From Collinsella sp. An7 (GTDB taxonomy: Bacteria > Actinomycetota > Coriobacteriia > Coriobacteriales > Coriobacteriaceae), in NCBI RefSeq assembly GCF_002159335.1, contig NZ_NFHP01000005.1:124001-188000 (forward strand): DNA of 64,000 bases. The letters run 5' to 3'. How positions within the stretch are numbered: the first letter of the stretch is position 1; each line of letters starts with the position of its first letter. The notes under the pieces were generated by a model. That model made no database searches, was not told the DNA's origin, and saw only the letters and a program-made list of their open reading frames with translations. Below, piece after piece: positions 1 through 64,000 of this stretch. The position numbers and the translations under genes were made by a program.

Positions 1-576
1 CTGCCCCTCGGCGGCTTCTTCACCACCACGACCGACATGGTGCTGCCCGGCGTGATCATCGCCGCCACCTGCGGCTCGGTGCTCGGCGCGTTTATCCTCT
101 ACGGAATCGGCTGGGTGCTCTCGCGCGAGCGCCTCATGCGCTTCTTCAACACGCGGCCCATGCGGCTGCTCGGCTTTAAGGACACCGACATCGCGAGCGC
201 CATCGACTGGTTCGACCGCAAGGGGCAGTTTACCGTGCTCATCTGCCGCTGCATCCCCGTGGTGCGGAGCCTCATCTCCATCCCGGCCGGCACCGCGCGC
301 ATGAACCCCGTCAAATTCACGCTCTTTACCCTCGTGGGCTCCGCCGTGTGGAACACGGTGCTCTGCTCGCTCGGCGCCGCAGCTGGCAGCGCGTGGATGA
401 CCGTCTCGGAACAGGCCGAGTGGGTCTCGGACATCGTCAAGTACGTTATCATCGCGATCGTGGCGGTGGTCGCCGTCTTCTGGATCGTCAAGCGCATCAT
501 CCCCAACCTGCGCCAGGAGCGCAACGCCGCCAAGGATGCCTCGGAGACGGGGCACACGCCCAAGCACATGCGCTAA
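1..576 (+). CDS. DedA family membrane protein (5'-truncated)
   Basis: The reading frame is open from the first base and stops with TAA at 574-576, so the N-terminus lies outside the window; the first in-frame ATG (37) is probably internal. The visible part starts LPLGGFF, which resembles the conserved region after the first DedA re-entrant helix. It continues with a Gly/Ala-rich membrane segment, the basic cytosolic stretch LSRERLMRFF, and the family motif around RCIPVVRSLISIPAG (arginine and proline-glycine residues important in DedA proteins). A last membrane helix precedes a charged tail. DedA/DTT proteins are polytopic membrane proteins linked to lipid-carrier recycling and membrane homeostasis. 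Family assignment is firm; the substrate is unknown. Confidence 0.88.
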   Translation: MPLGGFFTTTTDMVLPGVIIAATCGSVLGAFILYGIGWVLSRERLMRFFNTRPMRLLGFKDTDIASAIDWFDRKGQFTVLICRCIPVVRSLISIPAGTARMNPVKFTLFTLVGSAVWNTVLCSLGAAAGSAWMTVSEQAEWVSDIVKYVIIAIVAVVAVFWIVKRIIPNLRQERNAAKDASETGHTPKHMR

Positions 577-612
577 ACGCCAGACGCCCAAAACGCCTAG
601 GCTCAGAACAAA

Positions 613-652
613 ACGCGCCGCCTGCAGCTCAACCGCAGGCGGCGCGTTGTTT
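613..652 (+). terminator. Rho-independent terminator after the DedA gene
   Basis: A perfect 13-bp stem (613-625 with 635-647, ACGCGCCGCCTGC) with a 9-nt loop is followed by TTGTTT. It lies 37 nt after the DedA stop codon. Confidence 0.8.
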
Positions 653-730
653 CGCGCAAAGCGCCACGACGAGTGGGCACATTTAGCGTCTGAATCAACT
701 GACGGGCGGGCTCGCCGACCCCTACGGGAT

Positions 731-870
731 GTTCGAGCCCTAAGTGAGAGCCTGCTTTTGGTTTTACAGAGTAGGCCCCGTTTTCAGCGCTCTGCGACCT
801 CGGGTTTTGCTTGATTCTAAACGCGTCTACTCAGAAGTTTGCGTTTTAAGCTCTCACTTACGGCCCGAAC
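731..870. repeat. Long imperfect inverted repeat in the DedA-HAD intergenic region
   Basis: The 347-bp gap between DedA and the HAD gene holds the terminator and this structure. Left arm 731-751 (GTTCGAGCCCTAAGTGAGAG + C) and right arm 850-870 are complementary at 19 of 21 positions and enclose about 98 bp that are A/T-richer than the surroundings. No ORF fits. It could be a MITE-like element or a structured RNA. The rest of the gap shows nothing recognisable. Confidence 0.6.
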
Positions 871-923
871 TTCCCTCAAGACCGCTGATGGGCCCGTAAC
901 CGCACGGCAAGTGCACATCGGTC

Positions 924-1694
924 CTACCAGATGCCCAAACGCTCGCAGGCGTTCCAGATGCCGTCGGAGTCCACATCGTCGGTGACGAGCGTCGCGCGCT
1001 CCTTTACCGCGTCCCAGGCGTTGCCCATGGCGATGCTCGTGCCCACCGCGCCGAACATGCTGAGGTCGTTCTCGCCGTCGCCAAAGGCCACCGCTTCCTC
1101 TGGCTCAAGGCCAAAGCGCTCAAGCGTTGCCGCCACGCCCATGGCCTTGCCGCCCTCGCGGGGCACCACGTCGCAGAAGAGGTCGCACCAGCGCGTTGCC
1201 GTCACCTCGGTCGTGCGGTCGAGGAAGATGTGCTCCTCGCCGGGGTCAACAAAGGCGCAGAACTGATAGATCGGGCCCTCGAGCGCCTCCTCGAACGTTC
1301 CCTCGTGATACTCGAGTCCCACGTTTGCGCCCGTCCGGCGCACCCGTTCGCTCAACCTGCTCACAAAGCTGCGGTCGAGCTGCTGCACGAGCACGTCGTA
1401 GCTGTGCTCGAGATAAGCCTGCTCCAGGATGGTCCGCGCGTCGGCCGCGGCGATGGGCGCGTCGCGGTAGGCGCCCTCGCCGTCGTAGCAGCGCTGCCCA
1501 TTGAGGGTGATGTAGGCGTCAAAGCCCGTGGCGAGCTCAGGCGGCAGCTCAAGCGTGGAGCGCCCGGAGGCAACGACGGTCTTTACGCCGGCCGCGCGCA
1601 GGCGGTGCAGGGCCTCCACCGTCGAGGCGGGCATATGGTGCGTCGTGAAGCTCAGGAGCGTGCCGTCGATGTCGAAAAACGCCGCCTTGATCAC
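924..1694 (-). CDS. Cof-type HAD-IIB family phosphatase
   Basis: 256 aa, typical for cytosolic Cof/YidA-like HAD hydrolases that dephosphorylate sugar phosphates or nucleotides. Motif I DIDGT (Asp8 nucleophile, Asp10 acid/base) is at the N-terminus, motif II is VVASGRS around residue 41, and the Mg-binding motif GDGENDLSMF is near residue 205. The central part is the IIB cap domain. The gene stands alone between the inverted repeat and a divergent ABC-F gene. The exact substrate cannot be read from sequence. A weak -10-like TACACT lies about 70 nt upstream. Confidence 0.88.
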   Translation of the reverse strand: MIKAAFFDIDGTLLSFTTHHMPASTVEALHRLRAAGVKTVVASGRSTLELPPELATGFDAYITLNGQRCYDGEGAYRDAPIAAADARTILEQAYLEHSYDVLVQQLDRSFVSRLSERVRRTGANVGLEYHEGTFEEALEGPIYQFCAFVDPGEEHIFLDRTTEVTATRWCDLFCDVVPREGGKAMGVAATLERFGLEPEEAVAFGDGENDLSMFGAVGTSIAMGNAWDAVKERATLVTDDVDSDGIWNACERLGIW

Positions 1695-1995
1695 GTGGGC
1701 CTCCCTTGGTCGATTTCTGCTGCGCCTCGCGGCCTCGGGGGCCAGGGCGCGCCGCGCTCAAGTGTAGCGCAAGCGCAGGTGCGGCGGGCGACGAGGGACA
1801 GGCGTGCTAGGATACCCTAGGGAAACACAGACCACCTCGCTCTGCACCGGGCACGCTGCTGGGCGCTCATGGGCTTAGGCTGCCCCGGCAGCCTTGCGGC
1901 ACCGCTCTCGCTGCCACCCGCGCCCACCTCACCACGGCGAGCCCCGGCGCAGCGCAGACGGCCCGCGCTTTCCTACACCACAGAAAGGATGTTTC

Positions 1996-3867
1996 ATGGC
2001 GGTTCTCCTCGGCTGCGACAGCATCTCGCTCGACTTCCCCACCAAGGAGGTCTTTCGCAACGTGACCCTCGGTGTAAACGAGGGCGACCGTATCGGCATC
2101 GTCGGCAAGAACGGCGGCGGCAAGTCGACTCTGCTCGCACTCCTCGCGGGCGCCCTCGAGCCCGACGCCGGGCGCGTCACGCACCGGCGCGGCCTCACGG
2201 TGGGGCTCCTCGGCCAGCGTGACTCCCTCAACGACGCCCAAACGGTTCACGAGGCCGTAGTGGGCGACACCCCCGAGTACGAATGGGCCGCGAGCCCGCG
2301 CATCCGCTCGATCCTCGAGGGGCTCATCGCCGACGTGCCGTGGGAGGCCCGCGTGGGCGAGCTCTCGGGTGGCCAGCGCCGGCGCGTGGACCTCGCGCGG
2401 CTCCTCATCGGCGACTGGGACGTGCTCGCGCTGGACGAGCCTACTAACCACCTCGACATGCGGACCATCAACTGGCTTGCCGGACACCTCAAGACCCGCT
2501 GGCAGGCGGGCTCGGGGGCGCTCCTCGTGGTAACGCACGACCGGTGGTTCCTCGACGAGGTGGCCATCGAGATGTGGGAGGTGCACGACACGCGCGTCGA
2601 CCCCTTTGAGGGCGGCTACTCGGCCTACATCCTGCAGCGCGTGGAGCGCGACCGGCTCGCGGCGGTGGCCGAGGAGCGCCGGCGCAACATGGCCCGCAAA
2701 GAGCTCGCCTGGCTCTCGCGCGGAGCGCAGGCGCGAAGCACCAAGCCCAAGTTCCGCGTCGAGGCCGCGCGCGAGCTCATCGCCGATGTTCCGCCGCTCA
2801 GAAACGAGCTCGAGCTCAAGCGGCTCGCGGTGGCGCGCCTCGGCAAGCAGGTGATCGACGTTCTCGACGTCACAGCTGGCTACCCGGATGACGAAAAACA
2901 ACCCCGTCCCAAAACGAGTCACCCGGTTCTTGAGGACGTCACCTGGCTCATCGGCGCGGGTGACCGCTTTGGCCTGCTCGGCGAGAACGGTGCCGGCAAG
3001 TCGACCCTCATCGACATCATACGTGGCAAACTTGAGCCACTGCGCGGCCGCGTAAAGATCGGGCAGACCGTGCGCTTTGGCGTGCTCTCGCAGCAGCTCG
3101 TGGAGCTCGCCCCTTACCTTTCGAGCACGATCCGCGAGGTGCTCTCGCACTACAAGCGCAGCTACATCATCGACGGCAAGGAGACGAGCCCCGAGAAGCT
3201 CCTCGAGCGGCTCGGCTTTACCACGCAGCAGCTCATGAGCCGCATCGGCGACCTCTCGGGTGGCCAGCGGCGCCGGCTCATGCTCCTGCTCACCATCCTC
3301 GACGAGCCCAACGTGCTCATCTTGGACGAGCCGGGCAACGATCTCGACACCGACATGCTCGCCATCGTGGAGGACCTGCTCGACGGCTGGCCGGGCACGC
3401 TCATCCTCGTCACGCACGACCGCTACCTCATGGAGCGCGTGACCGACCAGCAGTACGCGATCATCGACGGGCACCTGCGTCACGTGCCGGGCGGCGTGGA
3501 TGAGTACCTGCGCCTTGTGAGCGGGCACCACGGCACGGCGCGCCCGGGATCGGTCGAGGCGCTGCTCGAGGGGCCGAGTGGGGCGAGCGTGCCCGCGAAG
3601 TCCGGGGACGGCACGACTGCCAGCGCCCCGGCGAGCAGCCTCAGTAACGCCGAGCGTCAGCGGCTCCGCCGTGAGGTCGCCTCACTCGAACGGCGCATGG
3701 AAACTCAGCAGGGCAGAATCGACGAGCTCGAGCGCGGCATGGGAGAGATCGACCCCACCGACTACCAGGCGCTCGAGGCTCAGCAGGGGCGCATCGCCGA
3801 GGCGCGCGCCGCCCTCGACGAGCTCGAGGGCGCCTGGCTCGAGGCGAGCGAGCAGCTCGAGGGCTAG
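1996..3867 (+). CDS. ABC-F family ATPase (Uup/YfmR-like, translation factor type)
   Basis: 623 aa cytosolic protein with two ABC domains and no membrane segment. Walker A motifs are GKNGGGKS (residues 37-44) and GENGAGKS (about 329-336); ABC signatures are LSGGQRRR in both halves; Walker B/D-loops are LALDEPTNHLD and LILDEPGNDLD. The C-terminal 70 residues form a Glu/Arg-rich coiled coil, as in Uup/YfmR-like ABC-F proteins that act at the ribosomal E site. The start is the ATG at 1996 preceded by AGAAAGGA; the frame is open further upstream, but that stretch is basic low-complexity and is not family sequence. The 301-bp upstream gap shows only weak promoter-like A/T patches. Distinct from the EttA paralogue at 43.8-45.5 kb. 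Confidence 0.92.
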   Translation: MAVLLGCDSISLDFPTKEVFRNVTLGVNEGDRIGIVGKNGGGKSTLLALLAGALEPDAGRVTHRRGLTVGLLGQRDSLNDAQTVHEAVVGDTPEYEWAASPRIRSILEGLIADVPWEARVGELSGGQRRRVDLARLLIGDWDVLALDEPTNHLDMRTINWLAGHLKTRWQAGSGALLVVTHDRWFLDEVAIEMWEVHDTRVDPFEGGYSAYILQRVERDRLAAVAEERRRNMARKELAWLSRGAQARSTKPKFRVEAARELIADVPPLRNELELKRLAVARLGKQVIDVLDVTAGYPDDEKQPRPKTSHPVLEDVTWLIGAGDRFGLLGENGAGKSTLIDIIRGKLEPLRGRVKIGQTVRFGVLSQQLVELAPYLSSTIREVLSHYKRSYIIDGKETSPEKLLERLGFTTQQLMSRIGDLSGGQRRRLMLLLTILDEPNVLILDEPGNDLDTDMLAIVEDLLDGWPGTLILVTHDRYLMERVTDQQYAIIDGHLRHVPGGVDEYLRLVSGHHGTARPGSVEALLEGPSGASVPAKSGDGTTASAPASSLSNAERQRLRREVASLERRMETQQGRIDELERGMGEIDPTDYQALEAQQGRIAEARAALDELEGAWLEASEQLEG

Positions 3868-3904
3868 CCCGAAGCAAGACTCATTTTGGGACGAGGTTGT
3901 TTTC

Positions 3905-3970
3905 AGAGAAAATGGGGACGGGTGCGTTTTTCGCAAAAATGAGAAAAACGCACCCGTCCCCATTTTCTCT
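3905..3970. repeat. REP-like palindrome with GGGGAC core between the ABC-F gene and murG
   Basis: Two perfect 27-bp arms (3905-3931 and 3944-3970) contain ATGGGGACGGGTGCG and are separated by a 12-nt loop. The right arm overlaps the murG stop codon (3969-3971). Its position between two convergent genes and the T-run next to the loop fit a bidirectional terminator role. The core is shared with copies at 15.3, 23.9, 26.2 and 37.3 kb. Confidence 0.85.
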
Positions 3971-5093
3971 AGACGAGGCACTCCAACTCGTCGGCCAAGC
4001 GCTCGGCTGCCTGTGCCTGCCCGAGCCCGGCGGACGCCTCGCGCATCCGTGCCCGGCGCGCCGGGTCGCGCAAAAGCCCCAAGAGCTCATCGGCAAACGC
4101 CGGAGAATCGATATCGGCGTCGGCAAACATCACCGCTGCGCCGGCATCCACCAGCGTGTGGGCATTGGTGGTTTGATGGTCGGCCGTGGCAAAGGGGTAC
4201 GGCACGAGCACGGCCGGCACGGCAAGCGCCGCAATCTCGGCGATGGAGGAGGCACCGGCGCGCGACAGCACGAGGTCGGCCGCGGCGAGCACGTCCCCCA
4301 TATCGTCGATATAGCCCTGCACGCGGTAGCGCGCCGCCTCCGTGGGCGTGAGCGCGAGCGCCTCGCGCGTAGCCTCGAGGTCATCGGCACCCGTAGCGTG
4401 GAGCACATGCAGCCCCGGGATCGCCAGCAGGTCGCGCTTGAGCGAGGCCATGCGCGTGTTGAGGTGATGCGCCCCGAGCGAGCCACCAAAGACCACAAGG
4501 AGCGTGCCGTCCTCGGGCACCGCGAGCGCCGTGCGGCCGCGCACGCGACTCCCCTCGAGCACCTGACGGCGCACGGGATTCCCCGTAAAGTGGATAACCC
4601 CCTCGCGCGCACCCGCGCGGCGGAAGACATCGGCCACACTCGGGTGCCCGATGGCGATGAGCGCGGCATCGCGCGCCGACTGCTTGTTGGCGAGCCCCGG
4701 CACAGAGTTCTGCTCGTGGAGGGCGATAGGAATCTTAAGGCGCTTAGCCGCACGCAAAAGCGGCAACTCCACGTACGCGCCAAAGCCGATGGCCACGTCG
4801 GGCTTGAGGGCGGGCTCGGCGCGGAACGCCCGAGCGATGCGGCGCTCCTCGTGCGCAAGGTGGCCGAGCGCCGTGACGAGCGTCCAGGGGTGCTGCCGGT
4901 CAAAGCCCGTCACGTTTACGGGGAAGAAGTCAAAGCCCGCCTCGGGGACGAGCCGCCCCTCGAGACGACGCTCCTCGCCAAAGAACCGAACCTCGTGGCC
5001 CCGGTCGCGCAGACACTCGGCAAGCGCGAGGGCCGGGTTGACATGCCCGGCGGTGCCACCCGCCGCAATCGCGATCCGCATCCTATCTGCCAT
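3969..5093 (-). CDS. murG: UDP-GlcNAc:undecaprenyl-PP-MurNAc-pentapeptide GlcNAc transferase
   Basis: 374 aa, the usual length. MurG converts lipid I to lipid II at the cytoplasmic membrane face. The N-terminal GT-B motif GGTAGHVNPALALAE, the interdomain GGSLGAHHLN and the donor-site SRAGASSIAEIAAL followed by ADHQTTNA are all present. The chosen start is the ATG at 5093 with AAGGAG 5 nt upstream; it overlaps the ftsW stop (5083) by 11 nt, implying translational coupling. It is the last gene of the dcw operon in this window; a GGGGAC palindrome covers its stop codon. Confidence 0.95.
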   Translation of the reverse strand: MADRMRIAIAAGGTAGHVNPALALAECLRDRGHEVRFFGEERRLEGRLVPEAGFDFFPVNVTGFDRQHPWTLVTALGHLAHEERRIARAFRAEPALKPDVAIGFGAYVELPLLRAAKRLKIPIALHEQNSVPGLANKQSARDAALIAIGHPSVADVFRRAGAREGVIHFTGNPVRRQVLEGSRVRGRTALAVPEDGTLLVVFGGSLGAHHLNTRMASLKRDLLAIPGLHVLHATGADDLEATREALALTPTEAARYRVQGYIDDMGDVLAAADLVLSRAGASSIAEIAALAVPAVLVPYPFATADHQTTNAHTLVDAGAAVMFADADIDSPAFADELLGLLRDPARRARMREASAGLGQAQAAERLADELECLV

Positions 5094-6885
5094 CTCGACT
5101 CCTTCCGCGCGGCCCGCGCCCGCGCGAGCCATACCCGCTCCCCGAGTCACCCGGGTACGCGTCGCGCGTGCGCAGGCGCTCCGCCGGGTCGTAGTCCAAG
5201 TTTATACGGTCGTAGCCGCCCGAGGGAGCTGAGCGCCCCGCAAGCCACGCATCGGCCGCACCGCGCCCGGCATCCGCCTCTGCGCGCGTCCCCCGTGCGC
5301 GACGGGTACCGCTCAGGGGAGCCGAACCGCCGGGTCGCGCAGCGCCGGTGTAGCCACCGGCCGCGCCGGCCCCGGGGGCCGCGCCCGAGGCACCCGCGCC
5401 GTCCACCACGGTAAAGCCCGAGCGCCGGCCAGTGCGCACGTGCACCGATCCCGCCGTGGTCTCGGACGGGTTAACGGCGTAGCCGCCCTGCGGAGCGCCC
5501 TCGGCACCCCACAGGTCGCCACCCGCCGCGCGCGCAGCACCCCCCTCGCCCACCACGGCCATCCGCGACCGGCGCTCGTCGTGCACCGTGCGCTGGTTGC
5601 TCTCGAGCGACACGCGCATCACGAGCCCCGCCACGCCGAGCATGGCGATCATCGACGACCCGCCGTACGAGATAAAGGGCATGGTCTTGCCCGTCATGGG
5701 TGTGACTCCCAGAATGCCGAGGGCGTTGACCAAAAACTGCAGCATGATGAGCACGCCGCACCCGTAGGCGATGAGCCGTCCCTGCACCGTGGGAGACTGC
5801 GACGCAATCTTAAAGATCGACCACACCATAAGCGCATACACGGCAAAGAAGATGAGCATCCCCACAAAGCCCAGCTCCTCGCCGATGATGGCGAGGATGT
5901 AGTCGTTATGGGCCTCGGGGAGGTAGTTGTACTTCATGGTGGAGTTGCCGATACCCCGGCCAAAGAGCCCGCCCGAAGCAAACGCCATGATGGCGAGCAC
6001 GGCCTGGTAGCCCGTATCGTACGGGTCGGCCCACGGGTCGGAGGACATGCGCGCCATGCGGTAGTCGGCCGTAACGATAAAGATCGCCGTCGCCGCCAGG
6101 CCCACGCCCAGCACCGCGAGGATCACCTTGTACGAGAAGCCCGCAAAAAAGCACATGGCAAAGACGGTGCCCGCGATGATGAGGCAGCTGCCGAGGTCGG
6201 GCTCGGCGATGATGAGCACAAGCGGCAGTGCCACGCAGGCACCGAGCATGACGATGAAGGTCGCGGTGTCGATGGCCTCCATCTCGTAGTACTCGTGGAA
6301 GATCTTGGCCGCGGTGACGATAACAACCGGTTTGACAAACTCCGAGGGTTGGAGCTGCTGGCCGGCGATGACGATCCAACGCGTGGCGCCGCCGTGCTCC
6401 TCGCCCACCACAAGCACGGCGAGCAGGAGCAGAAGCGAGCAGCCCCAGATGACCCACATGGCGCTGGAGCGCATGAACTCGAGCGGCACGCCCACGCTCA
6501 CCACCACCATGAGCACGAGTCCCACCCCGATGAACATCGCCTGGCGCGTGAGGAAGTACGTGGAGCTCTCGTACTCCTTGAGGGCCTCCACTGCCGAGGC
6601 TGAGTAGACCATCAGAAGGCCAAACGCGAGGATCGCCACGAGCGTGACGATAAAGATGAGGCGCGGGCGCATGATGCGCGCGGGCACGCCGGCGATGAGC
6701 TGCTCGCCGAGCGAGGAGTGCTCGCCTGCACGGTCGCGCCGGCGCGAGAAGAGCCGGCGCACACCGCCGCGCTCAGACGCCGCAGCGCTCGCCTCGCCCT
6801 CGCCGGCTGCACGCCGGCCCCGCTGCGTTGTCTCGGGTGCGCCCGCGGGAGCCATACCCGCGTCGCGCCGGTACTCGCCCGCCAT
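5083..6885 (-). CDS. ftsW: FtsW/RodA/SpoVE family peptidoglycan glycosyltransferase
   Basis: 600 aa SEDS protein that polymerises lipid II at the septum with its partner PBP. About ten membrane helices span roughly residues 75-430, with the family's RWI..GQQLQPSEFVK and GLFGRGIGNSTMKYNYLPEAHNDYI motifs and a terminal FISYGGSSM motif. Unusual are a basic, low-complexity N-terminus of about 70 residues and a C-terminal cytosolic tail of about 170 residues rich in Gly, Ala, Arg and Ser. The catalytic core alone would be about 370 aa. It sits between murD and murG; ftsW and murG overlap. Confidence 0.93.
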   Translation of the reverse strand: MAGEYRRDAGMAPAGAPETTQRGRRAAGEGEASAAASERGGVRRLFSRRRDRAGEHSSLGEQLIAGVPARIMRPRLIFIVTLVAILAFGLLMVYSASAVEALKEYESSTYFLTRQAMFIGVGLVLMVVVSVGVPLEFMRSSAMWVIWGCSLLLLLAVLVVGEEHGGATRWIVIAGQQLQPSEFVKPVVIVTAAKIFHEYYEMEAIDTATFIVMLGACVALPLVLIIAEPDLGSCLIIAGTVFAMCFFAGFSYKVILAVLGVGLAATAIFIVTADYRMARMSSDPWADPYDTGYQAVLAIMAFASGGLFGRGIGNSTMKYNYLPEAHNDYILAIIGEELGFVGMLIFFAVYALMVWSIFKIASQSPTVQGRLIAYGCGVLIMLQFLVNALGILGVTPMTGKTMPFISYGGSSMIAMLGVAGLVMRVSLESNQRTVHDERRSRMAVVGEGGAARAAGGDLWGAEGAPQGGYAVNPSETTAGSVHVRTGRRSGFTVVDGAGASGAAPGAGAAGGYTGAARPGGSAPLSGTRRARGTRAEADAGRGAADAWLAGRSAPSGGYDRINLDYDPAERLRTRDAYPGDSGSGYGSRGRGPRGRSRDGR

Positions 6886-6894
6886 TAAGACCCC

Positions 6895-8301
6895 CTACCG
6901 TTCTGAGGGGTCGGACGCGGCGAGCTCGGACACGTAGGAGCGGAAGCGGTCGCCGCGCTCCTCAAAGCCCGAGAACTCGTCAAACGATGCGCACGCCGGC
7001 GAGAGCAGTACCACGTCGCCCGACTCGGCGAGCGTGTGCGCCACGTCCACGGCGTCGCGCAGGTTCTCCGCCTCGGCAAGGTCTACCGCCGAGGCACCCT
7101 CCGCAGCGCGGAACGCCTCGAGAAAGCGCCCGCGCGCCGCCCCAAAGCACACGATGGCGCCCACGGTTGAGCCCATGACCGTGCGGGCAAACTCCTCGAG
7201 CGGCGTGCCCTTGTCGGAGCCGCCGATGAGAAGCACCACGCGCTCAGTCGGGAAGGCGGTAAGCGCTTTCTCCACCGCATCGGTGTTGGTTGCCTTGGAA
7301 TCGTTGAAGTAGCGCACGCCGTCCACGCAGCCCACCGGCTCGATACGGTGCGGCAGGGCGGCAAAACTCGCAAGCCCCGCGCGCACGCCGGAGGCATCGG
7401 CCCCCACAAAGAGCGCGGCCGCGGCCGCGGCAAGGGCGTTCAGCCAGTTATGGGCACCCTGGATCTTGAGCTCGTCGGTCCGCACAAGGGCGGTCTCCGC
7501 GCCCGCGAGGCGCACCGTGAGCACGCCGTCGCGCACAAAGGCCGCGTCCGCGCCGCCGGCGTCGGCAAGGCCGAGCGAGAGCACGCGCCGGCCCCCGTCC
7601 TCAACAAGCGGGAGTACCTGCCGCGCCCCCTCATCCTCCACGTCCACGATCGCGAGGTCGCGGGGCCCCATGTTGCGGAAGAGCCGGCACTTGGCGCGCG
7701 CGTAGGCCTCATGGCTGCGGTGCCACGAGAGGTGGTCGGGGGTGATGTTGAGGAGCACCCCTACCCGCGGGTGCAGCTCCTCGGTGGTAGCGAGCTGGTA
7801 GCTCGAGAGCTCGGCCACAAACCAGCCGTCGGGCGCGCGATGGTCCACGCGGCTCGTGGGGGTGTCGCCGATGTTGCCCACCGGCTCGGCGTCGATTCCG
7901 GCGGACTCCAGCAGATGCGCCGTAAGTGCCGTCGTGGTGGTCTTGCCGTTGGTGCCCGTTATGCCGATCCAGCGCTCGGGCGAGAGCCTCCAGGCAAACT
8001 CCGGCTCACCCATCACCTGCGTGGCGTGCGCCCGCGCGCTCGCAAAGAACGGCGAGAACTCCGAGATCCCCGGGCTCGCCACGCACACGTCGTAGGATCC
8101 CTCAACGTCCTCGGTTCCAAAGACGCAGGTAACGCCCGCGCGCTCGAGCTCGAACGTCTCGGGCGTGGGGCCGCTCTGGGCACCTCCATAGAGCGTGATG
8201 GAGCTCACGCGCTCAGGGTGCGCAAGCGCCCAACGGGCCACGTCGAGGCCGGAGGTTCCCCGGCCGAGGATGAGCAGGTTCATCGTGTGAGGTAACGGCA
8301 T
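6895..8301 (-). CDS. murD: UDP-N-acetylmuramoyl-L-alanine--D-glutamate ligase
   Basis: 468 aa cytosolic Mur ligase adding D-Glu to UDP-MurNAc-L-Ala with ATP. The N-terminal Rossmann-like domain starts LLILGRGTSGLDVARWAL, the ATP-binding P-loop is GITGTNGKTTTTAL (around residue 115), and the C-terminal domain carries YFNDSKATNTDAV and LIGGSDKG. The ATG at 8301 has AAGGGG 9 nt upstream; a second ATG six codons later is a possible alternative. It ends 10 nt before ftsW, so the two are in one transcript. Confidence 0.95.
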   Translation of the reverse strand: MPLPHTMNLLILGRGTSGLDVARWALAHPERVSSITLYGGAQSGPTPETFELERAGVTCVFGTEDVEGSYDVCVASPGISEFSPFFASARAHATQVMGEPEFAWRLSPERWIGITGTNGKTTTTALTAHLLESAGIDAEPVGNIGDTPTSRVDHRAPDGWFVAELSSYQLATTEELHPRVGVLLNITPDHLSWHRSHEAYARAKCRLFRNMGPRDLAIVDVEDEGARQVLPLVEDGGRRVLSLGLADAGGADAAFVRDGVLTVRLAGAETALVRTDELKIQGAHNWLNALAAAAAALFVGADASGVRAGLASFAALPHRIEPVGCVDGVRYFNDSKATNTDAVEKALTAFPTERVVLLIGGSDKGTPLEEFARTVMGSTVGAIVCFGAARGRFLEAFRAAEGASAVDLAEAENLRDAVDVAHTLAESGDVVLLSPACASFDEFSGFEERGDRFRSYVSELAASDPSER

Positions 8302-8382
8302 GACGAAGGACCCCTTCAGGCTGCTGCGCCCCGCGCAGGCAGCGAAACGTTGCGGCAGCCGACCGTGCGGCCGGCGCCGAGG

Positions 8383-9414
8383 CTAACCGAGCTGGAAGAA
8401 GAGCGCGAGCCCGAGCGCACCAAAGGCCGCCGACACGATCCAAAAGCGGATCACGACCTTGGTCTCGGCCCAACCGAGCTTCTCAAAGTGATGGTGGATG
8501 GGTGCCATGAGAAAGACGCGCTTGCCCGTGGCCTTAAAGCTCACGACCTGAATCATCACCGAGAGCGCCTCGGCGATGAAGAGCCCGCCGATCACGAGCG
8601 ACACGACCTCGGTGTTGGTCACGATCGCCACGCAGGCAAAGGCCGAGCCGAGCGCGAGCGACCCCGTGTCGCCCATGAAGATGCTCGCCGGATAGCAGTT
8701 GAACCACAGAAAGCCCAGGCAGGCACCCGAACACGAGGCAGAGAAGATGGCGAGGTTGGGGTCGCCGTGCACAAACGTGATCGCTGCCATGATGAGCATC
8801 GCGATCATGGACGTGCCGCCCGCAAGGCCGTCGAGGCCGTCGGTGAGGTTGACGGCGTTGGAGAGGCCCGCGATGAGGAGCCACGTAAAGGCCACGTAGA
8901 GCCACGGAATCTGGAAGGGCGCGCCGCCGATGGAAAGCGTGGTGGTGAGCACACCGAGGTCGATGGCAAAGCCCCCGGGGAAGCGTACCTCGGGTGCCAC
9001 GCCGCAGAGGTTGACCGAGAGCAGGCAGAATGTCACGCAGATGAGCGTGAGGCCGATCATCTTGGCGTGCGGCGTAAGGCCGAGCGAGCGGCCGTGTGTA
9101 ACGGAGGTGACATCGTCGATGAGCCCAAGGAGCCCCGTGGCCACGGTCGCCGCGAGCACGAGCACGAGCTCGGCGGTAAGCCGCCCCATGATAAGGCACG
9201 TTACCACGATGGCAAGCAGGATGACCACGCCGCCCATGGTGGGCGTGCCCTGCTTGATAAGGTGGCGCTTGGGGCCGTCGGCGCGGACCTGCTGGCCAAA
9301 GTGCTCGACCTTCATGAGGCGAATCCAAGCCGGCATGAGGATAAGCGCCACCACCGCGGCAATGCCAAAGGCGATAAACGTCTGGTACGTGGGATACGCG
9401 GGGTTACCGAGCAT
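8383..9414 (-). CDS. mraY: Phospho-N-acetylmuramoyl-pentapeptide transferase
   Basis: 343 aa integral membrane enzyme making lipid I from undecaprenyl phosphate and UDP-MurNAc-pentapeptide. About ten membrane helices are seen. Family motifs are KQGTPTMGG, LGLIDDVTSVT (catalytic aspartates), NAVNLTDGLDGLAGG, and PIHHHFEKLG near the C-terminus. The start ATG at 9414 overlaps the end of murF by 11 nt, so coupling is likely. An 81-nt gap separates it from murD. Confidence 0.96.
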   Translation of the reverse strand: MLGNPAYPTYQTFIAFGIAAVVALILMPAWIRLMKVEHFGQQVRADGPKRHLIKQGTPTMGGVVILLAIVVTCLIMGRLTAELVLVLAATVATGLLGLIDDVTSVTHGRSLGLTPHAKMIGLTLICVTFCLLSVNLCGVAPEVRFPGGFAIDLGVLTTTLSIGGAPFQIPWLYVAFTWLLIAGLSNAVNLTDGLDGLAGGTSMIAMLIMAAITFVHGDPNLAIFSASCSGACLGFLWFNCYPASIFMGDTGSLALGSAFACVAIVTNTEVVSLVIGGLFIAEALSVMIQVVSFKATGKRVFLMAPIHHHFEKLGWAETKVVIRFWIVSAAFGALGLALFFQLG

Positions 9415-10852
9415 CGCCCATCACCCCTTCCACAAAACGCTCGAGGCCGACGGCATGCGACCCCTTAACGAGCACAAGGTCACCAGCGGCAAGCGTCGAT
9501 CCCCACCGCTCGAGCGCGGCCTCGGGGGTCGGCACGCAGAAGATGCTCTCGGCGCTCATGCCCATGAGGCGGGCCGAGCGGGCGATGGCCTCGGCGTGCG
9601 GACCGCCCACGCAGATGAGGAGGTCGAGCTTCTTGGCCGCAGCGTAGGCGCCCACAAGGCCGTGGAGCCGCTCGCTCTCCTCGCCGAGCTCGCCCATCTC
9701 GCCGAGCACCGCCACGCGGTCGCCCGCGGCCGGGAGGCTGCTCAGCAGGTCGAGCCCTGCCGCCATCGACTCGGGGCTCGCGTTGTAGCAGTCGTCGATG
9801 AGCCGCGCGCCGCACGGGGCACCTCGGAGCTCCTGACGGTGCCCCGTGATCTTGAGCTCGTGGAAGGCTTCGTCAATCTCGTACTGCGGAACGCCCATGC
9901 GCTGCGCGATCGCCGCGGCAAAGAGGGCGTTCTGCACTGCGGGCCGCCCGGGGATGGAGAGCCCCGTGCGGTACTGGGAGCCGTTCTCGAGCATGATGTC
10001 AAAGCTCGCGCAGCCGGTGGCGTCGAGCTCGATGTTGCGGGCCGAGACGTCGTCGTCCGCGCTCATGCCGCAGAGCACCACGTCCACCCCGGCGGGGCGG
10101 GCAAAGTTCTCGATGATATAGGGGGTGAAGTCGTCCTCGCCCGAGAGCATGAGCGCGGTATGGCTCCCCTCAAAGTTGACGGAGCTCGCGGGCATGCCGG
10201 CGAGGACCTCCGCCTTGGCGCGCGCGATGTTCTCGCGGCTGCCGAGCATCCCCACGTGCGAGGTGCCGATCTTGGTGATCACGGCGTAGGCGGGCTGGGC
10301 GCAGCGGCTCATCCGCTCGATCTGCCCCGGGCCGTCCATACCCATCTCGAGCACCATGACCTGCGTGTCCTTGGGTGCCGAGAGGATGGTGAGCGGCATG
10401 CCGATGAGGTTGTTGTAGTTGCCCGCAGTGGCATGCACGCGGTAGCGCTTAGAGAGCGTGGCGGCGAGGATGTCCTTGGTGGTGGTCTTGCCGATGGAGC
10501 CCGTCACCGCGATGACCGTCGAGCGCAGGCGCGCGCGGTAGCCTTGGGCGAGGCGCAGCAGAAACTCCTCGGGGTCGTCGGTCACAAAGATCGCCGCCCC
10601 ATGACGCGTGGCGACCGCCCGCTCGTCCTCGGTGGGCTCGCGCGTGAGCACCACGGCCCCCGCACCCGCCTCGAGCGCGCGCTCGGCGTAGTCGTTGCCG
10701 TCGACCCGCTCGCCCGCAAAGGCAACAAAGATGCCATCAGGCTCCACAAGGCGCGAGTCGATGAACACGCCCCGGCACAGGCGCTCGCCATTGCCTGCAA
10801 CGCCACGGGCCCCCGTGACACTCTCGATATACTTCACGGCGATCTCTACCAT
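9404..10852 (-). CDS. murF: UDP-MurNAc-tripeptide--D-alanyl-D-alanine ligase
   Basis: 482 aa cytosolic Mur ligase joining D-Ala-D-Ala to the UDP-MurNAc tripeptide. It has the N-terminal MurF fold (CRGVFIDSRLVEPDGIFVAFAGERVDGNDY), the P-loop AVTGSIGKTTTKDI and the C-terminal domain with IDDCYNASPESM. The start is the ATG at 10852, preceded by AAGGAG with a 5-nt spacer; the frame stays open upstream, but that part is not family sequence. The 156-bp gap to the upstream pbp gene carries a TACAAT box, suggesting an internal promoter. No murE lies between pbp and murF. Confidence 0.95.
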   Translation of the reverse strand: MVEIAVKYIESVTGARGVAGNGERLCRGVFIDSRLVEPDGIFVAFAGERVDGNDYAERALEAGAGAVVLTREPTEDERAVATRHGAAIFVTDDPEEFLLRLAQGYRARLRSTVIAVTGSIGKTTTKDILAATLSKRYRVHATAGNYNNLIGMPLTILSAPKDTQVMVLEMGMDGPGQIERMSRCAQPAYAVITKIGTSHVGMLGSRENIARAKAEVLAGMPASSVNFEGSHTALMLSGEDDFTPYIIENFARPAGVDVVLCGMSADDDVSARNIELDATGCASFDIMLENGSQYRTGLSIPGRPAVQNALFAAAIAQRMGVPQYEIDEAFHELKITGHRQELRGAPCGARLIDDCYNASPESMAAGLDLLSSLPAAGDRVAVLGEMGELGEESERLHGLVGAYAAAKKLDLLICVGGPHAEAIARSARLMGMSAESIFCVPTPEAALERWGSTLAAGDLVLVKGSHAVGLERFVEGVMGDAR

Positions 10853-10893
10853 GAACACTCCTTGGCTCAAGCGGCCCTTCCCTGCAGTCGCCC

Positions 10894-10899
10894 ATTGTA
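10894..10899 (-). promoter_or_regulatory. Candidate -10 box (TACAATGGG) upstream of murF
   Basis: TACAAT on the minus strand, about 42 nt upstream of the murF ATG, in the only sizeable gap inside the dcw operon besides those near mraZ. The same TACAATGGG occurs before mraZ and nadE. No clear -35 hexamer is visible. Confidence 0.45.
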
Positions 10900-11008
10900 C
10901 CCGACGCCCGCGCACGGGTGGTGCAGGCCCTATGTTCCGTTGCGGCCGGCGCAGAACCCCACAGCGATGCAACCGGGCCTGCCAGGTGCATCTTCGCCAG
11001 CAGCGCAG

Positions 11009-12949
11009 TTAGCGCGTGCGCGCCACCCCGAGGACCGAGAGTGCCTTGGACATGATCGGCACAAAAGGCTCGCAGGCGGCGTTGGAGCCGCGCGGGGTGC
11101 CGTCGAGCGTCACGTAGCAGAGCGCCTCCGGGTCCGAGGCGGGGGCAAAGCCCAAGAACGACGACATGTAGATGTCGGCCGCGTAGCCGCCCTCCTCGGT
11201 CGCGCGCTGGGCGGTGCCGGTCTTGCCGGCCACATCGTAGCCGTCAATCTGAGCGTCCTCGCCCGTGCCCTCATCCACGACGGTCACCATCATCGAGGTC
11301 ACCTGCTCGGCCGCCTCCGCGCCGATGGTGCGCACCTCGTCTCCCGACCAGTCCACGCGCTCGCCGCCCTTGGCCTGCACAAAGTGCGGGGTCGTCATGA
11401 TGCCGCCGTTGGCGATGCTGCCTACGGCGCGCGCCACGCGGATAGGCGCCACGGCGATGCCCTGGCCAAAGGACATCGAGCCCAAGCTCGAGCCGTCGTA
11501 GTCCTTGCGGGCACGGATGGTACCCTGGTTCTCGCCGGGAAAGTCTATCCCCGAGTCGCCGGTGATCTGGTAGGTGTCAAGGTACTCGGCAAAGCGGTCG
11601 GCTCCGATCTTCTCGCCCACCATAACCATGCCAGTGTTGGACGAGCGGCGCATGATTTCGCGGAGCGTCATGGTGAGGCCGTAGTCGCGGTCGTCGGCGT
11701 CGCCCACCATGTCGTCGCCCACCTTGATCTGGGCGGGCACGGCAAACTCAGTGTCGGGCGTCACGAGCCCCAAATCGAGCGCCATACCCGAGACGAGTGT
11801 CTTAAAGACCGAGCCCGGCTCGTAGGAGTCGGTCACCACGCGCAGGTTCATGTCGGACGACGACGCGTTGGCGAGGTCGGTCTGGTCGTAGGTGGGGCAT
11901 GAGCAGCACGCAAGGATCTCTCCCGAGCGCGGGTCGGTCACGATGACCGAGCCGCTCACCGCGTGCGCACCCTCCACCGCCTCGGCAAGAGCCTCCTCGG
12001 CTGCCTGCTGGATGTCCATGTCGAGCGTGAGCACCAGGTCGGCGCCGTCCTCGGCCTCGACCTTCTCGTAGGCGCCCCCGGCGATGAACGAGCCGTCGCG
12101 GGCGCGCTCGCGCACGAGGTAGCCGTTGGTGCCGGTGAGGATGTCGTTGTACTGGGCCTCGAGCCCGCTTATGCCCTCGTTATCGATGTTCACCACGCCG
12201 AGGATCTGCGAGGCGAGGTTGCCGTAGGGGTAGACGCGCATGATGGAGGGTTCGAACTCGATCCCCTTGAGCTTATAGCCGGCGAGCTCGGTGGCGAGGT
12301 CCTCGTTGACCTGGCGCTTAAGGTAGACGAAGGTCTTGTCGCGCGTGAGCTTCTCGCGCGCGTCGGCCTCGTCCATGCCGAGCACCGTTACGAGCGCCTT
12401 GGCGGCTTTGTCCACATCCTCCACGAGCTTGGGGTTAGCGTAGACGTTCTCGCACTCCACGCTCTGCGCGATGACGTTGCCGTTGCGGTCGTAGATGGTC
12501 CCACGCTTTGCAAAAAGGGTCTGGCTCGAGACGCGGCGCTCGTCGGCGCGGTCGCGGTAGGTTTGGGCGTTGACGACCTGGTAGTCGAGGAGCTGTCCCA
12601 CCGCGGCGAGCACGCCGGCGCCCAAAAGGCCGGCCACCACCGTGCGGCGCGGAATGTTCTCGTGGTCCATATCGCTGTGGAGCAGGTCAACGCGCGGCGC
12701 AGTGCCCCGCCCGCGGCCCGGCGTGCGCCCGGAGCCGCCGTTGCCGGAGCCCGAGCCGCCACCATAGCGGCCCGAACCGTAGGCGCTGCCGCTTGCGCGG
12801 TATCCGCCCCTGCCGCCGGTCCGCCCGGCGCCCTGAGCGCGCGAACGGCCGCCCCGAGCCTCAGGGCGACCGTCGCCGTATCGATCGCTGCGTCTGTTTG
12901 CGCCGCGACGGCTTCCCCCGCCGCGGCCCGTGTATCCGTCTCGTGCCAC
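11009..12949 (-). CDS. ftsI: Class B penicillin-binding protein (FtsI/PBP3-like transpeptidase)
   Basis: 646 aa septal D,D-transpeptidase. Order: a Gly/Arg/Ser-rich cytosolic tail (about residues 1-95), one membrane helix (TVVAGLLGAGVLAAVGQLL), the PBP dimerisation domain beginning LFAKRGTIYDRNGNVIA, then the transpeptidase with SVFK (active Ser near 380), SSN (near 434) and KTGTA (near 574). The start is a GTG at 12949 with AAGGAG 6 nt upstream, lying 10 nt after the ftsL stop. An in-frame ATG further upstream would overlap ftsL. The long basic disordered tail is atypical for FtsI in other phyla. Confidence 0.94.
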   Translation of the reverse strand: MARDGYTGRGGGSRRGANRRSDRYGDGRPEARGGRSRAQGAGRTGGRGGYRASGSAYGSGRYGGGSGSGNGGSGRTPGRGRGTAPRVDLLHSDMDHENIPRRTVVAGLLGAGVLAAVGQLLDYQVVNAQTYRDRADERRVSSQTLFAKRGTIYDRNGNVIAQSVECENVYANPKLVEDVDKAAKALVTVLGMDEADAREKLTRDKTFVYLKRQVNEDLATELAGYKLKGIEFEPSIMRVYPYGNLASQILGVVNIDNEGISGLEAQYNDILTGTNGYLVRERARDGSFIAGGAYEKVEAEDGADLVLTLDMDIQQAAEEALAEAVEGAHAVSGSVIVTDPRSGEILACCSCPTYDQTDLANASSSDMNLRVVTDSYEPGSVFKTLVSGMALDLGLVTPDTEFAVPAQIKVGDDMVGDADDRDYGLTMTLREIMRRSSNTGMVMVGEKIGADRFAEYLDTYQITGDSGIDFPGENQGTIRARKDYDGSSLGSMSFGQGIAVAPIRVARAVGSIANGGIMTTPHFVQAKGGERVDWSGDEVRTIGAEAAEQVTSMMVTVVDEGTGEDAQIDGYDVAGKTGTAQRATEEGGYAADIYMSSFLGFAPASDPEALCYVTLDGTPRGSNAACEPFVPIMSKALSVLGVARTR

Positions 12950-12959
12950 GCAGGACTCC

Positions 12960-13451
12960 TTACTGCGCCGCAGCCGTCGCACCGTCTGCCGCACCGGTGG
13001 CGGCATCGGCGGATGCGGCCGCCGTATCGCTCAAGTCGAGGGTGATCGTGTCCTTGGGCTCGACCATGCTGAGCGTGTCCTCCGCAAGGTCGCGGATACG
13101 CGAGTCGGCCCCGTAGACCGAGCGCATGACCTCGAGGTCACCCGTCTGGTCGCGGGCGGTAGAGAGCTCGTTGGAGGTCGTGGCGTTGGCGTTGAGCTCG
13201 GCGGCAGTGAGGCTCGCCAAACCAACGCGCGCCAGGCCGATGACAAAGACCAGGGCTGCGAGCACGCAGAAGACCTTTACCACATGGGTAAAGACCGGGC
13301 TCACCACCTGGTCGGCCTCGCGGCCGGCACCCGTGTAGACGTCAAACCGCGGCCTGGCCTCGGGCGCCGGTGCAGGCGCCGCCGGGCGCGGCGCGGGCGC
13401 GGCGGCCCGCATATCATAGGCATATGCTGCGTTTGAGGTGTGGTAACCCAT
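12960..13451 (-). CDS. ftsL: FtsL-like septum protein
   Basis: 163 aa bitopic membrane protein: an Ala/Pro-rich cytosolic N-terminus (residues 1-50), one membrane helix (about 53-75, VFTHVVKVFCVLAALVFVIG) and an extracellular part with helical propensity, ending in an Ala-rich tail. Sequence similarity is weak, as is normal for FtsL. The position between rsmH and the septal PBP, topology and size make FtsL/DivIC-type function the best reading. The start is the ATG at 13451 with GGGAGG 10 nt upstream; a longer frame to 13691 overlaps rsmH and is rejected. Confidence 0.78.
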   Translation of the reverse strand: MGYHTSNAAYAYDMRAAAPAPRPAAPAPAPEARPRFDVYTGAGREADQVVSPVFTHVVKVFCVLAALVFVIGLARVGLASLTAAELNANATTSNELSTARDQTGDLEVMRSVYGADSRIRDLAEDTLSMVEPKDTITLDLSDTAAASADAATGAADGATAAAQ

Positions 13452-13543
13452 GATATGCCGGCCTCCCGTCCTTGCGATGGTAGTACGTTTACGCTTCGTT
13501 TCTGCTGCTACGGGACAGACCTCGAAGCGCTTTGCCGGCACCT

Positions 13544-14515
13544 TTACAGACGCTCGGCAACGCGGATCTTGGCCGATCTCGCCCGCGGGTTGCGTGCGAC
13601 CTCTTCGGCGCTCGCGACCAGCGGTTTTTTGGTTATGACTCTGACTCTCGGCACGTTGCCGCACACGCAGACCGGAATATCCGGCGGGCACGTGCAGCCC
13701 CGGCTCAGCTCCTGGAAGGTATGCTTGGCGATGCGGTCCTCAAGCGAGTGGTACGAGATGACGCACACCCTTCCGCCGGGGTTGAGCCAGCGGATGGCGG
13801 CGTCGAGCCCGCGCTCGAACACCTCGAGCTCGTGGTTCACCTCGATGCGGATGGCCTGGAAGGTCTTCCGCGCGGGGTGATGCCCATGCCGGCGCGCCGC
13901 GGCGGGAATGGCCGCCTTGATCGCGTCGACGAGCTCGGTCGTCGTCTCGATGGGCTTGACCTTGCGCCGCCGCACGATCTCCCGGGCGATTTCTCGAGCG
14001 TAGCGCTCGTCGCCGTAGAAACGGAGGATCCGAGCGATGTCGGCTTCGGTATTTGATGGTGAGTTTATGACATCAGCTGCGGTTAAGGTATTGTTCCTCG
14101 GATCCATCCGCATATCAAGGGGGGCATCCTCGTTGTACGAGAAGCCCCGCTCCGGGATATCGAGTTGCGGGCTCGAGACGCCCAGGTCAAAGAGGAAGCC
14201 GTCGACGCCGGGAATCTCGGCGCGGCAGAGCAGCTCGTCCAGATCGCCGAAGTTCCCCTTGAGGAGCTTCACCGGAGTGTCCGGCACCTCGCGCTTCAAG
14301 CGCGCCGAGGCGGCCTCGAGCGCCATGTCGTCCTGGTCGATCCCGATGAGGAGCCCCTCTCCGCCCACGGCCGCGGCCATCTTTACGGAATGGCCCGCGC
14401 CGCCGAGCGTGCAGTCGCACACGGTGTTGCCCGGTGCGAGCGAAAGTGCATCCAGCACTTCCTGGAGCATGACGGGTTCATGCCGATATTCAGGTGTCAA
14501 CGTTCCCTCACCCAT
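13544..14515 (-). CDS. rsmH: 16S rRNA (cytosine-1402 N4) methyltransferase
   Basis: 323 aa SAM-dependent methyltransferase that N4-methylates C1402 in the ribosomal P site. Motifs: HEPVMLQEVLDAL at the N-terminus, the SAM-binding CTLGGAGHS, LFDLGVSSPQLD, and the C-terminal VISYHSLEDRIAKH and NPRARSAKIRVAE. The ATG at 14515 is chosen because GAGGAGG lies 8 nt upstream; an ATG 7 codons earlier lacks this spacing. It is the second gene of the dcw operon. Confidence 0.96.
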   Translation of the reverse strand: MGEGTLTPEYRHEPVMLQEVLDALSLAPGNTVCDCTLGGAGHSVKMAAAVGGEGLLIGIDQDDMALEAASARLKREVPDTPVKLLKGNFGDLDELLCRAEIPGVDGFLFDLGVSSPQLDIPERGFSYNEDAPLDMRMDPRNNTLTAADVINSPSNTEADIARILRFYGDERYAREIAREIVRRRKVKPIETTTELVDAIKAAIPAAARRHGHHPARKTFQAIRIEVNHELEVFERGLDAAIRWLNPGGRVCVISYHSLEDRIAKHTFQELSRGCTCPPDIPVCVCGNVPRVRVITKKPLVASAEEVARNPRARSAKIRVAERL

Positions 14516-14545
14516 GTACGTATCCTCCTCGAGCAACGCCGGCGC

Positions 14546-14980
14546 CTAGCCGAAGAAGTTCGCGACGGTCTTGCGCGCCTCGGCGCGGCGGGCCTCGTGC
14601 GTAGCGCGGTCCCAGATCACGAGACGGTCGTCGTTGCCCACGACCGTGACCTCGCCCGTGAGATGCGCGTCGGCACGGCAGCTCTCGGGGATGCTGATCC
14701 GGGAGGCGGAGTCTATTTTGAGTTCGATTGCCTCCCCGTTCAGCCATTCCCGAACGACGCGGTGCTCTTCGTTGGTCGGGTCAAACCCGCCCTTGGCGAC
14801 AAACACCGAATCGAGCCAGGCACGGAACGTGTCCTCGGTGAACACGTACACGGCGTCGACCTCCTTCTCAGGAGCGTAGATGACGCGCACCCGCTCGGGA
14901 AGCTCGTTGCGAAGTGCAGGCGGTATGGAGAGACGGCCCTTTGCATCGAGATTTCGATCATAGGTACCGGTCAGATACAC
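14546..14980 (-). CDS. mraZ: Transcriptional regulator MraZ
   Basis: 144 aa, matching the family length. Two AbrB-like repeats carry the DXXXR signature: DAKGRLSIP in the first and DSASRISIP in the second. MraZ forms an oligomeric ring and represses its own dcw operon. The start is a GTG at 14980 (VYLTGTYDRN), with AAGGGG 8 nt upstream. The in-frame ATG at 15043 overlaps the TACAAT -10 box and is therefore very unlikely to be used. MraZ boxes lie directly upstream. Confidence 0.95.
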   Translation of the reverse strand: MYLTGTYDRNLDAKGRLSIPPALRNELPERVRVIYAPEKEVDAVYVFTEDTFRAWLDSVFVAKGGFDPTNEEHRVVREWLNGEAIELKIDSASRISIPESCRADAHLTGEVTVVGNDDRLVIWDRATHEARRAEARKTVANFFG

Positions 14981-15044
14981 CGCGTGCACCCCCTTAGGCT
15001 TCTCGTGGGCAGGTGCGGGAGCCACCCCGCTGTCGACGCTTCCC

Positions 15045-15050
15045 ATTGTA
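15045..15050 (-). promoter_or_regulatory. -10 box of the mraZ/dcw promoter
   Basis: TACAAT on the minus strand, followed by GGG, about 65 nt upstream of the mraZ GTG. The MraZ boxes begin 12 bp further upstream and cover the place of the -35 element, where no TTGACA-like hexamer is visible. Confidence 0.6.
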
Positions 15051-15061
15051 GCGGGAGAAGC

Positions 15062-15098
15062 TCCCCTGTGGCCCCATTTTTTCCCACTGGCTCCCCCA
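15062..15098 (-). promoter_or_regulatory. MraZ-box array (operator of the dcw operon)
   Basis: On the minus strand four TGGGN-type pentamers occur in tandem: TGGGG (15094-15098), TGGGA (15082-15086), TGGGG (15072-15076) and GGGGA (15062-15066). The last three have an exact 10-bp period, the spacing known for MraZ binding in other bacteria. The array overlaps the -35 zone, fitting autorepression. Confidence 0.75.
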
Positions 15099-15296
15099 CC
15101 AGCCCCCGCAGACCCCCAAGCGGCCCCACACGGACCCCGCGGGCAACACAAGATATTGGGTTTACGTGCGGCAGCGCCCCCACCGGTCGAGCGTGGGAGG
15201 CAAACCTAAACCTTCAAGGTGAGATTGAATCGAATTTCTGTTCGTACCTGCGAGTTTGTGTCGAAACAGAGAACCCGCAGGTCAGTGCAGGGTGGC

Positions 15297-15391
15297 GTGA
15301 CAGTGGGGACAGGCTATGTTGTCACGCAACAAAAAAACCTGTCCCCACTGTCACAACATGGGTCAAACGGAACACGTCCCCAAATGACCCA
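15297..15391. repeat. Two adjacent REP-like palindromes with GGGGAC core
   Basis: First palindrome: arms 15297-15313 (GTGACAGTGGGGACAGG) and 15338-15354, perfect 17 bp. Second: TGGGTCA 15359-15365 with TGACCCA 15385-15391, enclosing CGGAACACGTCCCC. They lie between the 3' end of xerD and the mraZ promoter. The second is almost identical to the element at 37312-37344. The stretch 15100-15296 otherwise shows nothing recognisable. Confidence 0.82.
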
Positions 15392-15400
15392 TTTTGGGTG

Positions 15401-16444
15401 CTACGGGAGGCCGGCCCGTGGATGAGCGGAAAGATAGACTTCCTCCAACTGCGTGCGGTCGAGGTGGGTGTAGATCTGGGTCGTCGAGATGTCGCGGTGG
15501 CCCAAAATCTCCTGCAGCACGCGCAGGTCGGCGCCGCCGGCGAGCATGTGGGTCGCAAACGAGTGGCGGAGCGTATGGGGGTGCAACCCCTCGATTCCCA
15601 CCGCGCGCCCATAGCGCTCACAAATGGTGTGCACCGCCTGACGCGAGAGACGCCCGCCGTTCTTGTTGAGAAAGACCGCATCGCCCGGCACCGCACGGCG
15701 CGCATGAGCCGCAAGCTCGGCACGCGGGCCGTCGAGGTAGGCTGCGAGCGCCGAGCGCGCCGAGCCCACAAGTGGCACGAGCCGCTCCTTCGACCCCTTG
15801 CCAAAAACCCGGGCAAATTCCTCGTCAAGATAGAGGTCGCGCAGGTCGAGCCCCACGAGCTCACTCACGCGCAGGCCGCAGCCGTAGAGCGCCTCGAGCA
15901 CGGCTCGGTCGCGCGCGCCGGCGGCCGTGGGCGGAAACGGCTGCTCCAGCAGGCGCGTCGCCGCCTCGACCGAGATCGCATCGGGCAGGCGCTCCTCCTT
16001 CTTGGGGAGTGCCACCGCAGCAGCCGGGGTCGCGGTGGAAAAGCCCTCACGCAACATGAACGCGTGCAGGCCCTTCACCGCCGAGAGAGCTCGCTCGATA
16101 GACGAGTCGGCGTACCCGCCATCGCGACGGGCGGCCACAAAGGCCTCGATGTCGGTGCGCACCACATCGTCCGGCGCGGTGATACCTCGCTCCACGAGAA
16201 AGGCCGCGTACGTGGCAAGGTCGCGCCGATACGCGGCGATCGTGTTGGCGGCAAGCCCGCGCTCAACGGTCAGGTAGTCGAGGTAGGCCCGCACCGCCTG
16301 CTCCAGCGGGGTCGGAGACGGGGCCGGCACCGAGCCGAGAGCAGCCTCACCCGTACCGCCCGCCGCAGCGGAAACACCGGCACGCGCAGCCCGGCCACCC
16401 CCGGCAGCAGGCAATTCGGAAGCAACGCCCGCGCGCTCCGCCAT
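15401..16444 (-). CDS. xerD: Tyrosine recombinase XerD-like
   Basis: 347 aa site-specific recombinase for chromosome dimer resolution at dif. The core-binding SAM-like domain spans about 45-140 (PTPLEQAVRAYLDYL). The catalytic domain has Arg192 (GCGLRVSEL), Lys216 (GKGSKER), His290-x-x-Arg293 (HTLRHSFATHML), His316 (LGHRDISTTQIY) and the nucleophile Tyr325. The ATG at 16444 is used, giving a 40-residue Ala/Gly-rich leader; no strong Shine-Dalgarno is visible, so the start is uncertain. It follows pyrG by about 100 nt on the same strand. Confidence 0.9.
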   Translation of the reverse strand: MAERAGVASELPAAGGGRAARAGVSAAAGGTGEAALGSVPAPSPTPLEQAVRAYLDYLTVERGLAANTIAAYRRDLATYAAFLVERGITAPDDVVRTDIEAFVAARRDGGYADSSIERALSAVKGLHAFMLREGFSTATPAAAVALPKKEERLPDAISVEAATRLLEQPFPPTAAGARDRAVLEALYGCGLRVSELVGLDLRDLYLDEEFARVFGKGSKERLVPLVGSARSALAAYLDGPRAELAAHARRAVPGDAVFLNKNGGRLSRQAVHTICERYGRAVGIEGLHPHTLRHSFATHMLAGGADLRVLQEILGHRDISTTQIYTHLDRTQLEEVYLSAHPRAGLP

Positions 16445-16545
16445 CGCGCCGGCGCGCGCCCCATGCGCGCAGGGCGCGCCGGAGCGGGAAGCCCCCGCGC
16501 CCGACGCGCCCTCGCGCTCAGCTATGTCTGTCAGCTGCCCCAAAC

Positions 16546-18372
<1,827 letters not shown>

Positions 18373-18549
18373 TCACCAGCCCCGCATCCGACCCCCTTGA
18401 GTCACCATGCGATAAGTTGCGAGCGGCGATGCCTATACTCAGCGAGCTCGACCGCTTTCACCGTAAGTGACATGGGATTCTTTGCAAGATTTCAAAAGGC
18501 AGCGAAAACATGGACTGGAATGTTAAGCCCCAATCCCACCCTGGTCGCC

Positions 18550-19107
18550 CTAGATGTTACCCTGGGCATCGCAGGGCAACGTTGCCACGATCTCAATGTG
18601 CACCCACTTGGAATCCGTATCAGGGATTGTGTAGTCGACCTTCAGACCCTCCGCTTTGAGCATGTCGACTGCCCTATACAAGAACCTTTTAACGATTGGG
18701 ATGTCCCAGCAGAGGATAGCAGATGACTTGTCGCTCTCGTATGGACAAAAGTATTTGTTGCTCTTCACGTAGTCAAGAATATCCCCAGACGGCCGCAGAA
18801 TCCCCTGGTCCGCACAGTCCGACCAGAACTTGAATGAGGTGTAATCATGCTGTTCAAGGTTAAATGACAACTCGGCAATGTATCGACAATTGCTCTTCCG
18901 ACCGAATATACCCTCACGAAAGTAGAAAGAGCGAGTGCTGATGCTGGATGTCAAATTGTCCTTGATGTACGTCACGAAGCACATCGCGAACTCATCCACC
19001 TCTTCCGTCGTTACGGAGTCCCGCGCCCGCTGTAGTTGGTCGGCCTGTCGCGCAGTCGTACTATCAGCCTCGCTTTGTACTTGGCGCAACTCGTCGATAA
19101 ATGACAT
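18550..19107 (-). CDS. Orphan hypothetical protein of low GC content
   Basis: 185 aa, not recognised. The N-terminal 45 residues are polar and helical (DELRQVQSEADSTTARQADQLQRA is the character, coiled-coil-like); the rest is a mixed alpha/beta domain with several aromatic residues and cysteines and no obvious catalytic motif, signal peptide or membrane helix. The ATG at 19107 has GGAGG 8 nt upstream. Base and codon use are clearly A/T-richer than the neighbours, suggesting recent acquisition. Two palindromes lie just upstream of the start. A role in defence or regulation is possible but unsupported. Confidence 0.7.
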   Translation of the reverse strand: MSFIDELRQVQSEADSTTARQADQLQRARDSVTTEEVDEFAMCFVTYIKDNLTSSISTRSFYFREGIFGRKSNCRYIAELSFNLEQHDYTSFKFWSDCADQGILRPSGDILDYVKSNKYFCPYESDKSSAILCWDIPIVKRFLYRAVDMLKAEGLKVDYTIPDTDSKWVHIEIVATLPCDAQGNI

Positions 19108-19149
19108 TGTCGTGGCCTCCTCCGAACGCTGCACATTGGCAATCAGAGA

Positions 19150-19189
19150 CTTCCATCTTCGTAGTATGGAAGCTTAACCGGTAAAGCTT
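19150..19189 (-). promoter_or_regulatory. Tandem palindromes upstream of the orphan gene (operator-like)
   Basis: CTTCCAT (19150-19156) and ATGGAAG (19166-19172) form a perfect inverted repeat. A second near-perfect 20-bp palindrome, AAGCTTAACCGGTAAAGCTT, occupies 19170-19189. Both lie 43-82 nt upstream of the ATG of the low-GC gene, where a repressor could bind. Confidence 0.45.
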
Positions 19190-19234
19190 TCCTGCATGAT
19201 CCGGGGCACCCAGCTTTTTCATTCTTTAACTTCG

Positions 19235-20716
19235 TCACTTATGGTAATACCCGCTCCGCTCAAACTTGGGCTCGCAGCACACGTTGATGCCGAGCTTCTT
19301 GAGGAGCGCCTCGTCAGTCGCCGAGATGATCACCGAGAAGAACGCGTCGCAGCCACGCAGCTTCGGCAGCCCCGCGAGCACTCGCGCCGCCACCTCGCTC
19401 GTCGCCGAGGTGATGGAGAGCGCAATGAGCGTCTCGTCCGGGTGGAGACGCGGGTTCTTGCTCCCCAGCTGCTGGGTCTTGAGGCGGCTGATGGGCTCGA
19501 TCGCCTCGTTGCTGATCACCTCGAGCTCCAGGTCCACGCCCGTCACGCACTTGAGCGCGTTCATCATGAGCGAGCTCGCCGCGCCGAGGCGCTCGGATGT
19601 CTTGCCCGTCACCACCTGGCCGTCGGGCAAAACCATCGCCCCCACGGGCGCGCCCGTCGTCTCCTCCTTGAGCAGCGCCGCCGATCGCGCCGGCGAGAAG
19701 TCCTTGGAGACCCCGGCCTTCTTCATGATCATCTTGAGCTTGTCCACGTACTCCTGCCCCGTGCCGGTGCGCTTGACGTGCACCGCAGCGGTAAAGTAGC
19801 GCCGCACAATCTCCATCTTGGCGGCCTCGCGGCAAGCGTCGTCGTCGGTGATGGCAAAGCCCACCATGTTGACGCCCATGTCCGTCGGGCTCTGATAGGG
19901 GCTCTCGCCCAGGATCTTCTCCATGAGCGCCTTGACCACGGGGAACGCCTCGACGTCGCGGTTGTAGTTGACGGTCGTCTTGCCGTAGGCCTCCAGGTGG
20001 AAGGAGTCGATGATGTTGGAGTCGTCAAGGTCGACCGTGGCGGCCTCGTAGGCGATGTTGACGGGGTGCGCGAGTGGGAGGTTCCACACCGGGAAGGTCT
20101 CGAACTTGGCGTAACCCGCCGCCACGCCGCGTTTGTGCTCGTGGTAGAGCTGCGAGAGGCAGGTCGCGAGTTTGCCCGAACCGGGGCCGGGGGCCGTTAC
20201 CACCACGAGCGGGCGCGTGGTCTCTACAAATTCGTTTCGGCCGTAACCCTCCTCCGACACGATGAGGTCGATATCGTGCGGGTACCCCTCGATGGGATAG
20301 TGAAGCTTGCAGGTTATGCCGAGCATGGCAAGACGGCGGCGGAACGCCTCGGCAGCCGGCTGCCCGGCAAACTGGGTGAGCACGACTGCCGCCACAGCGA
20401 GCCCGTTGGAGCGAAAGACGTCAGCCAGGCGCAGCACGTCCTCGTCGTAGGTGATGCCGAGGTCGCCGCGGGCCTTGTTCTTCTCGATGTCGTTGGCGTT
20501 GATGGCTATGATGACCTCGACGTCGTCCGAGAGGCTCTTGAGCATGCGAAACTTGGAGTCGGGGGCAAAGCCGGGCAGCACGCGACTCGCGTGGTAGTCG
20601 TCAAAGAGCTTGCCGCCAAACTCCAGGTAGAGCTTGCCGCCAAACTGCGCGATGCGCTCGCGGATCCGCGCAGCCTGCTGCTCGATGTACGTGTCGTTGC
20701 TAAACCCCTCGCGCAT
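19235..20716 (-). CDS. DUF1846 family protein
   Basis: 493 aa, full length for this conserved cytosolic family of Firmicutes and Actinobacteria. It starts MREGFSNDTYIEQQ and contains the family stretches FGGKLFDDYHASRVLPGF, GYGRNEFVETTRPLVVVTAPGPGSGK (P-loop-like) and HPDETLIALSITSATSEVA. Structures of the family show nucleotide-binding folds, but the biochemical role is unsettled. The ATG at 20716 has GGAAGGAG 5 nt upstream. A -10-like TATACT lies at 20765-20770. Confidence 0.9.
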   Translation of the reverse strand: MREGFSNDTYIEQQAARIRERIAQFGGKLYLEFGGKLFDDYHASRVLPGFAPDSKFRMLKSLSDDVEVIIAINANDIEKNKARGDLGITYDEDVLRLADVFRSNGLAVAAVVLTQFAGQPAAEAFRRRLAMLGITCKLHYPIEGYPHDIDLIVSEEGYGRNEFVETTRPLVVVTAPGPGSGKLATCLSQLYHEHKRGVAAGYAKFETFPVWNLPLAHPVNIAYEAATVDLDDSNIIDSFHLEAYGKTTVNYNRDVEAFPVVKALMEKILGESPYQSPTDMGVNMVGFAITDDDACREAAKMEIVRRYFTAAVHVKRTGTGQEYVDKLKMIMKKAGVSKDFSPARSAALLKEETTGAPVGAMVLPDGQVVTGKTSERLGAASSLMMNALKCVTGVDLELEVISNEAIEPISRLKTQQLGSKNPRLHPDETLIALSITSATSEVAARVLAGLPKLRGCDAFFSVIISATDEALLKKLGINVCCEPKFERSGYYHK

Positions 20717-21004
20717 GGGCGCTCCTTCCGGCGTCGGCCGCCATCGCTTCTTCTTGCGCTTGCCAGTATAGCGGAGCCTCGGGGCGTCAACGAAACCTCC
20801 GGACGCCCGCCCGCCAAGACGTTCCACCCCTTAGCAGACAAACCCGCGCGCGGGGACCCGAGGAGCACATTTGTCATTTGGAAACGCGCGAAGATGTCTG
20901 CTTGAAGCACGGGCGCATGGGGTACCATATCCCTCGCGGCAATCGCCGCCAAGGTTTCGCGCGCAAGCGCAGCTGCCGGAAACGGCACGAAAGAAAGGCA
21001 CGTC

Positions 21005-21208
21005 ATGGCACAGGGTACGGTTAAGTGGTTCAACCCCGACAAGGGTTACGGCTTCATCTCTCGCGAGGACGGCGACGACCTGTTCGTCCACTTCTCCGAG
21101 ATTCAGATGGACGGTTACAAGACCCTCGACGAGGGCCAGGCCGTTGAGTTCGACATCACCACGGGCCAGAACGGCAAGCTCCAGGCTTCCAACGTCCGTA
21201 AGCTCTAA
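21005..21208 (+). CDS. cspA: Cold-shock protein (CspA family)
   Basis: 67 aa single-stranded nucleic acid chaperone with one OB fold. RNP1 (KGYGFIS) and RNP2 (DLFVHFS) motifs are intact, and the N-terminus [14 protein letters not shown] is canonical. Preceded by AAAGAAAGG. The upstream untranslated region is long, as for many csp genes, and a hairpin terminator follows 48 nt after the stop, so it is monocistronic. Confidence 0.97.
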
Positions 21209-21255
21209 ACACGCTCGACCGCGCGGCACGCGCCGCGCACGCAACGACTCGGCAG

Positions 21256-21281
21256 GAGGCGCCCCGCGGGGCGCCTCTTTT
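21256..21281 (+). terminator. Rho-independent terminator of cspA
   Basis: A 10-bp perfect stem (GAGGCGCCCC / GGGGCGCCTC) with a 2-nt apex is followed by TTTT. Confidence 0.88.
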
Positions 21282-21349
21282 GGTATACGACGATGGGGCT
21301 TGCGGGACCCGTGCCTTGGGAGACCGGCCCCGCCACGGCACTACCTGCG

Positions 21350-21826
21350 CTACATGATGTGACCGACCACCTGAAAGCTCCTGCTCGTGTACTGCATGAT
21401 CTCAAAGGCGTTGCCGTCCGGGTCGTGCACCCACATCTGGTAGGTCTCGGACGGTCCCTTGGAGATCTCGGTGTCAAAGACCACCCCGCGGCGCTCGAGC
21501 TCCTCGCGCGCGGCAAAGATGTCGTCCACCGTGAGCGCAAAGTGCGCGTAACCCAGATTCTCCCCCATGCGCGGCGCCGGCCCCTGCCCCTCGTTCTTGG
21601 GAAAGAGCTCGACAAACTGGCCCGGTGCGAGCTCGATGTAGACGATGATGACCTTCTCGGGGTCTGCGAGCGCCAGCGCGTGGTAGCCCGACTGTGGACG
21701 GTCGAGATAGGCCTTTGCGCGCGTGACGATCTTGAGCTCGCCACCGAGCTTGTTGATGTAGAAGTCCTCCATAGCCTCGAGCCGATCGGTATAGAACGAG
21801 ACGTGCATGAGGTTGTTGAAGAGCAT
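21350..21826 (-). CDS. VOC superfamily (glyoxalase/dioxygenase-like) protein
   Basis: 158 aa. Two beta-alpha-beta-beta-beta modules typical of the vicinal oxygen chelate fold are seen: MHVSFYTDRLEAMEDFYINKLGG at the start and LGYAHFALTVDDIFAAREELERRG in the second half, ending HDPDGNAFEIMQYT. Metal-ligand positions (His8 region, Glu near IELAPG, His in YAHFAL, Glu in NAFEI) appear conserved, so a lactoylglutathione-lyase-like metalloenzyme is plausible. The ATG at 21826 follows AGAAAGG. Substrate unknown. Confidence 0.82.
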   Translation of the reverse strand: MLFNNLMHVSFYTDRLEAMEDFYINKLGGELKIVTRAKAYLDRPQSGYHALALADPEKVIIVYIELAPGQFVELFPKNEGQGPAPRMGENLGYAHFALTVDDIFAAREELERRGVVFDTEISKGPSETYQMWVHDPDGNAFEIMQYTSRSFQVVGHIM

Positions 21827-21921
21827 GGTCGCTACCTTTCTCGAAGGGCCCGCTGACATGCGGGAGGGCGGGCACGGCAGCAGACGGGGCAGCGCGAGAC
21901 CGCCCTATTCGACGCACAAGA

Positions 21922-22093
21922 GGGGTCAGTAATAAAAACTTCGCGTCAATGTAAGGATGGAATGACGGTATTGCACGTAGACGGGCAACACGCGCCGGAA
22001 AAGATGCAGGTAGAGAACTTGCTCATATTGCGGCTACTTTGAGAAGGCGATTTTCATCCTTACATTGACGCGAAGTTTTTTATTCTGACCCCC
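21922..22093. repeat. Large inverted repeat with 38-bp arms
   Basis: Left arm about 21922-21959 (begins GGGGTCAGTAATAAAAAC, ends TCAATGTAAGGATG) and right arm about 22055-22092 are complementary apart from a short shifted A-run. They enclose 95 bp. It occupies the 483-bp gap between the VOC and beta-glucosidase genes. No ORF is inside. The ends GGGGTCA/TGACCCC recall the 15.36- and 37.3-kb elements. Confidence 0.8.
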
Positions 22094-22226
22094 CGTCAGC
22101 CTCGTTATGGCGGTATGCGAGTGGTCTCGCGGAGTTTCCGGAGCCGGTCCAGACCCCGCGACACCCCGAGAGGCCGGCAAGCCGCCGGGCACGCGCCATC
22201 CGCCGCGGCGCGCGAGCTCTAACCAT

Positions 22227-22267
22227 AAAGCAAAAGCCGCCGGTCACCATACGGGCGACCGGCGGCT
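22227..22267 (-). terminator. Terminator of the 6-phospho-beta-glucosidase gene
   Basis: On the minus strand an 11-bp stem AGCCGCCGGTC/GACCGGCGGCT (22257-22267 and 22235-22245) is followed by TTTGCTTT, 43 nt after the stop codon. Confidence 0.8.
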
Positions 22268-22309
22268 CCCAGGCAAAGCCGTGCGGGCGGGCTACCCCCG
22301 CGATGTGCG

Positions 22310-24000
<1,691 letters not shown>

Positions 24001-24047
24001 GCGGCCATGCCATCATATCCGCGATGACGGCCTTTCCAGGTGCCGCA

Positions 24048-24095
24048 GATTGCCGCGAAAGAGGAGGAGACGCGCCTTAGGCGGCGACCGACGAT
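24048..24095 (+). repeat. Conserved tail repeat, copy 1
   Basis: A stretch GATTGCCGCGAAAGAGGAGG ... GGCGACCGACGAT that closely matches 37421-37470. It lies just downstream of a GGGGAC palindrome in both places. Both copies are preceded by ACGGCCTTTC. The 340-bp gap before tagD otherwise holds only the palindrome. Confidence 0.65.
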
Positions 24096-24131
24096 CGGGC
24101 GGCTAGGTGCAGTGCCTGGGAGGCCGCTTTG

Positions 24132-24671
24132 TTAGGAAAACCTATTCAGGCGGTCCTTGACCTCGGTGGTGGAGATGCCGTCGGTGCGGTCGAGGTAGAC
24201 CACGTCGCAGAGGTCGCGCAGCGCCTCGAAGCGCTCATCGCCCGCCCAGTCGCTCCCCATGCAGACCACGTCCACGCGGTAGGTCTCCACATCCGAGCGC
24301 TTCTGCTCCCAGCAGCTCTCGGGAATGACGAGGTCCACATAGCGGATGGCTTCGAGCATCTCGCGGCGCACCTCGTAGGGGTAGAAGCTGCGCTTTCCCT
24401 TGCTCGCGTTGAACTCGTCGGTGGAGAGCGCCACGATGAGGTAGTCGCCGAGTGCCGCCGCCCGTTGGAGCAGGCGTATGTGCCCGTAGTGCAGAAGGTC
24501 GAAAGTGCCGTAGGTGAGGACCCGCCGCACGCCGACGTGCGGGTGCGCCTCGGCAAAGCCGGGCGCCTGCCGGATGAGCACGCCGCGACCGGCGTCCTCG
24601 GGCGAGGCGGGCACGATGGGCGATGATGCCGCGCCGGCCGTCTGCATGTTCAGCTTGTCCTGCTCCGTCAT
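24132..24671 (-). CDS. tagD: Glycerol-3-phosphate cytidylyltransferase-like protein
   Basis: 179 aa. The nucleotidyltransferase core starts near residue 49 (VLTYGTFDLLHYGHIRLLQRA), with the HxGH signature and the ISTTEVKDRL motif at the C-terminus, as in TagD/GCT that makes CDP-glycerol for teichoic acid backbones. The first 48 residues are a non-conserved extension. The ATG at 24671 has GGGAGG 5 nt upstream. It is 16 nt after the glycerophosphotransferase gene on the same strand, consistent with one pathway. Confidence 0.9.
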   Translation of the reverse strand: MTEQDKLNMQTAGAASSPIVPASPEDAGRGVLIRQAPGFAEAHPHVGVRRVLTYGTFDLLHYGHIRLLQRAAALGDYLIVALSTDEFNASKGKRSFYPYEVRREMLEAIRYVDLVIPESCWEQKRSDVETYRVDVVCMGSDWAGDERFEALRDLCDVVYLDRTDGISTTEVKDRLNRFS

Positions 24672-24687
24672 GATGGCCTCCCTGGCC

Positions 24688-25944
24688 TTAGCGTTTGAGG
24701 TAGCCGCGGACCACGTCCACGATGGCGTCAACGGCGCACGCCGCGGGGTCCGGGTCGATGCCGTACCCGCGCGCAAAGGCCGTCTCGCACGTGCGGTCGT
24801 ACGAGCCGCAGGCAAGGTCGTCTGCAACAAGGTGGGCGAGCGCCTCGGCGTCTGCGGTGGAGATGCCCGGCGCGTCGCGCAGCGGGTCGACGTTGAGCCC
24901 GGGCGAGTTGCGGTACTCCTCGATATCGGGCACGTAGAAATAGGTTTTTACGCCTGCGAGCATGGCCTCAAACGCCACGGCCGAGTAATCGGTCACCACG
25001 TAGTCGGCCACGGCGAGGGCATCGATCGTGGCGGTGCGGTGCACCACGCGCACGCGCGGGGTGAGCACGCGACCCTCGAGGTGCTCAACGTCGAGCGGAT
25101 GGGCCGAGATGAGAAGCGCGACTTCGGCAGGGAGCGAGGCATCGAGCGCGCAGACCGCGTCGGCGAGCCACGCGGGGTTGGCGTTGTTCTTGCGGAAGGT
25201 GGGCGCGTAGAGCACGACCGGGCGGTTGGTGCGGGTGCGGGTGGTACAGTCGGCGCCTACGCCCTCCCGCTGATCGCCCCGCGACTCATCCAGGGCCGGC
25301 CCATCGTGCGCAACGGAGGCGTCGCCCTCCCCCACCGCCGGCAGTGCGGCTATCTCGGCTGCGAGCGCAGCGCTCCGCTCGGCACGCATCCCGGCGTACT
25401 CCGGACGCAGCAGGTAGTCGCAGCGCGGCAGGCCGAGCGGCAAAAAGGCGCTCTCGGGGTAGCCGAACGCCTCGGCAAACGCGGGCACCGCGCCCGAAAG
25501 CCCGGCAACGATGCAGTCGTAGCCCGCGTGCATAGAGAACGCGCGGGCCGCCTCGGGCGAGCGGCCGGCCGCCGTGTGGAGCGACTGGAAGCCGAACTTC
25601 TTGATGGCGCCGAGGGCGTGCCACAACTGAATGCAGGCGGAGCGCCTGGACCCGCGCGGGATGGAAACCGCGGGCACATAGCCGTCGACCAGGCAGACCT
25701 CGGCCGTGGCGACATACCAGAGCTGCTTGAGCATCAGCGGGACGGTCATCTCGCCGCCATGCGCCACGCAGCACCAGACGAGTTTGTAATCGGGGAACGC
25801 GCGACGGAGCGCGGGCTCCAGAAGCTCAAAGTCAAAGGGGCGGGCAGACTGGCGCGAGAGCAGGGCGATGCACCGGCGCTGTGGAAAGAGGCTGAAGATG
25901 CGGAAGATGCCCGAGATCACGAGGGCGGCGAGGCGCATCACCAT
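24688..25944 (-). CDS. CDP-glycerol glycerophosphotransferase family protein
   Basis: 418 aa TagB/TagF-type GT-B enzyme that transfers glycerol-phosphate from CDP-glycerol onto a lipid-linked acceptor at the inner membrane face. A short N-terminal amphipathic region is followed by LVDGYVPAVSIPRG, QLWHALGAIKKFG (catalytic-type HxxG), VLYAPTFRKN, LISAHPLD and the CDP-glycerol binding DYVVTDYSAVAFEAML. The start is uncertain: ATG 25944, 25938 or further upstream; 25944 is chosen because GGGGTGG precedes it. It probably provides substrate-linked function with the adjacent tagD. Confidence 0.88.
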   Translation of the reverse strand: MVMRLAALVISGIFRIFSLFPQRRCIALLSRQSARPFDFELLEPALRRAFPDYKLVWCCVAHGGEMTVPLMLKQLWYVATAEVCLVDGYVPAVSIPRGSRRSACIQLWHALGAIKKFGFQSLHTAAGRSPEAARAFSMHAGYDCIVAGLSGAVPAFAEAFGYPESAFLPLGLPRCDYLLRPEYAGMRAERSAALAAEIAALPAVGEGDASVAHDGPALDESRGDQREGVGADCTTRTRTNRPVVLYAPTFRKNNANPAWLADAVCALDASLPAEVALLISAHPLDVEHLEGRVLTPRVRVVHRTATIDALAVADYVVTDYSAVAFEAMLAGVKTYFYVPDIEEYRNSPGLNVDPLRDAPGISTADAEALAHLVADDLACGSYDRTCETAFARGYGIDPDPAACAVDAIVDVVRGYLKR

Positions 25945-26173
25945 GCGCACCACCCCGCATGCGCGGCGGTGGTACCGACGCCCACCCGGCGCCAAGCGAC
26001 GGGGCAGCGGACGCCCCCGCGGCCGCAATCGCATCTGCGCAGACGTCCCATATCCGCATCACCCAAACCCTCGACGGTTCGCAAACGCCCTCCATCATAC
26101 GCGGTTTGCGCCGCGCGCGCCCACCGGTACCGCCATCTCACAGAGAAACCCAAGGGGTCGTTTGGGACCATAG

Positions 26174-26204
26174 TGAGAAAAACGCACCCGTCCCCATATT
26201 CTCA
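26174..26204. repeat. REP-like half element with GGGGAC core at the M20 gene end
   Basis: TGAGAA (26174-26179) and TTCTCA (26199-26204) flank ACGCACCCGTCCCCAT. The unit matches one arm of the 3905-3970 palindrome at nearly every position. It overlaps the stop codon (26202-26204) of the M20 hydrolase. Confidence 0.8.
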
Positions 26205-27359
26205 GTCGGCCTGGAGGAGGCGCTGGTAGGCGGCGAGCCCGCTCGTGAGCACGCGTTCGTCAAAGGTAAAGGTGTCAGCATGGAGCGGAATACCCGTCCC
26301 CGTACCGAGCAAGAGGAAGACGCCCGGGAGGTGCTGCTGGTAAAAGGCAAAGTCCTCGGCGATGAGGAGTGGCTCGGGGATACGCCCGAGCCCGGGCAGC
26401 GTCCGCTCGACCACCTTATACAGCTCCTCGTTGTTCACCACCGGCGGATAGCCCTCAGAGAAGTTGACCTCAACGGTCACGCCCTCCTCGTCGGCCGCGG
26501 TCTGGGCGAGGTCGCGGACCTCGCGGCGCGCGCGATTGAACATCTCCTCGGAGAACACGCGGAGGCTCCCCTCGAGGCGCGCCTCGGCGGCCACGGCGTT
26601 GCGGACCGTCCCCGCCTCGAGCTTGCCAAAGCGCAGCGCCATGGGTTCATCCTGCTCGAGCCGACGGCTGAGCCACTTGGACCCCACCACAAAACGCGCC
26701 GCGGCCCCGAGCGCATCGCGCCCCTCACGCCACTTGGCGATATGGCTCGAGCGCCCGTGAAAGGCGAGCGTCGTCTCACTCGAGCGCGCCAAGAGCGCAC
26801 CCGGCCGCGATGCCACCTCGCCCGCCGGCAGGTCGGGCCACAGGTGGAACCCAAAGATGCGCTCGGTTGCCGTCTGCTCAAAGATCCCGCTCGCGCAGAC
26901 GCGCGCCGCTCCGCCCGTGGTCTCCTCGGCCGGCTGAAACAGAAAAAGGATGTTCCGCGGGAACGACGCCACGCTCATGCCGGGCACCGCGCCGGCGATC
27001 ACCCGGTCGACCCACGTTGCCGCCGCAAGTGTCATCGCCATGTGTCCGTCGTGCCCGCAGGCGTGCATGCATCCCGCGTGGCCGCTCGCAAAGGGCAGGC
27101 CCGTCGCCTCGGTCACGGGGAGAGCGTCCATATCGGAGCGAATGGCTACCGTGTGCGCACGGCCAAGGTCAAAATAGGCTGCAAGCGCGCTATGGCACGG
27201 CGTCGAGACCTCGCAGCTGAGCCCCTCGAGCACCCCGCGCACGTAGGCGAGGGTCTGGGGCAGGTCGTCATCGAGCTCCGGGATACGGTGCAGGTCGCGC
27301 CGATAGCGCGTGAGCTCGTTGAGCGTCGAGCGGTCGGCATCCTGGTTTGTCATGGTCAT
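26202..27359 (-). CDS. dapL: M20D family amidohydrolase, likely N-acetyldiaminopimelate deacetylase
   Basis: 385 aa cytosolic metallohydrolase. Family motifs: RDLHRIPEL, AIRSDMDALPV, the zinc-ligand HACGHDGHMAMTLAAA, QPAEETTGG, and the lid domain followed by IAEDFAFYQQHLPGVFLLLGTG. The M20D group includes B. subtilis YkuR, which removes acetate from N-acetyl-LL-diaminopimelate. The neighbouring DapH acetyltransferase makes this the best functional guess; indole-acetate-conjugate or hippurate hydrolases are alternatives. The start is ATG 27359 (or 27353) behind GAGGGAGAG. Divergent from lysA. Its 3' end is inside a REP-like unit. Confidence 0.82.
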   Translation of the reverse strand: MTMTNQDADRSTLNELTRYRRDLHRIPELDDDLPQTLAYVRGVLEGLSCEVSTPCHSALAAYFDLGRAHTVAIRSDMDALPVTEATGLPFASGHAGCMHACGHDGHMAMTLAAATWVDRVIAGAVPGMSVASFPRNILFLFQPAEETTGGAARVCASGIFEQTATERIFGFHLWPDLPAGEVASRPGALLARSSETTLAFHGRSSHIAKWREGRDALGAAARFVVGSKWLSRRLEQDEPMALRFGKLEAGTVRNAVAAEARLEGSLRVFSEEMFNRARREVRDLAQTAADEEGVTVEVNFSEGYPPVVNNEELYKVVERTLPGLGRIPEPLLIAEDFAFYQQHLPGVFLLLGTGTGIPLHADTFTFDERVLTSGLAAYQRLLQAD

Positions 27360-27515
27360 CGTCTCTCCCTCATCGCGGTACGGCGGATGCCGTGATGGTG
27401 CGGCGGGCGCCACGTTAATGCGGCGGGCACCACGCCGGCTGAAACTCATACTACTCATTATGTTAAGACTTCCCGCGCAGGCGGAAATGCAGCCGCCTAT
27501 GTTACAGTGAACCCA

Positions 27516-27677
27516 CTCGATAGAGGAGCGGGCGAGATGGTCCGCGGGCGAGCCGGCAGGCAGCGACCCCGCGGAGAGGCGAGTCCGCCGAACTCGGCCG
27601 CCCGGGCACGGGCACCGGGTGGGCCCGCGGGAAAGACCCGCTGGACTGTCTGCACGTCCGCAGGAGCGCTACTCGAG
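27516..27677 (+). ncRNA. Lysine riboswitch (L box)
   Basis: Closing helix P1 pairs CTCGATAG (27516-27523) with CTACTCGAG (27669-27677). Conserved aptamer segments follow in order: GATAGAGGAGCG, GGAGAGGCG then GTCCGCCGAA, GCTGGACTGTC, and a small hairpin followed by GGAGCGCTA, matching the L-box consensus of B. subtilis lysC. Length is about 162 nt. The 3' strand of P1 abuts the lysA Shine-Dalgarno (GAGAGGGAG, ATG at 27690), and no terminator fits between them, so ligand-dependent translational control is likely. A -10-like TATGTT lies at 27498-27503. Confidence 0.9.
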
Positions 27678-27689
27678 AGGGAGACGCAT

Positions 27690-29219
27690 ATGTCGCAGCA
27701 CGATTCTGCACCGTCCGACGCCACCGCGCGAGGCACGTCCGCGCGGCCGGCGACCAAGCAGCCCTTTGTTACCAAAGACCAGCTCGTGCGCATCGCCGAG
27801 CGCTACCCCACCCCCTTCCATCTCTACGACGAGGCGGGTATCCGACGCAACATCGAGGCCATCCACGAGGCTTTTGCCTGGAATCCCGGATTCCGCGAGT
27901 ACTTTGCCGTCAAGGCCAACCCCAACCCCTCGCTCATCAAGATCCTGACCGAGTACGGCTGCGGCCTCGACTGCTCAAGCGCCACCGAGCTCCTCATCGC
28001 CGACGGCGTGGGCGTCTCGGGGCACGGCATCATGTTCTCGTCCAACGACACCCCGGCCGCTGACTTTAAGCTCGCGCGCGAGCTCGGCGCCATCGTCAAC
28101 TTTGACGACATCACGCACATCCCCTTCTTTGAGGAGGTCGCGGGGACCATTCCCAAAACCGTGAGCTGCCGCTTTAACCCCGGCGGGCTCTTTAGGCTGG
28201 CCAACGGCATCATGGATAACCCCGGCGACTCCAAGTACGGCATGACGGAGGAGCAGCTCTTTGAGGCCTACCGGATGCTCCTCGCGCGCGGTGCCGAGCA
28301 GTTTGGCCTCCACGCCTTCCTCGCGAGCAACACGGTCACCAACGAGTACTATCCCGCCCTTGCCCGCATCCTCTTTGAGCTTGCGGTGCGCCTTGAGCGC
28401 GAGACCGGCGCACACGTGGCCTTCATCAACCTCTCGGGTGGCGTGGGCATTCCCTACGAGCCCGGCCAGGAGCCCAACGATATCCGCGCCATCGGCGAGG
28501 GCGTGCGGCGCGCTTACGAGGAGATTCTCGTACCGGCCGGCATGGGCGACGTGGCCATCGCGACCGAGATGGGCCGCTTTGTGATGGGTCCCTACGGCTG
28601 CCTGGTGACGCGCGTGCTGCACGAGAAGCGCATCTACAAGGACTACCTCGGCGTGGACGCCTGCGCCGCCGACCTCATGCGCCCGGCGATGTACGGCGCC
28701 TACCACCACGTCACCGTGATGGGCCAGGCGGGCGGTCCCGACAAGTCCGACCTGCCCGCCACGCACGTCTACGATGTGACGGGCGGCCTCTGCGAGAACA
28801 ACGACAAGTTCGCCCGCGACCGAGCGCTGCCTGAGGTAGAGATCGGCGACCTCCTCGTTATCCACGACACGGGCGCCCACGGTCACTCGATGGGCTACAA
28901 CTACAACGCGCGCCTGCGCTCTGCGGAGGTGCTGCTGCACGAGGACGGCACGACCGAGCTCATCCGCCGCGCCGAGACGCCGCTCGACTACCTCGCCACG
29001 CTCAATGTGACCGAGGCGGGGCGCGAGGTCATCGCGCGGGCCACCCGCGCGCTCGAGACGGGCGAGCTCGCGGGTCCGTGGGACACCCTTGCAGACGGCC
29101 CAGATGGTGGCGCACCGCAGTCGGCGGGGGCAGCGGCCACCGCATCGCGCGCCACCGACGACGCGGCGGCCGCCAGCGCCGACACGCACCAACACGCCAC
29201 TACCACCGGAAAGGAGTAG
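27690..29219 (+). CDS. lysA: Diaminopimelate decarboxylase
   Basis: 509 aa PLP-dependent fold-III decarboxylase making L-lysine from meso-DAP. The PLP lysine lies in FAVKANPNPSL; HAFLASNTV, LSGGVGIPY and the C-terminal GGLCENNDKFA (catalytic Cys) and AHGHSMGYNYN are conserved. It is longer than usual (about 420) because of a 35-residue polar N-terminus and a 45-residue Ala/Thr-rich C-terminal tail ending in a His/Thr run. The ATG at 27690 has GAGAGGGAG upstream. First gene of lysA-dapA-dapB, under the lysine riboswitch. Confidence 0.94.
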   Translation: MSQHDSAPSDATARGTSARPATKQPFVTKDQLVRIAERYPTPFHLYDEAGIRRNIEAIHEAFAWNPGFREYFAVKANPNPSLIKILTEYGCGLDCSSATELLIADGVGVSGHGIMFSSNDTPAADFKLARELGAIVNFDDITHIPFFEEVAGTIPKTVSCRFNPGGLFRLANGIMDNPGDSKYGMTEEQLFEAYRMLLARGAEQFGLHAFLASNTVTNEYYPALARILFELAVRLERETGAHVAFINLSGGVGIPYEPGQEPNDIRAIGEGVRRAYEEILVPAGMGDVAIATEMGRFVMGPYGCLVTRVLHEKRIYKDYLGVDACAADLMRPAMYGAYHHVTVMGQAGGPDKSDLPATHVYDVTGGLCENNDKFARDRALPEVEIGDLLVIHDTGAHGHSMGYNYNARLRSAEVLLHEDGTTELIRRAETPLDYLATLNVTEAGREVIARATRALETGELAGPWDTLADGPDGGAPQSAGAAATASRATDDAAAASADTHQHATTTGKE

Positions 29220-29221
29220 GC

Positions 29222-30112
29222 ATGGACATCCGCAACCTGGAGGGCTCGATCGTTGCCCTCGTCACGCCCTTTGACGCGGAGGGGAACGTCGACTTTGACG
29301 CACTCGGGCGCCTCGTGGACTTCCACATCGCCCAGGGCACCGACGGCATTCTCACCCTCGGCACCACCGGCGAGTCGTCCACCATGACCGACGAGGAAGA
29401 CGACGCCGTCTGCGCCTTTGTGGTGGAGCGCGTGGCCGGGCGCGTGCCGGTCATCGCCGGCTCAGGCTCCAACTCCACCGCCACGATGCTCGCCAAGAGC
29501 CTCTCGTACCAGCGCCTCGGCGCCGACGGACTCCTCATCATCACCCCCTACTACAACAAGGCCAACGAGGAGGGCATCTACCGCCACCTCGCCACCGTGG
29601 CCGACGCGGTGGACGTGCCGTGCATCGTCTACAACATCCCCGGGCGCACCGGCTGCTCGGTGAGCGTACGAAACGTTGAGCGCCTGGCAGAACACGGCAA
29701 CATCATGGGCATCAAGGAGGCAAGCGGCTCGATCTCCTACGCCTCAGACATCGCGCACGTGCTGGGGCCGGACTTTCGCATGTACTCCGGCAACGACGAC
29801 ATGGTGGTGCCCCTGCTCTCGCTCGGCGCGTCGGGCGTTATCTCGGTTTGGGCGAATGTCCAGCCTGCGCTCGTACACGAGATGGTGGCAGCCTGGTTTG
29901 CCGGAGACGTGGCGCGCGCCCGCCAGATCCAAATCGAGGGGCTGCCGCTCGTGCACGCGCTCTTTAGCGAGGTGAACCCCATTCCCGTTAAGGAGGCGCT
30001 CGCCCAGATAGGAATGCTCGAGGCCAACTACCGCCTGCCGCTCTGCCCCATGGCCGACGCCACGCGGGAGCACCTGACCGAGACCATGAAGGGAGCTGGT
30101 CTGCTTGATTAA
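29222..30112 (+). CDS. dapA: 4-hydroxy-tetrahydrodipicolinate synthase
   Basis: 296 aa TIM-barrel aldolase condensing pyruvate with aspartate semialdehyde. Seen are LVTPFDAEGNVD, GTTGESSTMTDEE, the Tyr motif ITPYYNKANEEGIYRH, YNIPGRTG and the Schiff-base lysine in GIKEASGS. The ATG at 29222 lies 2 nt after the lysA stop with AAAGGAG upstream, so it is in the riboswitch-controlled operon. Confidence 0.97.
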   Translation: MDIRNLEGSIVALVTPFDAEGNVDFDALGRLVDFHIAQGTDGILTLGTTGESSTMTDEEDDAVCAFVVERVAGRVPVIAGSGSNSTATMLAKSLSYQRLGADGLLIITPYYNKANEEGIYRHLATVADAVDVPCIVYNIPGRTGCSVSVRNVERLAEHGNIMGIKEASGSISYASDIAHVLGPDFRMYSGNDDMVVPLLSLGASGVISVWANVQPALVHEMVAAWFAGDVARARQIQIEGLPLVHALFSEVNPIPVKEALAQIGMLEANYRLPLCPMADATREHLTETMKGAGLLD

Positions 30113-30854
30113 GATCGTCGTGATGGGCGCGGGCCGCATGGGCACGCTCATCCGCACCGTTGCCGAGGCTGCGCGCACCGAGGCGGGAGAGCCCGCCTTT
30201 GAGGTGGTCGCGCAGATCGGGTTCGACCTGTCCGAGCTCGAGGGCGCACCCGCGGCCGACGCAATCGTGGACTTCTCCAACGTTGCCACGCTCGATGCCG
30301 TGGCCGCCTACGTGCGCCGCACCGGGGCCGCCCTTGTATCGGGCACCACGGGCTATTCCGAGGAGCAGCTCGCGACGCTCCGCGCGCTCGGCGAGGATGC
30401 GCCGGTGCTGTGGAGCGGCAACTACTCCATCGGCATCGCGGCCCTGCGGCACCTCGTGGCGCAAGCAACCCGCGAGCTGCCCGGCTTTGACGTCGAGATC
30501 GTGGAGTGCCACCACAACCAGAAGGTCGACGCCCCGAGCGGCACCGCCAAGATGCTCCTCGACGAGGTCGTGGCCACCGAGGCGGAGGTCGGTGCCGGCA
30601 CGTACGAGCCGATCTATGGCCGCTCGGGCCTCTGCGGCGCGCGCGACCCCCACGAGGTGGGCATGCACTCGCTTCGTGGCGGCACCGTGGCAGGCGTGCA
30701 CGAGGTGCATTTCTTTGGGCCGTGCGAGGAGGTTACGCTCACGCACCGGGCCGAGAGCCGCGAGATCTTCGTCAACGGGGCGCTCGCCGCAACGCGGAAA
30801 CTCGTAGGTATGGCGCCCGGGTTCTATACGTTTGACGAGGTCATGTTCGGGTAG
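30105..30854 (+). CDS. dapB: 4-hydroxy-tetrahydrodipicolinate reductase
   Basis: 249 aa NAD(P)H-dependent reductase. Nucleotide-binding VVMGAGRMG at the N-terminus, GTTGYSEEQL, and the substrate/catalytic ECHHNQKVDAPSGTA are present; the C-terminus is PGFYTFDEVMFG. The start codon is TTG at 30105 overlapping the dapA stop by 8 nt, with GGGAG 9 nt upstream, so it depends on coupling to dapA. A long palindrome follows 14 nt after the stop. Confidence 0.96.
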   Translation: MIKIVVMGAGRMGTLIRTVAEAARTEAGEPAFEVVAQIGFDLSELEGAPAADAIVDFSNVATLDAVAAYVRRTGAALVSGTTGYSEEQLATLRALGEDAPVLWSGNYSIGIAALRHLVAQATRELPGFDVEIVECHHNQKVDAPSGTAKMLLDEVVATEAEVGAGTYEPIYGRSGLCGARDPHEVGMHSLRGGTVAGVHEVHFFGPCEEVTLTHRAESREIFVNGALAATRKLVGMAPGFYTFDEVMFG

Positions 30855-30868
30855 GTGTCTGGGCGAGG

Positions 30869-30990
30869 GCGAGGGGCCTGCCGACCGGACGCTTCGCCGC
30901 CTGCTCGGACAGTCCTCGATTTCCGCGCGCTTTGCGCGGGAATCTGCGGAACTCGCGATCGGCGAAGCGTCCGGTTGGCAGGCCCCTCGC
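30869..30990. repeat. Long palindrome between dapB and dapH
   Basis: Arms 30869-30899 (begins GCGAGGGGCCTGCC) and 30960-30990 are complementary at 30 of 31 positions. The 60-nt centre contains a smaller hairpin (CCGCGCG / CGCGGG). It could act as a large terminator separating dapB from dapH; the length exceeds that of ordinary terminators. Confidence 0.85.
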
Positions 30991-31129
30991 CCCGCAGGAT
31001 GTCTACCTGGTTGATGCGTCATAGTTGGAGCCCGCTCTCACCTGCAAGGGTTTCCGTGTTGCGCTCGCTTTAGATCAAATAATGCAAAGGTTACTTAGTT
31101 GGTACGGTGACGGAAAGGAACGGTTGTTG

Positions 31130-31831
31130 ATGAACGCTCAGGAGATTATTGATTTTATTGCTTCGGCGCCTAAGAAGACGCCGGTTAAGCTGTATGTGCG
31201 CGAGAAGCCCGGTCAGAAGGTCACATGGGGTAACGCGCACGTGTATGGTGGGCGTAAGGGCAAGATCGTCTTTGGCGACTGGGCGGAGCTCAAGCCCATC
31301 CTCGAGGCTAATACCGAGGCCTTTGACTACGTCGACATCGAGAACGACTGCCGCAACTCCGCCGTGCCGATGCTCGACCTCAAGGGCGTGAACGCCCGCA
31401 TCGAGCCGGGCGCCATCATCCGCGACCAGGTGGAGATTGGCGACAACGCCGTCATCATGATGGGCGCCATCATCAACATCGGCGCCGTGATCGGCGAGGG
31501 CACCATGATCGACATGGGTGCAGTCCTGGGCGGGCGCGCCACGGTGGGCAAGAACTGCCACATCGGCGCCGGCACAGTGCTCGCCGGCGTGGTTGAGCCC
31601 GCAAGCGCCACGCCCGTGATCATTGAGGACGACGTCATGATCGGCGCGAACGCCGTGGTCCTCGAGGGCGTTCACGTGGGCACCCGCGCCGTGGTGGCTG
31701 CCGGCGCCGTGGTAGTGGAGGACGTGCCCGACGGAGCCGTAGTAGCCGGCGTGCCGGCACGCGTCATCAAGCAGCGCGACGAAAAGACCGACAGCAAGAC
31801 GGGCCTCGAGGAGAGCCTGCGCCAGCTGTAG
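31130..31831 (+). CDS. dapH: Tetrahydrodipicolinate N-acetyltransferase
   Basis: 233 aa left-handed beta-helix acyltransferase acetylating tetrahydrodipicolinate, the committing step of the acetylase branch of DAP synthesis. The N-terminus [25 protein letters not shown] and the hexapeptide repeats (from about residue 90: [55 protein letters not shown]) match B. subtilis YkuQ rather than succinyl-type DapD. The ATG at 31130 has AAAGGAA 9 nt upstream. It is separated from dapB by a long palindrome and may have its own promoter. Confidence 0.94.
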
Positions 31832-31870
31832 CGCAACGCCCCCGGTAAAAAACAACCACTCCAACAACAT

Positions 31871-31915
31871 ACGCCCTGACCCGCCTAGAAAAGCAGCAGG
31901 TCAGGGCGTTACCCT
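31871..31915 (+). terminator. Terminator after dapH
   Basis: Stem ACGCCCTGACC (31871-31881) with GGTCAGGGCGT (31899-31909), 17-nt loop, followed by TACCCTTTT, 40 nt after the dapH stop. Confidence 0.65.
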
Positions 31916-31962
31916 TTTGAGCGCCACGCCAAGGCGGATGAGCCGCCCCGGAGTGTCCCATT

Positions 31963-32083
31963 CCTTCTAGTAGAACAGATCGGTCAGAATGAACCCCATT
32001 TTTGACCGATTCGTTCTACCAGAAGGGACAAGACAGAAAGAATCGGCCGACGCGAGGGCTAGGTAGAAAGAATCGGACAGAAT
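31963..32083. repeat. Cluster of inverted and direct ~20-bp repeats
   Basis: Inverted arms 31963-31986 and 32003-32026 match at 21 of 24 positions (core TAGAAC..ATCGGTCA). Two further direct relatives follow: AGACAGAAAGAATCGGCC (from 32031) and TAGGTAGAAAGAATCGGACA (from 32060). The unit is therefore present four times in 120 bp. It is part of the 573-bp gene-free gap after dapH. Confidence 0.7.
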
Positions 32084-32281
32084 GCCGCGGATCGAATCGT
32101 CGCCATAGGACGAGCAGTGCCTCAACCCCAATCGACCCGCACCCTCTCCCCTGCCCAACCGCCTCCCAGGGCACAGCACGCCCCACCGACACCACCAGTG
32201 CCTCTACTCCGGACGATCAAGGAAACGAGCCCGGGGACCACCGAGCTCCTTCCCCTCCCAACCGCCCATAGGGGCACGGCG

Positions 32282-32389
32282 CGTCCGGCCTCCGCCGGGG
32301 CGCCGGCTGAGGTGCGAGGCGAGTCGCAAAGCGAGATCAAAGGCCGCCGAGCCTCGAACCTCAGCCCGCGCACCGGCGGAGGCCGGACG
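32282..32389. repeat. Long palindrome with 39-bp arms beside the nucleoid protein gene
   Basis: Arms 32282-32320 (begins CGTCCGGCCTCCGCCGG) and 32351-32389 are complementary at about 36 of 39 positions with a 30-nt centre. It ends 15 nt from the stop codon of the minus-strand gene at 32405. The remaining 32.1-32.28 kb sequence shows no supported gene. Confidence 0.8.
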
Positions 32390-32404
32390 TACGGGAGCCG
32401 AACC

Positions 32405-33409
32405 CTATCGGTTCTCTATGCTGCCGATATTCTTGAGCTCAATCGAGATCAACCCGTTAGGCTCATTCACAAACTGCACGTACTCGGCATTGTTGGCCAT
32501 CTCGGCCGGAATGGTGATCTCGATGCCCGTGTCGGTGCGGATCTTGAGGTTGCGCACCGCGGCACGCTGCACCTGAGCGCGCTCAACAGGTACGCGCTCG
32601 GGCACCTGCTCTTCGCGAAGTGCCTGCTTGACGGCGTCGCGGAGCACGGGCTCGTCCTCAAACGCCTCGTCCACCACATCCCACGGCGGCAGCTCCTCGT
32701 CCTCCTCAACCGCCTCGACCATCGCGGCTTTTGCGGCAGCGAGCGCCGTGACGGTGTTGGCCCCGTGCTCCTCGGCAACCTCGGCTACCACGCGGGCGAC
32801 GGTGTCGATAACCTCCTTGGAAGAGACGCCCTCCGAGCACTGGAGCAGCCCGTCGGGGATGAGCATCCGGTCCTCGCCGGCGATGCTGCGCGCCTTGTCC
32901 TGGTAGAGCACCTCGAGCGAGCTCGCCCGCACGAGGGCATAGCTCGTGAGCTTCTGCGAGGGCGCGGGCAGGATGGCGTAGTGGCGTGCGATGTCGCAGG
33001 TGGTGCCACCTTGGGCGTTGTCGACCTCGTGCATAAAGGCCATACGGCTCGTGAGGAGGAGCACGGCGAACCACCGGATGTCGTCATCGTCGTCAAAGTC
33101 CGCCACGAGCACGTCGGTCGACACGAGCTTATCGGCGCGCGAGAGCTCGCCGGCAAGAAACTCCGCTACCTGCTGCGAGAGGTCGAGAAACTCCCGCTCG
33201 CCAAAGAAGTAGCGCTTGAGCTCCTCGGCAAAAGCACTCTCGGGCGCAAAGGCGCCGCGCCGGTTGTCGGCCGCCATGCGGGCGCGACCGAGGTGCTTGG
33301 TCACAAACGAACGCACCGCCCGCGTGTCGAGGGCAAGCTCGCGCTCCGAGAAGATGTTCACCGCCGAGTCAAAGTCGAGAACGTGCAGCACAGCATGGTT
33401 GATCTGCAT
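32405..33409 (-). CDS. Nucleoid-associated protein (NdpA/YejK family)
   Basis: 334 aa cytosolic protein of the 37-kDa nucleoid-associated family. The start MQINHAVLHVLDFDS, the central ADFDDDDDIRWFAVLLL and IAGEDRMLIPDG with ISSKEVIDTVA-like sequence, and the C-terminal GIEITIPAEMANNAEYVQFVNEPNG followed by SIELKNIGSI are family features. The exact role is unclear; homologues bind the nucleoid. The ATG at 33409 has AAGGAG 5 nt upstream, and a TATACT -10-like box lies at 33496-33501. Monocistronic. Confidence 0.85.
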   Translation of the reverse strand: MQINHAVLHVLDFDSAVNIFSERELALDTRAVRSFVTKHLGRARMAADNRRGAFAPESAFAEELKRYFFGEREFLDLSQQVAEFLAGELSRADKLVSTDVLVADFDDDDDIRWFAVLLLTSRMAFMHEVDNAQGGTTCDIARHYAILPAPSQKLTSYALVRASSLEVLYQDKARSIAGEDRMLIPDGLLQCSEGVSSKEVIDTVARVVAEVAEEHGANTVTALAAAKAAMVEAVEEDEELPPWDVVDEAFEDEPVLRDAVKQALREEQVPERVPVERAQVQRAAVRNLKIRTDTGIEITIPAEMANNAEYVQFVNEPNGLISIELKNIGSIENR

Positions 33410-33495
33410 GAAGGCTCCTTGGGTCGGGTAGCGTGGCGCACCGCGCAAGCCGTTGCCATACACGGGCAACGTCATAGGGCGCCGAAAGCTCAGAC

Positions 33496-33501
33496 AGTAT
33501 A
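33496..33501 (-). promoter_or_regulatory. Candidate -10 box for the nucleoid-associated protein gene
   Basis: TATACT on the minus strand 87 nt upstream of the ATG at 33409; no convincing -35 with normal spacing. Confidence 0.35.
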
Positions 33502-33541
33502 GCGCGACTCGCCCCGTGGGCGCCAAAGCGACACGCGGCGC

Positions 33542-34963
33542 CTACGCCCCGCCCTCCGTACGGTCCAAGAGATGCGCGAGCTCGTCGAGCGCGTCCACGT
33601 CAACGGGCTCGCCGAGCGTGGCGTGCTCCGATGCTGCGTCCTCGCGCGCGTCACCCGCTGCACGGGCAGCGGAGACCGCCGCCTCACCTGCCGAGCGCGC
33701 CGACTCGGCGAGCTGCCCGGCGGCATCTGCCGCGCGCCCCGCGGCACGCCGGGCAGAGTCGGAGACCTTCCCCACCGTCGCCACCCTAACAAGCGCCGCC
33801 ACGGTACGCTTGATGAGGTCACGCGTCTCGGGCGTCACCTCACTCGCCGCCGCGAGCATCTTGGGCAGGCTCTCCTGCCAGTTGTCGCGAATCTCGGCAA
33901 AGTAGGTGGCATCCGTAGCCCCAAAGATCGAGAACGCAGCATCGATCACCCGGCCGCGCTCCTCGGGCGAGATGCGCGCCATCCAGGCAGCGAGGGTGGA
34001 ATCGAGGTAGCGGGCGCCAGCCGAGATACGCTCGACCCGCCTAAAGTCATCGCCCTCCACTACCCACGAGAAGGGGTTGTGCTGCATGAGCGAGAAGCTC
34101 GTGCTGTCGACGATGGCGTAGTCCTCTTGGTCTTCAAAGATCATGCCAAAGATCGAGGAGCGCGGGAGCGTTTTGTCGATGCGCTCGCGCATACGCGCAA
34201 ACCCCGCTCCACGCAGGAACTTCTCGTTAAAACCGGGTCCATCGTGCGAAAAGGCGCGGACGATGCGGTCTTGCAGCCGGTGCGGGCACATGATGGCCGC
34301 ATAGACGGCAAGGTTGCCGCCCTTGGAGTGACCGCCCACGAAGAGCGGACCAGGGCAAGCGAGCGCGGCCTCCTCAAGATACGCCGCCGCCGAGACCTGC
34401 GCCGGCACGGGGCTCTGGAAGGCCATGTTAAAGTCTTCCTTCCAGCCCACGAGCGTCGAGTCTGTGCCGCGGAAGGCCACGTAGACACCCCCGTCGGGCA
34501 GAAGGAAGGTCATCGCGGCAAACTGCTCCTCCGCGACCTCTGAGAAGCACGTGCGGTAGCCCGCCACCCGCATGTCGCGAAAGCGCGGGCTCGCGCACAC
34601 CGCCATGAGGAGCTCACGGCTGCCCTCGGGGTCCCAGCTGTCACCGAACATCGCCGGAAAGTCCTCCGCGCGCAGGAGCTCGCGCACGGACAGCCCCTCC
34701 CAGCTGCAGAACCCCGCATAGAGCGGGCCGTCCTCGGGCAGGCGGAAGTAGGAGATCCACGAGAGCACCAAGCTGTCGACGGCACAAAGCGGCCGCGAGT
34801 CCAACGTATCCAATTGCGTTTGGACGTAGGTTACGAAGTTCCCCTCCCGATGCGCGCGGTCCGGCGCAGACGAATCATCCGCACCGGACCCACGGGCGCT
34901 ACCGGCACGACCGGCCGGTAGCGCAAGAAGAGGGCGCGTCGCGCGTCCCCCGCGCTGTGCCAC
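33542..34963 (-). CDS. DUF2974 (Mbeg1-like) alpha/beta hydrolase family protein
   Basis: 473 aa. A lipase-like alpha/beta hydrolase core is visible with the nucleophile elbow FVGGHSKGGNLAVYAA, preceded by VYVAFRGTDSTLVGWKEDFNM (oxyanion region). A C-terminal Ala/Arg/Glu-rich amphipathic helix of about 90 residues is added. No signal peptide; likely cytosolic. The GTG at 34963 is chosen because AGGAG lies 6 nt upstream, only 9 nt after the ldh stop, implying co-transcription with ldh. Substrate unknown. Confidence 0.82.
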   Translation of the reverse strand: MAQRGGRATRPLLALPAGRAGSARGSGADDSSAPDRAHREGNFVTYVQTQLDTLDSRPLCAVDSLVLSWISYFRLPEDGPLYAGFCSWEGLSVRELLRAEDFPAMFGDSWDPEGSRELLMAVCASPRFRDMRVAGYRTCFSEVAEEQFAAMTFLLPDGGVYVAFRGTDSTLVGWKEDFNMAFQSPVPAQVSAAAYLEEAALACPGPLFVGGHSKGGNLAVYAAIMCPHRLQDRIVRAFSHDGPGFNEKFLRGAGFARMRERIDKTLPRSSIFGMIFEDQEDYAIVDSTSFSLMQHNPFSWVVEGDDFRRVERISAGARYLDSTLAAWMARISPEERGRVIDAAFSIFGATDATYFAEIRDNWQESLPKMLAAASEVTPETRDLIKRTVAALVRVATVGKVSDSARRAAGRAADAAGQLAESARSAGEAAVSAARAAGDAREDAASEHATLGEPVDVDALDELAHLLDRTEGGA

Positions 34964-34972
34964 AGAGGTCTC

Positions 34973-35923
34973 CTACGCCTCGAAATCGACCTGGGAGATG
35001 ATCTCCTTAAGGGCGGTCGCCGACTTCTGGAGCTGGGCCATCTCACCCTCATCGAGCGAGACGGGCACGCGGCAGACCACACCGTCGCGGCCCACGACCG
35101 TCGGCAGCGAGATGCAGAGGTCCTCGAGGCCGTACTCGCCCACCATGAGGCTCGAGACGGGCAGCACGCAGTCCTCATCGTGCAGGATGGCCGTGCAGAT
35201 GCGCTTTACGCTCATGGCGATGCCGTAGTAGGTGGCGCGCTTCTTCTCGATGATCTCGTAGGCGCTGTTCTTTACCTCCTCGGCGATGCGCACCTCGGCC
35301 GCACGATGATCGAGGTGCCCGTGGAGCTCGCAGAAGGTGCTGAGCGGCACGCCGGCCACCTGCGCGCTCGACCACGCTACAAACTCAGAGTCGCCGTGCT
35401 CGCCCATAACGTAGGCGTGCACGTCGCGCGGATCAACATCGACGTGCTCGCCGAGCATGTACTTGAGGCGGGCGGTGTCGAGCACGGTGCCCGAGCCGAT
35501 AACCTGGCCCTCGGGTAGGCCCGACATGCGGATGGCCGCATAGGTGAGCACGTCAACCGGGTTGGAGACGATGAGCAGCACGCCCGAGAAGCCGCTCTTG
35601 CGAATCTCGGGGATAATCGTCTTAAAGATGGCGACGTTCTTGTTGACGAGGTCGAGGCGGGTCTCGCCGGGCTTCTGCGCCGCACCGGCCGTAACCACGA
35701 CGATGGCGGCGTCGGCAACATCGGAGTAGTCGCCGGCGTAGATCTTCATGGGGCTTGCAAACGGCACGCCGTGCGCGATGTCGAGGGCCTCGCCCTCGGC
35801 GCGGTTGCGGTCGACGTCGATGAGCACCATCTCGGAGAAGAGTCCGCTCTGCATGAGCGCAAACGCCGAGGACGAGCCCACGAAGCCGCATCCCACGATG
35901 GCAACCTTGCGATCGTTGATCAT
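34973..35923 (-). CDS. ldh: L-lactate dehydrogenase
   Basis: 316 aa NAD-dependent enzyme reducing pyruvate to L-lactate. Seen are the Rossmann GCGFVGSSSAFAL, the Asp in LIDVDRNRAEG, substrate-loop arginine region AGAAQKPGETRLDL (glutamine rather than malate-type arginine at the specificity position), SNPVDVLTY, DTARLKYMLGE and the catalytic His in VMGEHGDSEF. The ATG at 35923 has AGGAGG 4 nt upstream. A fermentative lifestyle fits. Confidence 0.94.
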   Translation of the reverse strand: MINDRKVAIVGCGFVGSSSAFALMQSGLFSEMVLIDVDRNRAEGEALDIAHGVPFASPMKIYAGDYSDVADAAIVVVTAGAAQKPGETRLDLVNKNVAIFKTIIPEIRKSGFSGVLLIVSNPVDVLTYAAIRMSGLPEGQVIGSGTVLDTARLKYMLGEHVDVDPRDVHAYVMGEHGDSEFVAWSSAQVAGVPLSTFCELHGHLDHRAAEVRIAEEVKNSAYEIIEKKRATYYGIAMSVKRICTAILHDEDCVLPVSSLMVGEYGLEDLCISLPTVVGRDGVVCRVPVSLDEGEMAQLQKSATALKEIISQVDFEA

Positions 35924-36074
35924 CTTTCCTCCTTTTGCATCCCCGGCGGGAGCCGGGTGCACGGGGTCAACTGACACGACAGATTATCTCCCAAATTGCG
36001 ATATCCCAACCATCACATTCCGCATACGGCAAAACGGGCGGCGCGACGGGCGTCGCGGACGACCGTCCGCGGAC

Positions 36075-37238
36075 TCAGCGAATGCCCGCCGCCTCGATGG
36101 CGTCGACGGCGGCGCGCAGCCCCTCGGGCGGCAGCACGAGCGCCATGCGCACGTAGCCCTCGCCGTGCGGCCCAAAGCTCGCCCCCGGGGTTACCACCAC
36201 GCCCGCGCGCTCCATGAGCTCCTCGCAGAAGGCAAGGCTGTCGGTGCGCCCGCCCGGGAGCTTGGCCCACACAAACATCGTGCCGTGCGCGTTGGGGCGC
36301 TCCCAGCCGATGCGCTCGAGCCCGTCACAGAGGGCGTCTCGACGCTCCTGGTAGAGGTGGCGCTGGTGCTCGACCTCGTCGAGCGGCCCCTCGAGCGCGG
36401 CGATCGTGGCACGCTGGATGGGATAGAACATGCCGAAGTCGGTCTGTCCGCGGAGCTTGGCGAAGGCAGCGACCACGTCGGGCCGGCCCACCAAGAAGCT
36501 CACGCGCGCGCCCGTGACGTTAAACGACTTGGAGAGCGAGAAGAACTCCACGCCCACCTCGAGCGCACCGGGACGCGCAAGGAAGCTCCCACCGCGCGGG
36601 CCGTCGTAGACGATGTCGGAGTAGGCGTTGTCATGGACGATGAGGAGGTCGTGCTCGCGAGCGAAGGCGATGATCTCGTCGTAGAGCTCGGGCGTGGCCA
36701 CGCTCCCCACGGGGTTGGCCGGCAGCGACACCACCATATACTTGGCGCGATCGGCCACCGCAGGGTCGATGCCCGCAACGTACGGACGAAAGTCGTGCTC
36801 GGCGGCGAGCGGATAGTAGACGCACTCTCCGCCCGCGATCTTGACCCCACCGGCAAAAACCGGGTAGCACGGGTCGGGCACGAGCGCGGTGTCGCCCGGA
36901 TCGAGGAGTGCAAGCGCGAGCTGGCCCATGCCCTCCTGGGTGCCGGTGCACGAGGTCACCATCTCGGGCGTGATGTCCTCAACCCCGAAGCGCCGCTTGT
37001 AGTACGCGCAGACCGCCTGCTTGAGCTCGGGAAGGTCGCCGAGGCTGTACTTCCAGTTGTCCGGGTTGCGGGCGGAGTCGATGAGCGCCAGCACCACGTG
37101 GTCGTAGGGATGGAAGTCGGGCGTGCCCACCGAGAGGTTGTAGATGGTCCGCCCCTCGGCCTCCAGCGCGAGGCGCCGCTTGTTGAGCGAGGCAAAGACC
37201 TCCTCGCCAAAAAGATCGAGCCGCTTAGAGAACTGCAT
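36075..37238 (-). CDS. Class I/II PLP aminotransferase, possible N-acetyl-DAP aminotransferase
   Basis: 387 aa fold-I aminotransferase. Key segments are NLSVGTPDFHPYDHV, CTGTQEGMGQLALALLDPGD, NPVGSVATPELYDEI, VHDNAYSDIVYDG and the PLP lysine in SLSKSFNVTGAR; the C-terminal Arg is in GEGYVRMALVLP. It resembles the PatA/DapL-type group that acts on alpha-amino-pimelates. With DapH and an M20D deacetylase 5-10 kb away, an N-acetyl-DAP aminotransferase role is plausible, but an aspartate/alanine-type enzyme cannot be excluded. ATG 37238 follows GAAAGGAA. Confidence 0.85.
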   Translation of the reverse strand: MQFSKRLDLFGEEVFASLNKRRLALEAEGRTIYNLSVGTPDFHPYDHVVLALIDSARNPDNWKYSLGDLPELKQAVCAYYKRRFGVEDITPEMVTSCTGTQEGMGQLALALLDPGDTALVPDPCYPVFAGGVKIAGGECVYYPLAAEHDFRPYVAGIDPAVADRAKYMVVSLPANPVGSVATPELYDEIIAFAREHDLLIVHDNAYSDIVYDGPRGGSFLARPGALEVGVEFFSLSKSFNVTGARVSFLVGRPDVVAAFAKLRGQTDFGMFYPIQRATIAALEGPLDEVEHQRHLYQERRDALCDGLERIGWERPNAHGTMFVWAKLPGGRTDSLAFCEELMERAGVVVTPGASFGPHGEGYVRMALVLPPEGLRAAVDAIEAAGIR

Positions 37239-37311
37239 GATGGTTCCTTTCTCGAGAGGAGCGAATAAAAGCAACGGTGTCGGAAAGCCCAGCTTTCCCA
37301 CGTGCCGCAAA

Positions 37312-37344
37312 GGGGTCAAACGGAACACGTCCCCAACTGACCCA
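37312..37344. repeat. REP-like palindrome with GGGGAC core
   Basis: GGGTCA (37313-37318) and TGACCC (37338-37343) flank AACGGAACACGTCCCCAAC. The unit is almost identical to 15359-15391. Confidence 0.8.
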
Positions 37345-37420
37345 CAGCAACGGCCACGGCCTTTCGAAGACCAAGGTGGCGTGCTACAACGAGCCGGCGC
37401 CGGGCTTCTGTAGTGCCCGG

Positions 37421-37470
37421 GATTGGCCTGAAAGAGGAGGGAGCACGCCTTGCGTGCGGCGACCGACGAT
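37421..37470 (+). repeat. Conserved tail repeat, copy 2
   Basis: GATTGGCCTGAAAGAGGAGG ... GGCGACCGACGAT, the relative of 24048-24095, again downstream of a GGGGAC palindrome. GGCC..GGTCGGGTGCTACAGAAGG-type sequence after it recalls GGGTGCTACGGGAGGCCGG at 15396. Confidence 0.65.
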
Positions 37471-37506
37471 TGAAGGCCAAGGTCGGGTGCTACAGAAGGC
37501 CGGCAG

Positions 37507-39525
37507 TTAGAAGAGGTCGTCGATTTCCGCTAGCCACACCCTCGCGCTCGCGTCGCTCGGCATGCGCCAGTCGCCGCGGGGCGAGAGCGTTACCGACCCC
37601 ACCTTGGGCCCGTCGGGCAGGCAGCTCCGCTTGAACTGCTGGGCAAAGAAGCGCCGGTAGAACACGCGCAGCCAGGAGAGGATCGTCTCGCGGTCATAGT
37701 CGCCCGCAAACGAGCGGCACGCCATGCGGAAGATCTTGCCCGGCGTAAAGCCAAAGCGCAGCAGGTAGTAGAGGAAGTAATCGTGGAGCTCGTAGGGGCC
37801 CACCAGGTCCTCGGTCTTCTGGGCAATCTGGCCGTCGCCCGTCGGCGGCAGCAGCTCCGGCGAGACGGGGGTGTCGAGGATGTCGAGCAGCGTCTCCTCG
37901 ATCTGTCCGCCAAAGACGCCTGCCGCGTAGCGCACGAGGTGCCGCACGAGGGTCTTGGGCACGCTCGCGTTGACGGCGTACATGCTCATATGGTCGCCGT
38001 TGTAGGTGGCCCAACCGAGCGCAAGCTCGGAGAGGTCGCCCGTGCCGATCACAAAGCCGCCCTGCTGGTTGGCGAGGTCCATGAGAATCTGGGTGCGCTC
38101 GCGCGCCTGGCTGTTCTCATAGGTGACGTCGGTCTTGGCGGAATCGTGCCCGATATCGGCAAAATGCTGCTCCACAGCCGCGTGGATCGAGATCTCGCGG
38201 AAGTCGCAGCCGAGCGCCTCGGCAAGCGTCTGGGCGTTGGTCTTGGTGCGCACCGTCGTGCCAAAGCCTGGCATCGAGACCGCAGTGATCCCCTTGCGCG
38301 GAAGGCTCAGCAGGTCGAAGGCGCGGACCGTCACGAGCAGGGCGAGTGTGGAATCGAGCCCGCCCGAGAGGCCGATGACGGCGTGGCGGGTGCTCGTGTG
38401 CGCGAGGCGCGTGGCGAGGCCATGAGCCTGCAGGTTCAAGATCTCCTCGCAGCGCTCGGCAAGGTCGCCCCTATCCTCCGGAACGAAGGGCGCCTGCGGA
38501 AAGACCCGGTCCGCTTCAAGGGCAGAGCGCAGAACGACCGTGGCCTCAGCACGCTCCTCGGGCGCGCCCGCAAACGAGAAGCCGACCTCCTGCGTGCCGC
38601 CGCGGGAGAAGAGCGGACGCTGCCAAGTGGTGGAACGCCGCCGCTCGGCTACAAGGCGGTCGAGGTCGACGTCGGCGACCGCCATATCGCAGCTAAAGAG
38701 CGGCGTGCGGGCAAGAATCGAGCCGTTCTCGGCCACAAGGTTCTCCCCGGCAAACACGAGGTCGGTCGTGGACTCGCCCTCCCCCGCGTCGGCGTAAAGG
38801 TAAGCGCAGAAGAGCCGCGCCGACTGCTGCGACACGAGGCTGTGGCGATAGGCCGTCTTGCCGATGACCTCGTCAGAAGCGGAGGCGTTCATGATGACCG
38901 TTGCGTCCTGCTCGAGCGCCATGGCCACACTCGGCGGATCGGCGACCCAGAGGTCCTCGCAGACCTCCACGCCTATCGCCACGGCGCCCATTCCCGGGTC
39001 GGTACAACGGTAGACAAGGCCCGAACCCAGCGGAACCATCCCGCCGGCAAAGCTCACGAAGCTGCCGCCCCTCAACGGCGCGGGGGTAAACCAGCGGCGC
39101 TCGTAGAACTCGCCGTAGTTGGGAAGGTAGGCCTTGGCGGTCAGGCCGATGAGCCGGCCGGCGCAGCACGCGGCGGCGCAATTGTAGAGCGCAGAACCGT
39201 GCGCAACGGGCACGCCGACCGTAAAGAAGACCGGCAGTTCGGCCGTCTCGGCAAGGATGCGAGAGAGCTCGCGCTCACACGAGCGCAGGAGTGTGCGGTC
39301 CAAAAAGAGGTCCGCGCAGGTGTAGCCCGTAAGGCAGAGCTCGGGGAGCGCCAGCGCGCTTACGCCGCGCTCGGCCGCAGCGCGTACGGTGGCGATGATG
39401 GCATCCGCGTTGCCCTCCACATCCGCCACGCGGATACGGGGCGTCGCCGCCGCCACGCGGAAGAACCCGTCCCCGCCGCCCGCGCCGGCACCGTTGCCAA
39501 CGCCGGCGTACACCAGCTCGTCCAT
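37507..39525 (-). CDS. nadE: Glutamine-dependent NAD+ synthetase
   Basis: 672 aa two-domain enzyme amidating deamido-NAD. The N-terminal nitrilase-like glutaminase (about residues 25-320) has Glu in ALPELCLTGY, Lys in TAKAYLPNYGEFYERRWF and Cys in GVEVCEDLW. The C-terminal synthetase has the PP-loop LSGGLDSTLAL, TGDLSELALGW and a C-terminal PSGDW-like region. The ATG at 39525 has GAGAGGAG 5 nt upstream, and TACAATGGG lies about 50 nt upstream. Full length, single gene. Confidence 0.96.
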   Translation of the reverse strand: MDELVYAGVGNGAGAGGGDGFFRVAAATPRIRVADVEGNADAIIATVRAAAERGVSALALPELCLTGYTCADLFLDRTLLRSCERELSRILAETAELPVFFTVGVPVAHGSALYNCAAACCAGRLIGLTAKAYLPNYGEFYERRWFTPAPLRGGSFVSFAGGMVPLGSGLVYRCTDPGMGAVAIGVEVCEDLWVADPPSVAMALEQDATVIMNASASDEVIGKTAYRHSLVSQQSARLFCAYLYADAGEGESTTDLVFAGENLVAENGSILARTPLFSCDMAVADVDLDRLVAERRRSTTWQRPLFSRGGTQEVGFSFAGAPEERAEATVVLRSALEADRVFPQAPFVPEDRGDLAERCEEILNLQAHGLATRLAHTSTRHAVIGLSGGLDSTLALLVTVRAFDLLSLPRKGITAVSMPGFGTTVRTKTNAQTLAEALGCDFREISIHAAVEQHFADIGHDSAKTDVTYENSQARERTQILMDLANQQGGFVIGTGDLSELALGWATYNGDHMSMYAVNASVPKTLVRHLVRYAAGVFGGQIEETLLDILDTPVSPELLPPTGDGQIAQKTEDLVGPYELHDYFLYYLLRFGFTPGKIFRMACRSFAGDYDRETILSWLRVFYRRFFAQQFKRSCLPDGPKVGSVTLSPRGDWRMPSDASARVWLAEIDDLF

Positions 39526-39574
39526 CTCGTCTCCTCTCGCCGCGGGCCCTGCCCGGCTGTGATTCACGGCCCCC

Positions 39575-39580
39575 ATTGTA
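39575..39580 (-). promoter_or_regulatory. Candidate -10 box (TACAATGGG) of nadE
   Basis: TACAAT on the minus strand 50 nt upstream of the nadE ATG, followed by GGG as in the mraZ and murF promoters. The rest of the 342-bp gap (to 39867) is GC-rich and shows no further feature. Confidence 0.45.
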
Positions 39581-39867
39581 CCGCCGCGTGCGCGCGTGGG
39601 CGCGACGGGGAGCCCGGGCGTTGCCGACGGGCGGGGCGCCGTCCCGGCCCTCGCGCCGCGGCGCCCTCGCGATGCGCCGCGCCGCTGCGGCCCCGCGGCG
39701 CCCCGTGCCGTATCTGTCCATCCCGCGCTCTTCTTGCATGCCGCCCCGCCGGATGCCCCCGGCGGGTATCACCTCTGTGGAATCGGCCTCACGAGCGCGC
39801 CGGCGCACCGCGGGCGCGCTACCGTGAAAGCCCGAACATTCCTGCCATGAACGGAGGCACTCGAACC

Positions 39868-40956
39868 ATGGCTTCTACGTATATCGATCCCGACCAGCAG
39901 CAGCGCACGCGCGTGGTCACGCGCGACGACTCCCCCACCTCGACGGTACTGCCCGCCTCAAAGGCTGTCGGCTACACCCAGCCCATGCAGGTTAAACGCA
40001 GACTGCTAGACGATATCTCCATCCCACAGGTCATCGCCGGTGCCGCTGCCGCCGCGACCTCGATGGTGCTCGCCTCGCAGATCGGTATCGCCGGCTCGGT
40101 GATCGGCGCCGCGATGAGCTCGGCTGTTACCGTCATATCGTCGCAGCTCTACCGGCGCTTCCTCGACGCGAGCGCCGAGAAGCTCAAGCGCGGGAGCGAT
40201 GCGCTCAAAGACGCCGCCTTCTCTCATGCGGGGGCAAGCGATTACCCGCAAACGACCGGCAGCGTGCACCCGAGCGATACGTGCCTGGGGAGAGCCTCCG
40301 ACGCAGCGGACGCCACGCGACTTATGACCACCCCGGGAGTGAACGGTCAGCCCATCCACGGCGCCCGTGTGGCACCAGCCAAGCTCCGCGCGCGAGCAGC
40401 GGCCGAGCGGAGTGAGAGCCAGCGCAAGGTGGTTCTCTTCTCCGTCGCAGCAGCAGCCGCTGCCGTTGCCATCTGTACCATCGCTATCCTCGTATTTACG
40501 GGCGGCGCGGGCATTGGTACCAAGACCGAGCCGCTCTTTGCCCCGCAGGCGACCGTTGACGAGCCGGCGGCCAACTCAAACGACACTGAAACCGCGGGCA
40601 CCGCGCCCGCACCCGAGACGACGTCGCCGGATACGGCAAAGCCCCAGTCGCCGAGCGCTGACAGCAGTACCCCATCGAACGGCGCGGTGAATTCTGGCAC
40701 GTCAACGGGCACGACAGGGGACTCCGGCACCGGCTCGTCCGATTCCAACAGCTCGGCCGGCATGGGAGGGACCCCCGGCACCGATACAGGCACGGGAAAC
40801 AGTGGGGCTGCTAGCGACGGAACCTCCAGCGGCAGCGGTGCAACCTCCAACAACTCGACGGCAGGCAACACATCCGGCGCCATCAGCGGAACGGACGGCA
40901 CCGGCGGCGCGGGCACCGGGACGAGCTCGGCGTCCTCGAGCAGCTCAGGCCAGTAG
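39868..40956 (+). CDS. Hypothetical membrane protein with Ser/Gly/Thr-rich tail
   Basis: 362 aa, family not recognised. The N-terminal 35 residues are polar. Residues about 50-85 form a small hydrophobic Ala/Gly-rich segment (IPQVIAGAAAAATSMVLASQ). A second clear membrane helix follows near 190 (VVLFSVAAAAAAVAICTIAILVF), and the last 140 residues are low-complexity Ser/Gly/Thr/Asn, probably an extracellular stalk. The ATG at 39868 has GGAGG 10 nt upstream; the frame open further upstream is antisense to nadE and rejected. Function unknown; surface-associated is an inference from topology. Confidence 0.7.
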   Translation: MASTYIDPDQQQRTRVVTRDDSPTSTVLPASKAVGYTQPMQVKRRLLDDISIPQVIAGAAAAATSMVLASQIGIAGSVIGAAMSSAVTVISSQLYRRFLDASAEKLKRGSDALKDAAFSHAGASDYPQTTGSVHPSDTCLGRASDAADATRLMTTPGVNGQPIHGARVAPAKLRARAAAERSESQRKVVLFSVAAAAAAVAICTIAILVFTGGAGIGTKTEPLFAPQATVDEPAANSNDTETAGTAPAPETTSPDTAKPQSPSADSSTPSNGAVNSGTSTGTTGDSGTGSSDSNSSAGMGGTPGTDTGTGNSGAASDGTSSGSGATSNNSTAGNTSGAISGTDGTGGAGTGTSSASSSSSGQ

Positions 40957-41194
40957 CCGTTCGGCCGAGGCGGTCCCCAAAGAAGGGATATCGTTGCCGC
41001 GCCGGGCTAATCGGCAGCCGGGCAAACCGAGATGCGCAGGTCGGAGCCTATCCTCCCCTTCGCCGCATGAGCTCCGGCGTTAGCCGGGACAAACGAAAAG
41101 GCGCACGCCTGTGGCCAGCCACCATGACCCCCTAGGGTAATCCTGGCCGCGGGGCCGATGGTAAGATAGGGAGAAACGCAGCAGAAAGGAAGCC

Positions 41195-42619
41195 ATGAAC
41201 CAGCGCATCAATCGCCCCGCACTTTCTCTGGGCAACCATATCTACCTCTACCAGCTTCTCAAAACGGCCCTCGGCACCGGCAAGCAGACGTTTCTCCCCG
41301 CTGTTGAGGAGGCGCTTGCGGCCGAGCAGTTCACCGCCGAAGATCTTGGGCTTGCCGACACGCGAGCGCTCCTTGAGGAGCTGAGCGACTTCATCGACCT
41401 TAAGGTCTTTAAGGGCGGGCGCATCTACGCCACCGTCGTGGCGCAGCCGGCGTGGGATGAGGCACTCGCAGCGGCGAGCAGCACCGAGAAGGAGAGCGCA
41501 AAGGTAGGCGGCAAGTCTTGGAAGCGCAAGAAGTCCGATAAGAGCCTGCGCCCGGTCAGGCCGCGCCGCGTTAAGCGGGCAGAGCCCGAGGCCGACAAAG
41601 AGATTGAGGCGGTAGCCGAGGAACCGGTAGCTCCCGAGGACGCTGCCGCGAACGACGCCGCGCAACCCGTTACGCCCGCGAAGCCCAAACCAGCTGCAGA
41701 AGAGGCCGCGTCTACCGGCGTGGAGCCGACCAAGGGTAACGCCGACGGCGTGGAGGTAGCCACCACTGAGACAGAGGACGTGCCGGCCGTGCCGTCGCCT
41801 GCCATGACGGAACCGGCACCCGAGCCCCTCGCGGCTGAGGCCAACAAAGAACCCCCTCTCCCCTCCGATGCACAAGGCGACAACACGTCCGACGAGCCCA
41901 CCGCGGTATACCCCATCTCGACCCCGCACATCTCCCTCACCGTGGTCTACGACCCGGGCGCCGAGGACGATACCGAGCTTGCGCAAGATGAGCAGAAGCC
42001 GGATGCGCCGGAAGCCGAGCAAACGGCTGGCAAAGCGAACGAACGTAACGCGCACCGCGAGACAATGGAGCATACCGATTCGGGCACTGCCTCGCCTACT
42101 GATACACCCAAAACCGCCACGCACCCCGTGCCGCAGCCGACGGTCAATCCCGCCGCTGCGAACGCACCGGCAAGCGCGCCGACATCCGACAAGCCGTCCC
42201 CACAGGCAGCAGCGCCAACAACCACCGCGGAGCCGGAGCCTGCGGCGCCCCGTCCCGAGCCCGCGCCCGAGCCCGCCCAACGCGAGGCTCCCGCCCGAGC
42301 GGCACGCCCGAGCGCTCCCGTCGCCGACTACCCGGTCGACTTCGCGCGCGAGGTCTATTGCCCCGGCGACCTGCTCGTTGCGCTCACACACCTACTCCCC
42401 TATGGCGCCGATGTCCTAGGCATCCTGAGCGCGTACTTTGACATCGCCAAGCTCGCGGGGACGATCGAGGGCGGCCGCACCCGCGCGACCTTCCCGGCGG
42501 GCTACATCCGCGACGGTGAGCGGCACGAGGTGGGCGTCACCATCAAGAAGCGCACCGGCAAAGCGGCAGCCGGATGTCAGACGTGGGCGATCGCGGCAGT
42601 CGAGCACGACGCCGAGTAG
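41195..42619 (+). CDS. Hypothetical protein with conserved ends and a long disordered middle
   Basis: 474 aa, not recognised. The N-terminal ~90 residues look folded (HIYLYQLLKTALGTGKQTFLP, then an alpha-helical part). Residues about 100-375 are Ala/Pro/Glu/Thr-rich and disordered with a basic patch (WKRKKSDKSLRPVRPRRVKR). The last ~90 residues form a second folded domain (YPVDFAREVYCPGDLL, then FDIAKLAGTIEGGRTRATF). No membrane helix or signal. The ATG at 41195 follows GAAAGGAA. Ends in a shared terminator with the convergent ROK gene. Confidence 0.72.
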   Translation: MNQRINRPALSLGNHIYLYQLLKTALGTGKQTFLPAVEEALAAEQFTAEDLGLADTRALLEELSDFIDLKVFKGGRIYATVVAQPAWDEALAAASSTEKESAKVGGKSWKRKKSDKSLRPVRPRRVKRAEPEADKEIEAVAEEPVAPEDAAANDAAQPVTPAKPKPAAEEAASTGVEPTKGNADGVEVATTETEDVPAVPSPAMTEPAPEPLAAEANKEPPLPSDAQGDNTSDEPTAVYPISTPHISLTVVYDPGAEDDTELAQDEQKPDAPEAEQTAGKANERNAHRETMEHTDSGTASPTDTPKTATHPVPQPTVNPAAANAPASAPTSDKPSPQAAAPTTTAEPEPAAPRPEPAPEPAQREAPARAARPSAPVADYPVDFAREVYCPGDLLVALTHLLPYGADVLGILSAYFDIAKLAGTIEGGRTRATFPAGYIRDGERHEVGVTIKKRTGKAAAGCQTWAIAAVEHDAE

Positions 42620-42643
42620 CACACGACACCGATACCAAACAAA

Positions 42644-42685
42644 GCCGGGCGGCACTCCACAGAGGATGTGCCGCCCGGCCTCTAT
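42644..42685. terminator. Bidirectional terminator between convergent genes
   Basis: Perfect 12-bp stem GCCGGGCGGCAC (42644-42655) with GTGCCGCCCGGC (42668-42679), flanked by AAACAAA on one side and TCTATT on the other. Confidence 0.82.
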
Positions 42686-42718
42686 TCGCCGAACTTTTTA
42701 CTCGCGCAGACCCTCGTC

Positions 42719-43615
42719 CTACTCCTCCAGCGCACGACGGGCGAGCTCAAGCCCGCCCAGGATGCCCTGGTTGCCCTCGAGCGAATTGTTCACGATGTAG
42801 GAATCGAGGTCATCCATCTCGGGCGTTACGAGGTACCCGTTGAGGTACTCGGCGACCTTCTTGCGCGCGACCTGAACGATGGGCGTGTGGTCGGCCACGC
42901 CGCCGCCGATGATGACCTTCTTGGGCGCATAGCAGAGGATAAAGTCCATGAGCGCCTGACCGAGATAGCCACCCAGCAGGTCCATGGCAAAGTCGTCATC
43001 GGCAAGCTCGCCGGCACTCTTGCCGCCCCAGCGCTTTGCCACGCCCGGCCCGGCAACGAGCCCCTCGAGGCAGTTGGCGTGGAAGGGGCAGCCCGACTCG
43101 CCCTCGGGCATGGGGTCGCGCGGGTCGCGGGTCAGCAGAATATGCCCCGCCTCGGGGTGCAGCATACCGTGGATGAGCTTGCCGCCCACCATCACGCCCG
43201 CACCCACGCCGGTGCCGATGGTGAGGTAGAGCACGTCCTCAAGGCCCTTGGCACAACCGAAGGTGACCTCACCCAAGCAGGCGATGTTGACGTCGGTGTC
43301 GTACCCCATGGGAATATCAAAGCTCGACTTGAGCGTACCCAGCAGGTCAAAGTCGCGCCAGGCGAGCTTGGGCGTCGTGAGAATCTGGCCAAAACGCGGA
43401 GAGGCCGGATCGACTGCTGTCGGGCCAAAGGCACCCACACCGAGCGCCTTGATTCCCCGATCGGCAAACCACTCTGCGCACGCGCGCACGGTCTCCTCGG
43501 GCGTGGTGGTGTCAAAGCGCCCGCGCTCGACGATCGTCCCGTCCGCATAGCCCGTTGCACAAACCATTTTGGTTCCGCCCGCCTCGAGCGAACCCAACAG
43601 AACCTGATCGGACAT
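42719..43615 (-). CDS. ROK family sugar kinase, fructokinase-like
   Basis: 298 aa ATP-dependent hexose kinase. N-terminal phosphate loop LGSLEAGGTKMVCA; sugar-binding DTDVNIACLGE; TIGTGVGAG; and the zinc site in EAGHILLTRDP with GCPFHANCLEGL, the H-x(n)-C-x-x-H-x-x-C pattern of ROK fructokinases. GGVADHTPIV ends the ATPase core. GGGGAG precedes the ATG. A TATCCT -10-like box lies near 43657. The spacing of the Zn motif favours fructokinase over glucokinase. Single gene. Confidence 0.9.
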   Translation of the reverse strand: MSDQVLLGSLEAGGTKMVCATGYADGTIVERGRFDTTTPEETVRACAEWFADRGIKALGVGAFGPTAVDPASPRFGQILTTPKLAWRDFDLLGTLKSSFDIPMGYDTDVNIACLGEVTFGCAKGLEDVLYLTIGTGVGAGVMVGGKLIHGMLHPEAGHILLTRDPRDPMPEGESGCPFHANCLEGLVAGPGVAKRWGGKSAGELADDDFAMDLLGGYLGQALMDFILCYAPKKVIIGGGVADHTPIVQVARKKVAEYLNGYLVTPEMDDLDSYIVNNSLEGNQGILGGLELARRALEE

Positions 43616-43845
43616 CTCTGCTCCCCTCGACGCCGCAGGATTGTGAAATCGTTCTCAGGATAGCACAGCCGACCGCAGCTACCTGCGGCGCTTGGGACAA
43701 AGTGGCATCTTGCTGCATTTATCGCCCAAGCGCAGCGTGCGCAAAGACTGGGAGGTAGGCGACGACCGAGCATCCCTGGGCAGCAGACGCCACGCAAGCG
43801 CGTGTAGGCTGCCCGACGCCTGCCGCCCCTTACGCCGCCGACCCG

Positions 43846-45525
<1,680 letters not shown>

Positions 45526-45668
45526 GTAGAACTCCCTCCATCGCCGCGGGCCCTCCCCCGCAGCGCGCCGTATGCGTCTTGCTGCGCTTCATCGTCTCAG
45601 GTAGCAGGCGGTAAGGCGAGAGCTTCGCGCATGTTTCCATCGCGAAACCACCACTTCGACCCCCTCTC

Positions 45669-45697
45669 ATGATAGAACGTATATTCGTCAAACACAA
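45669..45697 (-). promoter_or_regulatory. Candidate sigma-A promoter of ettA
   Basis: Minus strand -35 TTGTGT (45692-45697), 17-bp spacer, -10 TATCAT (45669-45674), about 145 nt upstream of the ettA ATG. Confidence 0.45.
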
Positions 45698-45772
45698 GTT
45701 CGATTTTCGGAGATTTTGGATTGCAGGTCTGATAGAATCGGGTCACGGCATTCGAGACGGGAGGTGGCCGAC

Positions 45773-46558
45773 ATGGGTCATGAGAGCACAACGGCAGAGA
45801 CGGCCTATTCACGCCTTGAGCTGGTGTGGGGCACCCCTGCCCTCGAGCGCCTGCGTGCCGCGACCGTGATGGTACTCGGTTGCGGCGGCGTGGGTTCCAA
45901 CTGCGTTGAGGCGCTTACGCGCGGCGGTATCGGGCGGCTCATCCTCGTTGATGGAGACGAGGTTGCACCGAGCAACATCAATCGGCAGGCCATCGCCTTT
46001 CCCGCAACCGTCGGGCGGCGCAAGGTGGAGGTCATGACCGAGATGGTGCGGGCCATCAACCCCGTTGCGGAGGTGGTGGCCTTTGACCGCTTTGTGCGCG
46101 CTGAGGACGTCGAAGGCCTCATGAGCGAGGCGCTCGATGCGGTGGACGGACAGCTCGACTTTGTGGTGGACGCCATCGACACCGTCTCTGCCAAGCTCGC
46201 CCTCGCCCAATGGGCGGAACACACGGCAACGCCGTTCATTGCGAGCATGGGAGGAGCCAACAAGCTCGACCCCAGCCAGCTGCGCATCTGCAGCATCTTT
46301 GACACAGCAAACGACCCACTGGCCCGCACCATGCGCAAAGAATGCCGCAAGCGGGGCATTTGCAAGCTCACCGTGCTCTCCTCGTTTGAGCAGCCGCGCA
46401 CACTACCCGTGAGCGGAGCCACAATGGGCGAGCCCGACGCCGAAGGACGCCGGCCGGTGCTTGGAACAGCCTCCTACCTGCCGCCGATCATGGGGCAGGT
46501 AATCGCGGGGCACGTCATCCGCACGCTTGTGAGCGCCGTTGTTGATGGAGAGCTCTGA
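45773..46558 (+). CDS. tcdA: tRNA threonylcarbamoyladenosine dehydratase
   Basis: 261 aa E1-like (ThiF superfamily) enzyme that cyclises t6A37 to ct6A. The Rossmann ATP site VLGCGGVGSNCVEALTRGG, the Arg finger region VAPSNINRQAIA, VVDAIDTVSAKLAL and the C-terminal LGTASYLPPIMGQVIAGHVI are family features. The ATG at 45773 has GGGAGG 8 nt upstream. It overlaps tatD by one nucleotide pair (TGATG). A -10-like TAGAAT lies about 40 nt upstream. Confidence 0.93.
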   Translation: MGHESTTAETAYSRLELVWGTPALERLRAATVMVLGCGGVGSNCVEALTRGGIGRLILVDGDEVAPSNINRQAIAFPATVGRRKVEVMTEMVRAINPVAEVVAFDRFVRAEDVEGLMSEALDAVDGQLDFVVDAIDTVSAKLALAQWAEHTATPFIASMGGANKLDPSQLRICSIFDTANDPLARTMRKECRKRGICKLTVLSSFEQPRTLPVSGATMGEPDAEGRRPVLGTASYLPPIMGQVIAGHVIRTLVSAVVDGEL

Positions 46559-47367
46559 TGGACGCGGGTACTCGGCAGTTCCCCCTCGTGGATATGCACT
46601 GCCATCTCGACCGCATGACAAATGCCCGAGATGTCGCACGCGGCGCAGCGAAACGCAACATCGCCATCTTCTGCACCACGGTCACGCCGCACGATGCCGA
46701 GCTGGCAAGAGGCTTTCTGTCCGATATGCCGAACGTCCGCGTGGGGGTCGGCCTCCATCCGTGGTGGCTCTCCGACGGGCGCTGCGGAGCGGCGGATATC
46801 GAGCGTGTCTCCCAGCTCGCTGCGACTAGCCCGTACATCGGAGAAGTCGGGCTCGACTTTGGCAAGCGCGGTGCCGTCACACAGGCAATCCAGCTGGAAG
46901 CGTTTGGACGCATCGTGCGTGCGATAGCCGAGCACCCGCTCCGACGGCGCGTTGCCTCGATCCACGCGATCCGCTCTGCTTGCGCGGTGCTCGACATACT
47001 CGAAGAGACGGGGGCAGCCGGACCGGGCGCTCCCGCAGGCACCTGTTGCATCTTCCACTGGTTCTCGGGGACTTCGGACGAGCTCGCCCGCGCGCGAAAG
47101 CTCGGCTGCTGTTTCTCGGTGAGCGAGCACATGCTCAAGAGCAAGCGCGGACGAGAGTACGCCCGTCAACTCCCTCTAGACCGCCTGCTGCTGGAAACGG
47201 ACGCGCCGCCCGGTCTTGACGCCCCCTACAGCGCCGAGGCCCTCGAGGCATCGCTCACGCGGGCGCTTGCGGGCATCGCGGAGCTTCGGGGCATCAACGC
47301 GGCGGAGCTGGGCCCGCTCATCGCGCGCAACAGCCTCGCGCTCCTCGAGTTGACGGGTTGGGCGTAA
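46558..47367 (+). CDS. TatD family metal-dependent hydrolase
   Basis: 269 aa TIM-barrel amidohydrolase of the TatD type (DNA/RNA 3' exonuclease or D-aminoacyl-tRNA deacylase activity is reported for the family). The metal-ligand HxH is in VDMHCHLDRM; GLHPWW, IGEVGLDFG, HWFSGT and LLETDAPPGLD give the remaining ligands. The ATG overlaps the tcdA stop, so the genes are translationally coupled. Somewhat divergent from canonical TatD in the middle section. Confidence 0.88.
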   Translation: MDAGTRQFPLVDMHCHLDRMTNARDVARGAAKRNIAIFCTTVTPHDAELARGFLSDMPNVRVGVGLHPWWLSDGRCGAADIERVSQLAATSPYIGEVGLDFGKRGAVTQAIQLEAFGRIVRAIAEHPLRRRVASIHAIRSACAVLDILEETGAAGPGAPAGTCCIFHWFSGTSDELARARKLGCCFSVSEHMLKSKRGREYARQLPLDRLLLETDAPPGLDAPYSAEALEASLTRALAGIAELRGINAAELGPLIARNSLALLELTGWA

Positions 47368-47469
47368 CCAGCACCCGCGCCGCGCGGGCAGCGGACCGGT
47401 GGCGCCCCGCGACGCCCCAAGACAGGGGCCGCCGTGCGCCGCGCTTGGAGAGCGACCTGCGCGGCGCCG

Positions 47470-48156
47470 CTACCGCGCCGTCCCGAACCGCTCGGGGGCG
47501 ACGGTGAGCAGGTCGTCAACCCGGTCGATGATGGCGTCGGCCGCATCCTGGGAGAAGCCGAAGCGCTCCTCGCGCTTGGCGAACACGGTGAGCCCGGCGC
47601 GCTTACCGGCGGTGATGCCCGGCACGGAGTCCTCCACGCAGCAGCACGCCTCGGCGGGAAGGCCGAGCTTGCGCAAGGTGTGCAGGTAGATCTGGGGGTC
47701 GGGCTTGCTCTCGGTAAAGTCCGCCCCCGAGACGATCACCTCGAAGGCGCCCGCGAGGTCGCAGGCCGCGAGCACCTCGCGGATGTTATCCAGGGGCGAC
47801 GAGGAGGCGAGCGCCACGCGCACCCCGCGCTCGGCAAGGCCGGCAAGGCACGCGTGCACCCCGGGGTTCAGAAGCGCGCCGTAGTCGCACGGGTGCTCGG
47901 CCGCCCACGCGTTGTAGGCGCGAGACGCCTCGGGGATGGAGAGGCGCCCCTTGCCCGCACGCTCGAGCCAGTCCACCATCATGCGGAGAAACGCCTGCGT
48001 CGACTGACCGACCTGCGCGTTCAGCTCCTCGTCGGTCACGCCGATGTCGAGCTCGTCGGCAAACGCGCGCAGCTCGTCCCAGTAGTGGCGCTCGGTATCA
48101 ACCAGAACGCCGTCCATGTCGAAGATGACCGCCTGAAAGGGAAAGCTCTCGGTCAC
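47470..48156 (-). CDS. HAD hydrolase, beta-phosphoglucomutase-like
   Basis: 228 aa HAD subfamily IA phosphatase/phosphomutase. Motif I FDMDGVLVDTE at the N-terminus, a helical cap with NPCDY-like sequence, motif II LASSSP, motif III lysine in ESKPDPQIY, and Mg-binding CCCVEDSVPGI. The GTG at 48156 is used because AAGGAGG lies 5 nt upstream; a longer frame upstream merely runs antisense through the next gene. Paralogue of the gene at 49423-50139, with an almost identical 40-residue C-terminal block. Confidence 0.9.
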   Translation of the reverse strand: MTESFPFQAVIFDMDGVLVDTERHYWDELRAFADELDIGVTDEELNAQVGQSTQAFLRMMVDWLERAGKGRLSIPEASRAYNAWAAEHPCDYGALLNPGVHACLAGLAERGVRVALASSSPLDNIREVLAACDLAGAFEVIVSGADFTESKPDPQIYLHTLRKLGLPAEACCCVEDSVPGITAGKRAGLTVFAKREERFGFSQDAADAIIDRVDDLLTVAPERFGTAR

Positions 48157-48215
48157 GGGTCCTCCTTGGTTCTCGCTTGCGCACGGCGCGGCGGCGCGGG
48201 GCATCCGTCCGCTCT

Positions 48216-49052
48216 CTAGTCGAGCAGCTCCTCGACCACCAGCGCGATGCCATCCTCGTTGTTGGAGGCCGTGACGCGATTCGCCACTGCCTTGGTCTCG
48301 TCCACGGCGTTTGCCATGGCGACGCCCGTCCCGGCCCACTCGATCATGGCGGCGTCGTTCTGGCCGTCGCCGAAGGCCATCACCTCGGACGCGTCGATAC
48401 CGAGCTTGGGGAGCGCGCCGGCGAGCGCGCGGGCCTTGTTGATGCCCGGCGCCATGAACTCGAAGTAGAACTCCGCAGTGAACATCCCCGAGAGACGGTC
48501 GCGGAAGGGGGCGTACATCTCCTCCCAGTGCGCCTGAAGGTAGTCGCCGCTCGCCGCGGTGAGGATCTTGTCCTGGGGCCTCTCGCACACCTCGGTGAGG
48601 TCTCGCACCTCGCGGATCATGAGGTCGCAGGCGTCGCGCTCGTACTTCACGATGTTGAAGGGCGCGCCCTTGAAGGTGATGTCGCAGCGAAAGGCGTCCT
48701 CCACGTAGAGGTAGGGGCCGTCGGTCACCCAGGTGATGACGTCGAAGTTTCGCAGGTGGGCGATGAGGTCGCGCATGTCGTCGACCGCCATGGGCTGGTC
48801 GAAGAGCACCTCGTCGGTCTCGGCGTCGACCACGTGCGCGCCGTTGAAGGCAACGAGCATGCCGTGGTAGCGGTCGAGCTCGAGCTCGTGGGCGAGCTTG
48901 CGCAGCCCCTGCACCGGCCGCCCCGACGCCAGGATAACGCGGATGCCCCTCTCCTGCGCGCGCATGAGCGCTTCGCGGGTGCGGGGCGTCACCACCTTCT
49001 CGTCGTTGGTGAGCGTGCCGTCGATATCGAGTGCGATCGCCTTGATGGCCAT
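48216..49052 (-). CDS. Cof-type HAD-IIB family phosphatase
   Basis: 278 aa. DIDGTLTNDEK (motif I), VILASGRPVQGL (motif II), and GDGQNDAAMIEWAGTGVAMANA (motif IV) with the IIB cap between. The ATG at 49052 follows AGAGGGG. It lies 59 nt upstream of the HAD-IA gene on the same strand and may be co-transcribed with it; a perfect palindrome is found upstream. Confidence 0.9.
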   Translation of the reverse strand: MAIKAIALDIDGTLTNDEKVVTPRTREALMRAQERGIRVILASGRPVQGLRKLAHELELDRYHGMLVAFNGAHVVDAETDEVLFDQPMAVDDMRDLIAHLRNFDVITWVTDGPYLYVEDAFRCDITFKGAPFNIVKYERDACDLMIREVRDLTEVCERPQDKILTAASGDYLQAHWEEMYAPFRDRLSGMFTAEFYFEFMAPGINKARALAGALPKLGIDASEVMAFGDGQNDAAMIEWAGTGVAMANAVDETKAVANRVTASNNEDGIALVVEELLD

Positions 49053-49236
49053 GCCGTTTCCCCTCTGTTGCAGGTGCACACGGCTGCCATGGTACCACGA
49101 GAAGGTCACGACACCGTAAGGGATGCGGCGCCGGCGCATGCCACCGCCCGGGCAAGCGGCGAAGCGAGACGAGGGAAAGAGGATGCACGATATGCGGAGA
49201 GCCGCGGTCGACGCATCCCGGCGGGCACCCTCCTCT

Positions 49237-49304
49237 CATTTGATGCAGGATGGTCCATGATGGGGCCGTGTTCAGCCCCATCATGGACCATCCTGCATCA
49301 AATG
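49237..49304. repeat. Perfect 30-bp-arm palindrome between HAD genes
   Basis: Arms 49237-49266 (starts CATTTGATGCAGGATGGTCC) and 49275-49304 are perfectly complementary with an 8-nt loop CGTGTTCA. It occupies the 370-bp gap between the HAD genes; nothing else is visible there. It lacks the GGGGAC core of the other family. Confidence 0.88.
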
Positions 49305-49422
49305 CGCGAGACATGCATAAGACACGAGAGCGGCCGCGGGTGACAGACGGGCAAACGGCGTAGCGCGGCCCCATCGGCCACGCAGGCGCATCCGACACCC
49401 CACAAGTCACCGAGCGCAGGGC

Positions 49423-50139
49423 TCACTCCGCGCGCCCTCGCCCCCGCGCGGAGCGCGACCGCGCCAAGCGCTGCGCAAAGCCCTCGTCCAAGAGCTCGTC
49501 AACGCGGTCCACGATGATATCGGCCTCCTCTTGCGAGAAGCCGAAGCGCTCCTCGCGGCGCGCCACCACGGTCAGGCCGGCGCGACGACCCGCCGTGATG
49601 CCCGGTACCGAGTCCTCGATGCAGCAGCACGCCTCGGCAGGAAGGCCAAGCAGGTGCAGCGCGTGCCGATAGATCGCGGGGTCCGGCTTGCTCGCAACAA
49701 GTTCCGCCCCCGAGACCACCACCTCGAAGGCGCGCGAGAGGCAGCACGCGCCAAGGACCTCGCGAATGTTGGACCTCGGCGACGAGGAGGCCAGCGCGAG
49801 GCGCACGCCGCGGTCGGCAAGGCCCTGCACCGCCTCGCGCACCCCAGAGAAAAGAAGCGAGCGGTAGTCGCACGGAATACGGTCTCGCCACAACCGGTAG
49901 CGACGCTTCGCCTCGGCCACCGAGAGCGTGCCCGCCCCCAGCGCCTCGTACCAAGCGACGAGCGTCTTGTCAAAATGCTGCTGCGCGCACCCGATGAGCC
50001 CGCGCAGCTCATCGTCGGAGACGTCGAGGCCGTGCTCGCGCACGAAGCGAGCGAGCACCTCTTGGTAAAACGCCTCGGAGTCGACGATCACGCCATCCAT
50101 GTCGAAGATTACGGCCGCAAAGGGAAAAGCTGTAGCCAT
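49423..50139 (-). CDS. HAD hydrolase, beta-phosphoglucomutase-like (paralogue)
   Basis: 238 aa HAD-IA enzyme. FDMDGVIVDSEAFYQEV (motif I), LASSSPRSN (II), ASKPDPAIY (III Lys) and CCCIEDSVPGITAG (IV). Very close in the C-terminal half to the gene at 47470-48156, so a local duplication with the Cof-type gene in between is likely. It directly follows gntR on the same strand (102-nt gap), so it may join the PTS regulon. ATG 50139 follows GGAAGGG. C-terminal tail is Arg/Ala-rich. Confidence 0.9.
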   Translation of the reverse strand: MATAFPFAAVIFDMDGVIVDSEAFYQEVLARFVREHGLDVSDDELRGLIGCAQQHFDKTLVAWYEALGAGTLSVAEAKRRYRLWRDRIPCDYRSLLFSGVREAVQGLADRGVRLALASSSPRSNIREVLGACCLSRAFEVVVSGAELVASKPDPAIYRHALHLLGLPAEACCCIEDSVPGITAGRRAGLTVVARREERFGFSQEEADIIVDRVDELLDEGFAQRLARSRSARGRGRAE

Positions 50140-50241
50140 GGTCTCGATACCCTTCCACCCCGCACGCGCGGAGTGCACCGAGAGCCGTTCGCACCGAGAT
50201 GGAGATTGCCGGCGCACCCGGCAACCAGAGGGCTCCGGCAG

Positions 50242-50979
50242 CTACATCGCGAACGTGTACCGCGAGCCGATGATGTACTGCCGGCCGACGTAGAGCGGAC
50301 GACCCGCCTGGTCGTGGTAGCGCCCGAGAAGATAGAACAGGGGCTCCCCCACCGGCACCTTGAGCAGCGACGCCAGACGTTCGTCGGCGAGCATGATCGA
50401 GAGCGACTGCGGGCTCTCGCGCACGGCGTGTCGCCCCGTGCGCTCCACGATCACCTCAAAGAGCGAGCGGTTATCGAGCTCCTCGGTTTCGAGAAACTCA
50501 AGGCCCTCGAAGGGGAAGAGGTTCGACTCCACCATAATCGGCGCGCCGTCGGCCGTGCGAACCCGTTCCACGGCAATGACCTTGCTGCACGCCCCGTCAA
50601 AGAAGGCCCGCTCCTCGTCGGGCACCTCCTCGCACGAGCGCGACAGAAGCACCGCCCCCGGCACGAGCCCGTTGACCCGGCACGATTCCGAGAACCCCAT
50701 CACGCGCGTGCTGCGGTCGTCGCGAATCTTGCACGGCGGCCCCGGATGGCACACAAACGTTCCCTTGCCCTGACGCTTGGCGAGAAGACCCTCCTCAACC
50801 AGAAGTTCGATGGCCTTGCGCACGGTGATTCGGGAGACCGCGTAGAGCTGGCTCAGCTCCGGCTCGGGCGGGATGCGCTGACCCACGTGGTAGACATCGT
50901 TCTCGATGGACGCGCGCAGATCGTTTGCAACCTGCTGGTACAGCGGAACGGAAGAATCCCCCTGAATCTTGGCGGACAT
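50242..50979 (-). CDS. GntR family regulator with UTRA effector domain
   Basis: 245 aa HutC-subfamily repressor. The winged helix (residues about 12-80) includes PLYQQVANDLRASI, LSQLYAVSRITVRKAIELLVEEGLL and GKGTFV; the UTRA domain follows (ERVRTADGAPIMVESNLFPF, YVGRQYIIGSRYTF). UTRA domains sense phosphorylated sugars or amines. Repeated TTATATGACGAT elements upstream of this gene and of the SIS-PTS operon are likely operators, so it would control both. Confidence 0.92.
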   Translation of the reverse strand: MSAKIQGDSSVPLYQQVANDLRASIENDVYHVGQRIPPEPELSQLYAVSRITVRKAIELLVEEGLLAKRQGKGTFVCHPGPPCKIRDDRSTRVMGFSESCRVNGLVPGAVLLSRSCEEVPDEERAFFDGACSKVIAVERVRTADGAPIMVESNLFPFEGLEFLETEELDNRSLFEVIVERTGRHAVRESPQSLSIMLADERLASLLKVPVGEPLFYLLGRYHDQAGRPLYVGRQYIIGSRYTFAM

Positions 50980-51020
50980 CTCCGCAACCTCCCTCGGTGA
51001 CGATCAACTCTGACTGATAC

Positions 51021-51035
51021 ATTATATGACGATTT
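51021..51035 (-). promoter_or_regulatory. Operator-like element upstream of gntR
   Basis: ATTATATGACGATTT, matching GTTATATGACGATAT at 54831-54845 in 13 of 15 positions. Lies 42 nt upstream of the gntR ATG. Confidence 0.6.
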
Positions 51036-51042
51036 GCCCATA

Positions 51043-51082
51043 GCGGCGGCGGGGCACCCAAATGGTCGCACCCCACCGCCGC
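51043..51082 (-). terminator. Hairpin between the IID gene and gntR
   Basis: Stem GCGGCGGCGGGG (51043-51054) with CCCCACCGCCGC (51071-51082), one mismatch, 16-nt loop, 32 nt after the IID stop. There is no strong T-run, so partial termination is the likely role. Confidence 0.5.
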
Positions 51083-51114
51083 ACGTTCATCTTGGCTGAT
51101 CTGTCAGCCGCCCG

Positions 51115-51966
51115 CTAGGCGAGCACGCCCGTAAAGGCGCCGAGCACGCCGACCACCATCGTGATCACGATGAGCACCATGGGGCTCACCTTCTTGCTGA
51201 GCGCACCGTAGTAGAGGCCAAGCGCCACGAGGGCCAACGTGCCGGGCAGAATGCCGTCGAGAACGCTCTGGATCGTCTGGACGCTGTCACCCTGACCAAA
51301 CTCGATCGGAATGGAGACCGAGGTCATGGTGACCGTCATGGCGCCGATGACCATCACGCCGATGATGCCCGCCGCATAGATGACCTTGTCCATGAGGCCG
51401 CTCTCCTGCGCCTTGGTGAGGAAGGAGACGCCGAGCTCGTAGCCCTTGTGCGCGCCGACGATGCGCGTAAGGAAGGTCGGGATGTTGTAGATGAGCAGGA
51501 ACGCGATGGGGCCGAACGGGTTGCCGGCAATCGAGAGGCTGATACCCACCGCGGCGGCGATCACGCGAAGCGTACCCAGGAAGAGCGAGTCGCCGATGCC
51601 CGAGAGCGGGCCCATGAGCGCGGCCTTGACCTGGTTGATGGCCTCGGGCTGCATCTCCCCCTTGGCAACGCGCTCCTCCATCGACGCCACCACGCCGCCC
51701 ACGAACGGGGCAAAGTACATGGTGATGTTGAAGAACTCCAGGTGACGCTTGAGTGCCTCCGAATATCCCTTGGGATCGTTCTTGTAGATCTTCTTCAGCA
51801 GCGGGTTGAGCATGAGGCAGAAGGGCACGCTCATCTGCTTCGGGTAGTTCCAGGAGTACTCCATGCCGAGGGCGCCCGGATTCACCGCCATGCGGGTGAG
51901 GTCCTGTTTGGTGATAGTCTCCCGGGCGGAGTCCTGTATCGCCTGGTCGTTCATCTTAGAAGTCAT
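51115..51966 (-). CDS. PTS mannose/fructose/sorbose family IID component
   Basis: 283 aa membrane component. LTRMAVNPGALGMEYSWNYPKQMSVPFCLMLNPLLKKIY, FFNITMYFAPFVGG, MGPLSGIGDSLFLGT and a C-terminal hydrophobic region ending VVGVLGAFTGVLA are IID features. The ATG at 51966 is chosen: GGAGG lies 8 nt upstream. It overlaps the IIC stop by 11 nt. Confidence 0.94.
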   Translation of the reverse strand: MTSKMNDQAIQDSARETITKQDLTRMAVNPGALGMEYSWNYPKQMSVPFCLMLNPLLKKIYKNDPKGYSEALKRHLEFFNITMYFAPFVGGVVASMEERVAKGEMQPEAINQVKAALMGPLSGIGDSLFLGTLRVIAAAVGISLSIAGNPFGPIAFLLIYNIPTFLTRIVGAHKGYELGVSFLTKAQESGLMDKVIYAAGIIGVMVIGAMTVTMTSVSIPIEFGQGDSVQTIQSVLDGILPGTLALVALGLYYGALSKKVSPMVLIVITMVVGVLGAFTGVLA

Positions 51967-52738
51967 CGTCATCGCCTCCATCTACACCCGCGGCCGCACC
52001 GGCAACCATCGGGCGCTCATCGAGGAAGTCGAGCTTCTCGATCGCGATGACGACGGCGAAGATGGCGACAGCGAGAACGGAAAGGTTGAGGTAGGCCGCC
52101 AGCGCGAAGCCCGCCACGAAGAACGGGATGAGCTTCTTGTTGACGATCATGCGCATGAGCATAGCGAAGCCCATGGCGGGAAGGATACCGGCGGCGATGC
52201 CGAGCCCGTCGAACACAAACGACGGCACGGAGTTGAGGGCCGCGGTAACCGCGTCGGACCCGAGGTAGAACGCAAAGAACGTCAGTGTGAAGGTCCAGAT
52301 GGTCTTGCCAAAGAGGCCGAGCAGCACGTAGGTGAGCTTGATCTTGCCGTCGTCGCCCTCCTCGGCGCCACGATCGGCCAGGGGCAGGATGAGCGGCAGC
52401 ACCGCATAGAACACGTTCTTGATGCCGAGGGCCGCAAGGCCGATGGGCATGGCGAGCGCATAGGCCGCCTCGAGACCGGAGCCGGTGGAGATGGCAAACG
52501 CGGTCGCGAGCACGCCGCCGGTGATGACATCGGGCGGAATGTAGGCACCGACCGAGATGGCGCCCATGAACAGCAGCTCGAGATTCGCCCCGATAACGAG
52601 GCCCGTTTGAAAATCGCCCAGCACCAGGCCCACGAGCGGACCGAGTACGATGGGACGCTGGATATAGCTGGTACCGAGCGCGGTGTCGAGCGTGCCGAAC
52701 GCCGCGACCAGGCCGACCAGCAATGCCTGCATCAGCAT
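51956..52738 (-). CDS. PTS mannose/fructose/sorbose family IIC component
   Basis: 260 aa polytopic permease. RPIVLGPLVGLVLGDFQTGLVIGANLEL, GAYIPPDVITGGVLATAFAI are typical; about seven membrane helices; an acidic C-terminal tail of Asp/Glu. GAGAGGAG precedes the ATG. IIC recognises the sugar together with IID. Confidence 0.94.
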   Translation of the reverse strand: MLMQALLVGLVAAFGTLDTALGTSYIQRPIVLGPLVGLVLGDFQTGLVIGANLELLFMGAISVGAYIPPDVITGGVLATAFAISTGSGLEAAYALAMPIGLAALGIKNVFYAVLPLILPLADRGAEEGDDGKIKLTYVLLGLFGKTIWTFTLTFFAFYLGSDAVTAALNSVPSFVFDGLGIAAGILPAMGFAMLMRMIVNKKLIPFFVAGFALAAYLNLSVLAVAIFAVVIAIEKLDFLDERPMVAGAAAGVDGGDDDDF

Positions 52739-52842
52739 GGCTTCTCCTCTCTATCGATTGGTTTCAACGCGGGGAACAGAACCGTGGTAGGCGAGACGCG
52801 GCCGGGCGCGGGGAGATTGCGCGACCCGGCCGCTCCGGAAGG

Positions 52843-53313
52843 CTAGAGCAACGGGATCACGTTGGTCTTGCTGTCCGCCGCCATGGGGCGGATCTCGCAT
52901 TCAACGCCGCGCGCATCGAGCTCGCGCAGCATCTCGATCTCATCGGGCTCCAGGAAGATCTGGCGGCTCACCTGCTTGGTGGTGGCGCTCTCCTTGGTGT
53001 TGCCCAGGTTGATGCTCGTGATCGCCGGGCAGCCGTCTGCGAGGCGCTTGGCGTCGGCAATGGTCTGCACGACCACGATGAGCTTGTACTTGTCGGTGAC
53101 ACCGCTGTTGATGGCCGCAATCGAATCGTCGATGTTCTTCATGACGAGCTTGCAGCCCGCCGGCTTGCCGAGCTTGAGGGTGGTCTTCCACACCGGGTCG
53201 TTCACCACTGTGTCGCTCGCCACCAGGATGCAGTCGGCACCGATGCCGTTCACCCACGAGACGGCGACCTGGCCGTGCAGCAGGCGATGGTCGACACGCA
53301 CGAGTTTGATCAT
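52843..53313 (-). CDS. PTS mannose/fructose/sorbose family IIB component
   Basis: 156 aa cytosolic phosphocarrier. The active-site loop is VDHRLLHGQVAVSWV with His13. The C-terminus is not fused to IIA, so four separate subunits are encoded. 104 nt from IIC. Confidence 0.94.
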   Translation of the reverse strand: MIKLVRVDHRLLHGQVAVSWVNGIGADCILVASDTVVNDPVWKTTLKLGKPAGCKLVMKNIDDSIAAINSGVTDKYKLIVVVQTIADAKRLADGCPAITSINLGNTKESATTKQVSRQIFLEPDEIEMLRELDARGVECEIRPMAADSKTNVIPLL

Positions 53314-53330
53314 GAGGACCCTCCTTTCGT

Positions 53331-53750
53331 CTAGAATTCCTCATCCTCATCTGCAGCGGCGCTCAACTCGTCGTTGCAATAACGGGGCCTGATATCGTCC
53401 GAGGCGAGCACCGTGCGAATCAAGGCGGCGGTATCCGGCTCGGGAGAGAGAAACAGGGCGATGAGCATCGGCAGGTTCATGCCGGCGATGAGATGGACCC
53501 GCGGGTGGGCGGGCAGCGCGTTGAGGAACTCGTTGTTCACGCTGCCACCGAAGATATCGGTGCACACCACGATATCCACATCCGCGGGCTCCCGATCGAG
53601 GGCATCCCTAACAAGCGCGTGGACATCGTTCGCGCCGTCAACGAAGGCGCATACCGCCTGGACACCCTCCTGAGCGCCGAAAACCAACTCGAGGCTCTCG
53701 CGGATACCCGCCGCGAAATGCCCATGGGTGGCCAGGATGAAATGCCGCAT
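53331..53750 (-). CDS. PTS mannose/fructose-type IIA component
   Basis: 139 aa. The N-terminus RHFILATHGHFAAGIRESLEL holds the phosphorylated His9 of the ATHGHFA motif; VVCTDIFGGSVNNEFL is the second family motif. The ATG at 53750 is chosen because GGGGAGG lies 8 nt upstream. An in-frame GTG 9 nt earlier overlaps this Shine-Dalgarno. Confidence 0.92.
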   Translation of the reverse strand: MRHFILATHGHFAAGIRESLELVFGAQEGVQAVCAFVDGANDVHALVRDALDREPADVDIVVCTDIFGGSVNNEFLNALPAHPRVHLIAGMNLPMLIALFLSPEPDTAALIRTVLASDDIRPRYCNDELSAAADEDEEF

Positions 53751-53771
53751 GCCGGACACCTCCCCTACCCG

Positions 53772-54806
53772 CTAGTACGAGAACTGACGATAGTAGCGGC
53801 GATAGGCGAGATTGTGCTTGGTCTCGGTCTCGTAGTGCTTGGACAGGCGCTCATGCAGCGTCGCGGCGGCGATCATGGGCGACACGAGCGGACGGAACTC
53901 GGGATCGAGGCCGTCGATGGCGAACTCGGCCGTATCGATCACGGCAAACTTGTCCGTGTACTCGCGGCAGAACTTCTCGACGCGGTTGTCGAGCTCGCGG
54001 CACTCGTCCTCGCCCTTGGTGAGAATCACGGGAACGCCGGGCTCCACCAGCTCGAGCGTTCCGTGGAAGAACTCGGCCGAGGTGACGGCGCGGGTGCGAA
54101 TCCACTGCATCTCCTCCAGCACGCACATGGAGAAGAGCACGTTCTCGCCCCAGAGGGCGCCAGAGGCGATGAAGATGGTGTAGGGCTCGTGCGCGAAGGC
54201 GCGGGCGATCTCCTCGGCGCGCGGCTCGAACTTGATGCGGATGTCCACGAGGTCGTGGAAGATGTTCTTGGTCTGGGCCATGAAGTCATCGTAGCGGTCA
54301 AAGTCTCCGCGCAGGTTGAGAAGGCGCAGCGCGAAGGCGTCGAAGAGCAGATAGGTAAAGTCGCAGCGGCCCGTGGCGACCGGGGCGGAGATGACCTTAG
54401 TGGCAAGCTGGCCGAGCGGGGTCTCCTTGCGCGTGAAGGCGACGACGCGGATGCCCTGCGCCACCAGGTTGTCGACCGCCTTGACGATCTCCTTGGTGTC
54501 GCCCGACGCGGAGGCCGTCACCACAAGGGAGTTCTTCTTGAGGCGACGATGACCGAGCACGTTGAGCTCGGCGGCGTTTACCAGGTGAACCTCGACCTCA
54601 GAGTACTTGTTCATGAAGTAGCGCACCATATCGAGCTCGTCGTAGGTGCCGCCGATGCCGAGCAGGAAGATGTTCTCGTACCCCTCGGCGTTCACCTCGT
54701 CGGCGACGGCCTTGGCCTCGGCGCAGGCCGCGACCGTGGCGTCACCATCGCGCAGGTACTCGTCGATGTCGAACTTGGACAGCTGGATGGTCTCGAGTTC
54801 TGCCAT
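53772..54806 (-). CDS. SIS domain protein, FrlB/GfrF-like fructosamine-6-phosphate deglycase
   Basis: 344 aa with two sugar isomerase domains. The first spans about 40-165 (IFLLGIGGTYDELDMVRYF, SLVVTASASGDTKEIVKAVDN). The second holds TSAEFFHGTLELVEPGVPVIL, close to the EFRHGPLEIVEPGVPF stretch of E. coli FrlB, with Glu and His at the catalytic positions, and the C-terminus NLAYRRYYRQFSY is FrlB-like. It would split a PTS-imported 6-phospho-fructosamine into glucose-6-P and an amine or amino acid. First gene of the PTS operon. ATG 54806 follows AAGGAGG. A GlmS-like isomerase is a less likely alternative. Confidence 0.85.
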   Translation of the reverse strand: MAELETIQLSKFDIDEYLRDGDATVAACAEAKAVADEVNAEGYENIFLLGIGGTYDELDMVRYFMNKYSEVEVHLVNAAELNVLGHRRLKKNSLVVTASASGDTKEIVKAVDNLVAQGIRVVAFTRKETPLGQLATKVISAPVATGRCDFTYLLFDAFALRLLNLRGDFDRYDDFMAQTKNIFHDLVDIRIKFEPRAEEIARAFAHEPYTIFIASGALWGENVLFSMCVLEEMQWIRTRAVTSAEFFHGTLELVEPGVPVILTKGEDECRELDNRVEKFCREYTDKFAVIDTAEFAIDGLDPEFRPLVSPMIAAATLHERLSKHYETETKHNLAYRRYYRQFSY

Positions 54807-54830
54807 AGTGTTCCCTCCTTGGAACAAGTC

Positions 54831-54845
54831 GTTATATGACGATAT
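54831..54845 (-). promoter_or_regulatory. Operator-like element 1 of the PTS operon
   Basis: GTTATATGACGATAT, containing ATAT-GACG-ATAT, 25 nt upstream of the SIS gene ATG. Same as the element before gntR. Confidence 0.6.
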
Positions 54846-54873
54846 GGACTATAGCAAGAACTCGAGAATGAAA

Positions 54874-54890
54874 CGTCTTATAACATCATA
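54874..54890 (-). promoter_or_regulatory. Operator-like element 2 of the PTS operon
   Basis: CGTCTTATAACATCATA; reverse complement TATGATGTTATAAGACG resembles the TTATATGACGAT unit. A/T-rich within GC-rich surroundings. Confidence 0.4.
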
Positions 54891-54922
54891 CTTCCGGTGA
54901 ACGGTAGAAAACGGACGGCAGA

Positions 54923-54941
54923 CGTTATATAAGGTTATATT
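54923..54941 (-). promoter_or_regulatory. Operator-like element 3 of the PTS operon
   Basis: CGTTATATAAGGTTATATT, a doubled TTATAT motif about 117 nt upstream of the SIS gene and adjacent to the ndk stop codon. Confidence 0.45.
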
Positions 54942-54950
54942 TTTACCGCC

Positions 54951-55364
54951 CTACGCCTCGCCGAAGAAGCGCTCGATCTCGATCTTGGCGGTATCGGGGC
55001 CGTCGGAGCCGTGGATGACGTTGGAGTTCACGTCGACGGCAAAGTCGCCGCGGATGGTCCCCGGCGCAGCGTCGAGCGGGTTGGTGGCGCCCATGAGGGT
55101 GCGCATCTTGCCGATGGCGCCCAGGCCCGAAACCACCATCTTCACCACCGGACCGCTCGTCATGAAGGCCACGAGGTTCTCGAAGAACGGCTTGTCGGCG
55201 AGGTGCGCGTAGTGCTCGCGAACCACATCGGGCTCGAGCACGGCCATGTCGAGGCGCTCGATCGTGAGCCCGGAGCGCTCAATGCGGGTGATGATCTCGC
55301 CGATCTTGCGGTCGCGCACAGCGTCGGGCTTGATCATGATGTAGGTCTTCTCGATCTGGGGCAT
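54951..55364 (-). CDS. ndk: Nucleoside diphosphate kinase
   Basis: 137 aa. IMIKPDAVRDRKIGEII, GPVVKMVVSGLGAI, MGATNPLDAAPGTIRGDFA and the phosphohistidine His118 in NVIHGSDGPDTA. Keeps NTP pools balanced. ATG 55364 follows GAAAGGAG. Confidence 0.97.
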   Translation of the reverse strand: MPQIEKTYIMIKPDAVRDRKIGEIITRIERSGLTIERLDMAVLEPDVVREHYAHLADKPFFENLVAFMTSGPVVKMVVSGLGAIGKMRTLMGATNPLDAAPGTIRGDFAVDVNSNVIHGSDGPDTAKIEIERFFGEA

Positions 55365-55564
55365 GATGCTCCTTTCGTTATGCAGCCGCACGGTAGGCAG
55401 CCGCTCTCCTCGCTTCAGTATGGCATACCGCGCCGGCGGCACACCAAAGCAGCATGCGCCCCCGCCGAAGCGGCGGCGACAGGGCAGCTTTTCTACCCGG
55501 ATGCTCGACGGCGCGGCGCAGCGCAGCGCCGCACACCGAAGCGGGGCGCCCCACTCAGCGCATC

Positions 55565-56995
55565 CTACGCAGCGCCCTCGCCCATCGCCACCACGGGCGA
55601 AAGCTCCTCCACCGCTGCACTATCGGCCTCGATGCCGGCCTCCACCAGCTGCATCTGCTCCACAACCGCCGAGGGGGCCGTGCCGCCCCGCGTGGTGCGC
55701 GCCGCGACGACGGCGTCGAGGTCGAGCGCGCCCACGATATCAGCATCAAAGAGGTCGCTCGCCTGCTGGAACACCTCGAGCGGGAGCTCGGCGATGTCCA
55801 CGCCGCGCCTCTCGGCCTCGAGCACAAGGTGCCCCACCACAGCGTGCGCCTCGCGGAAGGGCATGCCCCGTTTGGCGAGGTAGTCGGCCACGTCGGTCGC
55901 GGCCAGATGCCCACGCGCCATCACGGCGCGCATGCGGTCGGCGTTGACGGTCCAGGTGCTCACCATGCCCTTCATGACCCCGAGGCACGCCAGCAGCGTG
56001 TGCGCCGCGTCGAGCGCACCCTCCTTGTCCTCCTGGAGGTCCTTGTTATAGGCGAGGGGCAGCCCCTTGACCGTAACGAGCAGCTGCACAAGATCGCCCA
56101 CCACGCGTCCCGTCTTGCCGCGGATGAGCTCGGCAAAGTCGGGGTTTTTCTTCTGCGGCATGATGGACGAGCCCGTGGAGAACGCGTCGGAGAGGGTGAT
56201 GAAGCCAAACTCCTGGCTCGACCAGAGCACGATCTCTTCCGAGAGGCGCGAGAGGTGCACGGCCTGCACGCTGCAGGCGTACTCAAGGTCGAGGAGAAAG
56301 TCACGGTCCGAGACGGCGTCGAGCGAGTTCTCGATCACGCGCGAGAACCCCAAGCGCTCGGCGGTCATCTGGCGGTCGAGCGGGTAGCTCGTCCCCGCCA
56401 GCGCCGCGGCGCCGAGCGGCGAGGCGTCCGCCGCATCAAAGGCGGCGGCGAGGCGTGCAAAGTCGCGCGCGAGCATCCACGCGTAGGCGAGCAGGTGGTG
56501 CGAGAAGAGCACGGGCTGGGCGTGCTGAAGGTGCGTCATGCCCGGGAGCACAGTGTCGCCCGCCTCGCGCGCCGCCTGCACGAGCGCACGACGGAGCCCC
56601 AGGTTGGCCTCCATGAGGTCGCGTGCGAGCGCCTTGGCGGCAAGGCGCGTGTCGGTGGCTACCTGGTCGTTGCGGCTGCGCCCGGTGTGCAGGCGCGCCC
56701 CCGCCTCGCCGGTGCGCCGCGTGAGCTCGGCCTCGATGGCCATGTGGATGTCCTCGTCGTTGATGTCGAAGGCAAAGCGCCCGGCATCGATATCGGCCTC
56801 GATGCCGCGCAGGCCGCGCTCGATGGCCCGAGCGTCCTCCTCAGAAATGATTCCCTGGTGGGCGAGCATGGCGGCGTGCGCGATGCTCCCGGCGATATCC
56901 TGCCGGTAGAGCGCCTTGTCCACCGGGAGCGACGCCCCGAACTCCTGCGTCGCCTCCGATACGTTCTCCTCAAACCGACCGCCCCAGAGCGCCAT
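55565..56995 (-). CDS. argH: Argininosuccinate lyase
   Basis: 476 aa fumarase/aspartase-superfamily enzyme cleaving argininosuccinate to arginine and fumarate. LWGGRFEENVSEATQEF at the start, TGRSRNDQVATDTRL, HLQHAQPVLFSHHLLAY and the signature STGSSIMPQKKNPDFAE with catalytic Ser. ATG 56995 follows AGAAGGGGG; a frame open upstream overlaps the intergenic hairpin and is not used. Downstream of argG. Confidence 0.97.
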   Translation of the reverse strand: MALWGGRFEENVSEATQEFGASLPVDKALYRQDIAGSIAHAAMLAHQGIISEEDARAIERGLRGIEADIDAGRFAFDINDEDIHMAIEAELTRRTGEAGARLHTGRSRNDQVATDTRLAAKALARDLMEANLGLRRALVQAAREAGDTVLPGMTHLQHAQPVLFSHHLLAYAWMLARDFARLAAAFDAADASPLGAAALAGTSYPLDRQMTAERLGFSRVIENSLDAVSDRDFLLDLEYACSVQAVHLSRLSEEIVLWSSQEFGFITLSDAFSTGSSIMPQKKNPDFAELIRGKTGRVVGDLVQLLVTVKGLPLAYNKDLQEDKEGALDAAHTLLACLGVMKGMVSTWTVNADRMRAVMARGHLAATDVADYLAKRGMPFREAHAVVGHLVLEAERRGVDIAELPLEVFQQASDLFDADIVGALDLDAVVAARTTRGGTAPSAVVEQMQLVEAGIEADSAAVEELSPVVAMGEGAA

Positions 56996-57017
56996 GGAAA
57001 CCCCCTTCTCTACGCAA

Positions 57018-57048
57018 AGCGCGGCCCGCGGGACAAGCGGGCCGCGCT
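57018..57048 (-). terminator. GC-rich hairpin between argG and argH
   Basis: Perfect 12-bp stem AGCGCGGCCCGC (57018-57029) with GCGGGCCGCGCT (57037-57048) and a 7-nt loop. On the transcribed strand only TTTGCG follows, so a partial terminator or attenuator tuning argH expression is plausible. Confidence 0.6.
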
Positions 57049-57098
57049 CTTTAACTATATGCGAAATCTCGCTGGCGCTGCACGGCGCCCGCGGCTCT

Positions 57099-58316
57099 CT
57101 ACGCGAGACCCGAGCCCGGCCCCTGCATGCGTGACCACGTGCGCGACTGCAGGCTGTGCAGCTCGATAAACCCGGGCGCCGCCTCGTGCGGGAAGGTATC
57201 GCCCTCGTCGTAGGTCGCCAGCGGCTTGGAGTAGAGGCTGTACGGCGAACGCACGCCATCCATAAACAGGCCGCCGCGGCAGAGCTTGAAGCGCACCTCA
57301 CCCGTCACGTACTTCTGGGTGTAGGCGTTGTAGGCGTCGATGGCGTGGCGGTTCTGCGAGTACCACAGGCCACGATACACGGCGCTTGCCCATTCCACGT
57401 CGAGCTTGGCCTTCTCCTTGAGCGTCTCGTAGTCGAGGCAGAGCGTCTCGAGGGTCTTGTGCGCCTCGATGAGGAGCAGGGCCGCCGGGCACTCGTAGCA
57501 CTCGCGGCTCTTGATGCCCACCACGCGGTCCTCGATCATGTCGAGGCGGCCGTAGCCGTTGCGCCCGGCGATCTCGTTGGCCTTGATGATGAGGTCGAGC
57601 AGCGGCATCTCCTCGCCGTTGATGGAGGTCGGCACGCCGCCCTCAAACCCGATGACCACGGTTTCGGGCTCGGCGGGGGCATCCTCGGGCGCCGCGGTCA
57701 TCGTCCAGATGTCCGCCGGCGGGGTGTTCCAGGTGTCCTCGAGCACGCCGCACTCGATGGCGCGGCCCCAGAGGTTGTCGTCGATGGAGTAGGGCTTCTT
57801 CTTGGTGGTGGGCACCGGCACGTCGTGCGCCGCGGCCCACTCCATCTCGGACTCACGGCTCGTGAGGTCCCACTCGCGCACCGGTGCGATGATGGTGAGG
57901 TCGGGGTCGAGCGCGCGGATCGAGGTCTCGAAGCGCACCTGGTCGTTGCCCTTGCCCGTGCAGCCGTGCGCCACGTACTTGGCGCCGTACTTATGGGCGA
58001 GGTCCACGAGGTGCTTGGAGATAAGCGGGCGCGAGAGCGCCGAGAGCAGCGGGTAGACGCCCTCGTACTTGCCGTTGGCCCAGATTGCCTTAGAGAGGAA
58101 GTCCCGCGCGTACTCGGCGCGCATGTCCACCGCCTCGCTCGCGATGGCGCCCATGTCGAGCGCCTTCTGGCGGATCCACTCGAGGTCCTTCTCGTCCTGG
58201 CCGACATTGCCGCAGATGGCGATGACGTCGAGGTTCTTCTCCACCTGCAACCATTTAATGCAGACCGAGGTATCGAGCCCGCCGGAGTATGCGAGGACTA
58301 CCTTCTCCTTCTCCAT
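57099..58316 (-). CDS. argG: Argininosuccinate synthase
   Basis: 405 aa N-type ATP pyrophosphatase ligating citrulline and aspartate. The PP-motif VLAYSGGLDTSVCIKWL, HGCTGKGNDQVRFE, and SIDDNLWGRAIECG, GRNGYGRLDMIEDR are conserved. ATG 58316 follows GAAAGGAA. An ARG-box-like palindrome lies 32-53 nt upstream. No argF, argR or carbamoyl-phosphate genes are in the window, so arginine synthesis from citrulline is what is shown here. Confidence 0.97.
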   Translation of the reverse strand: MEKEKVVLAYSGGLDTSVCIKWLQVEKNLDVIAICGNVGQDEKDLEWIRQKALDMGAIASEAVDMRAEYARDFLSKAIWANGKYEGVYPLLSALSRPLISKHLVDLAHKYGAKYVAHGCTGKGNDQVRFETSIRALDPDLTIIAPVREWDLTSRESEMEWAAAHDVPVPTTKKKPYSIDDNLWGRAIECGVLEDTWNTPPADIWTMTAAPEDAPAEPETVVIGFEGGVPTSINGEEMPLLDLIIKANEIAGRNGYGRLDMIEDRVVGIKSRECYECPAALLLIEAHKTLETLCLDYETLKEKAKLDVEWASAVYRGLWYSQNRHAIDAYNAYTQKYVTGEVRFKLCRGGLFMDGVRSPYSLYSKPLATYDEGDTFPHEAAPGFIELHSLQSRTWSRMQGPGSGLA

Positions 58317-58347
58317 GGTGCGTTCCTTTCTCTGTTGCGCTCTCGTG

Positions 58348-58369
58348 ATTATGCGTAAAACTGCATAAT
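58348..58369 (-). promoter_or_regulatory. ARG-box-like palindrome upstream of argG
   Basis: ATTATGC-8 nt-GCATAAT is a perfect 7-bp inverted repeat in an A/T-rich patch 32-53 nt before the argG ATG, where ArgR/AhrC operators usually lie. A second inverted pair GAATCG (58381-58386)/CGATTC (58404-58409) surrounds TATATTACA further upstream. Confidence 0.5.
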
Positions 58370-58513
58370 TGTTGGCCTTCGAATCGCTTCTCTGTATATT
58401 ACACGATTCCAGAGCCGTCACGGGGAGTTTCTCAGTTCTCGCACAAAGTGGCACCCAATGTTTCCAGAGCGTGAACGTGCGCGGCGCGCGAGAGGCACCC
58501 GCGCACGCAGCGG

Positions 58514-60214
58514 CTACTCCCCCGCCTCCGCCTTGGGCGCCCCAGGCTCCGCAGCGTCGGCATCCGCCGTCACCTCGGCATCCACCGCCTCAAACGCTTC
58601 GGCATCTTCCGCCGCCCGCTCGGCGCGCGCCGCGTCAAACGCCTCCTTCATGGTCTTGTTGCCCCAGGTGAGCTTGCGGATGGTGAGGTCCTGCGCCTTG
58701 TCGTTGGCGAGCCTGAGGTTGTTCTCCGACGAGATGAGGTTGTCCTTGACCTTCTGCAGGTGCTTGATGGTAGCGTCGATCTCGTCGATGGCGGTCTGGA
58801 ACTTCCGGCTCGCCAGCTCGAAGTTCCGCGAGAACCCGCCTTGGAACTTGAGGAGCTTCTCCTCGAAGTGCGTCACGTCGATGTTCTGCTGCCGCACGAT
58901 CGCGAGCTCCTGCTTGTAGGCGAGGGCGTTCATCGCGGCGTTGCGCAGCAGCGTGATGAGCGGGATGAAGAACTGCGGGCGGATGACGTACATCTTGGGA
59001 TAGCGGTACGACACGTCCACGATCCCCGTGTTGTAGAGCTCGCTCTCGGGCTCCAGAAGCGTCACCAGCACGGCGTACTCGCAGCCCTTCTTGGTGCGGT
59101 CGGCATCGAGCTTCTTGAAGAAGTCCTCGTTCTTGTGTTTGGTCGCGGTCTCGTCGTTCTCGTTCTTCATCTCGAACATGATGGAGACGACCTCGTTGCC
59201 CGCCTCGTCGCACTCGCGGAAGATGAAGTCGCCCTTGGTGCCGTCCGAGGCGTCGTTGTCCTTCTCGAAGTACGCGCGCGGGAAGGCCGTCATGCGCAGG
59301 CGGTTGAACTCGGTCTCGCAGTGCTGCTCGAGCGTCTCGCCGACCATCTTGGTGGAGAGGCGCGCCTTCATGTCGCGCAGGCGCTCGATCTCCTCATCCT
59401 TGTAGCGGATGAGCGACTCGGCCGATTTGCGCGCCTGCTCGAGCTCGAGGGTGTGCGTGGCCTCCATCTGACGCTTCTCCGAGTCGCGGACGGCCTGCTC
59501 GCGCACGAGCGCCGAGCGGGCCTCGTCGCGCTCGCGTTCCACAGCGGCGACCGCCTCGGCCTGGGCAAGCTTGGCCGCGCCCTCCTGCTCGCGAAGCTGC
59601 GAGCGGAGCCGCTCGGCCTCCTCGCGCGCCTTGGCAACTTGCTCGCCCAGCCTCCGCTCCGCCTCGGCCGCCGCCTTGTCGAGCGCGAGCGCCTGACGGT
59701 CGTCGGCCGCGGCAAGCTGAGCCTTGAGCTCGGCGATCTGGGCATCGCGGGCGGCAACGTCGTGGGCGAGCTCCTGACGGGTGGAGGCGTCGGCGAGCTT
59801 TGCGGCGTCCTTCTGCCGCTCAAGCTCGGCGGTGAGGGCGTCCACCTGACGCTGGAGGGCCGCCGCGTCCTTCTGGGCGCGCTCGCGCTCGTCGGCCGCC
59901 TCAGCACGGACCTGCTCGCGGGCCTCGGCCGCCGCCTGCTCGCGCGCGAGGTCGCGCTGCTCGTCAGCCGCGGCGAGCTGGGCTTTGAGCTCGGCGATCT
60001 GCGTGTCGCGCTCCGCCATGCCCGCCTGCAGCTCGCGCTGCGCCGTCTCGCGGGCGAGGGCGAGCTCCTGCTCCTTCTCGCGCGCCATGAGCTCCTCGCG
60101 CTCATGCAGGTCGCGGGCGAACTGCTCGTCGCGAACCTGCCGCACGATATCGGCATAGCCCGACTCGTCCACCGTAAACGCCCGTCCGCAGTGGGGGCAG
60201 ATAATCTCGCTCAT
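58514..60214 (-). CDS. DUF2130 coiled-coil protein with a nuclease-like domain
   Basis: 566 aa. A short N-terminal zinc-ribbon half (CPHCG at 6-10) is followed by a coiled coil of about 270 residues (25-295) rich in Ala, Glu, Arg and Gln. It contains an internal duplication: residues 69-101 and 156-188 (both with QIAELKAQLAAAD). The C-terminal domain has GDF (Asp329) and FEMKNE (Glu348, Lys350), a D...ExK arrangement of PD-(D/E)XK-type folds, then IVDVSYRYPKMYVIRPQFFIPLI. The ATG at 60214 follows GAGTGAGG. Cytosolic; DNA- or RNA-directed activity is an inference. Its acidic Ala-rich tail ends the protein. Confidence 0.85.
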   Translation of the reverse strand: MSEIICPHCGRAFTVDESGYADIVRQVRDEQFARDLHEREELMAREKEQELALARETAQRELQAGMAERDTQIAELKAQLAAADEQRDLAREQAAAEAREQVRAEAADERERAQKDAAALQRQVDALTAELERQKDAAKLADASTRQELAHDVAARDAQIAELKAQLAAADDRQALALDKAAAEAERRLGEQVAKAREEAERLRSQLREQEGAAKLAQAEAVAAVERERDEARSALVREQAVRDSEKRQMEATHTLELEQARKSAESLIRYKDEEIERLRDMKARLSTKMVGETLEQHCETEFNRLRMTAFPRAYFEKDNDASDGTKGDFIFRECDEAGNEVVSIMFEMKNENDETATKHKNEDFFKKLDADRTKKGCEYAVLVTLLEPESELYNTGIVDVSYRYPKMYVIRPQFFIPLITLLRNAAMNALAYKQELAIVRQQNIDVTHFEEKLLKFQGGFSRNFELASRKFQTAIDEIDATIKHLQKVKDNLISSENNLRLANDKAQDLTIRKLTWGNKTMKEAFDAARAERAAEDAEAFEAVDAEVTADADAAEPGAPKAEAGE

Positions 60215-60388
60215 GATCAACCTCACTCTCCGCCGGCTCCGGCCGGCTGCCGCTGGAACGTCTCCCACGATACCGCTTCGTGCGGACACAAAATGTGCCA
60301 AGGGGCAAAAGGGTGTCGCACGGGCCGGAGCCTTCAACCACATGCGGGCGCCCGCCGCGCGGCCACCCCCAGGCACCTCAAACCCGCT

Positions 60389-61348
60389 CTAGGCCGCAGC
60401 GCTCGCCAACCAATCGCGCCACGTGCGCACGGTTTCGCGCAGCTCGGGGGTGTAGATGCTCCCCTGTTGCCAGATGCCCGAGAGATCGTGCATAAGCACG
60501 GCGTCGCGCGGGGTCACGTCAACGAGAGAGCCCGCCGCAAGCTCCTCAGCCGCGGCGATTCGGTAGAGAAACGTCACCGCGTCTCCTGCCACCACATACG
60601 ATTTGATGGCAGGGATGCCCCCAAGCTCCACAACGGAGGCAAAATCTGCGAGCGCAAGGTCGTGCGCCGCGAGCAGCCGCTCGAGAATCTCGCGCGAACC
60701 CGAACCCCGCTCGCGCACCACCAGCGCCCGCCCCGTCAGCCCGGCAAGCGTTGCCGAGCGAGTTATCTCCCCACCTGCTGCGCCGGTCACCGCCACAAAC
60801 GGCTCGCGGGAAAGAACCTCGGCATCAAAGCGCTTGCGGTCGAACGAGCCCTCCACAAGCGCTACGTCGAGTCGCCCCTCCTCCAAGGCACGGGTAAGCT
60901 CCGCGGTGTTGCCCACGGTGAGCGAGAGACCGGCGGGAGGGCAACCCGGCGCCGCGGGGGCCACGCCGTTTGGAGCGGCATCCGTCACCACGGAGAGACT
61001 CTCGGCCACGCGCGCGACGATGCGCGGCGCCACGTAGTCCGCGATGGTGAGGGTGCAACCGAGCCGGAGCGGGCGGGCGGCATCCCCCGCACTCGCCGCC
61101 GCGACCTCGCGCCGCAGCCGCAGCTCGTCGTTTGTCATGGTCTGCAGGCGGCATCGCGCCACCTCCCCCGCCGCGGTCAGGCGCATCGAGCGACCCTCGC
61201 GCTCAAACAGGGGGCAGCCGTAGTGAGCCTCGAGCGCATGAACATGCTGGGTGATGGCGGGCTGGGTGATGTGGAGCCTCGCCGCCGCCCGGGTATAGCT
61301 CCCCGTCTGGCACACGGCAAGAAAGCTCTGAACGCGGTAGTCGAGCAT
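60389..61348 (-). CDS. LysR family transcriptional regulator
   Basis: 319 aa. The N-terminal helix-turn-helix (VQSFLAVCQTGSYTRAAARLHITQPAITQHVHALEAHYG) and a periplasmic-binding-like effector domain (about 90-300) are clear. Divergent from the yeiH-like exporter, the classical layout for a LysR regulator and its target. A perfect TATAAC-N11-GTTATA site lies in the shared promoter region. By context it may respond to a sulfur compound, as CysB/YeiE relatives do. Confidence 0.93.
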   Translation of the reverse strand: MLDYRVQSFLAVCQTGSYTRAAARLHITQPAITQHVHALEAHYGCPLFEREGRSMRLTAAGEVARCRLQTMTNDELRLRREVAAASAGDAARPLRLGCTLTIADYVAPRIVARVAESLSVVTDAAPNGVAPAAPGCPPAGLSLTVGNTAELTRALEEGRLDVALVEGSFDRKRFDAEVLSREPFVAVTGAAGGEITRSATLAGLTGRALVVRERGSGSREILERLLAAHDLALADFASVVELGGIPAIKSYVVAGDAVTFLYRIAAAEELAAGSLVDVTPRDAVLMHDLSGIWQQGSIYTPELRETVRTWRDWLASAAA

Positions 61349-61361
61349 CTGCCCTCCGTCT

Positions 61362-61384
61362 ATAACAGATTGCGATAGTTATAT
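61362..61384 (+). promoter_or_regulatory. LysR-type binding site between lysR and the exporter gene
   Basis: TATAAC-11 nt-GTTATA is a perfect inverted repeat that contains the LysR T-N11-A core, 14 nt from the lysR start and 95 nt from the exporter start. A second A/T patch TTATATAAGTATA overlaps its right part. Confidence 0.72.
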
Positions 61385-61478
61385 AAGTATACCGCTACTG
61401 TTCTTTATAGATTGACGGAACTACCATGCCAGTAACGCCGCACAACAGCGCGCACCCGTCCCGCACAAGGAGGAACCC

Positions 61479-62525
61479 GTGGAACTCGCTCAAACCGTCC
61501 GCCGCATCGCGCCGGGCATCGTCCTCTGCCTCTTGATCGCCCTCCCCGCCTGGCTGCTCGGCAAGCAGTTCGACGTCATCGGCGGCCCGGTCTTTGCCAT
61601 CCTCATCGGCATGGCGGCCGCCCTGCTGCTCCGCGGGCGCGACCTCGCCCCGCTTGCACCGGGGATCACCTACACCTCCAAGAAGATCCTCCAATACGCG
61701 GTTATTCTTCTCGGCTTTGGCCTCAACCTCGCCCAGATCGCCCAGGTGGGCGCCACGTCGCTCCCCATCATCGTATCCACCATCGGCGTATCGCTCGTCA
61801 TCGCGTTCGTGCTCTGCCGCGCGCTCAAGATCCCCGGCAAGATCTCGACCCTCGTGGGCGTGGGGTCGTCCATCTGCGGCGGGTCCGCCATCGCGGCCAC
61901 GGCACCGGTCATCGACGCCGACGACGAGGAAATCGCCCAGGCCATCAGCGTGATCTTTCTCTTTAACATCATCGCCGCACTCGTCTTTCCCGCGCTCGGC
62001 GCGGCGCTCGGCCTCTCCAACGAGGGCTTTGGCCTCTTTGCCGGCACGGCGGTGAACGACACCTCCTCCGTAACGGCGGCCGCGGCGGCGTGGGACGGCA
62101 TGCACCCGGGCGCCAACACGCTCGACACGGCGACCATCGTCAAGCTCACCCGCACGCTCGCCATCATCCCCATCACGCTCGTGCTCGCCCTCTATCAGGC
62201 CCGGCGTGCGCGCCGTGCCGCCGAGGCGGGAGCTGCCGAGGGCGCGGGCAGCTTTGACCTCAAGAAGATCTTCCCGTACTTCGTGCTGCTCTTTGTGCTC
62301 GCCAGCATCGTGACCACCGTCTTTGCGCTGCCCGTGGCCGTGACCACCCCGCTCAAGGAGCTCTCGAAGTTCTTCATCGTAATGGCCATGGCAGCCATCG
62401 GCCTCAACACCGACCTCGTCAAGCTCGTGCGCACGGGCGGCAAGCCCATCCTCATGGGGCTCTGCTGCTGGATCGGCATCGCCCTCGTGAGCCTCGGTAT
62501 GCAGCACGTGCTGGGGATTTGGTAA
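61479..62525 (+). CDS. YeiH/UPF0324 family putative sulfate exporter
   Basis: 348 aa membrane protein with about ten helices: [70 protein letters not shown] and a last helix with [14 protein letters not shown]. These are signature stretches of the PF03601 family. GTG start at 61479 with AAGGAGG 5 nt upstream. Regulated by the divergent LysR gene. Substrate (sulfate, sulfite or related) is not proven for the family. Confidence 0.9.
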
Positions 62526-62586
62526 GGGCGCAGAGCGCAGCGCTGTCGCATGCCGGCCGCCCTTACAACAGGCCCCACCTAAAGGA

Positions 62587-62655
62587 AATGCGGTTCATCC
62601 ATCTAAACGGCAAAAATCAGCCCCGATTTTGCCGTTCAGGTGGGCGAACCGCATT
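62587..62655. repeat. Inverted repeat after the exporter gene
   Basis: AATGCGGTTC (62587-62596) and GAACCGCATT (62646-62655) close a structure that also pairs ACGGCAAAA with TTTTGCCGT near the loop; about four mismatches in 31-bp arms. The T-run after the inner stem makes terminator function possible. Confidence 0.7.
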
Positions 62656-62816
62656 CTGAAAACACGAAAGTGGCCCCTTAACCACGAAAATGATTTGCTG
62701 CAGTGGGTCATCTTTCCGTTGCCGTCGGCGGCACCCCTTGCAAACTTTGTCCGCACAGTCTGGCACAATGGATAAGCTGACGCTTCGCCGGCAGCCAGCA
62801 ACTTGGAGGAGGGACT

Positions 62817-64000
62817 ATGGCCCAATCTGCACACCGCTTCTCTCGCAAAGAGCTTGTCCGTCTTCTTGATGGCACCATAGGCCACACGCTTGGAGAAATT
62901 GACTCGGCCAACGTGCTCGGACGCTCCGAGCGCAACAAAGGAAATGCCGGAGCCGTCTTCGAGCAGAGCGTGCTCGGGTACCCGGCAGACTCAGATAAGC
63001 GCCCCGACCTCATCGTCGACGGCGTACCCACCGAGCTCAAGGTGACCGGTCTCGTCGCATCTCCCAAAAGCAGCCGCGGATGGCGCGCGAAGGAGCCGAT
63101 GTCTATCACCGCAGTCACCCCCGACGACATCGTTAAAGAGGAGTTCTTCACCTCGGCATTTTGGGAGAAGGCCGAGCACCTACTCATCGTGTATTACCTC
63201 TATGTTCGCCCTGGCAAAGGGATATAGTTTGCCCAGTACGCCACGTTTGAGGTCAAAGGATACGACTTTCACATCTGGAGCGAGCTTGACGTGAAGCGAC
63301 TTAAGGCGGACTGGACGCTCGTACGCGACTTTGTCGACTTCGCCCTCAAGCAAAATCGCGAACGGTGGCTCCCGGAGCTTTCGAGCCTCATCAACCGCGA
63401 GCTACTTTACCTTGACACCTCACCCAAGTATCCCAATCCTCCGCGTTTTCGCTTCAAGAACTCGTTCGTGACGGCCATCGCCGAAGAGCATTTTGGCACC
63501 GCGGGAATCGACGCTACTGCCATCACTTCGATGAAGGATATCGACAATCACCTCGCCACCTGTCGAGAGCGATTTGCCTGGAAGACCATCGCTCAAATCG
63601 CAGAGGCCCTTGGACTCAAGCTCGCGCAAGGAAAACCGGCAAAATCGCTCACCGAGCAGGCGATTGTCCAGATGCTCACGGGGCATCCAGGAAAGCTCCG
63701 AAACGTCGAACTGTTTACCAAGGCGTCCATCACGTGCTCCTCGGTGACCATCACCACTTCCGGAAAACGCACCGAGGACATGAAGGTGGAACCTTCACTC
63801 GACTTCGACGACCTGCTCGATCCGGAAGCCTCCTTCGAGGATTCCACACTCGCTTCCCAGTTTATCGGGACCTCTATCATCTGCGCCGTCTTTGAGGAGT
63901 CGCCGCATGAGACCGACCGCATGAACAATCGCTTCCTCGGATTCAAGCGTCTCTGGCTCGGCGAGCTTTCTCAAGATGCCCAACGCCTCTGGGAAACCAT
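62817..64000 (+). pseudogene. Sau3AI/MutH-family type II restriction endonuclease, interrupted by an in-frame amber codon, 3' end outside the window
   Basis: The ATG at 62817 (after GGAGGAGGG) begins 136 codons ending at TAG (63225-63227). The same frame then stays open to the last base, about 257 more codons. The first part has a MutH/Sau3AI catalytic core: NKGNAGAVFEQSVLGY (Glu49), RPDL (Asp64) and PTELKVT (Glu73, Lys75). The second part starts FAQYATFEVKGYDFHIWSE and continues with the family's C-terminal signatures IAQIAEALGL and KLRNVELFTKASIT. So one nonsense change, or readthrough, splits a single gene. Recognition is probably GATC-like by family. GC is lower than in the neighbours, suggesting transfer. 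The partner methyltransferase is not in the window. Confidence 0.82.

Follow-up and report, generated by a model that had tools for sequence, protein, structure and literature searches.

A recent nonsense substitution probably interrupts the endonuclease gene of a MutH/Sau3AI-type restriction-modification locus in Collinsella sp. An7

In Collinsella sp. An7, a gut-type actinobacterium of the order Coriobacteriales, the reading frame of a restriction endonuclease is open on both sides of a single in-frame TAG codon, which raises the question of whether the amber codon is a fresh nonsense mutation, a sequencing error or a site of programmed or suppressed readthrough, the three explanations offered by the original prediction. 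The window (the whole stretch of 64,000 nucleotides that was analysed) covers positions 124001-188000 of contig C14 in a 2.37-Mb genome of 18 contigs. The frame opens at ATG 62817, is interrupted at 63225-63227 and then stays open, without a change of frame, as far as the window end, beyond which the contig carries its TAA terminator 265 bases further on (L002 2817-4265). It comprises 482 codon positions (1,446 bp) including the amber codon, which is codon 137. The features concerned are as follows.

62805-62816, forward strand: strong Shine-Dalgarno-like stretch GGAGGAGGGACT, read directly in the sequence and abutting ATG 62817
62817-63227, forward strand: N-terminal piece (136 aa) of a MutH/Sau3AI-family restriction endonuclease, bearing E49, D64, E73 and K75 and ending at the amber codon
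63225-63227, forward strand: in-frame TAG, aligned with AAG (Lys) in the nearest relative and with Thr, Thr, Pro and Glu codons in four other homologues
63228-64000, forward strand: same-frame continuation of the endonuclease, comprising the remainder of the first MutH core and then a second MutH-like domain

The proposed membership of the Sau3AI/MutH family was borne out on both sides of the stop. The N-terminal piece alone matches PF02976 (MutH) at 8e-14 and NF040973 (Sau3AI) at 2e-23, and the post-stop piece alone matches NF040973 at 1e-14 and the PADLOC REase_II profile PDLC03570 at 1e-41; because both match the family independently, the continuation of the frame is not a chance occurrence. 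The PF02976 score of 51.7 bits (cut-off 23) marks a MutH nuclease domain, and PF02976 has no second match in the genome. The catalytic residues E49, D64, E73 and K75 (E...D...ExK) of this domain are invariant across eight sequences. The C-terminal part of a sequence profile matches the structures 2reu, 7xm0 and MutH 2aoq, which include the solved C-terminal domain of Sau3AI, indicating a second MutH-like domain that lies wholly beyond the stop. Translated across the stop, but with its C-terminus cut off by the window end, the endonuclease scores 143 bits against NF040973, short of the equivalog cut-off of 300 bits, so that by its profile scores it is a distant branch of the Sau3AI family and not Sau3AI proper; an intact, full-length relative from Candidatus Coprousia avicola also falls below the cut-off, at 153 bits. 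A second, longer type of MutH-related protein (∼860-950 aa), 22-27% identical to the An7 endonuclease, is widespread in the family (L011-L015, L017-L020, L022, L024-L026 and L028) and is absent from the An7 genome.

A methyltransferase gene, sought within the 2 kb that follow, was found immediately outside the window, 3′ of the endonuclease and on the same strand (L002 4399-5664). It is intact and of the cytosine-C5 type (421 aa; PF00145, 1e-52), starting with GTG at 4399 behind AGGAG, ending with TAG at 5664 and encoding all of the motifs ELFAG, PCQ, ENV and QRRKR. A homologue of this methyltransferase adjoins the endonuclease in 9/9 relatives tested. The pair is flanked upstream by what is presumably a YeiH-like membrane protein gene and downstream by a presumed 2′-5′ RNA ligase-like gene (names given from reading the gene sequences by eye), as in Ca. 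Coprousia avicola. To judge from this gene content, this is an ordinary type II restriction-modification locus of the MutH/Sau3AI kind, carried on the chromosome. By analogy, the pairing of a Sau3AI-like nuclease with an m5C methyltransferase suggests GATC as the target; in this region GATC occurs at 0.72 of the frequency expected from a Markov model, which is no more than suggestive. The endonuclease segment (62817-64000) has 57% G+C compared with 66% for the window, suggesting acquisition from an outside source at some time before An7 and Ca. Coprousia avicola diverged. The interval that separates the YeiH-like gene from the endonuclease contains, at 62580-62662, a very stable imperfect hairpin with a stem of ∼28 bp (shuffle z -6.5), parts of which are matched at three more places in the same genome (∼30 bp at 85-90%) and which has no match in eight other genomes of the genus; it may be either a terminator or a small repeat element.

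The nearest relative, Ca. Coprousia avicola (L003/G048, DVMF01000068.1), encodes an intact endonuclease of 492 aa that is 66% identical to that of An7, together with a methyltransferase at the same place that is 76% identical. In this relative the lysine codon aligned with the amber codon is one substitution away from TAG. Since the residues aligned in the other four homologues differ and are surrounded by gaps, the alignment places the amber codon in a variable loop. A search of 395 genomes of the order gave matches at E ≤ 1e-15 in 11, An7 included, and an internal stop is found in An7 alone. Homologues on plasmids share no more than 40% identity and shed no light on the stop; no further copies were found in viral contigs. 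The disruption is thus private to the An7 lineage, with an intact orthologue elsewhere, as in a recent pseudogene.

It could be supposed that the amber codon limits the amount of a dangerous nuclease by programmed or suppressed readthrough, acting as a regulatory brake through which low natural readthrough yields enough full-length endonuclease while limiting self-damage. The frame beyond the stop is indeed intact and still looks constrained. However, the stop is absent from all other homologues, so that its position lacks the conservation that programmed readthrough would be expected to show, and the decoding machinery argues against suppression. None of the 48 tRNAs found in the genome has a CUA anticodon, searches of the genome gave no match to PylB and only a weak, sub-cut-off match to PylS (28.6 versus 178 bits, in a 590-residue frame), and RF1 is present above its cut-off; a suppressor tRNA, pyrrolysine decoding and loss of RF1 are thereby ruled out. 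TAG is moreover the commonest stop codon of the genome, terminating 51/94 (∼54%) of the gene-like ORFs called by a rough gene caller in a 144-kb sample, so that a general suppressor would elongate about half of all proteins. The base following the TAG is U, and a U at this position is generally reported to form a strong termination context. RNA folding around the stop is close to that of shuffled sequences (z -1.26), which rules out a special RNA structure there. Readthrough, whether as a suppression event or as a brake, is therefore contradicted on several counts and is regarded as very improbable.

The prevalence of TAG recurs in most relatives sampled, in DNA of 63-68% G+C (10/12 in L100), although the sample, consisting of the window and L093-L096 from the An7 genome and L097-L105 from other genomes of the order, is small and was analysed with the rough gene caller. 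TAG usage in bacteria has been reviewed as low (∼20%) and unresponsive to G+C content (PMC9348620); the preference seen here may characterise the order as a whole.

The original prediction also pointed out that a truncated product would keep the E-D-ExK residues. This is correct as far as E49, D64, E73 and K75 are concerned, but a usable small nuclease is improbable, as the amber codon corresponds to position 75-76 of the 103 that make up the MutH core, in what we take, from strand assignment by eye, to be the loop after the YYLYV strand. Lost with the truncation are the next core strand and helix, the whole second domain and a segment containing the invariant residues P209, R210, R212 and K214. 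That segment may contact DNA, by its presumed equivalence to the C-terminal portion of MutH, which bears Tyr212, a residue shown to be important (PMC3848065). Given these losses a working nuclease is unlikely, and the broken domain is probably inactive, to go by the position of the stop. The two pieces might nevertheless reassemble as a split endonuclease, or gain a new role, if the C-terminal piece were restarted separately, for which GTG 63291, with GGAG 10 nt upstream, offers a possible start. This codon is ATC in Ca. Coprousia avicola and is hence a plain valine codon rather than a retained start, which rules out a conserved internal restart, and the break lies inside the folded core, between two neighbouring strands; a split enzyme is accordingly considered highly unlikely.

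Plain decay was looked for by alignment. The remaining 345 codons contain no second stop and no frameshift, which rules it out and agrees with the prediction of a single amber codon as the only disruption. Had the post-stop part evolved neutrally for the whole branch since the split from the relative, ∼12-30 stops would be expected in it, assuming 0.3-0.75 substitutions per site. The absence of a second stop, together with the undamaged frame, indicates that the change is young; on this reckoning the post-stop part would have been unconstrained for at most ∼10-26% of the branch time, or never. Of the columns that do not vary among the five other sequences, An7 retains 43/44 before the stop and 71/75 after it, and the intact relative, used as a control, retains about as many. 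Lineage-specific residue changes number 29 in An7 and 25 in the relative after the stop, and 6 and 11, respectively, before it, a relative excess of post-stop changes in the direction expected under relaxed constraint that is not significant (Fisher p = 0.27). Synonymous sites are saturated in the homologue comparison.

The same absence of damage over 1,446 bp, with most of the conserved post-stop residues kept, bears on a further explanation, namely that a base-calling, assembly or strain-mixture error conceals a sense codon and that the endonuclease of the actual cell works. One stop without decay is the pattern that a consensus error would give, and the species is represented by one genome. 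Against this, the change is a substitution, as opposed to a homopolymer indel, the contiguous assembly has a completeness of 99.7% and a contamination of 0.1%, and loss of the nuclease half of restriction-modification pairs is a common and ordinary event in reality. Substitution errors are rare in a finished consensus. In a resequencing study cited in PMC3488263, 109/138 genes suspected of frameshifts or stops proved to be intact, which favours an error. A consensus error ranks second among the explanations, as an unlikely one that nevertheless retains some weight, and a fresh nonsense mutation fits best of the three originally offered. The locus is thus, with good though not complete confidence, taken to carry a real and recent nonsense substitution that leaves it methyltransferase-plus and nuclease-minus.

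Under a real nonsense substitution, translation would begin normally and halt at codon 137, in a loop that joins two strands of the core, giving a 136-residue fragment that lacks the rest of the nuclease core and the second domain and in all likelihood is neither stable nor active. Methylation by the intact methyltransferase would continue, rendering the cell modification-plus and restriction-minus, a harmless state that selection would be slow to remove. The locus would then represent a snapshot of a restriction-modification system that is losing its cutting half first and leaving a lone methyltransferase, with little reach beyond this strain. It is predicted that An7 should accept unmethylated GATC DNA. 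Automatic annotation may split the locus into two gene pieces.

Like members of the Sau3AI family (PF02976/NF040973; PDB 4pxg, 2reu and 7xm0), the An7 endonuclease combines a MutH-type core carrying E...D...ExK with a second MutH-like C-terminal domain and has an m5C methyltransferase as its neighbour, but unlike them it is interrupted by an amber codon. The Ca. Coprousia avicola locus has the same gene order, with the endonuclease gene unbroken. Systems of this type are known to lose their nuclease half (compare PMC9465063 and PMC3488263). In Mycoplasma agalactiae, hsdR is disrupted by a premature stop, so that there, as in An7, a single early event has broken the nuclease gene while the neighbouring methyltransferase gene is intact; the two cases differ in that the Mycoplasma system is of type I and was broken by an indel in a repeat tract, whereas that of An7 is of type II and carries a substitution (PMC9465063).
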